Source: Dugong dugon
Taxonomy: Eukaryota > Chordata > Mammalia > Sirenia > Dugongidae
DNA: 64,000 bases
Assembly: GCA_030035585.1 (NCBI GenBank)
Contig: CM057476.1
Coordinates: forward strand, 3,281,001-3,345,000
Direction of reading: 5' to 3'
A program made the position numbers and the translations under genes. The notes under the pieces were generated by a model that saw only the letters and a list, made by a program, of their open reading frames with translations, did not search any database and had not been told where the DNA came from. Below are positions 1 through 64,000 of this stretch, in pieces. Positions within the stretch are counted from its first letter, which is position 1. The number at the start of each line of letters is the position of its first letter.

Positions 1-260
1 ACCTCCCCAGGATCTGGTTGTGAACCAGACCGTTGTGATCCTTAGGGTTTTCATTGGCTGGTTTCCAGCAGATCACCAGGCCTTTCTTCCTAGTCTGTCT
101 TAGTCTGGAAGCTCCACTGAAACCTGTTCAGCATCATAGCAACACCCAAGCCTCCATGGACAGATAGGTGGTGGCTGCACATGAGATGTATTTGTCGGCA
201 ACCGAACCTGGATCTCCCGCATGGAAGGCGAGAATCCTACCACTGAACCACCAATGTCCT
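1..260 (-). mobile_element. tRNA-Gly-headed SINE, 3' part cut by window edge
   Basis: Read on the minus strand, the element opens near 260 with a tRNA-Gly(GCC)-like head: TTGGTGGTTCAGTGGTAG, then TTCTCGCC with one change, then a B-box-like GGTTCGGTTGCC. A body follows (GGAGCTTCCAGACTAAGACA, CTAGGAAGAAAGGCCTGGTG) and runs off the window start. Three other copies with heads are at 16208-16547, 31100-31445 and 44405-44735. The head is mutated, so it is a SINE promoter and not a tRNA gene. Confidence 0.8.
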
Positions 261-640
261 CTCATCTGGTTTACCAGGACAATAAGAACCCCCCTCCCCA
301 GCACTTCTAGAGCTTTATCTCTTTCAGTGGGAAGCCACAGATCAGGGCTCCCAAACCTGAATGTCTACTGGGCCCAGGAGAGGTAACGTTAAGACGTGAG
401 AAAATCGAGACCTGGAGGTGGGGTCGAGCTCCGTTCGGCTCCAGACGATTCAGAACTGCTGAATATTCCAAACTTTCATAGCTACTCAGAAAGGTGAATG
501 TTCTCAAATAAAAAGTTTAAATGTTGGCAATCAAATTAGTAAAACATAAATCCTCATTGTAAGCTAAACAGAGCATGATTCCAGGCCAAATTGAGCCCAT
601 GGTTTCCATTTTTTCCTGCCTCTGGTGTAGGATTTTGCTT
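261..640. other. unassigned noncoding
   Basis: No repeat family, exon or conserved motif was recognised. The short ORFs here have no coding character. Confidence 0.5.
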
Positions 641-872
641 ATACAGCAGTTCTCCCCAAGGGTAATGTGCGGTTAGCCACCTCGCACGACAAGGGGAATG
701 CCAACAGCATCAAAGAGATATTAACCCAAAGCCTTGGCATGGCTGAGCTGTTCAACCTGCATTGCCCACGTCCAGATTTCTCGTTCTGTAACTAAAATAA
801 ACCACTATTTCTTTAAGCCACTATTATTTGGTATTCTGGTACTTGCAGCCAAAAGCATTCCTAACTGATACA
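641..872 (+). mobile_element. MaLR/MLT1-like LTR 3' remnant
   Basis: The end carries the MaLR-like terminal block: AATAAACCACTATTTCTTTAAGCCACTA, here broken up as AATAAA, TTTAAGCCACTA and TTTGGTATTCTGGTA, then CCTAACTGATACA. The 5' part is too diverged to place. Confidence 0.45.
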
Positions 873-950
873 TCCAAGCTGAGGCTGCCATCTCCTTCCT
901 TCCTCCTCCTCCAAAACAGATATTACTAGATGCTAATAGAGATTATACAT

Positions 951-1337
951 TATCTTAGTTATCCAGTGCTGCTATCACAGAAATACCATAAGAGGGTGGC
1001 TTTCATGAACAGAAATTTGTTTTCTCGTAGTTTAAGAGGCTAGAAATCTGAATTCACCAGCACCGGCTCTAGGGGAAGGCTTTCTCTGTCTGTGGGCTCT
1101 CGGGGAGGGTCCTTGTCTCTTTTCAGCCTCTGCTTCTCAGTTCCTTGGCAATCTTCATGTGGCCTGGCATCTATTTTTCCTCATCTCTGCTTGCTTCTCT
1201 GTGCCTAATCTGCTTGTTTTATATCTCAGAGGTGATTGGCTTAAAACACACCCATTAGCATAACAAAGAAAACCTTAAGGTATAGGGGTTAGAATTTACA
1301 ACATCTATTACTGGGGGACACAATTCAATCCATAGCA
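951..1337 (-). mobile_element. solo LTR of the afrotherian MaLR-like family, internally deleted
   Basis: It begins TCTTAGTTATCCAGTGCTGC and ends in the reverse complement of the family start (AATTCAATCCATAGCA). At about 387 bp it is shorter than the 505-533 bp of better copies (8855, 9714, 16548, 23589, 33456). Sequence identity to the others is clearly lower, suggesting an older copy. Confidence 0.75.
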
Positions 1338-1412
1338 CAATTCAGTTATTTTAGGGGACGGGGCTTATATGCACCTGAACTCTGTAGCCATTTCTGTTAT
1401 AACAATCATCCT

Positions 1413-1609
1413 AGGATAGTAAAGGAAACCTGGTGGCGCAGTGGCTAAGCACTCACCTGCTGTGGCGGGAAAATGTAGCAGTCTGCGTCCATAAAGATTA
1501 CAGCCTTGGAAACCCTATAGGGCAGTTCTACCCTGTCCTACAGGGACGCTATGAGTCGGAATCGACTCGATGGCAATGGATTTGCCTTGTTTGGATTTAG
1601 GATAGTAAA
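1413..1609 (+). mobile_element. AfroSINE with 11-bp target-site duplication
   Basis: The element (1424-1598) begins AACCTGGTGGCGCAGTGGCTAAG and ends CGACTCGATGGCAATGG. It is flanked by AGGATAGTAAA at 1413-1423 and again at 1599-1609, which fixes the insertion boundaries. The middle of the tRNA-like head is deleted after CACTCACCTGCTG. Confidence 0.9.
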
Positions 1610-2864
1610 AGTAGAAGCGATAAGGAGGTTAGAGTTTTATTTTCTCATTCAGAAGACAGAGCCCCACAGTTTGCAAAGGGCCTTTTCGTGTTTTCTACCC
1701 CAGTAGATATTTATTTCTTATATATTTAGTTTTTATACTTCAAGCCACCAACAATTCTGGGAAAAAAAAAAAAAATAAAGAAAGCTCCAGGAACTGCAAG
1801 GAAAGAGAAAGGATGCTCAGAAGGGAAAGGGAAAAGCGTAGGGGCACTGCCGCTTCTCAGGGGTCCTGTACTCTCCCTCAGATAGCTGATATCTCTGCCA
1901 CCGTCCACTCTGAATCTCACCGTTTTATGTCCCCCCAGGGAATTATCCATCTAAAGTATGTTACCCTGGTCCAAGATCTCATAACAGAGAGAAGAATTCT
2001 CACTCTATCCCAATGGACAAATCATTTTATTAGAGAATCTTCATCATTCCGTAAAAGCCACTCATCTGACAAACGCTCATCACACACCTGCTGTGTACCA
2101 GGTACCTGCCTGGGCCTGGGGAAGCAAGACGAACAGGGACCAGCCCCGCCCACAGGATGTCATAGGTTAGAAGTGGACCGAGAGGGGAAATCAGAAGGTC
2201 TTATATCAAGTCATGAACTGCATTCCTGGGGAACTCAGGGAAGTCTCCCATCAAAATCAGCCCTGGAATGTGATGGGAAGCCTCTGGGCAGTTGTAATCA
2301 GAAGGAGCTGACAAGCTCTGACTGATGCTGTATAAAAGCTCTCTGGCTGCCTGGAGGAGATGGATTATGGAATGGAGTAGAAGCCGGGAAAGCCATCGGG
2401 TGGCACTGCGGTTGTCTAGGTGAGTGATGATGGTGGCTGGCTGAGTGATGACCGGCTGGGGTCAGTGTCAGAGTTCTCTGGAATAGAGCCGACAGGACTC
2501 ACCAAGCAATAAGTGGGGAGATACTGAGCATGAACATGGCTCCGGGGGTTGGGGCCTGAGGCCCTGGCTGGGTAGTGGTGCCATTCAGTGAGATGGAGGA
2601 CGCTCGGTTCTGCATTGTTGCTGCGCTTTCCTTTGTGGAAGCGAATGCGTGGGCAAGGGACCAAGGGTTTTGCTTTGTCTATGTGGTGTGAGATGAACAG
2701 CAGACATCCAGTGGAAACATCAGTGTGAGTCCGGATTACAAGACAGGAACACGGGGGGGGTGCTCAGGAATCCCACCAGTTGGTGAAAGAAATACAAGCC
2801 CCTTACCTGGCCTCCTGCTGGCTTTTCCAGGCTGCACTCACACCTCTGTCCCCCTTGCTTTCCA
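1610..2864. other. unassigned noncoding
   Basis: There is a 14-base A-run near 1760-1775. A 170-codon frame at 1813-2325 has no recognisable domain or codon signature. No repeat family was placed with confidence. Confidence 0.5.
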
Positions 2865-3105
2865 CACTCCAGCCACAATTGTCTTTCTGCACTTTGAATA
2901 CGCCAAACTTATTTCTACCTCAGGGCCTTTGCACTGGCTGTTCTTGCCACCTGATACACTCTCCCCTTAGATCTTCACGTGGCGGGGTCCCTCCTGTCTT
3001 CACATTCTGCTCCGATGTCATCTGCTCAGGAAGAACTTCCCTGGCAACTCAATCTAACACAGCCACTCCACCAGCTTTCCTTTACATCACCCTGTGGAGC
3101 TGCCA

Positions 3106-3276
3106 GGAGCCCTGGTGACGCAGTGGTTAAGAGCTTGGCTGCTCACCAAAAGATCTGCAGTTTGAATCCACCAGCCACTCCTTGGAACCTATGGGGTAGT
3201 TCTACTCTGTCCTATGGGGTCGCTACAAGTTGGAATCAACTCGATGGCAATGGGTTTTTTGTTTTTGTTTTGTTTC
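3106..3276 (+). mobile_element. AfroSINE (A form) inside L2
   Basis: It starts GGAGCCCTGGTGACGCAGTG, has the B box GTTTGAATCCACC, and ends TGGAATCAACTCGATGGCAA followed by a T-rich tail. It interrupts the L2 remnant. Confidence 0.9.
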
Positions 3277-3578
3277 TTTGGTCTGGAACTTCTAGACTGA
3301 GACACACTAGGAAGAAAGGCCTGGTGATCTACTTCTGAAAACTAGCCAATGAAAACCCTATGGATCACAACAGAACATTTTCTGGTACGGTGCTGGAAGA
3401 TGAGCCCCTCAGGTTGGAAGGCATTCAAAATACACAAAGGCCACACCAATAAGCTCAAGCATATCAACGATTGTAAAGATGGTGCAGGGCCAGGCAATGT
3501 TTTGTTCTGTTGTACATTGGGTTGCCATGAGTCAGAGTTGACTCGACAGCAGCTAACAATAACAACAACTTTCTTATT
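3277..3578 (+). mobile_element. tRNA-Gly-type SINE, 5' truncated
   Basis: It carries the body of the tRNA-Gly SINE (CTTCTAGACTGAGACACACT, AAAACCCTATGGATCACAAC) and the RTE-like end GTCAGAGTTGACTCGACAGC with an AACAACAAC tail. The tRNA head is missing. It sits directly behind the AfroSINE at 3106. Confidence 0.8.
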
Positions 3579-3778
3579 GGTATCTGAAATTATCTTACGC
3601 CTGCACTTGTTACTTATTTATTGTCCACTTCTCGCTACTGGGATGTCAGCTCTGGGCAGAACTGATCCTTGGACTGTCAGCTCTGGGCAAAACTGATTCT
3701 TGGACTGTCTTATTCCTGACAAGCTATAAGGGACCCTGCCACATAGTAGGTGTTCAATAAATCTTTGTTGACTATGAA

Positions 3779-4440
3779 GAGGTTTACATAATTATCGCAG
3801 GGACCCTTCTCTATTACTTAATAGCAACCGTGGTGCCTTAATTCTACTTTGTAAGAATGTATACAAAGGGGAAGCTATATTTATTCCCAGAGCAAGGAGG
3901 AGGTAAGATTTCAGAGTGAAGAAGGCTCCCGCCATCTGTGAACAAGCAGAGCACAGGCAGATAGATGTGTTTGCCCTTTGATAGTGCACTTAAGATGCTG
4001 CCAAAACCTTCTAGGTGCAGAATGAGGTATCGTCCAAACATGAGCTGAACCATTGGCTTGAGAAGCCTTTTTATAAGTGGGTCCTGGGCCTGGAGGATGG
4101 AAGTCAGAAAGACGGGCCTGGGGAAGTTCAGCAGAGCAAAGGAAGAAGTCCCTCCCGGGGGCTCTGATGGGAAGTAACGGGGACCTAGCACATACAGTGC
4201 CTTTGAGACAAAAAATTCTCCCTTCTGGGAGAACACAGACCCATGACTTCCCAGGTTGTTGAGCGATGGGCGGGCTGGATTGCAGCCCCCATCCTCCCTT
4301 CAACTGAGCCTGCTTGAGCAGTGATCAACCTGAACAACTGTGCACAGCAGTCCTGGGCAGAGAGAGAAGAAGGCTCTCTGAACGGAGGCTCAATGAAGGC
4401 TTTGATTCACTGAGTTAATTTCACTCCCTGCAATGCACAG
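3779..4440. other. unassigned noncoding
   Basis: Nothing was recognised. Overlapping minus-strand frames of 130 codons share no feature with known proteins. Confidence 0.5.
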
Positions 4441-4445
4441 TCAAG

Positions 4446-4600
4446 GTGTCCCTGGTTGGTGTAAATGGTCAATGTGCTCCGATGCTAACTGAAAGGTTGG
4501 AGGTTGGAGTCTACTGAGGCATCTCTGAAGAAAGTCCTGGCGATCTATTTCTGAACAATCAGCCGGTGAAAACCCTACGCAGTAGTACTACTATGACATA
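4446..4600 (+). mobile_element. AfroSINE (B form), left half split by RTE
   Basis: It begins GTCCCTGGTTGGTGTAAATG, the B-form AfroSINE start, and runs into ACTATGACATACAGTGG, where an antisense RTE starts. The right half of the same SINE lies at 5745-5790. Confidence 0.8.
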
Positions 4601-5744
4601 CAGTGGTGTTGTTAGGTGCTGTGGAGACGGTTCTGACTCATAGTGACCCCATGTACAACAGAATGAAACACTGCCCGATCCTGCGCCACCCTCACAATCC
4701 TTGTTATGCTGGAGCCCACTGAGGCAGCCACTGTGTCAGTCCATCTCGTTGAGGGTCTTCCTCTTTTTTGCTGACCCTCTACTTTACCAAGCATGATGTC
4801 CTTCTTCAGGGTCTGATCCCTCCTGATAACATGTCCACAGTATGTAAGACATAGTCTCGCCATCCTTGCTTCTAAGGAGCATTCTGGTTCTACTTCTTCC
4901 AAGACAGATTTGTTCATTCTTTTGGCAGTCCATGGTATGTTCAGTATTCTTCGCCAACACCACTATTCAAAGGTGTCAACTCTTCTTCAGTCTTCCTTAT
5001 TCATCGTCCAGCGTTTGCATGCATATGAGGTGATCAAAAACACGGCTTAGGTCAGGCTCACCTTAGTCCTCAAGGTGACATCTTTGCTTTTCAACACTTT
5101 AAAGAGGTCTTTTGCAGCAGATTTGCCCAATGCAATGTGTCATTTGATTTCTTGACTGCTGCTTCCACGGGCGTTGATTGTGGATCCAAGTAAAATGAAA
5201 TCCTTGACAACTTCAATCTTTTCTCCGTTTATCATGATGATGCTTATTGGTCCAGTAGTGAGGATTTTTGTTTTCTTTATGTTGAGGTGTAATCCATACT
5301 GAAGGCTGTGGTCTTTGATCTTCATCAGTAAGTGCTTCAAGTCTTCTTCACTTTCAGCAAGCAAGGTTGTGTCATCTGCATAATGGAAGTTGTTAATGAG
5401 TCTTCCTCCAGTCCTGAAGGCACGTTCTTCTTCATACAGTCCAGCTTCTCGGGTTATTTGCTTATCATATAGATTGAATAAATATGGTGAAAAGATACAA
5501 CCCTGGCGCACACCTTTCCTGACTTGAAACCACGCAGTATCCCCTTGTTCTGTCTGAACGACTGCCTCTTGATCTAAGTACAGGTTCCTCATAAACACAA
5601 TCAAGTGTTTTGGAATTCCCATTCTTCCAAATGGTATCGATAGCTTGTTATGATCCACACAGTTGAATGCCTTTGCATAGCCAGTAAAACACAGGTAAAC
5701 GTCATTCTGGTATTCTCTTTCAGCCAGGATCCATCTGACACACA
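4601..5744 (-). mobile_element. RTE (BovB-like) LINE, 5' truncated, inserted in an AfroSINE
   Basis: Read on the minus strand it encodes part of the RTE reverse transcriptase. A motif-A-like stretch (YAKAFNCVDHNKL) comes first, then GVRQGCIFSPYLFNLY (motif B) and HYADDTTLLAESEEDL (motif C with the catalytic YADD). The frame runs 5140-5781 and is then broken by stops and frameshifts. The last 500 bp match the 3' end of the other RTE copy at 48096-50055. It is dead and 5' truncated inside the RT domain. The flanks ATGACATACA (about 4590) and CTGACACACA (about 5737) may be its diverged target duplication. Confidence 0.9.
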
Positions 5745-5790
5745 CCGAATCACCAAAAGTCAGAGTCGACTTGACGGCCACTGGTTTTGA
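5745..5790 (+). mobile_element. AfroSINE right half, continuation of 4446
   Basis: TCACCAAAAGTCAGAGTCGA then CTTGACGGCCACTGG is the expected 3' continuation of the B-form SINE interrupted at 4600. Confidence 0.8.
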
Positions 5791-6324
5791 CTTAGCGTGC
5801 CATCCTATGTACCTGTCTGTCCTTTCCTGGCATCTGAAGGAAGAGAATCAGAACATGCAGGAAAAGATTTTAAAATGCCGGCTGCCACTTTTTCCCTTCT
5901 AATTAACAGCTGCCGTGAGAGAACTTTCTGCGGTGAAGCTCACACACAGAGAAGATAAATGGCTTTTTAATTCGGGTGCTGTGTCACCAATAGAACTGGG
6001 TTATTGTCATTGTTTTTAAACATGCCTTCATTAACTCTCTCTTCTAAAACAGGACAAAGAAGTCCCAGACTTGCGATGAGCATACACCCTCTCCCAGCTA
6101 CTCATTATTAAATGAAGTCATCGCTGTGAGCTGAGACACTGGAAGGCAGAGGCTGCCCCGGCCTCTGCCCTTCTCCTTTGGTGAGGTTTCCATGAAGCGC
6201 ATTACTCAAAGGGTTGCTAAGCAGGGAAAAGACAGCAGCAAGAGCCCAAGAAGTGCTGATGACTAGAGTGGAGTTTGGGTAGTAGGTACACGACACGGAG
6301 GTCCGTGGGTGACCCTGATGAAGT
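5791..6324. other. unassigned noncoding
   Basis: No repeat or exon was recognised. Confidence 0.5.
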
Positions 6325-6688
6325 CTGTTGTTGCTGCTGTTAGGTGCCCTCAAGTTGGCTCCAATTCACACCGACCCTTGGACAACAGAACGAAATGTTG
6401 TCCGGTCCTGCACCACCACCATGATCGTTGGTACGCTCCTGCCCATTGCTGCGGCCACTGTGTGTTTTGAGTGCCTTCCCCCCCCAGGGGGCTCATCTTC
6501 CAGCACCATATTGGACAATATTTTGCTCTGATCCATACGGTTTTCACTGGCTAATTTTCAGAAGTAGATATTCAGACCTTTCTTCCTAGTCTTAGTCTGG
6601 AAGCTCCCCTGAAAGCTGTCCACCATGGGTGGCCCTGCTGGTATCTGAAATACCAGTGGCACAGCTTCCAGCATCATGAAGTGTGATG
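6325..6688 (-). mobile_element. tRNA-Gly-type SINE, headless variant
   Basis: It begins with the RTE-like end on the minus strand (GTTGTTGCTGCTGTTAGGTG) and continues through TTCAGAAGTAGATATTCAG and CTTAGTCTGGAAGCTC. It then carries a variant block, CCACCATGGGTGGCCCTGCT, absent from the other copies here. The tRNA head is lost. Confidence 0.75.
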
Positions 6689-7257
6689 AAGTATGGGGCA
6701 TATTAAAAGCGGCCACTCCACCGGGAACTCGCTTTAGTTGGCAGACTTCTGCTGTTTTGATTCACCCAACATTAGTTCTCTCTCTCTCTTTTTGTGGTGA
6801 CTTCTGTTTCCTTTTGGGAAACCATCTCCACTGGCTGGGGTTTAGCTAGGACTGAACACAGTACTGTCCCTTGCTCCAGGGGTGGGGACGGTATGCAAGC
6901 CAGGCCAAGAAGGTGCACAGTGATCAGTTCAGAACAGCCACGTCACTCAGTCGGGCCACTAAGAACTAGACCACAACTCGGCTTGGACGACTGGGCTGGC
7001 TAAACTGTGATGATACGGACCTGATCAGCTGGCGGCCGGTTGCTGCTCTGTGAGGAGGGGGTGCCCGAGCACGGAGATGTCACAGAAGCAAACAGGCTGG
7101 CTAAGGAACACGCAGCACACGGTGCCGTCCTGCACCTACCTTAGGCTTTGCCCTGCCTTAAAGTACAAACAAGAGCAAAACAAACTCTTAACGACTAGTC
7201 TTATGTCACGAGTAGAAAAGCTCTTCAATCACTCACCAATCCATTCTTTTAAAGACT
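6689..7257. other. unassigned noncoding
   Basis: A short CT-rich run lies at 6777-6792. Nothing else was recognised. Confidence 0.5.
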
Positions 7258-7425
7258 CTATCCTGGACTCCAGAAGTTCGAATCTGAGCTCACCCTTACT
7301 TGCTGTGTGGCTTTGAGAAGTTACTTAATCTCTCTGTGCCCCAGCTCCCTCACTGATAAACCTAGACTTACACTAGCAGCTATTTCCTAGGTGTGTTGTG
7401 AGAGATAAACTACATATATACCACT
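7258..7425 (+). mobile_element. MIR SINE remnant
   Basis: It shows the MIR core: TTCGAATCTGAGCTC, GCTGTGTGGCTTTGAGAAGT, TACTTAATCTCTCTGTGCC and the trailing GTTGTGAGAGATAAA. Confidence 0.8.
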
Positions 7426-7437
7426 ACATATCACTAA

Positions 7438-7715
7438 AGGGGACCTGGTGGCACAGTGGTTGAGCCTCGGCTCGCAACTGAAAGGTCAGAGGTTCGAACC
7501 CACTGGCCGCTCCACGGGAAAGAGATGTGGCAGTCTGCTTCCATAAAGATTACAGACTTGGAAACCCTATGGGGCTGTTGTACTCTGTCCTACAGGGTCG
7601 CTGTGAGTCAAAATCAACTCTACGGCAACAGGTTTTACACATCACTAGACTAGCTAATAGGGTTGCTATAAGTCGGAATCACTTGATGGCAATGGGTTTG
7701 TTTTTTGGTTTGGTT
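7438..7715 (+). mobile_element. AfroSINE (A form) plus a second SINE tail
   Basis: A complete copy runs 7440-7638 (CCTGGTGGCACAGTGGTTGA, B box GGTTCGAACCC, end CAAAATCAACTCTACGGCAA). Flanking CATATCACTA and CACATCACTA may be its target duplication. A separate AfroSINE tail follows at 7660-7715 (GGTTGCTATAAGTCGGAATC). Confidence 0.85.
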
Positions 7716-7812
7716 AGAATGGCTAACAAAAAAAAAAAAAGACTGAAAACATCAAATTCCGGTGAGAACGTGGACTTTCGTACATTGCTAGTGGGAGTAT
7801 AAACTAGTATAG

Positions 7813-8030
7813 AACAGTCTCTGGGTGGGGCAAATAGTTTGTGCTCAACTACTAACCCAAAGGTCGGTGGTCCAAACCCACCGAGTGGTGGCACAGAAGA
7901 AAGTCCTGGTTATCTGCTTCCATAAAGATCACAGCCAAGAAAATCCCATGGAACAGTTTTACTCTGTAATACATGGGGTTGCCAAGAGTCGGAACCGACT
8001 TGACGGCAGTGGTTCTTTTGTTTTGTTTTT
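7813..8030 (+). mobile_element. AfroSINE inside L1
   Basis: It starts TCTGGGTGGGGCAAATAGTT, has GTGGTCCAAACCCACC as B box, and ends GTCGGAACCGACTTGACGGC followed by a T-rich tail. Confidence 0.85.
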
Positions 8031-8275
8031 TAAACTGGTATATCCACTTCGGAAAACCGGCAGTTTCTTTAAGAGGTAAACATATGCTCTCCCTAAGAAC
8101 CCGCAATTTCACTCCAAGAGAAATGAAAAGCGATGTCCACACACAAACTTGTATCCAAATAACAAATTAGCTTTATTCATAGTAGCTCACACTGGATATC
8201 ACCAGATGAATGGATAGACAAATTGCAGTATGTCTGTGCAACAGAATACGGCCCAACAACAGAAAGGAATGTAGT

Positions 8276-8460
8276 ACAATGGCTAAGTGCTTGGCTGCTT
8301 ACCAAAATGTTGGTGGTCTGAACCCACCCGGCGCTGAAGGAGAAAGACCTGGTGATCGTCTGTAAAGATCACAGCCTGGAAAACCCTATGGGGTAGTTCT
8401 ACTGTGTCACATGGCATCTCTGAGTCGAAATCGACTCGATGTCACCCAATAACAGCAACA
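8276..8460 (+). mobile_element. AfroSINE inside L1
   Basis: A head-truncated copy: ATGGCTAAGTGCTTGGCTGC, GGTCTGAACCCACC, ending GTCGAAATCGACTCGATGTC with an AACAGCAAC tail. L1 sequence continues on both sides. Confidence 0.85.
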
Positions 8461-8854
8461 CGGATGCATGCAAAAACATGAATGAATCTCAGAAACACGC
8501 TGAGCTATAAAGAAGCTGGATAAGATAGTACAGTATTTATAATTCCATATACACGAAATTAGACAACAAGCAAAACTAATCTATCATGATGGAAATCAGA
8601 ACAGCAGCTGCTCAGTACCGGGGCAGGGGATTGGCCAGAAAAGAACACAACGAACCTTCTGGCATTATGACATCATCTCATATCTTGATAGGGGTGTGGG
8701 TCACGTGGGTGTCTGCATTTGTCAAATGCAGTCAGACATATAATTAAGATCTGTGCATTTTAACAGGTGTAAAGGATGCAGCAATAAGAATACTATATAA
8801 AGGAAACTATGGAACATATAAAGAACTTATAAGAATATATGTTGGTTCCATACA

Positions 8855-9359
8855 TGTCATGGACTGAATTATGTCTCCCAAAAAATGTGTGTATCAGTTT
8901 GGCTGGGTCATGATTCCCAGTCTTGTATGATTGTGTACCAGTTTGTAATATGATTTCCTTATGTGTTGTAAACTCTATCACCAAGATGTAATAAGATGGA
9001 TCAGTGGCACTTACACTGATGAGGTCTACAAATTGGATAGTGTCTTAAGCAAATCTTTTTTGAGATATAAAAGAGAAGTGAACAGAGACACACGGGAACC
9101 TCATACCACCAAGAAAGCAGTGCCAGGAGCACAGTGCATCCTTTGGACCTGAGGTTCCTGGGCTGAGATGCTCCCAGACCAAGAAAAGACTGATGACAAG
9201 GACCTTCTTCCAGAGCCAACAGAGGGAGAAGGCCTTCCCTGGAGCTGATGCCTTGAATTTGGACTTGTAGCCTACTGGACTGTAAGAAAATAAACTTCTC
9301 TTTGTTAAAGCCATCCACCTGTGGTATTCCTGTTAGAGCAGCACTAGATGACTAAGACA
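8855..9359 (+). mobile_element. solo LTR, afrotherian MaLR-like family, with 5-bp TSD
   Basis: 505 bp running from TGTCATGGACTGAATTATGT to AGATGACTAAGACA, flanked by ATACA at 8850-8854 and 9360-9364. The TG...CA ends and 5-bp duplication mark an endogenous retroviral LTR. The A-rich AGAAAATAAACTTC near 9290 is the likely polyadenylation region. Five relatives in this window share its ends. Confidence 0.9.
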
Positions 9360-9364
9360 ATACA

Positions 9365-9415
9365 GAAAGAATGAAGGGAGAGAAAAGGAAAGAGAAAGGA
9401 AAAAGGAAAGAAAAA
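9365..9415 (+). repeat. purine-rich low-complexity tract
   Basis: A run of GA/AAAGGA-type sequence immediately after the LTR. Confidence 0.7.
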
Positions 9416-9713
9416 TTCCATGCACATCAAAACTGTATTGGCCATCAGATCTGTGGCATTTGGGTTTGTTTATCCCCGTGTCTGCTGCCAAGGCTCCAGT
9501 GTTGCCTGAAACAAAGAGAGTTCAGTTCCTGAAACAGCACACGTGGTTAGCAAGCTGCTGTTCCTCATCTTCTTGTCCATGGCAGACATCAACAATCAAT
9601 TCTCTCTTTTCCCCTAAACTCAGGCAAGGCCTCAGAATCCTTCTCAACACATCATGCCAGCCATTCACTGTTAGTGGGCCAAAGCTGACATATTCACCCC
9701 TGGACTAGGCATG
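9416..9713. other. unassigned noncoding
   Basis: Nothing was recognised between two LTRs. Confidence 0.5.
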
Positions 9714-10231
9714 TGTCTTAGTCATCTAGTGCTGCTGTAACAGAAATACCACAAGTGGATGGCTTTAACAAAGAGAAATTTATTCTCTCACAGTCTAGGA
9801 GGCTAAAAGTCCAAATTAAAGGCTCCAGCTCCAGGGGAAGGCTCTGTCTCTCTGTTGGCTCTGGGGGAAGGTCCTTGTCATCAGTCTTCCCCTGGACTAG
9901 GAGATTCTCAAGAGCAAGGACGCTTGAAGGACATGCTCTGCTCCTGGCTCGTCTTTCTTGGTGGTAAGAGGTCCTTCTCCTCTCTGCTTGCGTCTCACTT
10001 TTATATCTCAAAAGAGATTGACTCAAGATACAGCCTAATCCCGTAGATTGTGTCCTGCTTCATTAACATAACTGCCTCTAATCCTGCCTCATTAACATCA
10101 TAGAGGTTAGGATTTACAACACACAGGATAATTACATCAGATCACAAAATGGAGGACAACTACACAATACTGGGAATCATGGCCTAGCGAAGTTGACACA
10201 CATTTTTGGGGACACGATTCCATTCATAATA
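9714..10231 (-). mobile_element. solo LTR, afrotherian MaLR-like family, with near-perfect TSD
   Basis: 518 bp in minus orientation, from TGTCTTAGTCATCTAGTGCT to CCATTCATAATA. It is flanked by GCATG (9709-9713) and GCACG (10232-10236). The 9714 edge coincides with the terminal TGTCTTAGT seen reversed as ACTAAGACA at 9359. Confidence 0.88.
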
Positions 10232-10789
10232 GCACGCGAGCATGCAAAGTTGGCATCTCATCCATCCGTTTCACGAACACCCAGCACAATATCTGAGGCA
10301 CAGTGTTTGCAGAATGCATACTGCAACACACATACCCTCATTGCTTCTGGGGCCGGAGTATGAGCTCAGGGGGCTGGTCGGCTCGCAGTGCCTCCCCATG
10401 GCCTGTAGGCCAGCATCTGTGCTGCACTCTAGCCTCTGCCTATCCCGTCTTTGTCTCCTAGGCTTTCTCGTGCAGGGCTGGGTGCCGGGTCTGCCCATTC
10501 TAAACACCAATAAGACAGAGGTCGTGTTCACGCATTACCCACAGAACAAGATCCTACATTTCTACTTTGTTGATTGAAGCAACATGATGGTGGAAACCCC
10601 GTCTTACCTAGTGATGTAATTAAGTGGCACGGTTTCATTACAACGTTCACACTCACATAACGTGTATCTCGATGGGAGAAAGATCCTTCTCCACAATGAA
10701 CGACACGGCTGTTTCCATCTTTCCAAGAGTCCCACTTACTGATTTCTTCGTCATCCCGAAGGACCGAACTGTAACCCTGACAGGGAAGG
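10232..10789. other. unassigned noncoding
   Basis: No repeat or exon was recognised. Confidence 0.5.
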
Positions 10790-11007
10790 AAAGAGTCCCC
10801 GGGTGGCACAAATGGGGAAGCGCTGGACCACTAACTGAAAGGTTGGTGGTTCACACCCATCCAGAGGCACCTCAGAAGAAAGGCCTGGCAATCTGCTGCT
10901 GAAAGGTCACAGCCTTGAAAACCCTATGGCGCATGGTTCTATTCTGCGCACGTGGGGTCGCCATGAGTCCGAACCGACTCAGTGGCAACGAACAACAACA
11001 ACAACGA
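10790..11007 (+). mobile_element. AfroSINE
   Basis: From GTCCCCGGGTGGCACAAATG to CGAACCGACTCAGTGGCAAC, with an AACAACAAC tail. Confidence 0.85.
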
Positions 11008-11481
11008 TGGGTAAGGAGCCCACACCCCCGTCCAGGATCGACTGTGAACAAGCAGAGGTGGCTGAACCACGAAGCACACCCCTGACCTCAAGGTTTTTGC
11101 TTCTGTTGTTTCTGAAATTCACTACCTCCATTCTGGGTGGGGCATCTGGGACAGGAGTGAAAAGGAATTCAGGCTGCATACCTAGTCACCCAGACCCGCT
11201 TAACTGGATTTGACAACCATGATTTACTTACCCAGCGGCTCTTTCCTTCAAGCCACCGTCACCCCTGCGAGTCAGCTTAGCTCAAGCTTACTCCGAGTCC
11301 CACAAATTCAGATTTTCCCTGACACTCGCTAGTTGGAGTAGAGGAGCAAGGAGAGGAGGAGAACGCCAGGAAGGACTTTCTGTAAGCTGTAATCACTCGG
11401 CCTCTAGTTTTTAACTTTCGCAGTTAGTTTTGCCGGTAGGAGGAAGAAGGAAATCAGTCTGCATTATCCTGACTCTGGACT
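11008..11481. other. unassigned noncoding
   Basis: Nothing was recognised; there is a short GA-rich run at 11337-11365. Confidence 0.5.
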
Positions 11482-11692
11482 TCCTGAGTGGTGCAAACGG
11501 TTGACGTGCTCGGCTGCTAATCAAAAGGCTGGAGGTTCAAGTCTACCCAGAGGTGCCTCGGAAGAAAGGCCTGGTGATCTACTATCAGCCACTGAAAACC
11601 CTGTGGAGCACAGTTCTGCTCTGACACGCATGGAGTTGCCATGAGTCAGAGCTAACTCCTCAGGTAGTGGTTTATTTTGGTTTTTGGTTATT
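11482..11692 (+). mobile_element. AfroSINE (B form)
   Basis: From TTCCTGAGTGGTGCAAACGG through GAAAGGCCTGGTGATCTACT to GTCAGAGCTAACTCC and a TTTTGGTTTTTGG tail. Confidence 0.85.
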
Positions 11693-11946
11693 AGGAGGGA
11701 AGATGGCCAAATGCAACTGAAGCCTGGTCTGAGGGCCATTCGGAAAAACAAAAAAACAAACAAACAAAAAACCTGGCATATGAGAGAGCACAGTTGTAGT
11801 CGCTGTAAAACTTCACAACAGCGGGAGTGTGCATTCAAAGGGTCCCTCCACAGTCTGTTCCAAAACGGCAAGAGATGATGCTAAGTCCAGGGAATGCCAA
11901 ATCCGTATCTTGCAGTCCAGGAATTACACTTGGCTATTTAATTCCA

Positions 11947-12363
11947 GGGGTCCCTGGCTGGTACAAACGTTAATGCGCTCGGCTGCTAACTGAAAGGTGG
12001 GAGGTGCGAGTCTGCCCAGAGCCACCGTGGAATAAAGGCCTGGAGATATACTTCTGAAACAACATCACCCACTGCTATTGAGTAGATTCCAACTCATAGC
12101 GACCCTATAGGACAGAGCAGAACTGCCCCACAGGGTTTCTAAGGCTGTAATGTTTACGGAAGTAGACTGCCACACCTTTCTCCCACAGAGAGGCTGGTGG
12201 GTTCAAACGGCCGACCTTTTGGTTAGCAGCTGAGTGCTTTAACAACTGCAACACCAGGGCTCCTTTTCTGAAACATCACAGCCACTGAAAACCCGATGGA
12301 GCACAGTTCTCCTCTGACACACATGGGGGCACCAAGAATCGGAATCGAGTCCACAGCAAGTGG
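11947..12363 (+). mobile_element. AfroSINE (B form) split by an antisense AfroSINE
   Basis: The left part (11947-12062) and right part (12267-12363) make one B-form SINE. The repeated site sequence CTGAAACAACATCAC at the left and CTGAAACATCAC at the right is the target duplication of the inner insertion. Confidence 0.85.
12063..12266 (-). mobile_element. AfroSINE (A form) nested in an AfroSINE
   Basis: Minus-oriented, from ATTGAGTAGATTCCAACTCA to CAACACCAGGGCTCC. The A-form landed in an older B-form copy. Confidence 0.87.
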
Positions 12364-13584
12364 TGGGGATGCTTCTTTCTCCTATCTCCCTCTGACTACT
12401 GTCAGGTGGGACAACCACTCAGCAGTGTTGGCCCCTCCCACGGACAGGTGGAGGGCTTCACCTGGGAGGGGCATGCCCAGCTTGGGTACCTCGTGGGTTA
12501 GAAACAGGATGTACCAATACAAGACCCTATTATCAAGCACTTATCTTTCAAGTACGGCCACGTGATCGTATCTGGTCTGTTGGACACAGCCACACCTGCC
12601 ATCCTGATGATACATGCAGAGGGTTTTAAATTTTTATTTATTTATTTTTGTTCAGATTTAATTTACACCAAGTGAATCATCTACTTTTTATGAAATTCAC
12701 AGATGTCAGAAGGTGAACAGATTCTGCGGTGTTACATTTTCTATTAATTTAACAGCACGTTTTAAATAGAAAACAGTTTTTCTTTAATCACCTTGCCCTA
12801 ATTTTATCTTCCAGCCGGCCATAAATGTACATTTTCCGGAATATCATTTAACCCTGGCACGGGATGCTTGAAAAACTATTATTACACAGACCTATAATGT
12901 TTCATCTCCAAAGTACTCCGGGCTTTCTACAAAGAGTAAGTACGCAAAGGACCTGCGGGCATTTAAAACATCAAAGCAAAGTACAAAAAGAGGAGAGACG
13001 GTGAATAAACAGAAACGGAGCTGGGGACAGGGAAGGAGGAAGATGAGAGGATCAGAAGAGACACATCCACAATGAACGGAACACAGCATTTGCAAATAGC
13101 AACCTCATACTTACACAAAGTCAACACTTTGACGTAGGTCACAGGAGAGACCCAAGACTGGAAGCCCAGTCACCAACACCTGGAAAAAGACCCACAGTGA
13201 GGCCAGCAATGACTCTTTTTAGACTCAGTTTACTTTCTCTCCCCATCACTGATGCCTTCGGAGTTAAATATTAAAGTGTGTCCACCAAGATCAGACAGAT
13301 GCATTCACCTCAAGCTGGTTTCACTCAAAACACAGGTAGCTCAACGGCTTCAGAGTAGGTTGCTCCAGGACCTAGTGAATTCCAAGGACTCCAGTTCCTT
13401 CCTTCTTTCCTCCCCGAAATTTCCCACATTGGCTTCATCATCAAACTGTTAAAAAGAAAAAAGGCTGTTGGATTCTAGGTGTTACACCAGACACAACAGC
13501 ATCCAGAGAAAGCTGAGGAACTTTCTCTTGAGTGGCACACATCGGGACCTATGCCCGCTCCTGAACCAGCTGGTGGTGAAGGGA
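12364..13584. other. unassigned noncoding
   Basis: An AT-rich stretch lies near 12630-12660. No exon or repeat family was recognised. Confidence 0.5.
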
Positions 13585-14310
13585 ACAAGATCATCCTTAG
13601 AGCAGCGGTGGCAGTTTTAGGACATGGCCCCGAATTCTGATACTCCTCTCATCAAGAGGTGGGGTCTGTGCCCCTTCCCTGTGACTCTGATTTGTAACTG
13701 CTTCAACCAACAGAGAGTGGCAGAAATGATGCCCATGAATTCCAGGGCTAGGGCAGGAAGTATCTCTTGGAATGCTTGCTCTGGGGGAAGCCAGCCACCA
13801 TGTAAGAAGTCCAGTGACCCCTAGGCTGCCATATTGGAGAGCCCATGTGTAGGGCTGACAGCCCCAGCCAAGTCCATCAGCCATCTTGGATGTCCAGCCC
13901 AGTAGACCAAAAATGAAAGTCGTTGCTGTCAAGTCCACTCTGACTCATGGAGACCCCATCTGACACAGTAGAACTGTTCTATAGGGTTTTCTTGGCTGTG
14001 ACCTTTATGGAAGCAGATCACCAGGCCCTTCTTCCTCAGAGCCACGGGGTGGGTTTGAACCTCCAACCTTTAGCTTAGTAGCTAAGCATAAAGGTATGCA
14101 CCACCCAGGGACTAACCGAGCCCAGTAGGGCCTTCAGATAACTTCGGCCCCACCCAACATCTCTGCAACCACATGGGAAACCCCAAGTAAGAACTGCCCT
14201 TACGAGCACTCTCTCACAAGATCACGAGCAAAACAAAATAGTTGTTCTAACCTTCTAGGTTTCAGGGTAATTTGTACGTGGCAGTAGTAACCAGAACACC
14301 AGTCCTGTCA
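13585..14310 (+). mobile_element. MLT1/MaLR-like LTR remnant split by a SINE
   Basis: The left piece (to 13905) shows GGGGAAGCCAGCCACCATGT and GCCATCTTGGATGTCCAGCC. The right piece (from 14119) shows CTTCAGATAACTTCGGCCCC and TTTCAGGGTAATTTGTACG. These blocks follow the order seen in mammalian MaLR LTRs. A SINE interrupts it at 13906. Confidence 0.65.
13896..14128 (-). mobile_element. AfroSINE with 10-bp TSD, inside an LTR
   Basis: The element at 13906-14118 is flanked by AGCCCAGTAG at 13896-13905 and 14119-14128. In minus orientation it runs from GTCGTTGCTGTCAAGTCCAC to CACCACCCAGGGACT. Confidence 0.9.
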
Positions 14311-14414
14311 ATTTCTGGAGCTGGGGGAGGGATCAACATTCCCTGAGGCCCAGGGATGGGTCACGAGGGGCAAGAACATGAACTTGAACTCAATCAAGAA
14401 TCTGTTATGACGGA

Positions 14415-14580
14415 GGAAGTGGAAGCTGGGTAGGTAGCCAGCAGTATTTCCTACAGCTTTGAAAATTCAATGCATAAACTTCCCGTGAGTTAATCTGTGC
14501 AAAGCATTAACATAGTGCCAGGCTTATAATAAGGACGTGATAAATGGTAGCTATTACAATTACTGTTGTATGTGTAAATG
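14415..14580 (+). mobile_element. possible MIR remnant
   Basis: GTGCAAAGCATTAACATAGT, then GCCAGGCTTATAATAAGGAC and TGATAAATGGTAGCTATTA resemble the MIR 3' segment. Divergence is high. Confidence 0.5.
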
Positions 14581-14954
14581 GACTTCAGAGTTTCTTACTA
14601 CCTCTCAAAGAGTTCACAAGTGAAATTTGGTTATCTCGTCTACTTCCTGGGTGATCTAGATGGGAAAAATGCACAGAAACAAAGACAAATCTCCATTTCA
14701 AACAAGAAGGACTTGAAAGCTAGGTCTCTTTCACTGTGACTTCTCTCCTTCTCCCCATCCTGGCCGGTGGCCTGCGCCATATACTTTGTCTCTCATTCAG
14801 TCATAGTCGTGTCTCCCCAGCTGGGTTCTTGTTTTCTCAAGTCCTGAGCTGCTGACTCCTGCCGTGTCAGTCTCCCCATTTCCCTTGCCTCTCTGTAAGA
14901 GGTCCAGGCAACCCATTCTGCACTTCTCCCTCCTCCTCTGATCCTGAAAACCAA
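14581..14954. other. unassigned noncoding
   Basis: Nothing was recognised. Confidence 0.5.
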
Positions 14955-15118
14955 TAAACAAAACAACCCATTGTCTTGAGTGGATTCCGACTCATAGCGA
15001 CCCTACAGGACAGAGCAGAACTGCCCCATTGGGTTTCCAAGGAGCAGCTGGTGGATTCGAACTGCCAACATTTTAGTTAGCAGCTGAGCTCTTAACCACT
15101 GTGCCACCAGGGCTCCTG
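14955..15118 (-). mobile_element. AfroSINE (A form)
   Basis: From CCATTGTCTTGAGTGGATTC to CACTGTGCCACCAGGGCTCC; a well preserved minus-strand copy. Confidence 0.88.
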
Positions 15119-15147
15119 TTAGCCTGAAACTGCCTCTAATTCCTGAG

Positions 15148-15358
15148 GGCTGTGCATTGGCTCAGTGGTTAAGCGCTCGGCTGCTCACTGAAACTTTGGG
15201 GGTTCAAACTCACCAGATGCTCCTCGGGAGAAAGATGTAGCAGTCTACTTCCATAAAGATTACAGCCTTGGAAATCCCAAGGGGCACTGCACTTTGTCCT
15301 ATAGGGTCACTGTGAGTTGGAATCAACTTGAAGGCAGTGGGTCTTTTTTCCCCCCAGT
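15148..15358 (+). mobile_element. AfroSINE (A form)
   Basis: From GGCTGTGCATTGGCTCAGTG to GTTGGAATCAACTTGAAGGC and a T/C-rich tail. Confidence 0.87.
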
Positions 15359-15374
15359 TTGGTTTTAATCTCAT

Positions 15375-15699
15375 TTGAGAACGGGTTTCATTTTATGTTA
15401 ATGAGACCGTATCACTGTAGGGGCGTCTTAAATCACTCTCTTCCAAGTTATAAAAGAGATAAAACAAGCAAGAGAGCAAGCACAACTGGGGAAGAGAGAC
15501 GCCACACCACAAGAAGACCACCAAAGAACCAAGGAACAAGGACCTTCCTCCAGAGCCGGCAGACAGAGAAAGCCTTCCCCTGGAGCCAGCGCCCTGAATT
15601 CAGACTTCTAGCTTCCTAGACTGTGAGAGAATAAATTTCTGTACGTTAAAGCCACCCACGGTGGTAGTTCTGTTACAGCAGCACTGGATAACTAAGACA
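15375..15699 (+). mobile_element. 3' part of the afrotherian MaLR-like LTR
   Basis: It contains the family's second half: TATAAAAGAGATAAAACAAG, CTTCCTCCAGAGCCGGCAGA and GAGAGAATAAATTTCTG. It ends CAGCACTGGATAACTAAGAC plus A. The 5' half is missing. Confidence 0.8.
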
Positions 15700-16027
15700 G
15701 TACTTTTGGAGCCCCAAGCACCATGGGAAGATGCCCAGCTACAATGCTGGAGAGATCACACTAGGGAGCGAGACGCTGGAGGTTGAAAGACCTCAGGAGA
15801 GAGAAGCCCCAGCCATGTAGCCACGGAGGCTGCGAGAACAGGCACGGGGCTCAGCCCACCTTGGATCCTGCAGCCCTGCAGCTGCACGGGGAATCCCAGC
15901 CTATACCTCACGAAGCAAGGGCCAGAGTCTTGGCCAACCCAGGGAATCATGAGCAAATAACATGTTGTTTGTTTAAGCCACTAGGTCTTGGGGTGTATGC
16001 TATGCAGCAGCAGAAAACAGAGACAGG
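15700..16027 (+). mobile_element. MLT1-like LTR 3' remnant
   Basis: AGCCCCAGCCATGTAGCCAC, GAATCATGAGCAAATAACAT and TTTGTTTAAGCCACTAGGTC followed by AGCAGCAGAAAACAGAGACA match the 3' region of MaLR LTRs. Confidence 0.55.
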
Positions 16028-16207
16028 TAAACCACCTCAACAGGGACTCTCGGTCACACCACGGTAGTGAAAGAATCTACAAGGTCTTGGCTTCCGTTTC
16101 CTTCTTCAGCTATTATTTGTGCACAGAAAGTGGCTATCATCAGCTCACTGGAGCAATCATTTCTGTATTGCCACCACAAATTTTCTCATATCCATATACT
16201 GCTGTGG

Positions 16208-16547
16208 CTTAGCTTCCGGTAAGTCAGCCCCTGACTCATGCTAATCCCACGCACAACAGAACAAAACGCTGCCTGGTCCTGCACCCTCCTCCTCGCGATC
16301 AGTTGAGTATCAGACCGTTGTGATCCACAGGGTTTTCACTGGCTGGTTTTTGGAAGTAGATCACCAGGCCTTTCCTCTTAGTCCATCTTAGTCTGGAAGC
16401 TTCACTGAAACCTGCTCGGCATCATAGCAACATGCAAGCCTCCCTGACAAATTGGTGGTGGCTATGCATGAGGTTCACTGGCCAGGAATCAAATGCAGGT
16501 CTTCTGCATGGTAGGCGAGAATTCTACCATTGAACCACCAATGCCCC
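16208..16547 (-). mobile_element. tRNA-Gly-headed SINE, nearly full length
   Basis: On the minus strand, TTGGTGGTTCAATGGTAGAA then TTCTCGCC form the tRNA-Gly(GCC)-like head (about 16480-16547). The body and RTE-like end reach 16208. The B-box region is drifted (AGACCTGCATTTGATTCCTG). A solo LTR is inserted at its 5' edge. Confidence 0.82.
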
Positions 16548-17064
16548 TGTCTTAGTTATCTAGTGCTGCTATAAGAGAAATACCAAAAGTGGATGGCTTT
16601 AACAAAGAGAAATTTATTCTCTCACAGTCTAGCAGGCTAGAAGTCCAAATTCAGGGCGTCAGCTCCAGGGGAAGGCTTTCTGTCTCTGTTGGCTCGGGGG
16701 GAAGGTCCTTGTCTTCAATCTAACCCTGGGTCTAGGAGCTTCTCAGCGCAGGGACCCTGGGTCCAAAGGATGCGCTCTTTTCCTGGCACTGCTTTCTTGG
16801 TGGTATGAGGTCCCCCGTCTCTCTGCTCCCTTCTCTCTTTTATATCTCAAAAGAGATTGAAGACACAATAATCTTGTAGATTGCGTCCTGTGTCATTAAC
16901 ATAGCTGCCTCTAATCCTGCCCCATTAACATGATAGAGGTAGGATTTACAACACATAGGAAAATCATATCAGATGACAAAATGGTGCTCAATCACATAAT
17001 ACTGGGAATCATGGCTCAGCCAAGTTGACACATATTTTTGGGGGACACAATTCAATCCATAACA
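16548..17064 (-). mobile_element. solo LTR, afrotherian MaLR-like family
   Basis: 517 bp, minus, from TGTCTTAGTTATCTAGTGCT to ATTCAATCCATAACA. It is flanked by GCCCC (16543-16547) and GCTCC (17065-17069), a 5-bp duplication with one mismatch. Confidence 0.88.
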
Positions 17065-17424
17065 GCTCCCATCCATACACTACCACTTTCGCAATCAACT
17101 TAATATTTTTCTGCATAAGTATTTGCCCTTCTCACTTTTAAATCTCCTGAGAAAGGGAACTTGGAAAACTCATGTCCACTGATAAAAATGGAAGCTAACC
17201 ATGACACTAAATATGTGATTATGACCAATTAAAAGCACTGAGCCACATGGACTGCTGGTAATGGACAAACTGCACTTGGAGAAACATTGCCTTAACTGCC
17301 TTTAATGAAAACTGCTTGTGCTTCTGCTCTGTTTTTCACTTGTTTTCCAAATCATTGCTGGATATACGACTTGTTAAATAATTCTTTAGAAAATTCAATT
17401 TTTGCTTTGTTTAATTTTTGTTCT
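17065..17424. other. unassigned noncoding
   Basis: AT-rich, with nothing recognised. Confidence 0.5.
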
Positions 17425-17483
17425 TAGCACTTATTACCGTACTTGCCAGTCACCATATTTTATTGTCTGATGATTGCCTAATC

Positions 17484-17672
17484 AGTTGTCATCAAGTTGA
17501 CCCCGACTCATGGTGACTTCACGTTATGTCAGAAAAGAACTGCGCTCCCTAGGGTTTTCATTGGCTGAGTTTTCAGAAGTAGATCACCAGGACTTCCTTC
17601 CAAGGCACCTCTGAGTAGACTTAAACCGCCAACCTTTTGGTTAGCAGCCAAGCCCACAACCGTTTGCCTACC
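17484..17672 (-). mobile_element. AfroSINE inside L2
   Basis: From GTTGTCATCAAGTTGACCCC to GCAGCCAAGCCCACAACCGT in minus orientation. Confidence 0.82.
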
Positions 17673-17785
17673 TACCCATAAAATGTAAGCTCCATCAGGG
17701 CCGTTTCTGGTCTATTCTGCTCACTGTTGGATCCCTTGTATGCAGGAGACGGCACTTAGCAGGTACTTGATAAATGTATTTGTTG

Positions 17786-17812
17786 ACATGAATGAATGAA
17801 TGAATGAATGGC
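17786..17812. repeat. (TGAA)n microsatellite
   Basis: About six TGAA units at the end of the L2 remnant. Confidence 0.85.
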
Positions 17813-17815
17813 TCA

Positions 17816-18919
17816 AAGCCCTTAACTCACCCCCCACTCCCATAAGGAGTAAACTGTTCGGATCACAAAGGCTCTCCTGGGAACTTCTTTTTCATTCATC
17901 AGTACTGTTTGCACAAACTCAAAGTGAAATGCTCACTGTCCTTCATATTTTAGTCAGAATCGCAATACATCTTTGATGGTGTATTTATTTTCTGCCAAGT
18001 AACAATAGGTCTTGTGAAAAATGGGTAGCCTTGGACGGCTGGGACGTGCGAGGAAGAATAACGCCTTGATAAATCAGCCTCACCAAATGTGCACCCTCTC
18101 TCCTGCAGAGGGTAGCGGGCGGAGACACACACATTAGCAAGGATGAAGAGGATCGATTTTCCGGGAATCAGAAAGCAAAGGGCGTCCGAAAGAAATCAAA
18201 GGCACATTTTTTGCCGTAGATGCCTATTTCTTCTCTGCTTATACTTAGCAAAACCAGAAAAACAATGATTCTCCCCTGTTTTCATTAATCACCTTATCTC
18301 GTCTTTCATCTGATATTCCAGGGTAGGAAGTGGCAGCACATAAATGAAAAAACATTTTTTGCATTTTTTCCAAGTGGGGGGTGACATCTGAGTAGCCAAA
18401 AAACTGCATTCTTAGCAAAAGGAAATGGTAAATAAGCAAAATCGCGGACACCAACCTTTCAATGGGGCTTTCACCCTCTGACTAGATGATGACAAATGAA
18501 AACCTTCCTATCCATTTTTGTCTTCAATAAAAATCTTGTTCAACAGCATCATGAATATTCATGCTTTCGGCTGACTTCCAAATAAAAACGAGGGGAGCCA
18601 AGTGAAACAAGGAAAGAAAAAAAGTAGTTCACTCAGCTGCACAAAGGTTTGAAGGACAAGATTTTGTCGTCAGACATGTGCGCTTGTGAAAAAAAATTAA
18701 AAGACGCACAAGAAGCAGAGCATAGACAGTACCAGCATCTCGATCGGTATTTCTAAATTTTCAGGCATCTGCTTAATAACTTTGACATTTTTGCCGCATC
18801 TGGGGATTAACTAATTCATTATTTATGTTGTATTTTTCCTTAAATTGAATTCAATCTAACTCAATTTTTTAAAAAAACTTGGTCTCAATTCCTATCTAGG
18901 ACATCAATAGTCTGACATA
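17816..18919. other. unassigned, repeat-free AT-rich stretch
   Basis: About 1.1 kb free of recognisable young repeats, unusual for this window. No splice-flanked coding frame is evident. It may hold conserved noncoding sequence, which only alignment can show. Confidence 0.5.
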
Positions 18920-18925
18920 CTAATT

Positions 18926-19517
18926 ATTATGGATTGAATTGTGTCCCCTGAAAAGATATGCTGCATATCTTGTTTGGAAAAGGGTCTCTGAAGATGTTAT
19001 CAGTTAACATGAGGTCATACTGGAACCGGGTGAGTGCTAATTGGATCTCTACCAACAGAGTGGAATCCCTGAGTGGTGTAAACAGTTAACAGCGGGGCTG
19101 CTAATGAAAAGGTTGCAGGGTTCAGTCCACCCAGAGGTGCCTTGGAAGAAAGGCTGGTGATCCACTTCTGAATAATCAGCCACTGAAAACCCCATGGAAC
19201 ACAGCTCTTCTCTGACACACGTGGGGTCACCACGAGTCAGAACTGACTGATGGCAGCTGGTTCTGGTAATCCAGTCCGAGTCGTGCCCTTATGAAAGAGG
19301 AGAAGAAACTCCGAGGGACAGTCAGAGGAAAGGCGGCACATGAAGATGCCTCCATAAGCGCAGGAATGTCCATGACCACCAGGGCCGGGAGAGCAGGAAA
19401 GGATCTTCCCTCCTAGAGCCTTCAGAGGGAGCAGGGTCCTGCAGACAGCCTGACTTTGCACTCCTGGGCTCCAGAACCGTGAGAGAATAAAGGTCTGTTG
19501 TTTAAAGCCACTCACCA
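18926..19517 (+). mobile_element. MLT1/MaLR-like LTR split by a SINE
   Basis: It starts TATTATGGATTGAATTGTGT, shows AACATGAGGTCATACTGGAA and CCCTTATGAAAGAGGAGAAG, and ends CTCCAGAACCGTGAGAGAAT then GTTGTTTAAAGCCACTCA. An AfroSINE lies at 19062-19266. Confidence 0.75.
19062..19266 (+). mobile_element. AfroSINE (B form) inside an LTR
   Basis: From ATCCCTGAGTGGTGTAAACA to GTCAGAACTGACTGATGGCA. Confidence 0.86.
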
Positions 19518-19682
19518 AACCAAAAACCAAACCTGTTGCCGTCAAGCTGATTCCAACTCACAGCGACCCTATAGGACAGAGTAGAACTGCCCCATAGGGG
19601 TTCCAAGGAGTGGCTGGTGGATTTGAACTGTCGACCTTTGGTTAGCAGCCAAGCTCTTAACCACTGTGCCACCAGGGCTCCT
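19515..19682 (-). mobile_element. AfroSINE (A form)
   Basis: From AAACCTGTTGCCGTCAAGCT to CACTGTGCCACCAGGGCTCC. Confidence 0.88.
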
Positions 19683-19889
19683 ACCTACCAATACTTTGAT
19701 TTCAGTTCATAAGACCCACTTTGGTGCCACCAGGGCCCCTTTATTATGGTATGCTGTTATAACTGTTCTTTTTTATTATTAGTTATTGTTGTTAACCTTG
19801 TTAAGCAAGGTACACACGGGCTTAAATTTATCTCAGACACTAAACTTCCAGAAGTCAGGGGTCCCGCATCAGGCTTCTCCTGAATGTTC

Positions 19890-20090
19890 TGTGCTATCCA
19901 ATAGGGTAGCCCCTAGCCACATGTGGCTGTTTAAGTTTAAATGAACTAAAATTAAATACAATTAAATATTCAGTTCTTCAGTCACACTGGCCACATTTCA
20001 AGTGTTCAATAGCCACTTTCTGGGCAACACAGATATGGAATATTTCCAGAAAGTTCTACTGACCAGTTGCTCTAGCAAGTACAGTGCATT
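19890..20090. mobile_element. MER-type hAT DNA transposon remnant
   Basis: GTGCTATCCAATAGGGTAGC, CCACATGTGGCTGTTTAAGT and CACATTTCAAGTGTTCAATA then CAGAAAGTTCTACTGACC resemble a well-known nonautonomous mammalian hAT element with symmetrical ends. The exact MER number was not assigned. Confidence 0.65.
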
Positions 20091-20196
20091 CTATCTACAC
20101 CATGGATCTATTTTTAGTAACGTTCTTGTGAAACGCAGCACCCACACATCACTGTGTAAGTAGGCTGGGACCCCAAACCCTCTCAGGCACTGACAT

Positions 20197-20394
20197 CCCT
20201 GGGTGGTACAAATGGTTTGCCCTTGACTACTAGCCTAAAGGTTGGCAGATGGAACTCACCCAGTGGCATGGCAGAAGAAAGGCCTGGTTATCTGCTTACA
20301 GCAAGAAAACCCTATGGAGCAGTCCTACTCTGTAACCCATGGGGTCATCATGAGTTGGAATCGACTGGACGGCAACAGGTTTGGTTTGGTTTTA
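20197..20394 (+). mobile_element. AfroSINE
   Basis: From ATCCCTGGGTGGTACAAATG to GTTGGAATCGACTGGACGGC and a GGTTTGGTTT tail. Confidence 0.87.
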
Positions 20395-20596
20395 TGGGTG
20401 GTACAACGGTTAACTTGCTCAGCTGCTAACTGAAAGATTGATCTTCTAGACTAAGACTAGGAAGAAAGGCCTGGTGATCTACTTCTGAAAACCAGCCATT
20501 GAAAACCCTGTGGAGCACAGTTCCATTCTGACACACATGGGGTCACCATGAGTCAGAATCCACTGGACGGCAATGGGTTTGGTTTGGTTTTTGCCT
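20395..20596 (+). mobile_element. AfroSINE / tRNA-Gly-SINE hybrid
   Basis: The head is AfroSINE-like (GGGTGGTACAACGGTTAACT). After GAAAGATTGA it switches to the tRNA-Gly SINE body, CTTCTAGACTAAGACTAGG, and ends GTCAGAATCCACTGGACGGC. This may be recombination between families or an insertion scar. Confidence 0.7.
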
Positions 20597-21266
20597 GAGT
20601 ATTAAGCTTGATTCCATTTGCAGAAAGTTGTCTCATTTATGCTTCTGTGTGTCAAGTGTGCCTTCTTTCCCTGGCAAAGATTCTCCAAGTGGAATCTTCC
20701 AGTCACTTCGCCAGGAAACGGGAGCTTTATTTGCATTACTCCTTGCATAGCTAAGCAGACACCTGTCATGCATCACTGCTATTTTTGAAACACTGGGATT
20801 ATTTACAGCATTATTATTTTGTCGTCTGGAGGTTGACACTGTAATGCATGCATAGCAAAGCCGTGATGAGACTTGCCTTTACACAGTACATACTGGAAAA
20901 CTATTATTATTCCCTCTGTAATGGGATCATGATAATATCAAACGAGAAGGAAGTTTCATCTTGGCTTCAGTCCAAGTGGAGAAGTCATCCTAATAAACTA
21001 TAAATGGACCCAAAGTATAGACTAATAACAACAGTTATCTGGTCAACCTGTTTCCAGCACTGGAGTAGGTTAACACAATTTACTCTCTAAAGGGAAAGTC
21101 CACAACATCCACTGAAATTCTAAAGTAGGAACTGTAAACAAAAATGCCTCCAGGCGTCAGTAAGTAATTTCAGTCAGAGGGAAAGCTTGTCTGCAGATAC
21201 TGCAGAAGCAGCTGGGGTTATGGTGGAGCAGAGAGCAGAAGTCCCCTAAACCCTCTAAAAAATAGA
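20597..21266. other. unassigned; possible conserved noncoding element at 20615-20870
   Basis: Repeat-free and AT-rich. An octamer-type ATTTGCAT lies near 20729 and ATGCATGC near 20843. No splice-flanked exon is visible. Confidence 0.4.
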
Positions 21267-21466
21267 CAAACAAACCAGTTGCCTTCAAGTCAACCCCGAC
21301 TCAGGGAAACCCCGTGGATCTCAGAGGAGAACATAGGGTTTTCAAGGCTGTGCCCTTTCAGAAACATCACCAGGCCTTTCTTCTGAGGTGCCTCTGGGTA
21401 GACTCGAACCACCAACCTTTGAGTTAGAAGTTGAGTGCTTAACAGTTTGCACTACCCAGGGGCTCT
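21267..21466 (-). mobile_element. AfroSINE (B form)
   Basis: From CCAGTTGCCTTCAAGTCAAC to TTTGCACTACCCAGGGGCTC. Confidence 0.85.
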
Positions 21467-21741
21467 GAACAATGGCTACTTGGCTCCAAACTACTGGAAC
21501 AGAAAAATGGGTTCAATGTTTCAGATCTGCTTTTTAAGAGAAAACAGAAAACCAGATTCTTAAATCACGTTTTGATGAGTTGGCCAATAAAGGTTATGCC
21601 TTGTGGTAGAGGCAGAAATGGCCACAACGTTGTCCTTCCCTGAATCCCTGGAACTAGTTTTCAGAACACAGAACAGCATCAGTCCTCACAGGCAAACTAT
21701 CAAAGAATTATGAGGCCTTCTGATTTTTAAAAGTCTTCCAT

Positions 21742-22370
21742 TAAAAAAAATAATAATTGATTTTATCTTTTGCTGTTGTTGAAAATAAACACGGAACATA
21801 CACCAATTCAATAGTTCCTACCTGTACAGTTCAGTGACACTGATTTACATTCTTCAAGTTGCGCAACCGTTCTCACCCTCCTTTTCTGAGCTGTTCCTCC
21901 CTTATTAACATAAACTTACTGCTCCCTAGGGTTTGTATCTAATCTTTCCAGTTTCTCTTGTCAGTTTGATCCCATACAGATAGATCTTAAAAGAGCACAA
22001 TGCTCAAGGCAGACATCCTTTACTAGTTAAGCTACTGTTTGGTTTTAAGAAGACTTCAGGGGATATTTTCGGGGGTACGGTTAAAAGATTATCTCAGGGC
22101 AGTAGTTTCAGGGGTTCATCCAGCCTCCATGGCTCCAAAGTCTGGATTCCGTGAATATTTGAAATTCGTTCATTATTTCCCCCTTTTGATTAGGATCCTC
22201 CTGTAGAATCTTTGATCAAAACATTCAGTAACAGTAGCCAGGAACCATCCAGTTCTTCTGGTCTCACAACAAAGAAGGCAGTTGTTCATAGAGGCAATTA
22301 ACCACATATTCCATTTCCTCCTTCTATTCCTCACTCTGCTTCTTCTGTTGCTCCAGGCGAACAGGGACCA
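21742..22370 (-). mobile_element. LINE 3' end (afrotherian L1-like family)
   Basis: On the minus strand it shares its order of blocks with 25665, 28530, 32941, 40921 and 61310: GAACAACTGCCTTC, AACTGGATGGTTCC, ATCAAAGATTC, CCTGATCAAAAGGG, CAGTAAGTTTATG and CACTGAACTGTACAG, then an A-rich tail. The class is inferred from the A-tail and 5' truncation. Confidence 0.65.
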
Positions 22371-22611
22371 GTTCATTCATTATTATTTTTACACGACTTT
22401 TTAAGTCAGGACTGAAGAGGTGCCTGAACTGCCCTAGCCCTCTGAAGCCCAGGGACCATACCTGACGTAACAGGATGCAAAGCTGTCAAGGACAACGCCA
22501 GCGTCAGAATTCAGAAGTCTACAGAGATCTGCTTAAAGTGCTGACCCATGCTGCTTCACTTCATGGCTGCTGTGGACTTCAGTATATAGATGTTAGCTAA
22601 ATAGGTAATTC
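22371..22611. other. unassigned noncoding
   Basis: Nothing was recognised. Confidence 0.5.
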
Positions 22612-22826
22612 TGTGGTCCCTAGATGATGCAAATTGTTAACTCACTCAGCTGGTATCCAAAAGGTTGATGAACTCACCCAGAGGAACCCTGGAAGAAAGG
22701 CCTGGTGATCTACTTTCAAAAGATCACAGCCTTGAAAACTCTATGGACCAGTTCTACTCTGTACACATGGGGTCACCATGAGTTGGAATCCACTCAATGG
22801 CAACTGGTTATTTTTCTGTTCATTTG
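22612..22826 (+). mobile_element. AfroSINE (B form)
   Basis: From GTGGTCCCTAGATGATGCAA to GTTGGAATCCACTCAATGGC. Confidence 0.85.
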
Positions 22827-22828
22827 TT

Positions 22829-23028
22829 TTGGTGGTGCAAACGGTTGGTATGCTTGCGGGCTAACCAAAAGGTTGTAGGTTTGAGTCTACCCAGGGGCGC
22901 CTGGGAAGAAAGGCCTGCAGATCTCCTCCTAAAAAATCAGCTACTGAAAACCCTATGGAGCACAGTTCTACTCCAACACCCATGGGGTCGCCATGAGTCA
23001 GGATCGACTTGACAGCAACTGGTTACCC
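22829..23028 (+). mobile_element. AfroSINE (B form), in tandem with the previous one
   Basis: From TGGTGGTGCAAACGGTTGGT to GTCAGGATCGACTTGACAGC. It probably inserted into the T-rich tail of the copy at 22612. Confidence 0.87.
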
Positions 23029-23404
23029 AGTCGATTAAAGGAATGAGAAATGTAGCCGTCTGGGAAAACAGAAATGCGAGTATCTTACGTTCTGGAAAAT
23101 ACAGCATTCCTACGTTGTGGTCTCTAGGGTCACATGCCAGACTATCTTGTAGAAGACACTGGGCACTCAGCGTTTTGCCATCATATGAGCATCCTGCGTC
23201 CCAGATACGACCCTTCACTGATCTGCGGTGTGCTCATCCCAGGCTGGCCGTCTGTCTGTCTCCTCCAAGGCCCAAGGATCTAGAACCTCGTAGTTCTCAG
23301 GTGGAGCTCAGAAAACAAGAACTTCCTGGGAGGGCAGAGGCTAGCTCTCGCCCGCTCTCTCTGCCCCGAGTCTGATGTCTCTAGACTTGTTGCCGATTTC
23401 GCTG
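23029..23404. other. unassigned noncoding
   Basis: Nothing was recognised. Confidence 0.5.
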
Positions 23405-23541
23405 GCAGTGGGCCGAATTGTGCAAACTCTTGAACAGTTACCTTAACGTATCTGCCACTCCTTGGAAGCCCTGTGGGGCAGTTCTGCTCTGTCCTGTAGG
23501 GTCACTATGAGTTGGAATTGACTCAATGGCAATGGGTAACA
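23405..23541 (+). mobile_element. AfroSINE (A form), internally deleted
   Basis: GGGCCGAATTGTGCAAACTC joins GTATCTGCCACTCCTTGGAA and ends GTTGGAATTGACTCAATGGC. The B-box part is lost. Confidence 0.78.
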
Positions 23542-23588
23542 CATCTGAGATGGCAGATGATTCTGACCAAAGATACATATTGGACCAC

Positions 23589-24121
23589 TGTCATGGATTG
23601 AGTTGTGTCCCCAAAAAATATCTGTCAGTTTGGCTGGGTCATAATTCCCAGTGTTGTATGACTGTGTAATCTGATGTGATTTCCTTCTGTGTTGTAAACT
23701 CTATCACTATAATGAGGTTATATGTGATCTCCTTATGTGTTGTAAATTCTGTCACTGTGATGAGGTTATGCTGATGAGGTTTACAAGATTAGATAGTGTC
23801 TTAATCCAGTCTCTTTTGAGATATAAAAGAGAGAAGCGAGCAGAGACACATGGGAACCTCATACCACCAAGAAAGCAGTGCCAAGAGCAGAGCGTGTCCT
23901 TTGGACCTGAGGTTCCCGCGCTGAGATGCTCCCAGACCAAGGGAAGACTGATGCATCACAAGACCTTTCTCTAGAGACGACAGAGAGAGAAGGCCTTCCC
24001 CTGGAGCTGGCGCCCTAAATTTGGATTTGTAGCCTACTGGACTGTGAGAGAATAAACTTCTCTTTGTTAAAGCCATCCACTTGTGGCAATTCTGTTAGAG
24101 CAGCACTAGATGACTAAGACA
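23589..24121 (+). mobile_element. solo LTR, afrotherian MaLR-like family, with internal tandem duplication
   Basis: 533 bp from TGTCATGGATTGAGTTGTGT to AGATGACTAAGACA, flanked by ACCAC (23584-23588) and CCCAC (24122-24126). A tandem duplication of about 47 bp (CTCTATCACTATAATGAGG and CTGTCACTGTGATGAGG, near 23677-23770) makes it longer than its relatives. Confidence 0.88.
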
Positions 24122-24157
24122 CCCACTAAGCAATCTCATCCTTGGCTTCTTGCTTTC

Positions 24158-24377
24158 CATTTGCTGTTGTGTTGTTAGGCGTCCTTGAGTCGATTCCGAC
24201 TCATAGCGACCCACATAGGGCAGACAGAGCAGAACTGCGCCCATAGGGTTTCCTAGGCTCTAATCTTTATGGGAGCAGATCACCTGGTCTTTCCTCCCTC
24301 GGAGCCGCTGCTGGTTTGAACCGCCATCCTTTAGGTTAGCAGCTGAGCGCTTAACCATTGCACCATTAGGGCTTCTT
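24158..24377 (-). mobile_element. AfroSINE (A form)
   Basis: From GTTGTTAGGCGTCCTTGAGT to CATTGCACCATTAGGGCTTC. Confidence 0.87.
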
Positions 24378-24988
24378 CTATTTTCCGTAAGAGTTAGAAA
24401 AAAAAAAGACATAAGGAAAATGCAGCATTATAAGCTGTCAGCAGCTTCCAAGATGACGGAGATTACCCATCTCACATTCATTATGGTGCAATTACTCTCC
24501 TTCTCGGCTGTTCGGTGGCCTTTCCTTCCATGTTCCACACACGGGGGCTTGGCTGCGTGTCTGAAGGCAGAGCATTCTAGAAGCCGGCGTGAAGTCCCCA
24601 GCGGGGACCTTTTAATCACCATTTACTCCATTATGGCAAGTTCATTCTTATCCCACACAGACTTTACAGCAAGTTCCAGAACACTGAGAGAGACACGCTC
24701 TCTAGAGGTTTTGCAGACACCAGACACTGGCGAGCCCTGGGGACACCAGCCAGAAAATGTTTCTCTGCATAGGTCACGGGGATGCTCACCGGTGAGTTAG
24801 CGCAGGGGACGGACCAAGGACGGGAGAAAAGAACTTGTCTTCTGCCCGGACAGGCCAGCTTTCCTAGGGGACGCCTTCTCCACGAGGCTCCTGGCTTCTT
24901 TCCTGGATACAACCCAGGGATAGCATTTAAAATACGACACATTCTGTCACATGGCCAACACACCTTGTGCGCAGCAACCACCGGTCCC
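24378..24988. other. unassigned noncoding
   Basis: No repeat was recognised. A 126-codon frame at 24420-24800 shows no known domain. Confidence 0.5.
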
Positions 24989-25215
24989 TCAGTGGAGGCT
25001 TGCATATTGCTATGATGCTGAGCTTCCAGGCTAAGAGGGACTAGGAAGAAAGGCCTGGCGATCGACTTCTGAAAACCAGCCAGTGAAAACCCTCTGGATC
25101 ACAATGGTCCTATCCTCAGCCCATCAAGGGGATGGTGCAGGACCGAGCAGCATTTGGTTCCATTGGGCATGGGGTCACCATGTGTCGGGGACAACTCGAC
25201 AGCAGCTACTACAAC
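24989..25215 (+). mobile_element. tRNA-Gly-type SINE, headless
   Basis: AGTGGAGGCTTGCATATTGC, GGACTAGGAAGAAAGGCCTG and GAAAACCCTCTGGATCACAA are the body; it ends CGACAGCAGCTACTACAACC. Confidence 0.78.
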
Positions 25216-25664
25216 CATGTTTACAGAGGGCTTTGAACGTGAACAGAGAAATGGCAGAGAGAAAGGCAAAAAACTAAGAGCGCAAAACCTTACAGGACCA
25301 GACGACAGGGAAAAGGGGGTCACTTGGGTCTTGGAAATCCCACCCTTCTCTTCATCGGCCTTTCTCTTTGTTCATCTCCCTTCAAATAAGCACACTCCTG
25401 AACTGTTTAAATTAGACGGTCAAAGGGCTGGCAATCGGGAGGTGATGGAAAAAGAAAATCGTTGGAGGTATTTTTTTAAGAAGCATTTTCTTTAACTTTT
25501 TATATGAAAAAAAAAAAAAAAAAAGAACCCAGCAGTTTCCATAGCAACAGACCCATCACCTGCCTCTTTGGAGGCAGTTCAAGAGCTAAGAGCTAAGCAG
25601 CAATGCCAGGTGACTGGATTTCAGAATTTTGTATGAGGCTTTTCCAGGTACAGGTAACTTATTT
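25216..25664. other. unassigned, with an A-tract
   Basis: An A-run of about 18 lies at 25507-25524. Nothing else was recognised. Confidence 0.55.
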
Positions 25665-26474
25665 TATATATACATATATATAGAATTTATTTTATTTTTG
25701 TTGTTGCTTCTAAGAATATACACAGTAGAACATACACCAATTCAAGTTTCTACATGTACAATTCAGTGACATTGATTACTATCTTGGAGTTGTGCAACCA
25801 TTCTCATCCTCCTTTTCTGAGTTGTTCCTCCCCACTTAACATAAACTCACACCCCCTAAAGGTTCCTGTCTAATCTTTTGAGTTGCTGTTGTCAGCTTGA
25901 TTCCATATAGATAGATCTTAAAAAAGCACAATGCTCAAGGCAAACATTCTTTACTAGTTAAGCTAAGCTATTGTTTGGTTTTAAGAAGACTTCAGAGGAT
26001 ATTTTTTGGTTTAAGGTTTAAAGATTATTTCAGGGCAATAGTTTCAGGGGTTCATCCAGCCTCCATGGCTCCAGAAATTCTGGACTCCCTGAGAATTTGA
26101 AATTTGTTCTATGTTTGTCCCCCTTTTGATCAGGACTCTTCCATAGAATGTTTGATCAAAATGTTCAGTAATGGTAGCTGGATACCATCCAGTTCTTCTG
26201 GTCACATGGCAAAGGAGGCAATTGTTCATGGAGGCAATTAGCCACACATTCCATATCTTCCTATTCCTGACTCTCCTTCCTCTGTTGCTTCAGGCGAATA
26301 GACATCAATTACTGTGCTTTGGATGGCCGCTTGCAAGCTTTTGAGACTCCAGGCACCATGTAACATACTAAGAGGTAGAACAGAAGCACTAAACACATTA
26401 TTATGCCAATTAACTGGGATGTCCCATGAAACAATGACCCTAAACCTCCAAACCAAGGAACCAAATCCCATGAG
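25665..26474 (-). mobile_element. LINE 3' end (same family as 21742), longest copy
   Basis: The minus-strand blocks match the family and extend further 5' (CTCAAAAGCTTGCAAGCGGC, GCCTGAAGCAACAGAGG, AACATACTAAG reversed). The 3' end at 25665 is AT-rich, replacing a clean poly-A. Confidence 0.65.
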
Positions 26475-26486
26475 GTATTTAGCTCT

Positions 26487-26870
26487 ACTTAGCACTCTTT
26501 TTTTTTTTTTTTTTTTTTTGTCTTTGTTGTAAATACATCACACAACTTTGCCAATTCACCTTTTTAGGTGTATATCTTACTGACAGCAATTACATTAATC
26601 AGCTATACAACTCTACCCTTAATCAATGCAATTTTTCCATCACTATAAACCAAAACTCAGTACATCATAAGCAATAAATCCCCCTCTGCCTCCATCCCAT
26701 AGATATGGGTGACTTTTTATTCTTCTTGGAGTAATGCTCTTAGTGGCTTCAATTAACCTCCAGGGAGAGGAGCCCAATATAACCACCTTTAGGCCTCCGT
26801 ATAATTTTTAAACATCTTCCTTTTAGTCTCCCCTACCTCTGTCCGATTTAAAAATAGGATTTCTTAATGA
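26487..26870 (-). mobile_element. LINE-like 3' UTR with long poly-T
   Basis: A T-run of about 23 (26491-26519) followed by CTTTGTTGTAAATACATCAC and a region that reads like a reversed LINE 3' UTR. Its family was not identified. Confidence 0.45.
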
Positions 26871-27105
26871 ATTCTTTGGATCTTGACTTAAGACCACTTC
26901 CTAATGGTCTTTCATCACAGAGCTAATCGCTGCAACTGCATTTCAAGTGCAATGGGTCAGGGGACAAAAGAGAAAATTGAAATTAAATGCTGTCTGTGCC
27001 AAGGGGGAAGGACCACGAAGGGGTGGCTAAGTCTTCATTTATTCCAAAGCAAACAGGAAAGGTATTTATTGCCACTATCTTTGGTCAAAGACAAGTTGGT
27101 ATTAT

Positions 27106-27340
27106 TTCTGCTAACAGAAAGGTGGGAGGTTCAAGACTACCCACAGGCACCTTGGAAGAAAGGCTTGGCAATTGACTTCTGAAAAATCAGCCATTGAAAA
27201 TCCCATGGAGCACAGTTCTACTCCTACACACATGGGGGCGCCATAAGTCCGAGTTGACTTGACGGCAACTGGTTTGTTTTTGGTTTTGGGTATATGCCAG
27301 ACACTGTTGCAAGCATCTAACAAATATTAGCCCACTGAAT
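27106..27340 (+). mobile_element. 5'-truncated AfroSINE joined to a MIR-like 3' flank
   Basis: The SINE part begins GCTAACAGAAAGGTGGGAGG and ends GTTGACTTGACGGCAACTGG, then TTTGTTTTTGGTTTTGG. It is followed by ATGCCAGACACTGTTGCAAG and CAAATATTAGCCCACTGAA. The same combination recurs at 53080-53325. Confidence 0.8.
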
Positions 27341-27486
27341 GTGGCCCAGCTTGATATCCAGAGCCAGAGCCTCACGCCTCCCTCCTGTGGCCATCATTAA
27401 CAGATAAATGACAGCAGAATCTGAAATTTACTTCATTCATCACTTGTTTACCACCTCCCTGTACGCAAACACCAGGGGCATCTTTG

Positions 27487-27585
27487 TTGTTCTTGTTAGA
27501 TGCCATCGAGTTGATTTCAACTCATAATGACCCCATGTGGCAGAGTAGAACTGCCCCATGGGGTTTTCTAGGCTGTAATCTTTAC
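27487..27585 (-). mobile_element. AfroSINE 3' half
   Basis: GTTGTTCTTGTTAGATGCCA to TTTTCTAGGCTGTAATCTTT; truncated where the next SINE begins in the opposite direction. Confidence 0.8.
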
Positions 27586-27800
27586 CAAAAAGAGCCTTGG
27601 TGGTGCAACAGTTAAACGCTCAGACGCTAACTAAAAAGGTCAGTGGTTCGTACTCACCAGCGGCTCCACAGGAGAAAAGACCTAGCGATCTGCTCCCATA
27701 AAGATTACAGCTTAGGAAACTCTATGGGGCAGTTCTATTCTGTTACATGGGATCGCTACATGTCAGAATTGACTCAAACGCATCTAACAACAACAAAATC
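27586..27800 (+). mobile_element. AfroSINE (A form), inverted relative to its neighbour
   Basis: GAGCCTTGGTGGTGCAACAG to GTCAGAATTGACTCAAACGC, with an AACAACAAC tail. Together with 27487-27585 it forms an inverted pair. Confidence 0.85.
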
Positions 27801-27919
27801 AACAACTTTATCTCAATTCACAAACTTAAAATTTTGCCATATAATTTTGTTTTCCTCCCCTGAGATATATGCATGTATATGCATGTATGTATGTATCATA
27901 TAGACTTTTTTTTGATCCA

Positions 27920-28495
27920 TTTGAAAGTGTGAAGCAGACACTATGACACTTCACCCCTGAACACTGCACACGCATCCCCTAAGAACAAGAAACTTGCCCC
28001 ATGTAACCACAATGCAACATCACACTCAAGACATTGATTACAAATTCAATAATACCACATAATATACAGTCTACGGTCAAATTTCCCCAATTGCCAGGGG
28101 CTGGGGGAGAAGGCTTAATGGGGAGTGACAGCTTAATGGGTACAGGGTTTCCCTTGGGGTGATGAAAAGTTCTGGTTCTAGATAGTGGCTATGCTGTAAA
28201 TGCACTAAATACCCCTGAATTGTTCACTCTAAAATTGTTAATTTTATGTTACATGAATTTCACCTCAATAATACTAATAATAAAATTTTCAAACTATCTC
28301 AAAATATCTCTCCTAGGAGGTTTTTCAGTTTTTAAATCCAGAATTGTGCGTTGCATCTGCTACCAGATCTCCTTAGTCTTTGTTCACCTCAAGAGTCCCC
28401 TCATGCTTTTTCTCAAGACATCAACATTTTTCAAGGGTCCAGGCCAGCTGTCTTTGGAGAATAACCCACACTCCGGATTTCTGTGACTAGATTCA
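27920..28495. mobile_element. L1M 3' UTR fragments
   Basis: CCAGGGGCTGGGGGAGAAGG, GGGTACAGGGTTTCCCTTGG and TTGTTAATTTTATGTTACAT, then ATTTCACCTCAATAATA, are the L1M 3' UTR on the plus strand (28090-28290). Flanking parts (27920-28090, 28320-28495) read as further L1-derived sequence, the latter probably inverted. Confidence 0.7.
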
Positions 28496-28512
28496 GGTTA
28501 AATACTTTTGGC

Positions 28513-29191
28513 AAGAATAGATGTCACAGTTCCTCCTTTGCCATGAGACCAGAAGAACTGGATGGTGCCTGGCTACCAATATTGAATATTTTGATTAAAC
28601 AGTCTATGGAAAAATGAACAACTACCTCCTTTGCCATGAGACCAGAAGAAATGGATGGTGCCTGGCTACCACTGCTGAACATTTTGATCAAAGATTCTAT
28701 AGAAGAATCCTGATCAAAAGGGGGAAAATAATGAACAAATTTCAAATTGTCATAAAATCCAGAATTTCTGGATCCATGGAGGCTGGACAGACCCTCAAAA
28801 CTACTGCCCTGAAATAATCTCTAAACCTTAAACAAAAAATATTCTTTATGTTTTAAAGAATTTTAAAGTCTTCTTTAAACAAAACAGTAGTTTAGCTTAA
28901 TTGGTAAAGTGTGTCTGCCTTGGGCACTGTGCTCTTTTAAAGAACTATCTATATGAGATCAAACTGACAATAGCAACTCAAAAGTTATATAGGAAGCTTA
29001 AGAAGCAGTGAGTTTATGTTAACAGGGGAGGAACAACTCAGAAAAGGAGGGTGAGACTGGTTGCACATTGTAATCGACGTCACTGAATTGTACAGGTAGA
29101 AACTGCTGACTTGGGTACGTTCTGCTGTGTATATTTTCAACAAGAAAAAAATGAAATACATTATTTAAAAAAAAAAGAACAGATGTCACAG
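28513..29191 (+). mobile_element. LINE 3' end with 17-bp TSD and internal tandem duplication
   Basis: The insertion (28530-29174) is bounded by AAGAATAGATGTCACAG (28513-28529) and AAGAACAGATGTCACAG (29175-29191). It ends in an A-rich tail after TGTATATTTTCAACAAG. Near the 5' end the block CTCCTTTGCCATGAGACCAG is repeated about 92 bp later. The TSD and A-tail prove target-primed LINE insertion with 5' truncation. Confidence 0.85.
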
Positions 29192-29934
29192 GAAGGAGAA
29201 ATACATCAGAAATGAAGAGAAGTGGCTACCCAGAGGGGAGAGGGGTGAGTGAGAATGGGGTACAGGAGAAGACCGTGGGGACTGAAGCTCCGATTCCCGT
29301 TTTACAGATGGTCGGGGGAGCTAGATTTCTGTTGGCCTCAAATACAAGTCCTTGGAAGTGAATATTCCCCCACTCTTGCCAAGTGCCTGCCACTTGACAG
29401 CTGTGAGAACAAGCTAGCTGGCACTGGGCTTGCCTCTCTGCAGGTGACTGCCGGGGACACCATGTAGTTCCTCCTGGCTCAGAGTCTCCCCCAGGTGAGC
29501 AGGGCCAGTGTCCCTTGGCTGGAAGCTTGTCTCAGGATGCTGGTTTCAGAGGACGCCTACAGGCTTGGAAGCAGCTCTGCATTTAGCCGTGGGACCAGCT
29601 GTTCCTTGAGCCACCCGCTTGCAGCTAGCCACACATCATTGGAGGGGAAATGAAAAGTCGCTAGGTGGGCTGCAACCCCAATTCTGCTTAATTAGACAGG
29701 CAAGCTGAGCGCCAGACGGGTAACATATGAGTGAAGTGGACTAGGGCTCATATGGGGATCTGGCGTGTCCATGGCCACCCGAGGCGGGCAGCTGCCACTC
29801 AGCCCCAGGCATGCCCTGCTGCGAGGAAATGCCGCCCACATAGCCGGACACTCTGAGTTTCCAAGGGAAGCCGGAAGCCTAACATTCTATGTGAAGTCTC
29901 CTGATTTTTTTTTTTTTTAAGTATTAGCAACTAG
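29192..29934. other. unassigned noncoding
   Basis: Moderately GC-rich sequence ending with a T-run at 29906-29918. Nothing was recognised. Confidence 0.5.
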
Positions 29935-29935
29935 G

Positions 29936-30146
29936 CAAGGAGCCTTGGTGGCGAAAACAGTTAAGCGAGAGCTGTTAACCAAAAGATCCGTGGTTCAAAC
30001 CCACCCAGGGGCTCCTCGGGAGGACAGCCTGCTGATCTGCTCCCATAAAGAGTACAGCCTAGAAAACCCTATGGAGGAGCTGTTCTAGTCTGTCACACGG
30101 GGTCACTATGAGTTGGAATCTGCTTGATGGCCCTCAACAACAAGCA
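29936..30146 (+). mobile_element. AfroSINE (A form)
   Basis: AAGGAGCCTTGGTGGCGAAA to GTTGGAATCTGCTTGATGGC, with an AACAACAAG tail. Confidence 0.86.
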
Positions 30147-30217
30147 ACTAGGTTGGGCATTTGTGTTGTTTTTGGGATATACAGTCTCACATTCAGAATT
30201 TCCCAATCATCAGTACC

Positions 30218-30440
30218 ATCAAGGTCTCTGGGTGGCCCAAATGGTTTGTGATCAACTATTAACCTACAGGTTGGCGGTCTGAACCCATCCAGAGGCACCA
30301 GGGAAGAAAGGCCTGGCGATCTGCTTCTATAAAGTTTACAGCCAAAAAACTCTACGGAGCAGTTCTACTCGTACACACATGGAATCTCCATGAGTCAGAA
30401 TCGACCCAAAGGCAATGGGTTTTGCTTTGTTTTTACCAGC
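30218..30440 (+). mobile_element. AfroSINE
   Basis: AGGTCTCTGGGTGGCCCAAA to GTCAGAATCGACCCAAAGGC and a T-rich tail. Confidence 0.85.
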
Positions 30441-30455
30441 ACCTTTACCACAAGG

Positions 30456-30604
30456 GGAACCCTGGTGGCACAGTGGTTAAGAGCTCAGCTACTAATCAAA
30501 AGGTCGGCAGTTCGAATCCACCAGCCATTCCTTGGAAACCCTACGGGGCAGTTCTACTCTGTCCTATTGGGTTGCTATGAGTCGGAATGCACTTGTTGCC
30601 AATG
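30456..30604 (+). mobile_element. AfroSINE (A form)
   Basis: GGGAACCCTGGTGGCACAGT to GTCGGAATGCACTTGTTGCC. The head is well kept (GGCAGTTCGAATCCACC). Confidence 0.88.
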
Positions 30605-31020
30605 GATCACCACGAGGCAGAAGAAACTCACTTTCCCAGACTCCCTTGCTGCTGGTGTGTGGTCACATGACTGGGCCTCAGCCTATCAGGCCCAGCCACA
30701 TAAGACACTGATGCAGAAGAGAAGGAGAGGGTGCATTTTCTGGCATGGGGAGCTTTGGGAGGGTGGGGGGACATGGCCTGGCACCAGTGCTCCAGGTCGA
30801 CAATGACAGCTGCAGACCTCATTCTGGGCTGCAGTGGGGCTTTCAAAGGAGATGTCTCCAGAGAGGGGTGGAGCCATTGCTCGGGGCTCTTGGGCCCCAT
30901 AGCCTGATGCTGGTCTACTGAAGATGTTGTGAGCCACCGAACATCCTTTAAGACGTTCATTTTCTGCCTAACCCAGCCAGGGTGGATTCTGTTGTTTGCA
31001 ACTAAGAACTACAGCTAATA
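30605..31020. other. unassigned, possibly an old LTR
   Basis: GTGTGTGGTCACATGACTGG and GTGGATTCTGTTGTTTGCAA, then CTAAGAACTACAGCTAATAG, hint at a MaLR/ERVL-type LTR end. Not secure. Confidence 0.35.
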
Positions 31021-31099
31021 GATCAACTAGTGCCATACATTTTAAAGCCCCACAGAGCCCAAACAAAACACACCCGTGGAACTGATTAGGTTCTACATG

Positions 31100-31445
31100 C
31101 AGAGTTTGTTGTTATCTGCTGTCCAGTTGTCTCTGACGCACGGTAATCCCATGGATGATGCAAGGAAATGCTGCCCGGCCCTGTGCCATTCCCATGATTG
31201 GTTGTGGATAGGATTGTTGTGATCCATAGGGCATTCACTGGCTGATCTTCAGAAGTAGATCTCCAGGCCTTTCTTCCTGGTCTGTATAAGTCTGGAGCTC
31301 CACTGAAGCCTGTTCAGCATCATATCAACATGCAAGCCTCCATTGACAGATGGGTGGTGGCTGTGCATGAGGTGCATTGGCCAGGAATGGAAGCTGGGTC
31401 TCCTGCACGGAAGGCGAGAATTCTACCACTGAGCCACCACTGCTG
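31100..31445 (-). mobile_element. tRNA-Gly-headed SINE, nearly full length
   Basis: On the minus strand, GTGGTGGCTCAGTGGTAGAA, TTCTCGCCTTCCGTGCAGGA and a B-box-like CTTCCATTCCTGGCCAATGC form the tRNA head. The end is RTE-like (31100-31150). Confidence 0.85.
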
Positions 31446-32197
31446 CCTTGTAGAGTCCAGGGCAGGAGAATGGGAGGAATATCCCTGGACCTTGACAACT
31501 CTCTCAGTTGAAGTTATTCACGAGGCTGGCAGAAAGAGCCATCAGAAGGAGAATGCCCAGGGCACTAACGTGATTCTGTAGCACGTGGTGCGCCATACTC
31601 CATGGAGCAGCCAGACGTCCCTGCTGCAGGCTGGAAGGAAAAAGTCCCTGGAAGGGGACAATCCCATATGGCACTGTCCTCTCCGGCTGCTCGCACGGCT
31701 GGGACCTCAAAGAATTACACATCCCCTGTGTCATCTTCTCCTCAAGTCCACACCGCCTGCCTGTCCATGACCTCAGGGACTGTTGTCAAATCCAGTCCTG
31801 CCTTGTCCTTGCCCACTCTTCCCTCTAGCCAACCACAGAGAGGAAAGCTGAAAATATTGCTTGGGAGAAGGCCCCTGGCTGCCCAGATGGCCTTGACTAG
31901 GGTGAGCTGGGAATCTTTGCTTTGTCCTGCTGAGAAAAGGTTTTCTTTGCAAATTTTCTGGAAGTTACTTAGGGGTAAAGGATGGAAAGAAATGACCACG
32001 GATAAGAAATCCAGCTGGTACAGATTTCACTTTACAAACTCAGAGGTTCCATTTCTCACTTCTAATTGAACTAATTTCACTTTCAGGCCATTTTTTCATA
32101 AGATGGCAAAGCTTAGTCTCAGCGACTGAGGCTGCTCATTCTCTACCCAACTGCTAACGCTTCTCTTCATCCTGTTTAAATGACTCTCGATGTTGTC
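31446..32197. other. unassigned noncoding
   Basis: A 155-codon plus-strand frame (31602-32069) has no recognisable domain. No repeat was recognised. Confidence 0.5.
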
Positions 32198-32400
32198 TGG
32201 GAGTCCTTTCGTGGTGCAAATGGTTAAGTGCTCAGCTGCTAACTGAAAGATGCTAACCCACCCAGAGGCACCATGGAAGAAAGGCCTGGTGATCTACTTC
32301 TGAAAAATCAGCCATTGAAAACCCTATGAAACACAGTTCTGCTCTGACACACATGGGGTCACCATAAGGCAGAATCAACTCAATGGCTACTGGTTATTTT
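32198..32400 (+). mobile_element. AfroSINE (B form)
   Basis: GGGAGTCCTTTCGTGGTGCA to GGCAGAATCAACTCAATGGC. Confidence 0.85.
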
Positions 32401-32582
32401 AATGTTGTCTGGGAAGAAAGCCCTGAAGATTTACTTCTGAAAAGTAGCCAGTGAAAACCCTATGGCTCACAGCTGTCCAGTACACAGCTGATCATTGGGT
32501 TGGCAAGGGACCCGGCACCATTTTATTCCCGCGTGCATGGGGTCACCAAGAGTCAGTGCTGATGGAATGACAACTAGCAACT
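32401..32582 (+). mobile_element. tRNA-Gly-type SINE, 5' truncated
   Basis: GGGAAGAAAGCCCTGAAGAT, AAAACCCTATGGCTCACAGC and TGATGGAATGACAACTAGCA. Confidence 0.72.
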
Positions 32583-32642
32583 ACGATGTTGTCTATGAAG
32601 CGTGTACTCAGCTCAAAGGATGCACAAGAAGTAATGTGTGGA

Positions 32643-32644
<2 letters not shown>

Positions 32645-32696
<52 letters not shown>

Positions 32697-32702
32697 TGTG
32701 TG
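32645..32702. repeat. (GT)n microsatellite
   Basis: About 25 TG dinucleotides with one interruption (GTGAGTGTG) at the right end. Confidence 0.95.
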
Positions 32703-32940
32703 GTGCCTTGGAGACAAGCAGCTCCTTCTAGAAGAAGCTGAAAATCTCCTTCCCAGGCACCACCTGCCAGAATCTCATTGAAGTGTGGATGATGAAAGCA
32801 AACTTTGTGCCTTTTATGAGGAACGTGTGACCACAAAAGTGGCTGCTCAGGCTCTGGATAAGGAGTGGTTTATCCAGATGCATTAGGTGGTTTGCATCTG
32901 TGTTGGGAACAGCAACAAAGCTCCCTGTGAAGCTGGGTGT

Positions 32941-33455
32941 CTTTTTTTAATTATAATTTGTTTTATTTATTTATTGTGGTCGTTGAGAATATACACAGCA
33001 GAACATACACCAATTCAGCAATTTCCATACTTACAATTTAGTGACATTGATTACATTCTACAAGTTGTGCAGCCATTCTCACCCTCCTTTTCTAAGTTGT
33101 TCCTCCCTCATTTACATAAACTCACTGCCCCTAAAGCTTCCTATCTAATCTTTCGAGTTGCTGTTGTCAATTTGATCCTATATAGACAGATCTTAAAAGA
33201 GCATAATGCTCAAGGCAGATATTCTTCACTAGTTAAGTTAAACTATTGTTTGGTTTAAAGAAGACTTCAAGGGATATTTTTGGTTTAAGGTTTAAAGATT
33301 ATCTCAGGGCAATACTTCCAGGGGTTCATCCAGCCTCCATGGCTCCAGGAAGTCTGAATTCCATGAGAATTTGAAATTCTGTTCTGCCTTTCCCCCTTTT
33401 GATCAGGGTTTCTTCTACAGAATCTTTGATCAAAATGTTCAGTAACAGTAGCTGG
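32941..33455 (-). mobile_element. LINE 3' end, left part, split by an LTR
   Basis: The same family as 21742, with the T-rich start TTTTTTTAATTATAATTTGT (reverse of the A-tail). It breaks at GCTGG (33451-33455) and resumes at 33979. Confidence 0.7.
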
Positions 33456-33978
33456 TGTTATGGATTGAATTGTGTCCCCCCAAAATGTTTGTCAACTTGG
33501 CTAGGCCATGATTCCCAGTACTGTGTGATTGTCCACCATTTTGTGATCAGATGTGATTTTCCTATGTGTTTTAAATCCTACCTCTATGATGTTAACGAGG
33601 CAGAATTAGAGGCAGTTATGTTAATGAGGCATGACTCAATCAACAGGATTAGGCTGTATCTTGAGTCTATCTCTTTTGAGATATAAAAGAGAGAAGTGAG
33701 CAGAGAGGCATGGGACCTCATGCCCCTAAGAAAGATGTGCCAGAAGCAGAGTGCATTCTTTGGACCCAGGGTCCCTGCGCTGAGAAGCTACTTGACCCAA
33801 TGGAAGACTGATGACAAGGACATTTCCCCAGAACCAACAGAGAAAGAAAGCCTTCCCCTGGAGCTGGCAACCTGAATTCGGACTTCTAGCCTCCTATACT
33901 GTGAGAAAATAAATTTCTGTTTGTTAAAGCCATCCACTTATGGTATTTCTGTTATAGCAGCACTAGATGATTAAGATA
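33456..33978 (+). mobile_element. solo LTR inserted in a LINE
   Basis: 523 bp from TGTTATGGATTGAATTGTGT to CTAGATGATTAAGATA, flanked by GCTGG (33451-33455) and GTTGG (33979-33983). LINE sequence is continuous across the insertion, so the LTR is younger than the LINE. Confidence 0.9.
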
Positions 33979-34082
33979 GTTGGGCATCATTCAGTTCGTC
34001 CGGTCTCATGGCAAAGGAGGCAGTTGTTCATGGAGGCAATCAGCCACACATTCCATTTCCCCCTCCTATTTCTGACTCACCT
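33979..34082 (-). mobile_element. LINE 3' end, right part
   Basis: Continues the copy at 32941: CCGGTCTCATGGCAAAGGAG, then GGCAGTTGTTCATGGAGGCA. Confidence 0.7.
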
Positions 34083-34234
34083 TCTTCGAAGCAGGGTGTC
34101 TTTCCTCATGACCCCTGCTGCTGAGTAAGCCACATCCTGTTACAGACCCCAGGGAGTTGGTGGCGGAAAGTGCAACTCTGTTTGGACTTGTACTGTAGAT
34201 GCCAATCTGAGTATTCTCACCTTGGTTATAACAA

Positions 34235-34486
34235 TAAAACATGGAGGGGGTGCCCAGAATAGGTAAATCCATAGAGACAGAGAGAAACTGGTGGTTGTCA
34301 GGGGCTGTGTAGGAAAGAGTGGGGAATAACTGCTTAATGGGCATGGGGCTTATTTTTGGGGTGATATGAATGTTCCGGACCTAGACAGAGGTGATGGTTG
34401 CACATGCTGAATGGACTTAATGCCACTGAGTTGTTCACTTTACAATGGTTAATTTTATGTTAATTGAACTGCACCTCAATTTAAAA
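34235..34486 (+). mobile_element. L1M 3' UTR
   Basis: AATAGGTAAATCCATAGAGA, GGTTGTCAGGGGCTGTGTAG and GGTTAATTTTATGTTAATTG, then CACCTCAATTTAAAAAAA, are a clear L1M 3' end. It lies 20 bp before the RPS6 pseudogene. Confidence 0.85.
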
Positions 34487-34506
34487 AAAGTTGTTGTTTT
34501 TTTTTT

Positions 34507-37500
34507 ATAAGAGGGAGAAGGATATTCCTGGACTGACCGATAGTATTGTATCTTGTGGCCTGGGCCCAAACAAGCCACCAACAGAGTCCTCAAACTTTTC
34601 AATCTTTCCAGAGAAGATGTTCACAGTGAGCTGTAAGAGAGTCCTGAACCAAGACGGCAGGAGCCCCAGGACCAAAGCATCTGAGATTCAGCATCTGTTA
34701 CTCCACACAACACAAACACCGCACATCGCTCTGAAGAAACAACACACTCTGAAAAATGAGAAGAACAACACACTCATAAGAATGAGGAGAACAACGCACT
34801 TAAAAGAATGAGAAGGAGAACGATGCACTCAGAAGAATGAGAACAACACCCTCAGAAGAATGAGAACAACGCCCTCAGAAGAATGAGAACAACGCCCTCA
34901 GAAGAATGAGAACAACGCCCTCAGAAGAATGAGGAGGAGGACAACGCACTCAGAAGAATGAGAACAACGCCCTCAGAAGAATGAGGAGGAGGACAACGCA
35001 CTCAGAAGAATGAGGAGAACAACGCACTCAGAAGAATGAGAACAACGCCCTCAGAAGAATGAGGAGGAGGACAACGCACTCAGAAGAATGAGAAGAACAA
35101 CGCACTCAGAAGAATGAGAACAACGCCCTCAGAAGAATGAGGAGGAGGACAACGCACTCAGAAGAATGAGGAGAACAACGCACTCAGAAGAATGAGAACA
35201 ACGCCCTCAGAAGAATGAGGAGGAGGACAACGCACTCAGAAGAATGAGAAGAACAACGCACTCAGAAGAATGAGAAAAACGCCCTCAGAAGAATGAGGAG
35301 GAGGACAACGCACTCAGAAGAATGAGGAGAACAACGCACTCAGAAGAATGAGAACAACGCCCTCAGAAGAATGAGGAGGAGGACAACGCACTCAGAAGAA
35401 GGAGAACAACGCCCTCAGAAGAATGAAGAGGAGGACAACGCACTCAGAGGAATGAGGAGAACAACGCACTCAGAAGAATAAGGAGAACAACGCCCTCAGA
35501 AGAATGAGGAGAACAACGCACTCAGAAGAATGAGAAGGAGAACAACGCACCCAGAAGAATGAGGAGAACAACGCCCTCAGAAGAATGAGGAGGAGGACAA
35601 CGCACTCAGAAGAATGAGGAGAACAACGCCCTCAGAAGAATGAGGAGGAGGACAACGCACTCAGAAGAATGAGGAGAACAACGCCCTCAGAAGAATGAGG
35701 AGAACAACGCACCCAGAAGAATGAGGAGAACAACGCACCCAGAAGAATGAGGAGAACAATGCACCCAGAAGAATGAGGAGAACAATGCCCTCAGAAGAAT
35801 GAGGAGAACAACGCACCCAGAAGAATGAGGAGAACAACGCCCTCAGAAGAATGAGGAGGAGGACAACGCACTCAGAAGAATGAGGAGAACAACGCCCTCA
35901 GAAGAATGAGGAGAACAACGCACCCAGAAGAATGAGGAGAACAACGCACCCAGAAGAATGAGGAGAACAACGCCCTCAGAAGAATGAGGAGGAGGACAAC
36001 GCACTCAGAAGAATGAGGAGAACAACGCCCTCAGAAGAATGAGGAGAACAACGCACCCAGAAGAATGAGGAGAACAACGCACCCAGAAGAATGAGGAGAA
36101 CAACGCCCTCAGAAGAATGAGGAGGAGGACAACGCACTCAGAAGAATGAGGAGGACAACGCCCTCAGAAGAATGAGGAGGACAACGCACTCAGAAGAATG
36201 AGGAGGACAACGCACTCAAAAGAATGAGGAGGAGAACAACGCACTCAGAAGAATTAGAACAACGCCCTCAGAAGAATGAGGAGGACGACAACGCACTCAG
36301 AAGAAGGAGAACAACGCCCTCAGAAGAATGAAGAGGAGGACAACGCACTCAGAGGAATGAGGAGAACAACGCGCTCAGAAGAATAAGGAGAACAACGCCC
36401 TCAGAAGAATGAGGAGAACAACGCACTCAGAAGAATGAGAAGGAGAACAACGCACCCAGAACAATGAGGAGAACAACGCCCTCAGAAGAATGAGGAGGAG
36501 GACAACGCCCTCAGAAGAATGAGGAGAACAACGCCCTCAGAAGAATGAGGAGAACAACGCACCCAGAAGAATGAGGAGAACAACGCCCTCAGAAGAATGA
36601 GGAGAACAACGCACCCAGAAGAATGAGGAGAACAACGCCCTCAGAAGAATGAGGAGGAGGACAACACACTCAGAAGAATGAGGAGAACAACGCCCTCAGA
36701 AGAATGAGGAGGACAACGCACTCAGAAGAATGAGGAGGACAACGCACTCAGAAAATGAGGAGAACAACGCCCTCATAAGAATGAAGAGGAGGACAACGCA
36801 CTCAGAGGAATGAGGAGAACAACGCACTTAGAAGATTAAGGAGAACAACGCACCCAGAAGAATGAGGAGAACAACGCACTCAGAAGAATGAGAAGGAGAA
36901 CAACGCACCCAGAAGAATGAGGAGAACAACGCCCTCAGAAGAATGAGGAGGAGGACAACGCACTCAGAAGAATGAGGAGAACAACGCCCTCAGAAGAATG
37001 AGGAGAACAACGCACCCAGAAGAATGAGGAGAACAACGCACCCAGAAGAATGAGGAGAACAATGCCCTCAGAAGAATGAGGAGGAGGACAACGCACTCAG
37101 AAGAATGAGGAGGACAACGCCCTCAGAAGAATGAGGAGGACAACGCACTCAGAAGAATGAGGAGGACAACGCACTCAGAAGAATGAGGAGGAGAACAACG
37201 CACTCAGAAGAATGAGGAGGAGAACAATGTACTCAGAAGAATGAGAAGGAGAACAACGCACTCAGAAGAATGAGGAGGACAACGCACTCAGAAGAATGAG
37301 GAGGACAACGCACTCAGAAGAATGAGGAGGAGAACAGCGCACTCAGAAGAATGAGGAGGAGAACAACGCACTCAGAAGAATGAGGAGAACAACGCCCTCA
37401 GAAGAATGAGGAGGAGGACAACGCCCTCAGAAGAATGAGGAGAACAACGCCCTCAGAAGAATGAGGAGAACAACGCCCTCAGAAGAATGAGGAGAACAAC

Positions 37501-39826
37501 GCACCCAGAAGAATGAGGAGAACAACGCACCCAGAAGAATGAGGAGAACAACGCCCTCAGAAGAATGAGGAGGAGGACAACGCACTCAGAAGAATGAGGA
37601 GGACAACGCCCTCAGAAGAATGAGGAGGACAACGCACTCAGAAGAATGAGGAGGACAACGCACTCAGAAGAATGAGGAGGAGAACAATGCACTCAGAAGA
37701 ATGAGGAGGAGAACAATGCACTCAGAAGAATGAGAAGGAGAACAACGCACTCAGAAGAATGAGGAGGACAACGCACTCAGAAGAATGAGGAGGACAACGC
37801 ACTCAGAAGAATGAGGAGGAGAACAGCGCACTCAGAAGAATGAGGAGGAGAACAACGCACTCAGAAGAATGAGGAGAACAACGCCCTCAGAAGAATGAGG
37901 AGGACAACGCACTCAGAAGAATGAGGAGAACAACGCACTCAGAAGAATGAGGAGGAGAACAACGCACTCAGAAGAATGAGAAGGAGAACAACGCACTCAG
38001 AAGAATGAGGAGAACAATGCCCTCAGAAGAATGAGGAGGACAACGCACTCAGAAGAATGAGGAGAACAACGCACTCAGAAGAATGAGGAGGAGAACAGCG
38101 CACTCAGAAGAATGAGGAGAACAACGCACTCAGAAGAATGAGGAGGAGAACAGCGCACTCAGAAGAATGAGGAGAACAACGCCCTCAGAAGAATGAGAAG
38201 GAGAACAGCGCACTCAGAAGAATGAGGAGAACAACGCACTCAGAAGAATGAGGAGAACAACGCACTCAGAAGAAGGAGAAGGAGAACAGCGCACTCAGAA
38301 GAATGAGGAGAACAACGCACTCAGAAGAATGAGGAGAACAACGCCCTCAGAAGAATGAGGAGGACAACGCACTCAGAAGAATGAGGAGAACAACGCACCC
38401 AGAAGAATGAGGAGAACAACGCACCCAGAAGAATGAGGAGGACAGCGCACTCAGAAGAAGGAGAAGGAGAACAACGCACTCAGAAGAATGAGAAGGAGAA
38501 CAGCGCACTCAGAAGAAGGAGAAGGAGAACAACGCCCTCAGAAGAAGGAGAAGGAGAACAGCGCACTCAGAAGAAGGAGAAGGAGAACAACGCCCTCAGA
38601 AGAAGGAGAAGGAGAACAACGCACTCAGAAGAATGAGAAGGAGAACAGCGCACTCAGAAGAATGAGAAGGAGAACAGCGCACTCAGAAGAATGAGGAGAA
38701 CAACGCACTCAGAAGAATGAGAAGAACAACGCACTCAGAAGAATGAGGAGAACAACGCCCTCAGAAGAATGAGGAGAACAACGCACCCAGAAGAATGAGG
38801 AGAACAACGCCCTCAGAAGAATGAGGAGGAGGACAACGCACTCAGAAGGAGAACAACGCCCTCAGAAGGATGAAGAGGAGGACAACGCACTCAGAAGAAT
38901 GAGGAGAACAACGCACTCAGAAGAATGAGGAGAACAGCACCCTCAGAAGAATGAGGAGAACAACGCACTCAGAAGAATGAGGAGAACAACGCCCTCAGAA
39001 GAATGAGGAGAACAACGCCCTCAGAGGAATGAGGAGAACAACGCACTCAGAAGGAGAACAACGCACTCAGAAGAATGAGAAGGAGGACAACGCACTCAGA
39101 AGAATGAAGAGGAGGACAACGCACTCAGAAGAATGAAGAGGAGGACAACGCACTCAGAGGAATGAGGAGAACAACGCACTCAGAAGAATGAGGAGAACAA
39201 CGCCCTCAGAAGAATGAGGAGAACAACGCACTCAGAAGAATGAAGAGGAGGACAACGCACTCAGAAGAATGAGGAGGACAACGCACTCAGAAGAATGAGG
39301 AGGACAACGCACTCAGAAGAATGAGGAGGAGAACAATGCACTCAGAAGAATGAGGAGAACAACGCCCTCAGAAGAATGAGGAGAACAACGTACTCAGAAG
39401 AATGAGGAGAACAACGCACTCCGAAGAATGAGAAGGAGAACAACGCACTCAGAAGAATGAGGAGGACAACGCACTCAGAAGAATGAGGAGAACAACGCAC
39501 TCAGAAGGAGAACAACGCACTCAGAAGAATGAGAAGGAGGACAACGCCCTCAGAAGAATAAGGAGGAGAACAGCACCCTCAGAAGAATGAGGAGGAGGAC
39601 AACGCACTGAGAAGAATGAGGAGGAGGACAAGGCACTGAGAAGAATGAGGAGCAGGATGCAGAATATGCCAGACTCGTGGCCAAGAGATTGGAGGAGGCC
39701 AGGGAAAAGGGTCATCAGCAGATGGCCCAGAGATGGAGGCTGTCCGCTCTGAGAGCTTCTACCTTTGAGTCTGGTCAAAAATGAGACCCTCTAAGGGTAA
39801 CAGAGAAAGATCAGACATTAAAAAAA
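34507..39826 (+). pseudogene. RPS6: RPS6 processed pseudogene, 5' truncated, split by a minisatellite
   Basis: RPS6 is a component of the small ribosomal subunit; this copy is dead. The left part (34507-34735) reads KREKDIPGLTDSIV, LGPNKPPTESSNFSIF, KRVLNQDGRSPRTKASEIQH and IALKKQHTLKNEK. These follow RPS6 from about residue 115 to 204 with many substitutions. The right part (39641-39784) reads [40 protein letters not shown] and TFESGQK plus stop, matching the RPS6 C-terminus (about 201-249, including the RRRLSSLRAS phosphosite region in altered form). A decayed 3' UTR (GTAACAGAGAAAGATCAGAC) and a short A-run end it near 39826. It has no introns and is 5' truncated, as expected of an L1-mobilised retrocopy. 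Residue numbers are counted from memory of the human protein. Between the two halves lies the array at 34735-39640. Confidence 0.9.
34735..39640 (+). repeat. minisatellite derived from RPS6 codons about 197-205
   Basis: About 4.9 kb and roughly 185 tandem units of 23, 26 or 29 bp. Each reads CAACGCACTCAGAAGAATGA followed by one to three GGA/GAG steps and AA or GA. In the RPS6 frame one unit is Q-R-T-Q-K-N-E-E, against QRTKKNKEE in RPS6. Nine codons would be 27 bp, so the 26-mer lost one base and the frame shifts at every unit. Common variants change GCACTC to GCCCTC or GCACCC. The first copies (34735-34830) are the most irregular and the closest to RPS6. The array is strongly purine-rich on this strand and one CpG (AACGC) recurs in nearly every unit. 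In-frame TGA codons make it noncoding. Confidence 0.97.
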
Positions 39827-39827
39827 T

Positions 39828-40410
39828 AAGGACAAATATTTTATGACCCCCCCCCTTACATGAAGTACCTAGAATGGGCAAACACACAGAGACCAGAGTT
39901 TTTCGTGGTTACTAGGGGCAGGCTGGAGGGATGGTGGATGGGGGTGGTCACTGCTTAGGGAGCACTAGGGTTCTGTTAAGTGTGATGAACAATTTGGAAG
40001 CAGATAATGGTGATGGCTGCACTTGATGAACTCAACATCGCTGAGCTGTCCCTGGGAAGAATGTTGAAAGGCACATGTTTTGTTGCATATATGTTTACCA
40101 CAACGAAGATTAAGTAGTAAGTCCACCACAGAAGGACAAACATTGTATGATACCACTTACAGGAAACAGCTGGAATAGGCCAATGTAGAGAGACTGCCAT
40201 TTATCAGTGGTGACTGGGGCTGGAGGGAGGGGAAATGGGGACTCCTTGTTTAGGAAGCTGTGAGTTTGTGTCTATGGTGATGGACAACTGGTTACTGGGT
40301 ATTAGTGATCGTTGCACAGCTGATTGGTACAATCGATGCTACTGAACTGCATATGTGAAAAATATTACATTGGTAAATGTTGTGTTATAGGTATTTTTCA
40401 ACAATAAAAA
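39828..40410 (+). mobile_element. two L1M 3' UTR copies in tandem
   Basis: Copy 1 (39828-40110): GACAAATATTTTATGACCCC, GGTTACTAGGGGCAGGCTGG, GATAATGGTGATGGCTGCAC. Copy 2 (40118-40410): CACAGAAGGACAAACATTGT, CAGTGGTGACTGGGGCTGGA, TATTTTTCAACAATAAAAAA. Both resemble the L1M 3' end at 34235. Confidence 0.8.
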
Positions 40411-40418
40411 AGATTAAT

Positions 40419-40610
40419 TACAGTAAAACCTGTGAAGGCTGGAAATTGTGTAAGGCAGAAACCTGTCAGAGAAGGAAAACGCAAATATTTTCCATTAAAA
40501 GGAGCGATAGGAAAGTGGTTAGACTGCACCTCGTCAAAGCTGGAAAACTTGTGAGATGCGGAAAAACAAGGCAGTCCCGCCGAATTCCGCCTCTCACAGG
40601 TCTCACTGTA
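40419..40610. mobile_element. 188-bp TA-flanked MITE (Tigger/pogo-like)
   Basis: It is bounded by TA at 40419-40420 and 40609-40610. The ends are imperfect inverted repeats: CAGTAAAACCTGTGAAGGCT at the left, and CAGTGAGACCTGTGAGAGGC as the reverse complement of the right end. It lacks coding capacity. The TA target and CAGT ends fit Tc1/mariner-pogo elements. Confidence 0.75.
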
Positions 40611-40920
40611 TTAAACAGAAAATAAAACAGAGGACTTAGAATGGCCGTGGTGTTCCTTTCCCCTCAGTCGGAACTGTTGAGGGGTGCTCACGGGACCCAG
40701 TTCTAGCTAGTGTGATGCAAAGGAAACTCTGCTGCCTGGCGTGTGGGTAAGATTTTCCTCCTGAAAAGGCAAGAGTCCCACATGGAGACAGCCCTAAATC
40801 TTCCGTCTTCCCCCTTTGCTTTCTACTCTCAAAACTGGTGAGTTTGTCTTTGTGGTGGTGCCTGTCATCCTGTAAGCCACAGAGTCCTTGTAGGGAGGGA
40901 GGAAGGCAGCCTGAGTTCCT
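40611..40920. other. unassigned noncoding
   Basis: Nothing was recognised. Confidence 0.5.
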
Positions 40921-41455
40921 TTTTTTTCTTAAATAATTTATTTCATTTGTTGTTGTCATTGAAAATACGTAGCAGAAAACACACCAATTTGACAGTTTCT
41001 ACATGTACAATATTCAGTGACACTGGTTATATTCTTCAGGCTGTGGGACTAGTCTCCACCTCATTTCTGAATCATTCCTAAAACTTACTGCCTCCTAAGG
41101 TTCCTAGCTAATCTTTCGAGTTACTGTAGACAATGTGATCCCATACAGATAGTTCTTTAAAACAGCACAGTGCTCAAGGCAAACGGTCTCTACTAGCTAA
41201 GCTAAACTACGGTTTGATTTTAAAAAGACTTCAGGGGATATTTTTGGTCTAAAGTTTAGCTTTAAAGATTATCTCAGGACAATAGTTTCAGGGGTCCATC
41301 CAGCCTCAATGGCTCCAGAGATTCTGGATTCCGTGAGATTTTTAAATTCTGTTCTGCATTTCCCCCCTTTTGATCAGCATTCTTCTACAGACTCTTTGAT
41401 CAAGATGTTCAGTTATGGCAACTGGGCACCATCCATTTCTGGTCTCATAGCAAAG
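40921..41455 (-). mobile_element. LINE 3' end (same family as 21742)
   Basis: It starts with T-rich CTTTTTTTTCTTAAATAATT and shows the family blocks (GGGGATATTTTTGGTCTAAA, TCAGGGGTCCATCCAGCCTC, CCTTTTGATCAGCATTCTTC), ending near GGTCTCATAGCAAAGGAGAG. Confidence 0.7.
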
Positions 41456-41556
41456 GAGAGCCTGAGTTGTTGATGACACGGAGCTGGTGATATACTCCCA
41501 GGACAGTGGCTCTCCCAGCTCCTTGTTCAGTAAACACTTCATGTGCTCACATTATA

Positions 41557-41752
41557 AACCAGTGGTTTCCGAAGCCTGATCCCTGGACTAGCAGCAGCAG
41601 CAGCACCACCTAGGAACTTGTTAGAAATGCAAATTCTCTGGCCCCACTCCAGACTAATTGAATCAGAAGCTCTAGGGGTGGGTCTGGCAATCTGTGTTTT
41701 AACAAGCCCTCCAGGTGGCTCTGATGCAGCTCAAATGTGAGAACCATGGTTT
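41557..41752. mobile_element. MER5-type hAT nonautonomous element
   Basis: CCAGTGGTTTCCGAAGCCTG, GAAATGCAAATTCTCTGGCC and AAGCCCTCCAGGTGGCTCTG, then GTGAGAACCATGG. Both ends and the core match MER5, an old mammalian hAT-Charlie element. Confidence 0.85.
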
Positions 41753-42035
41753 AAGCAACTGTTGGTTGAATGCTGTTAACTGCAGCTGAAAGCATTCTAC
41801 CTGATGGGCTCCGTCCCTAGGGTATCAGCCACAGTCTCTGGGGTGAGTAGGGCATCGAGCACTGGCATCTCTGTCTGTGCCCACTCAGAATTACACTCCT
41901 TAAAGGATATTCCCAAATCAGCAGAGCTGCTTCATAGGCAGCCCAATGGTGTGTCTTCTTTATTCTGACGACAAAGCCAGTGTTCTCGCTTCCTGGCTTC
42001 TGTGCCCCTTTGTACTGCACAGAAAACAGCAGGAA

Positions 42036-42243
42036 TTGTGTGGAACCCTGCTTGCACAGTGGTTAAGCAGCTTGGCTGGTAACCCAAAAGTTTGTGGTTT
42101 GAACCTCCCAGCTACTCCAAGGGAGAAAGATGTGGGAGTCTGCTTCTGTAAAGATTACAGCCTTGGAAACCCTACAAGGCAGTTCTACTCTGTCCTACAG
42201 GGCTGCTATGAGTCAGAACCAACTTGACGGCAATGTGTTTTTT
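42036..42243 (+). mobile_element. AfroSINE (A form)
   Basis: GGAACCCTGCTTGCACAGTG to GTCAGAACCAACTTGACGGC. Confidence 0.87.
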
Positions 42244-42255
42244 AAGCTCTTTTTA

Positions 42256-42474
42256 GGAGTCCTTGGGTTGTGCAAATGGTTAATGCTCTTGGCTTCCAAC
42301 CAAAAGGTTGCAGGTTCAAGTCCACCCAGAGATGCCCTCCAAGAAAGGCCTGGCAATCTACTTCTGAAAAACCAGCCATTGCAAACCCTGTGGAGCACAG
42401 TTCTACTCTGACACATGTGGGGTCGCCATGAGTTGGAGTCAACTAGACAGCAGCTGGTTTTTTGGTTTTTGACA
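42256..42474 (+). mobile_element. AfroSINE (B form)
   Basis: GGAGTCCTTGGGTTGTGCAA to GTTGGAGTCAACTAGACAGC and a T-rich tail. Confidence 0.88.
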
Positions 42475-42629
42475 TTTTAGCCTGGATATCTGCCAGTCAC
42501 CTCCACTCTAAGGCTCTTCTCCCCTATCCGGAAACCTCTGAGATCTTGCTTCTCCCCGTGCTTTCTCCAGCAGCCAGACAGAGGTAACCATTGCTCTGAG
42601 GTTTTCCAAATCTCAGGGGCTTAGGGCGC

Positions 42630-43025
42630 TGGCACCACTAGCATTGGTGCCACCCAGTGGGGTTCCTCATGGTGTCACCCCCGGCCAGGGGACCCCGACC
42701 CTCCGGCCCGCTCATTGCCCCCCGCGGCTCCTCCCCTCTCCCACAGGCCAAGGCAGAGACCCTCGTCTCTGCCCAATGGCGGGTGCCACGCCCAGCTGCC
42801 CGCACCCTCACTGGTGGGTGACGGGGGCTGGTTACGAGTTACCACACTGGGTGACAGCTGACACCAGCCCTAGTGAGTGACATCACTGCCTTGGCGGCCC
42901 CTCCCCCGGTGGTGCCGGCTCACCAGCCACTGCTGATCCTGGGCTCATTTGTTATCACCCCTCTGACAGTTTCAGGGGGTGCGCTTCACACCCCCCACAC
43001 CCCCCTGATGACACCACTAGTTTAG
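42630..43025. mobile_element. GC-rich element with inverted CACTAG ends, MITE-like
   Basis: About 390 bp, much richer in G+C than its surroundings. The left end is CACCACTAGCATTGGTGCCA. The right end, reverse complemented, is AAACTAGTGGTGTCATCAGG. The two share ACTAG and TGGTGYCAYC with a small gap. No coding capacity and no recognised family. Confidence 0.5.
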
Positions 43026-43339
43026 AGCTCAAGACCCTCCCTCAGGGCGCCACCAACACTTAACTCCTTCCTCTTCCCACCGGGCACTCTTTTGCATTTT
43101 CCCCTCAATTTCAGGAAGCTTGACCTCATCTCTGGAACAAGAAGCCTGCTTCTAACATATGATAGCTTTCCAATTTTTTTTGTCCAACTCAGAGGTCAAG
43201 AGCGTGACTGCAGTTTGCCATTTTGCTGTGCTAGCCCATTCTTTACGGAAATGAGTGTAACGTGCTCTTTTTAGGGTTTCGATCTTGGGGAGAGTTGTGG
43301 AGTAATAAGAAGCACAATTGGGGTAAATATCAGTTATTA
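43026..43339. other. unassigned noncoding
   Basis: Nothing was recognised. Confidence 0.5.
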
Positions 43340-43501
43340 TGGAGTCCCTGGGTGACACAAGGAGACCTGGTGGAGCAGTGGTTAAGAGCTCGGCTGCTCA
43401 CCAAAAGGTCGGCAGTTGGAATCCACCAGCCGCTCCTTGGAAACCCTGTAGGGTCTCTATGAGTCGGAATGGACTTGACAGCAACGGGTTTGGTTTTCTG
43501 G
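43340..43501 (+). mobile_element. AfroSINE (A form) behind a short AfroSINE stub
   Basis: The stub GGAGTCCCTGGGTGACACAA (43340-43359) is a SINE start. A second start, GGAGACCTGGTGGAGCAGTG, follows directly, and the element ends GTCGGAATGGACTTGACAGC. Confidence 0.85.
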
Positions 43502-43844
43502 TCACAGTGCTGTGTGTATTTTGGCATTTTAGGGAAATTTTTTTTTCTTAACGTGGCCTCTGTTTCCTCTACACATTACTCTCAGAAGCTGTTCCATCTG
43601 AGAGAAAGCCACAGTGCAGGTCCCAGCCCCTGGCCCCCTCCGGCTGGGGGTTCTCAAGGCAGGAGACTGGGGAAGAAAGCTCTAGATGAAATAAGTTAAA
43701 TTAAGGGAAGAAGGTCAGGCCTTGAGAAAGGGCATCCAACCCTGGAGGAAAGAAGGGGAGAGACAAGAGGGATCCAGCCTGGGGGCAGTGAGTGGCCAGA
43801 CCCTGAGAAGACGGCTGAGAGCTGGACCTCCCTTCTCTCTTCTG
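43502..43844. other. unassigned noncoding
   Basis: Nothing was recognised. Confidence 0.5.
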
Positions 43845-44060
43845 GGGTCCCTGGGAAGTGCAAACAGTTAATACGCTCAGTTGCTAACCGAAAGCTTGGA
43901 GGTGTGAATTCACTCAGAGGTGCCTCTGAAGAAAGCCCTGGTAATCTGCTTCTGAAAGGTCACAGCCATGAAGATCCTATGGAGCACAGTTCTACTCTGC
44001 ACGCATCGGGTCACCATGAGTTGGCATCGACTTGATGGCAACAGGTTTTGTTTCTTTCTC
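43845..44060 (+). mobile_element. AfroSINE (B form)
   Basis: GGGGTCCCTGGGAAGTGCAA to GTTGGCATCGACTTGATGGC. Confidence 0.87.
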
Positions 44061-44404
44061 TTTAAGTCCCTCCAACAGCAACTCCTCCTGTTTTCCTGGT
44101 GTCTCCATTTCCAGGGCCCATTCTAAAAACTCTGATCACCCCTCAGGAAGCAGACTGGAGCCCAGACTGGCTCTCAGGAGAGCACAGGGGACAAATCAGC
44201 ACGAGACAGTTCCTTCAGCTTCTCTAGGATCCTGGGAAACAAACGGGAACTGCAACTGCAATGGGATTTCCAGAAAGATTCTGAATAGGAGGATGCATTC
44301 AGAATGCTTTTGAAATGCATACACTTTTAGTCCCAATTTAAAATTCTAATTCAGCTTATGAATTGTAGGGTCTCAAGACGTAAACATTACAGATTACAGA
44401 CATT
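44061..44404. other. unassigned noncoding
   Basis: Nothing was recognised. Confidence 0.5.
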
Positions 44405-44735
44405 TGTTGCTGTCTTCAGCCCAGACTCAGGCGACCCCATGCACAACAGAATGAAACCCTACCCGGTCCTGTACCATCCCCATGACTGGTTGCAGATCAG
44501 ACCGTTGTGACCCACAGGGCTCTTATTGGCTAATTTTTCAGAAGTAGACCACCAGGGCTTTCTTCCTAGTCTGTTTTAGTCTGGAAGCTCCGCTGAAACC
44601 TGTTCAACATCATAGCAACATGTAAGCCTCCACGGATAGACGGGTGGGGGCTGTGCATGAAGTGCATTGGCCAGGAATCGAACCTGAGTCTCCCACAGGA
44701 AGGTGAGCTTTCTACCACTGAACCGCCAGTGTCCC
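44405..44735 (-). mobile_element. tRNA-Gly-headed SINE, nearly full length
   Basis: Minus strand: ACTGGCGGTTCAGTGGTAGA, CTCAGGTTCGATTCCTGGCC (a good B box), then the body and RTE-like end. It is the copy with the clearest B box here. Confidence 0.87.
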
Positions 44736-45639
44736 GATTTCAGATACTTAGGAACCCCAAATTCAAGCAAACCACCAGCAGATCAGGACTTAAAAATCAC
44801 CGCCATGCACAGGAATACAGAGCATTGTTCCTGCAATCATTACCTGCCCCCTCCCGGTTTGCCTGCTCCTTTCCAAAACTCTCCAGGCAGAAAGGGACCA
44901 TGGGCCGCCGCTTATGCACCTGTGAAATCCTCTCCAACAGACAAAGGTTTGTGGTCTGAGGAACTCAAAAACTCTGATGACTTTCAAATGGGCAAAAGCA
45001 CAGGGAACAAAGGGGGCAGGAACCAGGTCAGCAGGGTGCTGGCTGCTCTCTCTTTTCACAGAGCTGGAGTCAATTTTATGTTTAAACGTTTCCCACAACA
45101 GTAAAATGTTTCCCCGAAGCCAGGCTGCCTGGCAACCCAGCTGTGTTGTGGGGAGCTGGGGAAGGGGTGGGGTACAGGCAGGAAATATTATTTCTTCACT
45201 TCTTGCCGAGCAGAAAGAAAATCGGTCCTTTTCTCCGTTCCAGAAGAACGTATTAGAAATGACAAGCTGAGGAAAACGAAAACAAACCCTTCCTTTGGAG
45301 ACATTCAACAGGATAAATGCATTTTAGACAGTGTGGGAAAATGAGTTTCCAGAATTTTCTGAATTCACCCCAAATTTGCAGTCAATACTAACTCAGAAAT
45401 GTTGTCAGATCTGCTCCTAACAAGGAGTCTACCGACAGTCAAGTTGTTCCCAAGGGTTCCTCTTGACCCCGTGGATTTATGCCTCCTGGGAAATGAAGAA
45501 CCCTCAATTACCCAGGTCAAGCTAGGTATCCGGAAAGGGCCTTTGAGGGTTTTTCATATCCTCCGACACTAAAGGTATGAGGGAAAAAAGCCATTCCCTG
45601 AAATTACACTATCAGAGCATACCTCCAGGCTGTGCTGAG
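44736..45639. other. unassigned, repeat-poor
   Basis: About 900 bp with no recognisable repeat. The 172-codon minus-strand frame (44790-45308) has no known domain or splice context. Confidence 0.5.
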
Positions 45640-45808
45640 GAATTAAAAAAAAAAAGCATTGCTGTCAAGTCGATTCTGACTTATAGTGACTCTATAGGAC
45701 AAAGTAGAACTGCCCCATGGAGTTTCCAAGGAGCACCTGCTGGACTCCAGCCGCTGACCTTTTGGTTAGCAGCCATAGCTCTTAACCACTATGCCACCAG
45801 GGTTTCCA
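45640..45808 (-). mobile_element. AfroSINE (A form)
   Basis: GCATTGCTGTCAAGTCGATT to CACTATGCCACCAGGGTTTC. Confidence 0.88.
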
Positions 45809-46280
45809 TGATGAGCAGTTAGAGGAGTAGATCTGAGCAAGCCAGTCCAGAATCACCCCAAGTAGAGGACTTTATATTCCTCGCGAACCAGACTTCCCAC
45901 GTGTGGCTTTGTCTTCCAACCACAGGGAGCATCTGCTAATGTGATGGGGGCAGAGCAAATCTAAAGAGCCTAGAGTGTCAGGGTTGGAAGTCCCTGAAAC
46001 ACATCAGGTAGTCCATCCTCTCTGTACTGGGTTGAGTAGTTTCTCTCCAAAAATACATCTCCACCAGGAAGCTGTGAATGTGATCTTATTTGGAAACAGT
46101 GTCTTTGCAGATGTAATTAGCTAAGGATCTTAGGTAGGCCCTAAATCCAATGACTGATGTCCTTATAAGAAAAAGGAGGGAGAGGTTTGAGACACAGAGA
46201 GACAGACACCAAGAGCACGGCCAGGTGAGAACGCAGGTGGTGCAGCCACAAGCCAAGGAAAGCCAGGAGCCACTTAACAA

Positions 46281-46445
46281 AAAAAAAACCCAAACCCGTT
46301 GCCGTCGAGTCAATTCCGACTCATAGCAACCCTACAGAACAGAGTAGAACTGCCCCATAGGGTTTACAAGGAGCGGCTGGTGGATTTGAACTGCCAAACT
46401 TTTGGTTAGCAGATGTAGCTCTTAACCACTGCACCACCAGGAGCC
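46281..46445 (-). mobile_element. AfroSINE (A form) inside an LTR
   Basis: AAACCCGTTGCCGTCGAGTC to CCACTGCACCACCAGGAGCC. Close to consensus, so probably a young copy. Confidence 0.9.
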
Positions 46446-46546
46446 ACTAGAAGCCGGGAAAGGCAAGAAAAGACTCTCCCCTAGAGACTTCAAAGGGAGC
46501 ATCACCCTGGTGACACCTTGACTTTGGACTTTCAACCTCCGGAATA

Positions 46547-46745
46547 AGGAGTCCTGGTGGCTCAATGGTTTGTGCGCGGGTGCTAACAGAAAGGTCGGTG
46601 GTTCGAACCCACCCAGGGGCTCCAGAGATAAGACCTGGTGATCTGCTCCTGTAAAGATTACAGCCTAGACAACCCTATGGAACAGGTCTACTCTATCCAG
46701 TAGGGTCCCTGGGAGTTGGAATCGACTCGATGTCACCCAACACCA
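46547..46745 (+). mobile_element. AfroSINE (A form) inside an LTR
   Basis: GGAGTCCTGGTGGCTCAATG to GTTGGAATCGACTCGATGTC. It is inverted relative to the SINE at 46281. Confidence 0.87.
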
Positions 46746-46835
46746 GCCTCCAGAACTGTGAAAGAACCGATTTCTGGTGTTTTAAGCCACCGAGTGTGTG
46801 GCACTTTGTTATAGAAGCCCTGAGGCTCTAATTCA

Positions 46836-47641
46836 CCCTTCCTCCACTTTGAGCCTTGACTTGGATGCAGCCTACAGACATAACCGAGTCACAGAGATGT
46901 CTGGAAAGCGATTCTGTTGTCCACGCTTAAAAATTGAAAGATGGTGCTTAGAAATCCCCAGGCCCAGCTTCTTTCAAAACCAGTGGCTCTGGTAGAAATG
47001 GACTTGGATTCCAGCTTGGAAACAACTGTGTGGGGTTGAGATGCGGTGGGTCCCTTTATTAAAGGCATGTGAGCCCCTATCCACCGAGGTCCCCGGCAGC
47101 GGTGGCGCCATGATTTCCACGCGGAGAGGGGGCACAAAACTTGCCAGTGTGTGGAAATGGGGTGTTCGTTTGACAACTGTGTTTACGTAACTAATATACT
47201 GTTCTCATTAGATTACGTATTGATCTGGGTAGTCTGGGGCTGGCTAATGGCAATTATGGGGGGAGGCTGAGGTCCTCTTAAGTGCCCTCTTAGCACTGCC
47301 TCTGTGCCCCCTCCCCAGCCAGTTTTACTCATCAATATCCCTTGCAGACGATACAGGTATTTGAGTTGGTCCCTTGCAGCCTGTGCATCTGATTAAAGCT
47401 GCTGGCCTCTACTCTGGCCACCCTCATTAATCGGGGATGAAGTGGCTTCTGAATGGGATACGGTACGAGGAAAGCAGAACAGAAAGATATTTTAGTAGCA
47501 GAGTATAAAAGTGACACCATGACAAAGCTTCTAAGAACATTGTAAAGTGTGGGCAGGGTGGTTAAACATTTAATCATTTGATGGAAAAAGCCCTTATAGA
47601 CTAGATTTTTTAAAAAACTTGTTCAATGTTTGCTGTGTGGC
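46836..47641. other. unassigned, repeat-poor
   Basis: About 800 bp without recognisable repeats; a possible place for conserved noncoding sequence. Confidence 0.5.
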
Positions 47642-47892
47642 TAGTTTAGAGGTGGAGTCCCTGGTGGTACAAATAGTTATGCACTGGGCTGCTAACTGAA
47701 AGGTTGGAGGTTCGAGTCCACCCAGAGGTGCCCTTGGAAGAAAGGCCTGGTGATCTAATTCTGAAAAATCAGCCACTGAAGCCTCTGTGGAGCACAGTTC
47801 TACTCTGACATACATGGGGTCGCCGTAAGTTGAAGCTGATTCATCGGCAATGTTTTTTTTTCTTTTTTCTTTTTTTTTTTTAGTTTAGAGGT
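47642..47892 (+). mobile_element. AfroSINE (B form) with 12-bp TSD
   Basis: Flanked by TAGTTTAGAGGT at 47642-47653 and 47881-47892. The element runs GGAGTCCCTGGTGGTACAAA to TGAAGCTGATTCATCGGCAA with a T-rich tail. Confidence 0.92.
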
Positions 47893-47926
47893 CTTAAGGA
47901 AGGCTGAGGTAATTTAACCTTTCTTT

Positions 47927-48095
47927 TGCACCCTGGTGGTGTAGTGGTTAAGTGCTACAGCTGCTAACCAAAAGGTCAGAAGTTTGAATCCATCAGGAGC
48001 TCCTTGGAAACTCTGTGGGGCAGTTCTACTCTGTCCTATAGGGTCGCTATGGGTCGGAATCGACTCGACAGCAACGGGTTTGGTTTGGTTTTTAT
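47927..48095 (+). mobile_element. AfroSINE (A form), directly before RTE
   Basis: CACCCTGGTGGTGTAGTGGT to GTCGGAATCGACTCGACAGC and GGTTTGGTTTGG. The RTE begins a few bases later. Confidence 0.88.
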
Positions 48096-50055
48096 GCCAG
48101 ACATCAAGGACATCATACATGAAGAAAGCAAGGGGTCATTAAAAAGACAGGAAAGAAAGAAAAGGCCAAAATGGATGTCAGAAGAGACTCTGAAACTTGC
48201 TCTTGAACGTCGAGTCGCTAAAGCAAAAGGAAGAAATGATGAAGTAAAAGAACTGAGCAGAAGATTTCAAAGGGCAGCTCGAGAACACAAAGTACTATAA
48301 TGACATGTGCAAAGCGCTGGAGATAGAAAACCAAACGGGAAGAACATGCTCGGCATTTCTCAAGCTGAAACAACTAAAGAAAAAATTCAAGCCTTGAGTT
48401 GCAATACTGAAGGATTCTATGGAGAAAATATTAAACGACACAGGCAACATCAAAAGAAGATGGAAGGAATACACAGAGTCATTACACCAAAAAGAATTGT
48501 CAACGCTCAACCATTTCAGGAGGCAGCATATGATCAGGAACCGATGGTATTGAAGGAAGACGTCCAAGCTGTACTGAAGGCGTTGGCAAAACACAAGGCT
48601 CCAGGAACTGACGGAATATCAATTGAGATGTTTCAACAAACGGATGCAGTGCTGGAAGTGCTCACTCGTCTATGCCAAGAAATTTGGAAGACAGCTACCT
48701 GGCCAACCTACTGGAAGAGATCCATATTTATGCCTACTTGAACAAAGGTGATCCGACCGAATGCAGAAATTATCGAACAACATCATTAATATCACACACA
48801 AGTAAAATTTTGCTGAAGATTATTCAAAAGCGGCTACAGCAGTATATTGACAGGGAACTGCTAGAAATTCAAGCCGGATTCAGAAGAGGACATGAAACCA
48901 GGGATATCATTGCTGATGTCAGATGGATCCTGGCTGAAAGCAGAGAATATCAGAAAGATGTTTACCTGTGTTTTATTGACTATCCTAAGGCATTTGACTA
49001 TGCGGATCATAACAAATTATGGATAACATTGTGAAGAATAGGAATACCAGAACACTTGATTGTGCTAAGTGAACATAGATCAAGAGGCAGTTGTTCGGAC
49101 ACAACAAGGGGATACTGCGTGGTTTAAAGTCAGGAAAGGTGTGCGCCAGGGTTGCATCCTTTCACCATACCTATTCAATCTGTATGCTGAGCAAATAATC
49201 CAAGAAGCTGGAATATATGAAGAAGAACGTGGCATCAGGATTGGAGGAAGACTCATTAACAACCTGTGTTATGCAGATGACACAACCTTGCTTGCTGAAA
49301 GTGAAGAAGACTTGAAGCACTTACTCATGAAGATCACAGACCACAGCCTTCAGTATGGATTACACCTCAACATAAAGGAAACAAAAATCCTCACAACTGG
49401 ACCAATAAGCAGCATCATGATAAACGGAGAAAAGATTAAAGTTGTCAAGGATTTCATTTTATATGGATTCACAATCAACGCTCACGGAAGCAGCAGTCAG
49501 GAAATCAAAAGACGCATTGCATGGGGCAAATCTGCTGCAAAAGACCTCTTTAAAGTGTTGAAAAGCAAAGATGTCAGCTTGAAGACTAAGGTGCACCTGA
49601 CCCAAGCCATCGTATTTCCAGTTGCATCATATGCATGGGAAAGCTGGACAATGAATAAGGAAGACTGAAGAAGAACTGACGCCTTCGAATTGTGGTTTTG
49701 GGGAAGAATACTGAATATACTGGGGACTGCCAAAAGCATGAACAAATCTGCCTTGGAAGGAGTACAAACAGAATGCTCCTTAGAAGCAAGAACGGCGAGA
49801 CTATGTCTTACGTACTTTGGTCATGTTGTCAGGAGGGATCAGACCCTGGAGAAGGACGTCATGCTTGGTAAAGTAGAGGGTCAGTGAGAAAGGGGAAGAC
49901 CCTCGATGAGATGGACTGACACAGTGGCTGCCACAGTGGGCTCAAGCATAACAACGATTGTGAGGATGGCGCAGGACTGGGTGGTGTTTCCTTCTGTGGT
50001 GCATAGGGTCGCATGGGTTGGAACTGACTCCACAACTCCTAACAATAACAGCATG
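48096..50055 (+). mobile_element. RTE (BovB-like) LINE, 5' truncated, with RT motifs
   Basis: A 2-kb fragment of an RTE non-LTR retrotransposon. Translated segments in order: MPDIKDIIHEESKGSLKRQE (pre-RT linker); NKGDPTECRNYRTTSLISHT; IQAGFRRGHETRDIIADVRW; FIDYPKAFDYADHNKL (motif A region); GVRQGCILSPYLFNLYAEQI (motif B); NNLCYADDTTLLAESEEDLK (motif C with YADD). A thumb/connection region follows. The 3' end is CGATGAGATGGACTGACACA to GGTTGGAACTGACTCCACAA and AACAATAACAGC. The endonuclease half is missing and there are frame breaks near 48300, 48725, 49035 and 49670, so it is inactive. Its 3' end explains the shared tail of both SINE families here. Confidence 0.93.
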
Positions 50056-50079
50056 CTAGACACCACTCCCTGAGTTTTT

Positions 50080-50545
50080 TTTTTTTTTCCCAAGTTTCAT
50101 TTTTTTAAATGTACAATTCCTCGTGTTTAGTATAGTTGCAGGTTCTCCAATCATCACCACTATCTAATTCCAGAACATTTTCGTCACTCCAAAAAGAACC
50201 CCTACGTCCATCTGGGGTCACTCGTCACCCCATACGCACTCTCCCAGCCCCTGACAGCCTCCAGTCTACTCTCTGTGTCTGTCTGGATTTGCCTGTTCTG
50301 GACGTTTCCTATATGCAAAATCGTGTGGCTCTCTGTGTGTGGCTTATTCCCTCGGTACCATGGTTTAAGGCTCACTCACGCTGCAGCAGGCGACAAGGCT
50401 TCACTTCTTTTAGGATCGAATACTATACCATTGTATGGATAGCCCACATTCTGTGTATCCTTCCGGCAGTTGATGGACACTCGGTTGTTCCCACCTTCTG
50501 GCTATGGTGAACTGTGCGGCTGTGAACTTGGCGTGCAAGGAGATT
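50080..50545 (-). mobile_element. L1M 3' region, inverted
   Basis: Begins with a T-run (50074-50089). It shows ACTATACCATTGTATGGATA, GCAGTTGATGGACACTCGGT and CTATGGTGAACTGTGCGGCT, the reversed and diverged L1M end. Confidence 0.75.
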
Positions 50546-51689
50546 CCATTGTGTGGGCCCATGACTGGTTTCCATCTGTTGGGAGTCGCCTGCTCCCTGA
50601 ATCCGCAGCCCCCCACCAAGGGGCACCTATGACTCTGCCTTCTGTGTCGGGCTGGCTGGGAACTTGGTGTTTCTGTAAGGACTGACCTCACAGAACCCCC
50701 TTAGCGGAGCTGCCAGCCAGCCTTTGAACTCTGCTGAATTCCTTGTCATACACTCAGGTTCTAGAAGTTAATCCACCTCAACACTTCACCCTGTTTGGAA
50801 AAAACATTACTTCTCTCAGAACGCCTGTAGCGTTGCGGACAAAGTCACTTCAGCGCATCTCTCTAAGGTCTTTCCTGCCCACACCCACCCTTCATCCTTT
50901 TTATGTATTTATATGGGAGCGTGCTGGGGACATCCCAAAGCTGTTAAGCGCGCTCGGCATTGTGTTGAATTGGCTGGGGAACAGACAGTAATGACCAGGT
51001 AGGCACCCACCAGTCAGACCAGGACAAAGCCAATGACGCGAAGAGTCCCACGTGTGACAGCTGACAAAGAATGGGAAGGCTGCCTTCCATGCGCTCCCTG
51101 AGATAACCTCCTGCCTCTTACTCTGCGATCCTGCCCCACAGTGCAAGGGCTGTTAAAGATGGGATACTGGGCAGAGCACAGTCTCTCTCCGGCCCCTCCT
51201 CTACTCTTCGGGAGGGACTACCTCCTTACTTCACAGGGTTCTAATGGAAAGAAAATCATTTCTTAGGACATATGTCCCAAAGGCTCCATTCTCAGAGCCA
51301 GCACGCGAAACGTCCCCAGTAAAGGCAACGCAGCAATGGAAATCGGTGTTACATTGTCAGTTATTCTTGAGGAACATCACAAGGCCCAGAAGAACGAGCA
51401 GAAGAGGCAAGAGAGAGTGACTTATATTTTTGCTTCTGTGGAATGGTCCCTTGTATTGAGGTGTCAGCCAGCTTCTGTTGAGAGAAGGTTGGTGGCTGGG
51501 CCCGGGCTGCCAGGACTTGGGGTAGCTACTTAAAGTCGACAGAAATCCAGAGACTCGTGGAATCAGTGGCCTGCAATGCCAAATACCTTGTCTTCTCTCT
51601 TCCTCAACTATCTTGCAAATATTTGGGATCCTTCGATATTTGATTGATTCTATTAAACTGGACACTTGGCTCTTGGGAGGGGGGCAAGT
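50546..51689. other. unassigned noncoding
   Basis: No repeat or exon was recognised. Confidence 0.5.
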
Positions 51690-51790
51690 GGGTTAAGGGG
51701 CACACAGGAAATCGGTATTATTTTTGCAACTTCTTGTGAGTCTACAATTATTTCAAAATAAAAATGTTTAATAATAGTAATTTTTAAAAA
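51690..51790 (+). mobile_element. short L1/LINE 3' tail
   Basis: GAGTCTACAATTATTTCAAA then AATAAAAATGTTTAATAATA resembles a common L1M 3' end. Confidence 0.5.
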
Positions 51791-51799
51791 CTGCATTCT

Positions 51800-51900
51800 A
51801 CCATGTGGGAGGGATAAAAGGGACAAGAGGTAAAGCGAGAAAGAGGAGACAGAAGGGGAGAGAAAGGGAGAGAGACAGGCAGACAGACAGACAGACTGGC
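51800..51900 (+). repeat. GA-rich low-complexity tract
   Basis: GAGA-type purine-rich sequence ending in GACAGACAGACAGACAGACT. Confidence 0.8.
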
Positions 51901-52375
51901 TCCACACAGAGCAAAACTGCATTCGACAAACTGTTGCCAAAAGATCACCTTGAAATGTAAATCAAGCTCAGGCTGCGAATGTCTACAGTCTAACACCCCC
52001 TGTTGTAACAGTGAAATCCCATTGCAAGGATGAGAATGGACCCCGTGGAGACTGGCCTTCAGATAACTCGTCCTTCCCCTGTTACCCGAATCGCCCATGC
52101 CTGCAACACCAGGACTTTCATTTGCACGTCTTTGAGGGACTCTTTTGTTCGGAGTTTCTAATGAGCAACTGCTTTGCCGCCCTAAGGAAACTGGCTTCAA
52201 ATACAAAGTCGAGGTGAGGACTAGACGCCCGCCAGGTGCGGACGAGCAATGATGAGTGTGCTCTGCCGGGACTTCGGTCTGTGATTGCAAAGACATGTAA
52301 AGGACCAGGAGGGAGGAAACACAGTTTCCGCCCTCACCGCACTAAACAACGCCGCCTCAGCTTCCAATGGGGCGG
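51901..52375. other. unassigned noncoding
   Basis: Nothing was recognised. Confidence 0.5.
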
Positions 52376-52440
52376 TTCTACTCTGTAACATATGGATGGG
52401 GTCACCGTGAGTCGGAACTGACACAATGGCAACAGGCAGG
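52376..52440 (+). mobile_element. AfroSINE 3' fragment
   Basis: TTCTACTCTGTAACATATGG to GTCGGAACTGACACAATGGC. Confidence 0.75.
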
Positions 52441-52442
52441 GG

Positions 52443-52996
52443 TCTTAGTTTCCCGGGGCTGCCACTATAAAGTAGTGGCTTTGAAGAACAGAAAGTTATT
52501 GTTCCATAGTTCCGGAGGCTGAAATCAGGGTATCAGCCGCGTGGATTTCTTCTGAGCGCTTTGAAAGAGAAGGTCTTCCATGCCTTCCCCCAGTTTCTGG
52601 TGGCGGCTGGCAACCTTGGTGTTCCTTTGCGGCTCTGTTGTTACATGAAGTCTGTCTTCCCGCTGTGTGCTCCTTCACTTTATAAGAGACTATTCAGAAG
52701 GAATTAGGCCTAAGACCTACCCTACTCCAGTATAAAATGGTTTGACCCAACTGAGGAGCCCTGGTGGTGCAGTGGTGAAGAGCTCAGCTGCTAACCAAAA
52801 GGTTGGCATTTGGAATCCACCAGCCAATCCTTGGAAACCCTATAAGGCAGTTCTACTCCGTCCTATAGGGTCACTATGAATCCCATTGATAACAAAAGAA
52901 AAACCCAATTTGCCCAAACAAGGTTACGTTCACAGGTACAGGGAGTAGGACTTCAACATATCCTTTTGGGGGACACAATTCAGTCCACAATAAACA
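52443..52996 (-). mobile_element. MaLR-like LTR (minus) with a SINE inside
   Basis: GTCTTAGTTTCCCGGGGCTG to GGGACACAATTCAGTCCACA are the reversed LTR ends. An AfroSINE interrupts it at 52753. Confidence 0.8.
52753..52882 (+). mobile_element. AfroSINE (A form), 3' truncated
   Basis: GGAGCCCTGGTGGTGCAGTG to TATAGGGTCACTATGAATC. Confidence 0.85.
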
Positions 52997-53054
52997 CTCT
53001 TTAATGTGACAAAGTCTTACAACGGTGCTATCATTATCCTCTGTGCTCAAAAAC

Positions 53055-53276
53055 CGTCCCTGGATGGTGGTAAGAGTTCACGTGCTTGACAGCTGACAGA
53101 AAGGTGGGAGGTTCAAGTCCACCCAGAGGCACCTCAGAAGAAAGGCCTGGAGATCGACTTCTGAAAAATAAGCCATTGAAAATCCCATGGAGCACAGTTT
53201 TACTCCCACACACAGGGGCACCAGGAGTCCAAGTTGACTTTATGACAACTGGTTTGTTTTTGGTTTTTGGGGGGGG
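53055..53276 (+). mobile_element. AfroSINE (B form) joined to a MIR
   Basis: CGTCCCTGGATGGTGGTAAG to GTTGACTTTATGACAACTGG and TTTGTTTTTGGTTTTTGG. The following MIR junction is the same as at 27286. Confidence 0.86.
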
Positions 53277-53468
53277 TATGTGCCAGACACTGTTCTGAGC
53301 ACCTAACAAATATTAGCTCACTGCACCCTTGCAATGACCCTGTGGAGTAGAGACTGTTGGTATCCCTGTTTTACAGAGGAGGAAATTGATGCCCAGGGAG
53401 ATTAAGTAAGTTACCTAAAGTCACATAGCCTGTAGGTGAACGAGACAAGATCAGAATTCAGGCCAGCT
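53277..53468 (-). mobile_element. MIR SINE
   Basis: GTGCCAGACACTGTTCTGAG, CCCTGTTTTACAGAGGAGGA, GTAAGTTACCTAAAGTCACA and CAGAATTCAG are the reversed MIR core. Confidence 0.85.
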
Positions 53469-53649
53469 TGTTCCAGGATCTGTGTCCCGACCTCCATGCC
53501 GATCTTTGCGATGAAGAATGAAGAAAAGAGCTTCTCACATCCGTGAGCCATGTCTGAGCATCTCCTCTTTCCAGGGAGCAGCTGGAAGGTCCAGCTCCCT
53601 AGACCTAGTGACCCAGGTGGCCAGGCTCACATTCGTCCCTGGTGAGACT

Positions 53650-53826
53650 TGTTGTTGCTGTGTGCCGTGGAGTTGATTCCAACTCATGGTGACTCTGTGA
53701 CGGAGCAGAACTGCCCTAAGTTTTCCTAGGCTGTAGGTCTCTCATGGAGCCACTGGGCAGTTTTGAACCACCAACCTTTAGGTCAGTAGCCGAGTGCTTA
53801 ACGTGATGCCACCAGGTCTCCTTCCT
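53650..53826 (-). mobile_element. AfroSINE (A form)
   Basis: GTTGTTGCTGTGTGCCGTGG to CGTGATGCCACCAGGTCTCC. Confidence 0.86.
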
Positions 53827-54927
53827 GGTAAAGGCAGAGCCTGCATTTCCTGAAGCGGACAGCTAAGTACAAATGGGGAGATACTAATGATTCCAAAATC
53901 TTGGTACTTGTCAGCAATGCCACCATTCCCCTGTCTTTTTATGTCTCCATTTCAAAGCCACAGCCAGGTGGGTAATAGACTGTAAGTTGTCGTAAATAAA
54001 TGTTAATGGGGTAAATAAATTGGAAAATGTTACAACTGAATGACTTGGAACTAAGAGAGCTGAGAGACTTATTGAGAAATAAACTCAAGTCTCCCAGATC
54101 AGTGTCCTTCCCCTTCCAAGGTGGAAGGAAACAAACCCAGATCTTTCACCTAAATATTTACTACCCTGTGCCAGCACTTATACGGTTATAACGCTCCCAC
54201 TATCCCATCACCGTTCAGACAGGAAGCTCTGTCCCTCCCTCCCCACCGCTGGGCCAGCCAGTACCTCCCAACTACTGGATGTTTACCGTGCAAAAGTGGT
54301 GGGCAACTATTGGAAGGTGAAATGTTAAATCTTTTAAAAGATGTAGCATTTTATGAGGCTCCTGCAAGCGATGTTGCATCCGATTCAGTTCAAGGACACT
54401 GAAAAATGAGGACCTGGCAAAATCTGTCCACTTAAAACTGAAAAAGTAATTTATAAGGATGATAGCCTGACAGACACCTCAGAAGAGAATTATTTTTATA
54501 CCCAAGGATTAAAAAACACCTTGGAGAACCTATTGAAGCCTCTGAACACGTTTTGTAAAAAAAAAAAAAAAAAAAAAAATACCATCATGATAATCATACT
54601 GCAAAACTATAAAAAATATGGTATAACAGCCTATTATTCTTTTTTGCAAATATTTTTCCCAGCAACTTGTTCTATGTGAAATTCATTTTTGATTCTAAAA
54701 CAACCACAGCACAGAAGCAATTATGACCTAAGTGGGCCTTTAGTAGAAAAACTTATTTTTATAATGTTTAGCTTCTCTTTCTAAAACAAATCTCTAATCT
54801 TTTTTGTTATTATAAAATTCTGGTCCACATTTAAAGAGCATTTCCTTTAAGTGGATTTTCCTCCAGTATTATTTATCCTCAGAGAACAGGTGATCCTGTA
54901 TCAAATATTAGAATCATTATACAGACT
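53827..54927. other. unassigned, AT-rich
   Basis: About 1.1 kb; a poly-A run of about 23 lies at 54557-54579. No other repeat was recognised. Confidence 0.5.
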
Positions 54928-55115
54928 CGTCTGCAAACAGTGAACGTGTTCGGCTACTAACCAAAAGGTGGGAGGTTCCAGTCCACCCAGAGGTGCCTCG
55001 GAAGAAAGGCGTGGTGATCTACTTTTGAAAAATTAGCCCCTGAAAACCCTATAGAGTTTAGTTCTATTCTGACACACGCACAGGGTTGCCATGAATCAGA
55101 TGGCAATTGGTTTTA
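54928..55115 (+). mobile_element. AfroSINE (B form), head-truncated
   Basis: CAGTGAACGTGTTCGGCTAC to ATGAATCAGATGGCAATTGG. Confidence 0.82.
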
Positions 55116-55639
55116 TATCGAGTGGTAGAGCAGTCTTATTGAAACGTTGTCACTGCTGCTGAACCAGTGGTGGTGATGGTGGATTGTTTTGTTGTTGTTT
55201 TAATTTAGTTTTTTATATATTTTTTTAAAAAAAATAAGAGGTGGAATACGCCTGCTGAATAATCGTCTGTTGGGCAGGTTCCTTTAATCATTGACAAGCA
55301 GCTCTCAGGAACTGAGGTTTATCCCGGCCACTCACTGACAACATGTGACCCACCAAATAAATGAACGGACGATATGCATATATACCCAGAGTGAGATACC
55401 ATACGCCTATGTCTTTTCTTGGGCCCCCTGAGCATATGCTTCCAGCCATGCTCTCAGTTGTCTTGCTGTCTACCAAAGAGCAGAAGGCAAAAGAAAAACC
55501 AAGTCCCTCTCCACATCTGATAACTAAAGGTCAAAAGAAGGTGATTGATTTAGTTCAGTCCCTCTTCTCTTAGAATACAATTTCTGCACCCCCACCCCCA
55601 ACCTCCATAAAACACAGGGTAAGAGGGACAAAGAAAATG
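55116..55639. other. unassigned noncoding
   Basis: T-rich near 55200-55235. Nothing else was recognised. Confidence 0.5.
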
Positions 55640-55978
55640 GAATATACCAGGGACCGACAAAAGAACAAACAAATCAGCGTTAGAAGAAATACAACCAGAA
55701 TGCTCCTTAGAAGCGAGGAAGGCAAGACTACAGCTCGCTTACTTTGGACTCGTCATCGGGAAAGATCAATTGCTAGAGAAGGACATCATGGGTGGTAAAG
55801 TAGAGGGTCAGCGAAAAGGAGGGAGACCCTCGGTGAGACTGATGATAGCTGCAACAATGGACTCGAGCGCACCAGTGTCAAGAAGACAACGCAGGACTGG
55901 CCAACGATTTGCTCTGCTATGCATAAGGCCACCCTGAACTGAAGCCAACTCTGTGGCAACTAACAACGACAACAAAGG
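55640..55978 (+). mobile_element. RTE LINE 3' end
   Basis: ACCAGGGACCGACAAAAGAA, CCAGAATGCTCCTTAGAAGC, GAGAAGGACATCATGGGTGG and GAGGGTCAGCGAAAAGGAGG to CAACTAACAACGACAACAAA. It lies 170 bp from the TMEM132 exon. Confidence 0.85.
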
Positions 55979-56122
55979 GAGCTTATACGTGCACGTGGTC
56001 AGGTATCTAATGTGGCTTCCACGGAGTATCTGAAGGGTCCCTGAAAGTAGCAGAAACTGAATCTTCTTGAACATGTATCCCCGAGCCTCAGTCCAATGCC
56101 ACATCAGGCACGGCAAAGATTA

Positions 56123-57091
<969 letters not shown>

Positions 57092-57107
57092 TTAGTTCTA
57101 CAAGTTC

Positions 57108-57328
57108 TCCAGTCCCTGGAGAAGGACATCATGCTTTGTAAAGCTGAGGGTCAGTGAAAAAGAGGAAGAGCCTCAACAAGATGGATTGACACAGTGGCTG
57201 CAACAATGGGCTCAAGCGTAACAACAATCATGAGGGTGGCACAGGACTGGGCAGTGTTTCGTTCTGTTGTACATGGGGTCAGTATGAGTCAGAACCAACT
57301 CGACGGCACCTAACAACAACAACAAGTA
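57108..57328 (+). mobile_element. RTE LINE 3' end
   Basis: CCCTGGAGAAGGACATCATG, GAGGGTCAGTGAAAAAGAGG to GTCAGAACCAACTCGACGGC and CACCTAACAACAACAAC. It is 71 bp upstream of the exon and in the same orientation as 55640. Confidence 0.9.
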
Positions 57329-57559
57329 ATTGAAAAATGAGGGAAAGGAATTCTGAACTTCACTTGACTGGAATTTTCATAGTCCTTTTGGAATCAGCCA
57401 GTAAATGACTCTACATGGCCTACAAACTATATACACACATTAGGTTGAAATGTATGAAACTCACATTTTTGTAGGTTAAGGGTGGTTGAATAGTTTCCAT
57501 TTCATATAGTTCAACCTAACAGAAAGCTGGCAGGTTACCCATGAGAGTAAAGTGGGCAT
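57329..57559. other. unassigned noncoding
   Basis: Nothing was recognised. Confidence 0.5.
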
Positions 57560-58670
57560 TTTTATTAATAATTTGCATGAGTTTAAAATGCATGTAATGG
57601 TACTGGCTTATGAATAGACAAATAGGCCAAGGGAACAGAATAAAGTACATCAATACATCCAAGCATATATGGAAACTGAGTCTGTGATAAGGATGGCATC
57701 TCAAATCATGAGGCGTAGATGGGCTTCTTAACAAATGGTGCTGGGACAACTGGTTAACCATCTTGAAAAAAGATAAAATTAGATCCATACCTCACGCCAT
57801 ATACAAGAATAAACTTTAAATGGATCAGTGATCTAAATGTAAGAAAATGAAACCTTTTTCAGTACTAGAAGAAAACATGGATGAATTCCTCTATAACCTG
57901 AGTGTAGGGTAAAGCTTTCTAATTATGACTCAACATCCAAACGCAATGAAAAAAATGATAAATTTGCCTGTAAATTTTTTTTTAATTTGCTGGACAAAAA
58001 ATACCATAAACTAAGGCAAAAGAAAAATGACAAATTTGGAGAAAATATTTGCAATGTTTGTATCACAAATGAAGGGCTAATATCCCTAACATAGAGAGCA
58101 CTTGAAATTTGAGGAAAAAAAGATTAAAAGCAACTTGAAAGAAGAATGGGCAAAGGATACGAACAGGTAATTCACCAAAAATATGTTAAAATTCCCCGTG
58201 AATATATGAAAAGGTGTTCGACCTCACTCACAATCATGGGAAGACAAATTAGAACCACAAACACATACCATTTCTCACGTATTGAATTGGCAGAAACGAC
58301 AAAGTGAAACCACACACTGCTGGCAAAGTGACAGGCAACAGGCAGTCTTGCATATTGTGCTGAAACACGCAAAGGTCATCCACCCCTTCTGAAAGAGAAC
58401 TTGATAATAGCTAATAAAACTACATACGCATTTGTCTTTGATTCAGCAGTCCCATGTCTAGGAATCTACCCTGAAGATACACCTCCAGCAGTTCAGAGGT
58501 GCACAAGATCACTCACTGCTGCACTGTTTTAAATTGCAAAACAGTCTACACAACCTACACGCCCATATAGAGGAGAATGGTTGGATAAACTACAGGAAAA
58601 ACAATGAATAAAACATAATAGAGCACTATCTGTGACAAAGAAGAATAAGGAAGATCTCTAAGAAAGGACA
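57560..58670 (+). mobile_element. L1 ORF2 end and 3' region, degraded
   Basis: GAATAGACAAATAGGCCAAG, ATGGTGCTGGGACAACTGGT, GGGCAAAGGATACGAACAGG and CCACACACTGCTGGCAAAGT are L1 ORF2 landmarks. CAACCTACACGCCCATATAG is the ORF2 3' end. Many indels make it non-functional. Confidence 0.88.
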
Positions 58671-59514
58671 TGGAGTGATTTCCAAGATCCACTGTGACTT
58701 AGACTCATTAACCAGCAAATGCCCTGTCTTGTTGCCACCATCCAGACCTCCTCCTTCATAGCTGGGGAGAAAGTGTCTGGTGCTGGCTATTCCAGATAAG
58801 CTGAGTAGGTCAAGCCGAGTAAGCACACCACCCTCTCTCCACAGGACGGGAGCCCTGCTCCAATGTCACCGGGTCCCTCTGGCCCACCACCAGTGAGCTG
58901 GGATCCACCTGGATTTAGCTCCCTGGGTGGCCAGCACTGATGGGTGATTCATCTGCATGCCCTCTGCCCTCCAAGTTTCTTCAGCTCAGACGCTGCAAAC
59001 TGTTCACCACCGGGCTCCAGCAAGCTTGAAGATGGGACTGTTTGGTCTACAGTATTTTAAAAGACTTCTATGAACTGCAGCTCAATTTCAAAACTGGGAA
59101 GCACCTGGATTGCCAACTTCTCTTTAAACTTGGGAGGAACTCGAAATACTTAGACTTTCTGCCTGCCTGGCAACAATAGAGGTGCTTGGTACCCTAGTGC
59201 CAGTTGTTATCCTACACCCAACCCATGCTGCTCAATGACATAGCCTCTTGGCCCTCAGGTGCATTTGAGTTGGAGGTTCCTGATTTAGAAACTTTCCATC
59301 CAACAAGCCAACTTTTTCTGGGGGCAAGAAGTTCACGATGGAGGCAGGAAGCAGCAGTGAGTCACCCTCCTCTTCCTGTCTGTCTTGGTCTATGTTATGC
59401 ATCCACAGTAGCACAGCCTGTGGCTCCTGCCTGTGTGAACGTTGTCCTAAGATTCCCTGAGGGTTATTTACGTGGTTGGGAGCTCCACGAACAAGTCGCT
59501 ACACACACCACGTC
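58671..59514. other. unassigned noncoding
   Basis: No repeat or exon was recognised. The 105-codon frame at 59204 has no known domain. Confidence 0.5.
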
Positions 59515-59975
59515 TCTTTGACGACGAAGGTGCGCCTGACCCAAGCTATGGTCTTGTCAATCGCCTTATACGCACATGAAAGCTGGACAATGAAAATGGA
59601 AGACAGAAGAATTGATGCATTTGAACAGTGGTCTTGATGAAGAATATTGGATATACCGTGGACTGCCGGAAGAACAAACAAGTCAGTTTCAGAAGGAATA
59701 TAAGCAGAGTGCCTCTTAGAAGCAATGATAGGAGGCTTCAGCTCACTTACTTGGGACACATCGTCAGGAAAGACCAATTGTGAGAAAAGGACATCATAGT
59801 TGGTAGAGGGTCAGGAAAAGTGAGGGAAACCCTCAAATAGGTGGGCTGATGCAACAGTGGACTCAAACATACCAACGATCATGAAGATGGCGCAGGACCG
59901 AGCAACGTTTTCTTCTGTTGTACATAAGGTCGCCATGAGTCGGAGCTGAGGCAACAGCAATTAACAACAACATAT
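59515..59975 (+). mobile_element. RTE LINE 3' end, diverged subfamily
   Basis: GACGAAGGTGCGCCTGACCC, AAGCTGGACAATGAAAATGG and GAGTGCCTCTTAGAAGCAAT to GTCGGAGCTGAGGCAACAGC, then AACAACAACA. It is more like 55640 than 48096. Confidence 0.87.
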
Positions 59976-61257
59976 GCTCCAGCACACAAGACGTTAAAGA
60001 GACCCAGCTGCTAACTTTGCAGCTCCACAAAGCCCATCTTCTTGCACTTGTTTTTCCAAACAAGCCCAGAAAATCCAAACAAGTCTCCATTCATATACTG
60101 AGACAGAAGACGGGAGTTCCTCTCTCTCCTCCCCTCGTTCCAACCTGCACACTTCCCTTCTCCTTTCTCTCTAGGGGAAGCATGCACCACCCTGCCAGCA
60201 CAAGGGCAAACTCCTTCTCTTCTGGAAGCTCTCTAGTCCTTTCCGGGCAGGCACATTGGCTGACAGATCAAAGCCGCCTTCGGCTCTCCAGCCAAACAAG
60301 CTTGTGTTGTCAAGATGGCTTTTCAAAGCAAGAACATTCTCCCTGTTCTCAGTCCAGAGGCCTTGTTCCCTGGTCACTAATTACCAGGGCATGCCTGTCC
60401 TTTTCTCTCTGGGTACCGGTCAGCACTTCCATTGAAAGCGCGCATTTCAGACCTGAATTGCCACTCTCTTTCCAATGACCTTGCCAAGGTACAGTATTTC
60501 AGAAAATGTTCTTTCTGGCTGAGTGTCCTAAATCATTGACCACATAAGCACCTTGTCATATTTTGTTTAAAAAAAAAGGACTAATTGCCACATCTGATGC
60601 CTTTATTTGCATGCATTCATTTCTCTCTCTGAAAAAAACTCTTAAGCCTTGAAGTGCAGAGACTTAGAGACTCGCATGTTAGGCAAAGACAGTGGGCCAA
60701 GGACTTGATGAAGAAGCAGAGCGCAGGATTCTAAGCCCATCTGTGGGGTGGCGCATTCCACCACAGAAAGCCCTTGTCAACAAGTTTTCTCGTCATGCTT
60801 CATTCTTCCTGCACACAAGGACTCCTTTTTCCCTAATTTTTTGTCTTTTTACTAAAAAAAAAAAAAAAAAAAAGAAAGAAACAAAGAAAGCCTGAAAGAT
60901 GAAGCCTTTACTTTGAAGCAAGTGCAGAATTTATTTTTTATAACATGAAGATGGAGTGGGCTTGCTCTCCTGTTGCCCTCTCTCTTATGACTCCTGCATT
61001 ATTCAAACAGGTATTCTTCACCCTTTGCATGGAGTGGACAATGCCTAGCTCATACTTTCTTGCTGAACCTAGTTCTGGATTATTCCAGTACATGAGAGAT
61101 TTGACTTGACTCGAGAAGACACAGATGCTGTAAAGAAGGGAGGGAGTCTAGTACGGTGGCCAACGGCATGAAAGTTGGCCACAGACATGCCCAGGGCGTA
61201 CTCACCAGGCATTTGACCCTGGGCACACTCATACATTCTTAGAGCTTAAGTTTCTAT
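59976..61257. other. unassigned, with an A-tract
   Basis: A poly-A run of about 20 lies at 60854-60873, then GAAAGAAACAAAGAAAGCC. The 153-codon frame at 60017-60478 shows no domain. Confidence 0.5.
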
Positions 61258-61292
61258 AACTAGCTAGCTAGATAGATAGGAAGGTAGACAGA
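61258..61292. repeat. (TAGA/TAGC)n short tandem repeat
   Basis: ACTAGCTAGCTAGATAGATAG then GAAGGTAGACAGATA. Confidence 0.7.
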
Positions 61293-61309
61293 TATCAAGA
61301 ATTTCCTGA

Positions 61310-61725
61310 GCATACAAATAACGTGTTTAGTGTGGCTGTTCTACCTCCTAGTTCGTTGCGTACTGCCTGGGGTCTCAAAAGCTTCTAAGTGGCCAGCCAA
61401 GGCACAACAATTGGTCTTTATTCGCCTGGAGCAAGAGAGGGAGAAGAAGAGTCAGGAATAGGAGGAGAAAATGGAATGTGTGGCCAATTGCCTCCATGAA
61501 CAACTGCCTCCTTTGCCATGAGACCAGAAGAACTGGATGGTGCCCAGCTACCATTACTGAACATTTTGATCAAAGACTCTATAGAAGAATCCTGATCAAA
61601 AGGGGCAAAATGCAGAACAGAATTTCATATTCTTATGGAATCCAGACTTTGTGGATTCACAGAGGCTGGATAAACCCCAGAAACTATTGCTCTAAAAGAT
61701 CTTTTTTTTAAAAAAAAAAGGAATT
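61310..61725 (+). mobile_element. LINE 3' end, 3' truncated (same family as 21742)
   Basis: GGTCTCAAAAGCTTCTAAGT, GAACAACTGCCTCCTTTGCC, GATCAAAGACTCTATAGAAG, CCTGATCAAAAGGGGC and AGAGGCTGGATAAACCCCAG. It ends in an A-tract at 61712 soon after the block that in other copies lies mid-element. Confidence 0.7.
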
Positions 61726-62124
61726 TACTGAGCATATACATGTCCATGACCTCCCCGCCCCCAACACAGCTCTCTGAACACAAGATACCGCCAATCTACG
61801 GTGGTGTTTCCTGAGCTTCAGACACTCAGGTATCACTTTCATGATGTTAGTCTCATATACATGCTAGTTATTAATTATAATTAGCCCTCATAAAGTAAAC
61901 ACTAAGTTTATTGATTAGTGATCAATACATTTAGAATAATGTATTGATGGTGATAACTTAATAACTGTGTTTAAATAATCCGACTATATATCAAAAACCA
62001 AGACCACGTGTCCCAGTTGATGCCTGCCAATGGCTCTGAGCTTGCCACTTCTTTGTTGAATGGGAAGATTATCGAGTGCTAGGTGTTAAAGACACAGCGA
62101 TGCCAAAATAGAGACTTTCTCTGT
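61726..62124. other. unassigned, AT-rich
   Basis: Nothing was recognised. Confidence 0.5.
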
Positions 62125-62340
62125 GATGAAGATAGAATAATAAGACGGAACTGACACTGTCTAGGAAGCAGTGCGTTTCTGCTTATGGTGATGGGAAATC
62201 TGGCAATGATTATGGGTGATGGGTGCACAATATGAACAATGTCATTGATATTGCTAAACTGTACACCTGAAAAATGTTGAATTGGCAAATGCTGTATTGT
62301 ATATATATATATATATTTTTTTTTTTACAAAAAAAAAAAC
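62125..62340 (+). mobile_element. L1M 3' UTR with AT and A tail
   Basis: TTTCTGCTTATGGTGATGGG, GATGGGTGCACAATATGAAC and CTAAACTGTACACCTGAAAA, ending in a short (AT)n and poly-A. Confidence 0.72.
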
Positions 62341-63195
62341 AAACAAACAGAACTTAAGAGGGAATATCTCTCTCATTTGTGAGGCTTGATGATTTCACAT
62401 TACGTCCATGTACCTTTAGTGACCAACCACGCGGATATGTACGTGGATGTGGATGGCTCCTGGCTTTGGGCAGGGATCTGTCACACATTCACACACCATG
62501 CACATCACCGAAAGTCATCTCACATTTCAGAAATCCCCGATCTGGCAGATGAAGGAAGCAGAGGTGAAGACCAGCCTTTACTATGCCTTTGTTTCCCCTA
62601 AAACTCTAGCTCCTGGTTGCTAGCAAACCATTCCGCAGCCGCCGTGACGCAGCGAGTGCTGACACATGGCGCGCTCTTATCCCAGGTCCTCTGTTCCGTG
62701 TCTTCCAGAGACAGGACTGAGGGCTTTGAGTGCACTTCATGGATCTGAAACAACACCCGTGCACAGTCTGGATCTGGTTTCCTAAGGCCGTGGCGAGGGA
62801 ACGGTTGACAGCAGCACCTCATATCTGGCCTCCAAGCTGACAGCGAGTTCACTTGGGGCCTCCCTTCCCATTTACCCATTTCCATTGTCTGCCCTTGTCT
62901 GTCACTTTTGGGGACATGGTGTGCTCCATCAGTCGTTCATCAGAGAACTCTACTGCAAAGCCATTCCCAGAAATGGAGTTTCTGAGATTCTCAGATAGTG
63001 GACACTGGAGATGTCCATGTCGCCTAACACCCAGATGGAGTAATGCTGGAGGAAATGACCCTTTCGGCTGACAGAACGAATCACGTTCATCAGGACGCTC
63101 CCTTCTGGATGTGCTGGCCGGGGATGGATTCAGAGAGTTGATTTCTCTCTGAGCTGGGACCTGAGGAGGAGTAGGAGCTCGGACCTTGAAATCAC
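62341..63195. other. unassigned; contains one copy of an unidentified dispersed repeat (62610-62760)
   Basis: The block CTAGCAAACCATTCC to GATCTGAAACAACACCCGTG has a diverged partner at 63342-63472. Otherwise nothing was recognised. Confidence 0.45.
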
Positions 63196-63262
63196 TGTGC
63201 TGAGTGAAATCAGTCAGTCACAGAAGGACAAATATTGTATGATCTCCCTTATATGACCTGTG
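63196..63262 (+). mobile_element. L1 3' fragment
   Basis: TGAGTGAAATCAGTCAGTCA then CAGAAGGACAAATATTGTAT and GATCTCCCTTATATGAC is the common L1 3' block. Confidence 0.65.
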
Positions 63263-63486
63263 ATTGCTCAGTGTGTCACGCACCATAGAATAATTTGCTA
63301 GCACTTACGTTAAACATGATAACACTTCTATTTTCATACAACTGCTAGCAAACTCTTCTATGAGCGACAACAAACATCGTTCTCTTATTCTGGTTCCTCT
63401 GCTCAATGTCTCCAAGACAGATAGGATTATGGACTGTGAGTGATTTTCACTGATCTGAAACAATGCCCCTGGGATACCTAGAATAG

Positions 63487-63487
<1 letters not shown>

Positions 63488-63537
<50 letters not shown>

Positions 63538-63543
63538 TATACA
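63488..63543. repeat. (AT)n microsatellite
   Basis: About 25 AT units with one ACAT interruption at the right end. Confidence 0.95.
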
Positions 63544-63544
63544 T

Positions 63545-63705
63545 AAAAATCTGTTGCTGTCGATTTGATTCTAACTTACAGCAACCCTATAAGACAGGGA
63601 AGAACTGCCCCACAGGGTTTCCAAGGAGCAGTTGGTGGATTCAAACTGCTGACCTTTTGGTTAGCAGCCATAGCTCTTAACCACTGCACCACCAAGGCTC
63701 CCGAA
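63545..63705 (-). mobile_element. AfroSINE (A form)
   Basis: AAATCTGTTGCTGTCGATTT to CACTGCACCACCAAGGCTCC, directly after the AT microsatellite. Confidence 0.88.
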
Positions 63706-63781
63706 ACATATACAGAGACCAGATATCTAGAATAGGTGAGTGTCTAGAGACCAAAGTTTATTAGTGGTTACCAGGGGCTGG
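63706..63781 (+). mobile_element. L1M 3' UTR fragment
   Basis: AGATATCTAGAATAGGTGAG then GTTTATTAGTGGTTACCAGG; continues past the next SINE at 63987. Confidence 0.75.
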
Positions 63782-63998
63782 AGGAGCCCTGGTGGCACAA
63801 ACAGCTAAGCGCTCGGCTGCTAACCAAAAGGTAGGCAGGTCAAATCCACCCAGCAGATACACAGGAGAAAGACCTGGTGATCTGCTCCCGTAAAGATTAC
63901 AGCTTAGAAAACCCTATGGGGCAGCTCCACTTCGTCCCATGGGGTCACTATGAGGCAGAATTGACTGGACAGCACCTAACAACACCACCAGGGGCTGG
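63770..63998 (+). mobile_element. AfroSINE (A form) with perfect 12-bp TSD
   Basis: ACCAGGGGCTGG is present at 63770-63781 and 63987-63998. The element between them runs AGGAGCCCTGGTGGCACAAA to GGCAGAATTGACTGGACAGC with a CACCTAACAACACC tail. It is one of the best preserved copies here. Confidence 0.93.
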
Positions 63999-64000
63999 GA

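Follow-up and report, generated by a model that had tools for sequence, protein, structure and literature searches.

A 26-bp minisatellite at a single dugong locus that very probably arose inside a processed RPS6 pseudogene

A long tandem array in the genome of Dugong dugon lies between two stretches of homology to the ribosomal protein gene RPS6, which raises the question of whether the repeat unit descends from the gene copy that it interrupts or came from elsewhere. The window, the whole 64,000-nucleotide stretch of DNA analyzed here, contains an array delimited by TRF at 34738-39652 with a period of 26, 184 copies, 86% matches, and 7% indels. The unit map places 184 units, a copy number derived from one assembly, at 34739-39652 and distinguishes 58 unit sequences, in agreement with the ∼185-fold, 4.9-kb array of the first-pass annotation. 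Unit lengths of 26 bp (n = 103) and 29 bp (n = 63) predominate, accompanied by 23 bp (n = 13), 20 bp (n = 3), and 25 bp (n = 1), and the final unit of 33 bp, starting at 39628, continues into the right flank. With a 26-bp unit and a total of 4.9 kb, the array fits the size range tabulated for minisatellites, units of about 10 to 100 bp in arrays of about 0.1 to 20 kb (PMC10509279). The available text of another source, which notes that the definition lacks consensus, puts minisatellites at up to 100 repeat units (PMC6947457); the 184 units exceed this ceiling, which that text does not treat as fixed.

Sequence comparison identifies the surroundings of the array as a dead RPS6 retrocopy, near full length, interrupted by the array and by two dispersed repeats. 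The left flank corresponds to eS6 residues 118-205 (top E value among PDB chains, 1.2e-10) and the right flank to residues 208-244 (E = 7.3e-8), and a tblastn search confined to the window, with RPS6 as the query, recovers both, at E = 2e-13 on the left, where the match continues into the array, and at E = 5e-13 on the right. Homology on both sides of the array, as first annotated, is thereby confirmed. Further tblastn matches cover residues 2-45 at 32735-32868 (E = 3e-9) and 82-116 at 34135-34239 (E = 9e-7), placing the onset of the retrocopy near 32.7 kb. Of the limits originally drawn, 34507 to 39826, the end coincides with the final A of the poly(A) remnant, whereas the start lies too far to the right, RPS6 residues being matched from 32735 onward. 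A Pfam search with the two short flank translations returned no family. The features of the retrocopy are as follows.

32735..32943, plus strand: 5' piece of the RPS6 retrocopy, codons about 2 to about 68 (tblastn residues 2-18 and 18-45; DNA against the parent at 32811-32943, 91 identities and 33 mismatches).
32929..32943, plus strand: left copy, in RPS6 letters, of the 15-bp target-site duplication of insert A (14/15 identical to the right copy).
32944..34087, no strand assigned: insert A, a dispersed repeat into which another is nested at about 33456-33976, both with copies elsewhere in the window at 74-89% identity (matches of at least 100 bp).
34088..34102, plus strand: right copy of the target-site duplication of insert A (parent positions 112-126 align here and at 32929..32943).
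34088..34239, plus strand: second piece of the RPS6 retrocopy (119 identities and 33 mismatches against the parent; tblastn residues 82-116).
34240..34508, no strand assigned: insert B, a dispersed repeat with two partial copies in the window at 70-72% identity.
34509..34738, plus strand: third piece of the RPS6 retrocopy, ending at the array (eS6 118-205, E = 1.2e-10).
34739..39652, plus strand: minisatellite array of 184 units (TRF and unit map).
39653..39784, plus strand: last coding piece of the RPS6 retrocopy, with the in-frame stop TGA at 39782-39784 (eS6 208-244, E = 7.3e-8; tblastn reaches residue 249).
39785..39826, plus strand: RPS6 3' untranslated region and poly(A) remnant (alignment to the parent gene as far as its CATACATTA end; seven A at 39820-39826).

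The alignment of the third piece at 34494-34763 contains 211 identities and 56 mismatches against the parent and includes a doubtful T-rich start as well as the first array unit. Letters resembling the human 5' untranslated region may extend back to about 32700, beside a (TG)n tract. Insert B looks like a LINE-1 3' end, and a motif of AfroSINEs is present in 11 copies, where none is expected by chance, in keeping with the afrotherian origin presumed in the first-pass annotation.

The parent is the intron-bearing RPS6 gene on C13 of the same genome, to which the retrocopy is about 78% identical. Introns are absent, with three pieces of the retrocopy each crossing a joint of the parent (the first piece at parental coordinate 61, the third at 419, and the last at 577), and the alignment runs through the end of the parental 3' untranslated region before the seven A. 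The frame is broken by indels of 1, 2, and 7 bases. These are features shared with ribosomal-protein processed pseudogenes in general, which are intron-less, carry remnants of the 3' untranslated region and poly(A), and have a decayed frame; together with the alignment to the parent they bear out the proposal that the array was born within a dead processed retrocopy. No convincing target-site duplication of the retrocopy itself was seen by eye, and its 5' end abuts the (TG)n tract.

The joint between the two halves bears on the source of the unit. The left piece reaches parental position 535 and the right piece begins at 516, leaving no parental letters missing, and the parental 26-mer and the unit consensus disagree at 5/26 positions. 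Alignment to the parent shows the unit to be derived from QRTKKNKEE, the RPS6 stretch exactly where the halves meet, as the first reading had it. A rival reading is the chance insertion or capture of a pre-existing satellite or minisatellite by the pseudogene; tandem arrays are common in repeat-rich regions, and the RPS6 retrocopy on C26 holds a long LINE-like insertion at the same spot. Such an event is nevertheless extremely improbable, given that the unit equals the parental segment at the joint and that the flanks overlap in parental coordinates. The exact unit pattern has 95 matches in 3.16 Gb, all at the array locus (reversed control, 0), in a search blind to diverged copies of the unit; a weak test with a shorter pattern against viral and GTDB contigs (viral, bacterial, and archaeal) gave no match. 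An independent satellite as the source is rejected on this basis, and the finding that the first-pass annotation had named as fatal to its reading, a known satellite unrelated to RPS6, is spoken against within the reach of the same exact search.

Seven further RPS6 retrocopies found in the genome differ from this locus in that none (0/7) carries an array at the corresponding spot. The site measures 54, 54, 54, and 51 bp in L002-L005, compared to 54 bp in the parent; L046 and L047 each lack about 17 bp at this site or beside it, and the C26 copy has its LINE-like insertion there. On these copies, the idea that this RPS6 segment is inherently prone to expansion is rejected. A second array at C26, suggested by matches to residues 191-205 flanking a gap of about 6.5 kb, was considered and discarded; the sequence is an insertion, in which TRF finds only three short arrays of 2.4 to 3.7 copies. 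L046 shows a small tandem duplication (52 bp × 2) outside its retrocopy.

The array codes for nothing. Stops number 52 to 61 per frame in all six frames, and the longest open stretch comprises 85 codons; a protein-coding repeat gene is rejected for want of an open frame through the array. The lengths of the units vary in steps of 3 around 26, so that no frame escapes stops. The unit was first described as readable in the RPS6 frame, which holds for single units and at the edges and fails through the array, the unit not being a multiple of 3.

Divergence among the units is far below that between the retrocopy and its parent. The units differ from their own consensus by 1.7% per site (56/3240; 180/184 units; columns 8, 10, and CpG excluded), compared to a non-CpG divergence of 20.4% (130/636) between the flanks and the parent; the mean pairwise difference over all 22 columns is 6.4%, higher than the value of 1.7% would imply. 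The edges are more diverged, with a mean of 1.6 mismatches in the first and last five units used versus 0.33 inside (columns 8 and 10 excluded), an excess matched in 0/100,000 permutations. Exact repeats within the array extend up to 229 bp, and 453 bp recur at an offset of 489 with 3 mismatches. The longest recurring run of unit types is 7, compared to a maximum of 5 in 300 shuffles. Near-identical units make an array difficult to assemble, and with a single assembly as the source, its length or order might in part be an artifact. This is very unlikely: 58 distinct units, a block structure, and diverged edges are unlike a simple collapsed or looped assembly, and the array sits within an 82.8-Mb contig.

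Taken as a minisatellite confined to one locus, the array very probably arose inside the processed RPS6 pseudogene. An RPS6 mRNA would have been reverse transcribed and inserted on the plus strand. Between flanks that are otherwise contiguous, one segment of about 26 to 29 bp, QRTKKNKEE with its GAR-rich edge, occurs about 184 times; it would first have been duplicated in tandem. Growth and homogenization may have followed through replication slippage, unequal exchange, or gene conversion in blocks of 1 to about 18 units; the 3-bp length ladder presumably reflects slippage at the (GAR)n junction. The model of Haber and Louis (1998), as relayed in the available text of PMC6947457, has minisatellites born from a founder with flanking direct repeats of 5 to 10 bp, a short stretch being duplicated and its copies subsequently multiplied through slippage, conversion, or unequal crossing-over. 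The dugong array shares the latter course but differs in the founder. At offsets of 20, 23, 26, and 29, the longest exact direct repeat is 4 bp in the parent (at 26) and 3 bp in the flank-unit-flank arrangement; among the offsets of 15 to 35 examined, repeats of 5 to 6 bp occur only at 15, 18, 19, and 22, which do not correspond to unit lengths. The flanking-repeat founder is therefore not directly supported.

Minisatellites nucleated in Alu, in a MaLR LTR (mouse Ms6-hm), and in SINE B1 resemble this array in that a retro-derived stretch became the tandem unit (PMC6947457). They differ in source: the dugong unit is old coding sequence because it comes from a processed pseudogene of a cellular mRNA, a case that does not appear in the available text of that paper. 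A search of open-access text found no prior description of the locus, in line with the initial statement that none was known.

CpG content sets the array apart from its surroundings. The parental CpG is kept in 168/184 units versus 0/13 flank sites, and the CpG observed/expected ratio is 0.60 in the array versus 0.34 in the rest of the window. This contrast is not expected under equal neutral methylated decay, unless one CpG lasted by luck to a recent common ancestor of the units. A TMEM132-family gene has a coding exon within the window and is probably the host; the retrocopy with its array apparently sits in one of its introns, ∼103 kb long, in antisense orientation.

56120..57085, minus strand: open reading frame with a coding exon of the TMEM132-family gene, likely host of the intron (PF23481, E = 4.1e-66; PF15705, E = 2.1e-32; PF23039, E = 1e-14).

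The next PF23039 domain stretch, on the same strand, is located at C19:3233496-3233648. Both CpG contrasts could be read as signs of a regulatory or chromatin element, for example, a germline-hypomethylated, CpG-rich one, kept in the intron by selection. This is highly improbable, as a recent common ancestor of the units accounts for their likeness without selection. GC-biased gene conversion as the cause of CpG retention is likewise unsupported, with a rank test P value of 0.29 and a GC content that rose in the flanks too (parent, 46.7%; retrocopy flanks, 48.8%). Somewhat speculative, and rather unlikely, is a hypermutable germline variable-number tandem repeat that escapes CpG decay via hypomethylation or continual turnover, the codons of a dead gene having turned into a young CpG-dense element that could affect chromatin or splicing of the TMEM132-family gene. 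Most likely, the array is neutral and without a required function.

For all its unusual birthplace, the array is an ordinary minisatellite at a single site rather than a new kind of system. Its founder sequence is known almost to the letter, RPS6 being a conserved gene whose parental copy is present in this genome. With this founder and seven array-free sister copies as controls, how the array arose and grew, how its edges decayed, and what became of its CpGs can therefore be read and dated. The locus is a clean example for teaching and might serve as a marker.

The minisatellite is real, and the interpretation of the first-pass annotation, an array born within an RPS6 processed pseudogene, is right in essence. 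Tandem Repeats Finder reports a single large array in the window, at 34738-39652, with a period of 26, 184 copies, and 86% matches. The claimed RPS6 homology on both sides is borne out by a search among PDB chains, in which the left flank resembles residues 118-205 of the RPS6 protein eS6 (best E value, 1.2e-10) and the right flank resembles residues 208-244 (E value, 7.3e-8); a Pfam search with translations of the two short flanks reports no family. The annotated start at 34507 does not stand: tblastn of the RPS6 protein against the window places residues 2-45 at 32735-32868 and residues 82-116 at 34135-34239, so that the retrocopy begins ∼1.8 kb farther left and covers nearly the whole of RPS6.

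The same genome (3.158 Gb in 196 contigs) contains an RPS6 gene with introns on contig C13. In this parent (C13:23993000-24002500), approximately codons 2-26 are masked by a run of 76 N. Its readable exons, once joined, stay open from codon 27 through the stop and differ from the human protein at 2 of 223 residues. Alignment of the retrocopy to the parent gives 569 identities and 162 mismatches (77.8%) summed over four pieces, of which the first two each count a 15-bp duplication, the third starts with a doubtful T-rich stretch, and the last two take in edge units of the array; after trimming of the array edges, 523 of 666 summed positions are identical. Non-CpG divergence of the flanks from the parent is 20.4% (130/636 sites). 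The left piece extends to parental position 535, past the beginning of the right piece at 516; the two halves therefore share part of a unit, and no parental sequence is missing between them.

The retrocopy is further interrupted by two inserts. Parental positions 112-126 (15 bp) occur twice, at 32929-32943 and 34088-34102, with 14 of 15 positions identical, and form a target-site duplication around insert A (32944-34087). Insert A is a dispersed repeat with a second one nested inside, both of which are copied elsewhere in the window. Further features are as follows:

34240-34508: insert B, with two weaker partial copies (70-72%)
5140-5781 (minus strand) and 49069-49668 (plus strand): reverse transcriptase fragments (PF00078) of decayed LINE elements
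187-257 and 31371-31443 (minus strand): tRNA-Gly-like stretches found by ARAGORN, the second also by Rfam
28532-28708 (93 bp, 1.9 copies) and 23674-23769 (48 bp, 2.0 copies): short tandem duplications

Short parts of the duplication at 28532-28708 resemble insert A. The LINE fragments are apparently of the RTE kind, and the tRNA-Gly-like stretches are probably parts of tRNA-derived SINEs. A SINE motif, which we take to be AfroSINE, fitting an afrotherian genome, occurs at 11 places from 1549 to 48068 with up to 3 mismatches allowed (chance expectation, none).

The window, which spans C19:3281001-3345000, also carries an exon of a TMEM132-family gene in minus orientation. PF23039, a domain of this family, matches contig C19 in three minus-strand stretches, at 3337147-3337278 (positions 1-44), 3233496-3233648 (44-94), and 3186133-3186297 (92-147), whose order and strand suggest exons of one gene, presumably TMEM132D. 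In that case, the array, at C19:3315739-3320652, sits antisense to this gene within a ∼103-kb intron. The contig comprises 82.8 Mb, which places the locus ∼3.3 Mb from one contig end.

Cutting the array at the anchor ACAACGCACTCAGA yields 184 units, 58 of them distinct, with lengths of 26 bp (103 units), 29 bp (63), 23 bp (13), 20 bp (3), 25 bp (1), and 33 bp (1), the last being the terminal unit, which extends into the flank. All but two of these lengths equal 2 modulo 3. The length ladder reflects variation in a GAR-type tail that follows a 22-bp core; the tails are GAGA (77), GAGGAGG (28), GAGG (22), AAGGAGA (18), GAGGAGA (14), A (13), and rarer forms. Purines make up 72.7% of the plus strand of the array, and its G+C content is 48.9%.

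Compared with the parental 26-mer, the array consensus carries a different letter at 5 of 26 positions, about the rate of the flanks. Single units differ from the consensus at 1.7% of sites (56/3,240; 180 of 184 units, omitting the CpG and columns 8 and 10, which hold common variants), and the mean pairwise difference over all 22 columns is 6.4% (179 units). The left edge unit retains a parental letter absent from the consensus. From these sequences we infer that the common ancestor of most present units is much younger than the retrocopy.

The first and last five units carry a mean of 1.6 mismatches from the consensus core, compared to 0.33 for inner units, an excess reached in none of 100,000 permutations (180 of 184 units, without the 20- and 25-bp units and columns 8 and 10). 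The longest exact repeats inside the array span 229 bp at an offset of 133, a 453-bp block recurs at an offset of 489 with 3 mismatches, and runs of unit types recur up to a length of 7, versus a maximum of 5 in 300 shuffles. Stale edges with repeated blocks are characteristic of unequal exchange or slippage that proceeds block by block. Neighboring units are scarcely more alike than distant ones (6.2% difference at lag 1 versus 6.5% at lag 80), which suggests that block transfer weighs more than single-unit slippage.

Direct repeats of 5 to 10 bp do not explain the first duplication: the parent contains no exact repeats of >4 bp at offsets of 20, 23, 26, or 29, and the longer ones lie off the unit lengths (5 bp at offset 15 in the parent; 5 to 6 bp at offsets 18, 19, and 22 in the flank-unit-flank stretch). 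Imperfect GAR runs lie at both edges of the founder segment (GAAGAAG at the left edge, GAGGAGGAG at the right), and these are the best guess for the cause.

Each unit would inherit a CpG from the parental CAGCGCAC, and 168 of 184 units (34739-39652) keep it. In the retrocopy flanks (32811-39820 region), none of 13 parental CpGs survives, giving a 95% upper bound of 0.21 on survival per site; among the four of seven other retrocopies counted, L002 keeps 5/19, L003 10/18, L004 (in part) 2/6, and L005 7/19. Homogenization alone does not reduce the CpG decay expected along a lineage, and GC-biased conversion was tested and is unsupported. The array CpG reflects either lucky survival to the recent common ancestor or lower methylation of the array.

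An RPS6 protein search of the genome gives at least 25 matches from at least 125 scored candidates, collapsing by eye to the parent, the array locus, and seven other retrocopies, none of which has an array at the corresponding site. The site is not expanded in L002 to L005 and is affected by deletions in L046 and L047; the copy at C26:130859501-130869400 has a long LINE-like insertion in the same A-rich codons and only short arrays. Age alone is insufficient as a cause, since L046 (480 identities and 123 mismatches to the parent) and L047 (505 and 108) are nearly as diverged as the array-bearing copy and have no array. The exact 23-base unit pattern, blind to diverged copies, has 95 genome matches, all at the array locus, and its reversed control has none.

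Minisatellites derived from Alu, B1, and LTR elements are on record (excerpts of PMC6947457). Searches of open-access full text turned up, among the papers listed, neither a description of this locus nor a case of a minisatellite arising inside a processed pseudogene, and the excerpted text of PMC3449122, PMC4489472, and PMC10509279 contains no such case. The array is a single-locus minisatellite of the ordinary kind, founded by chance on an old coding segment of a dead retrocopy.
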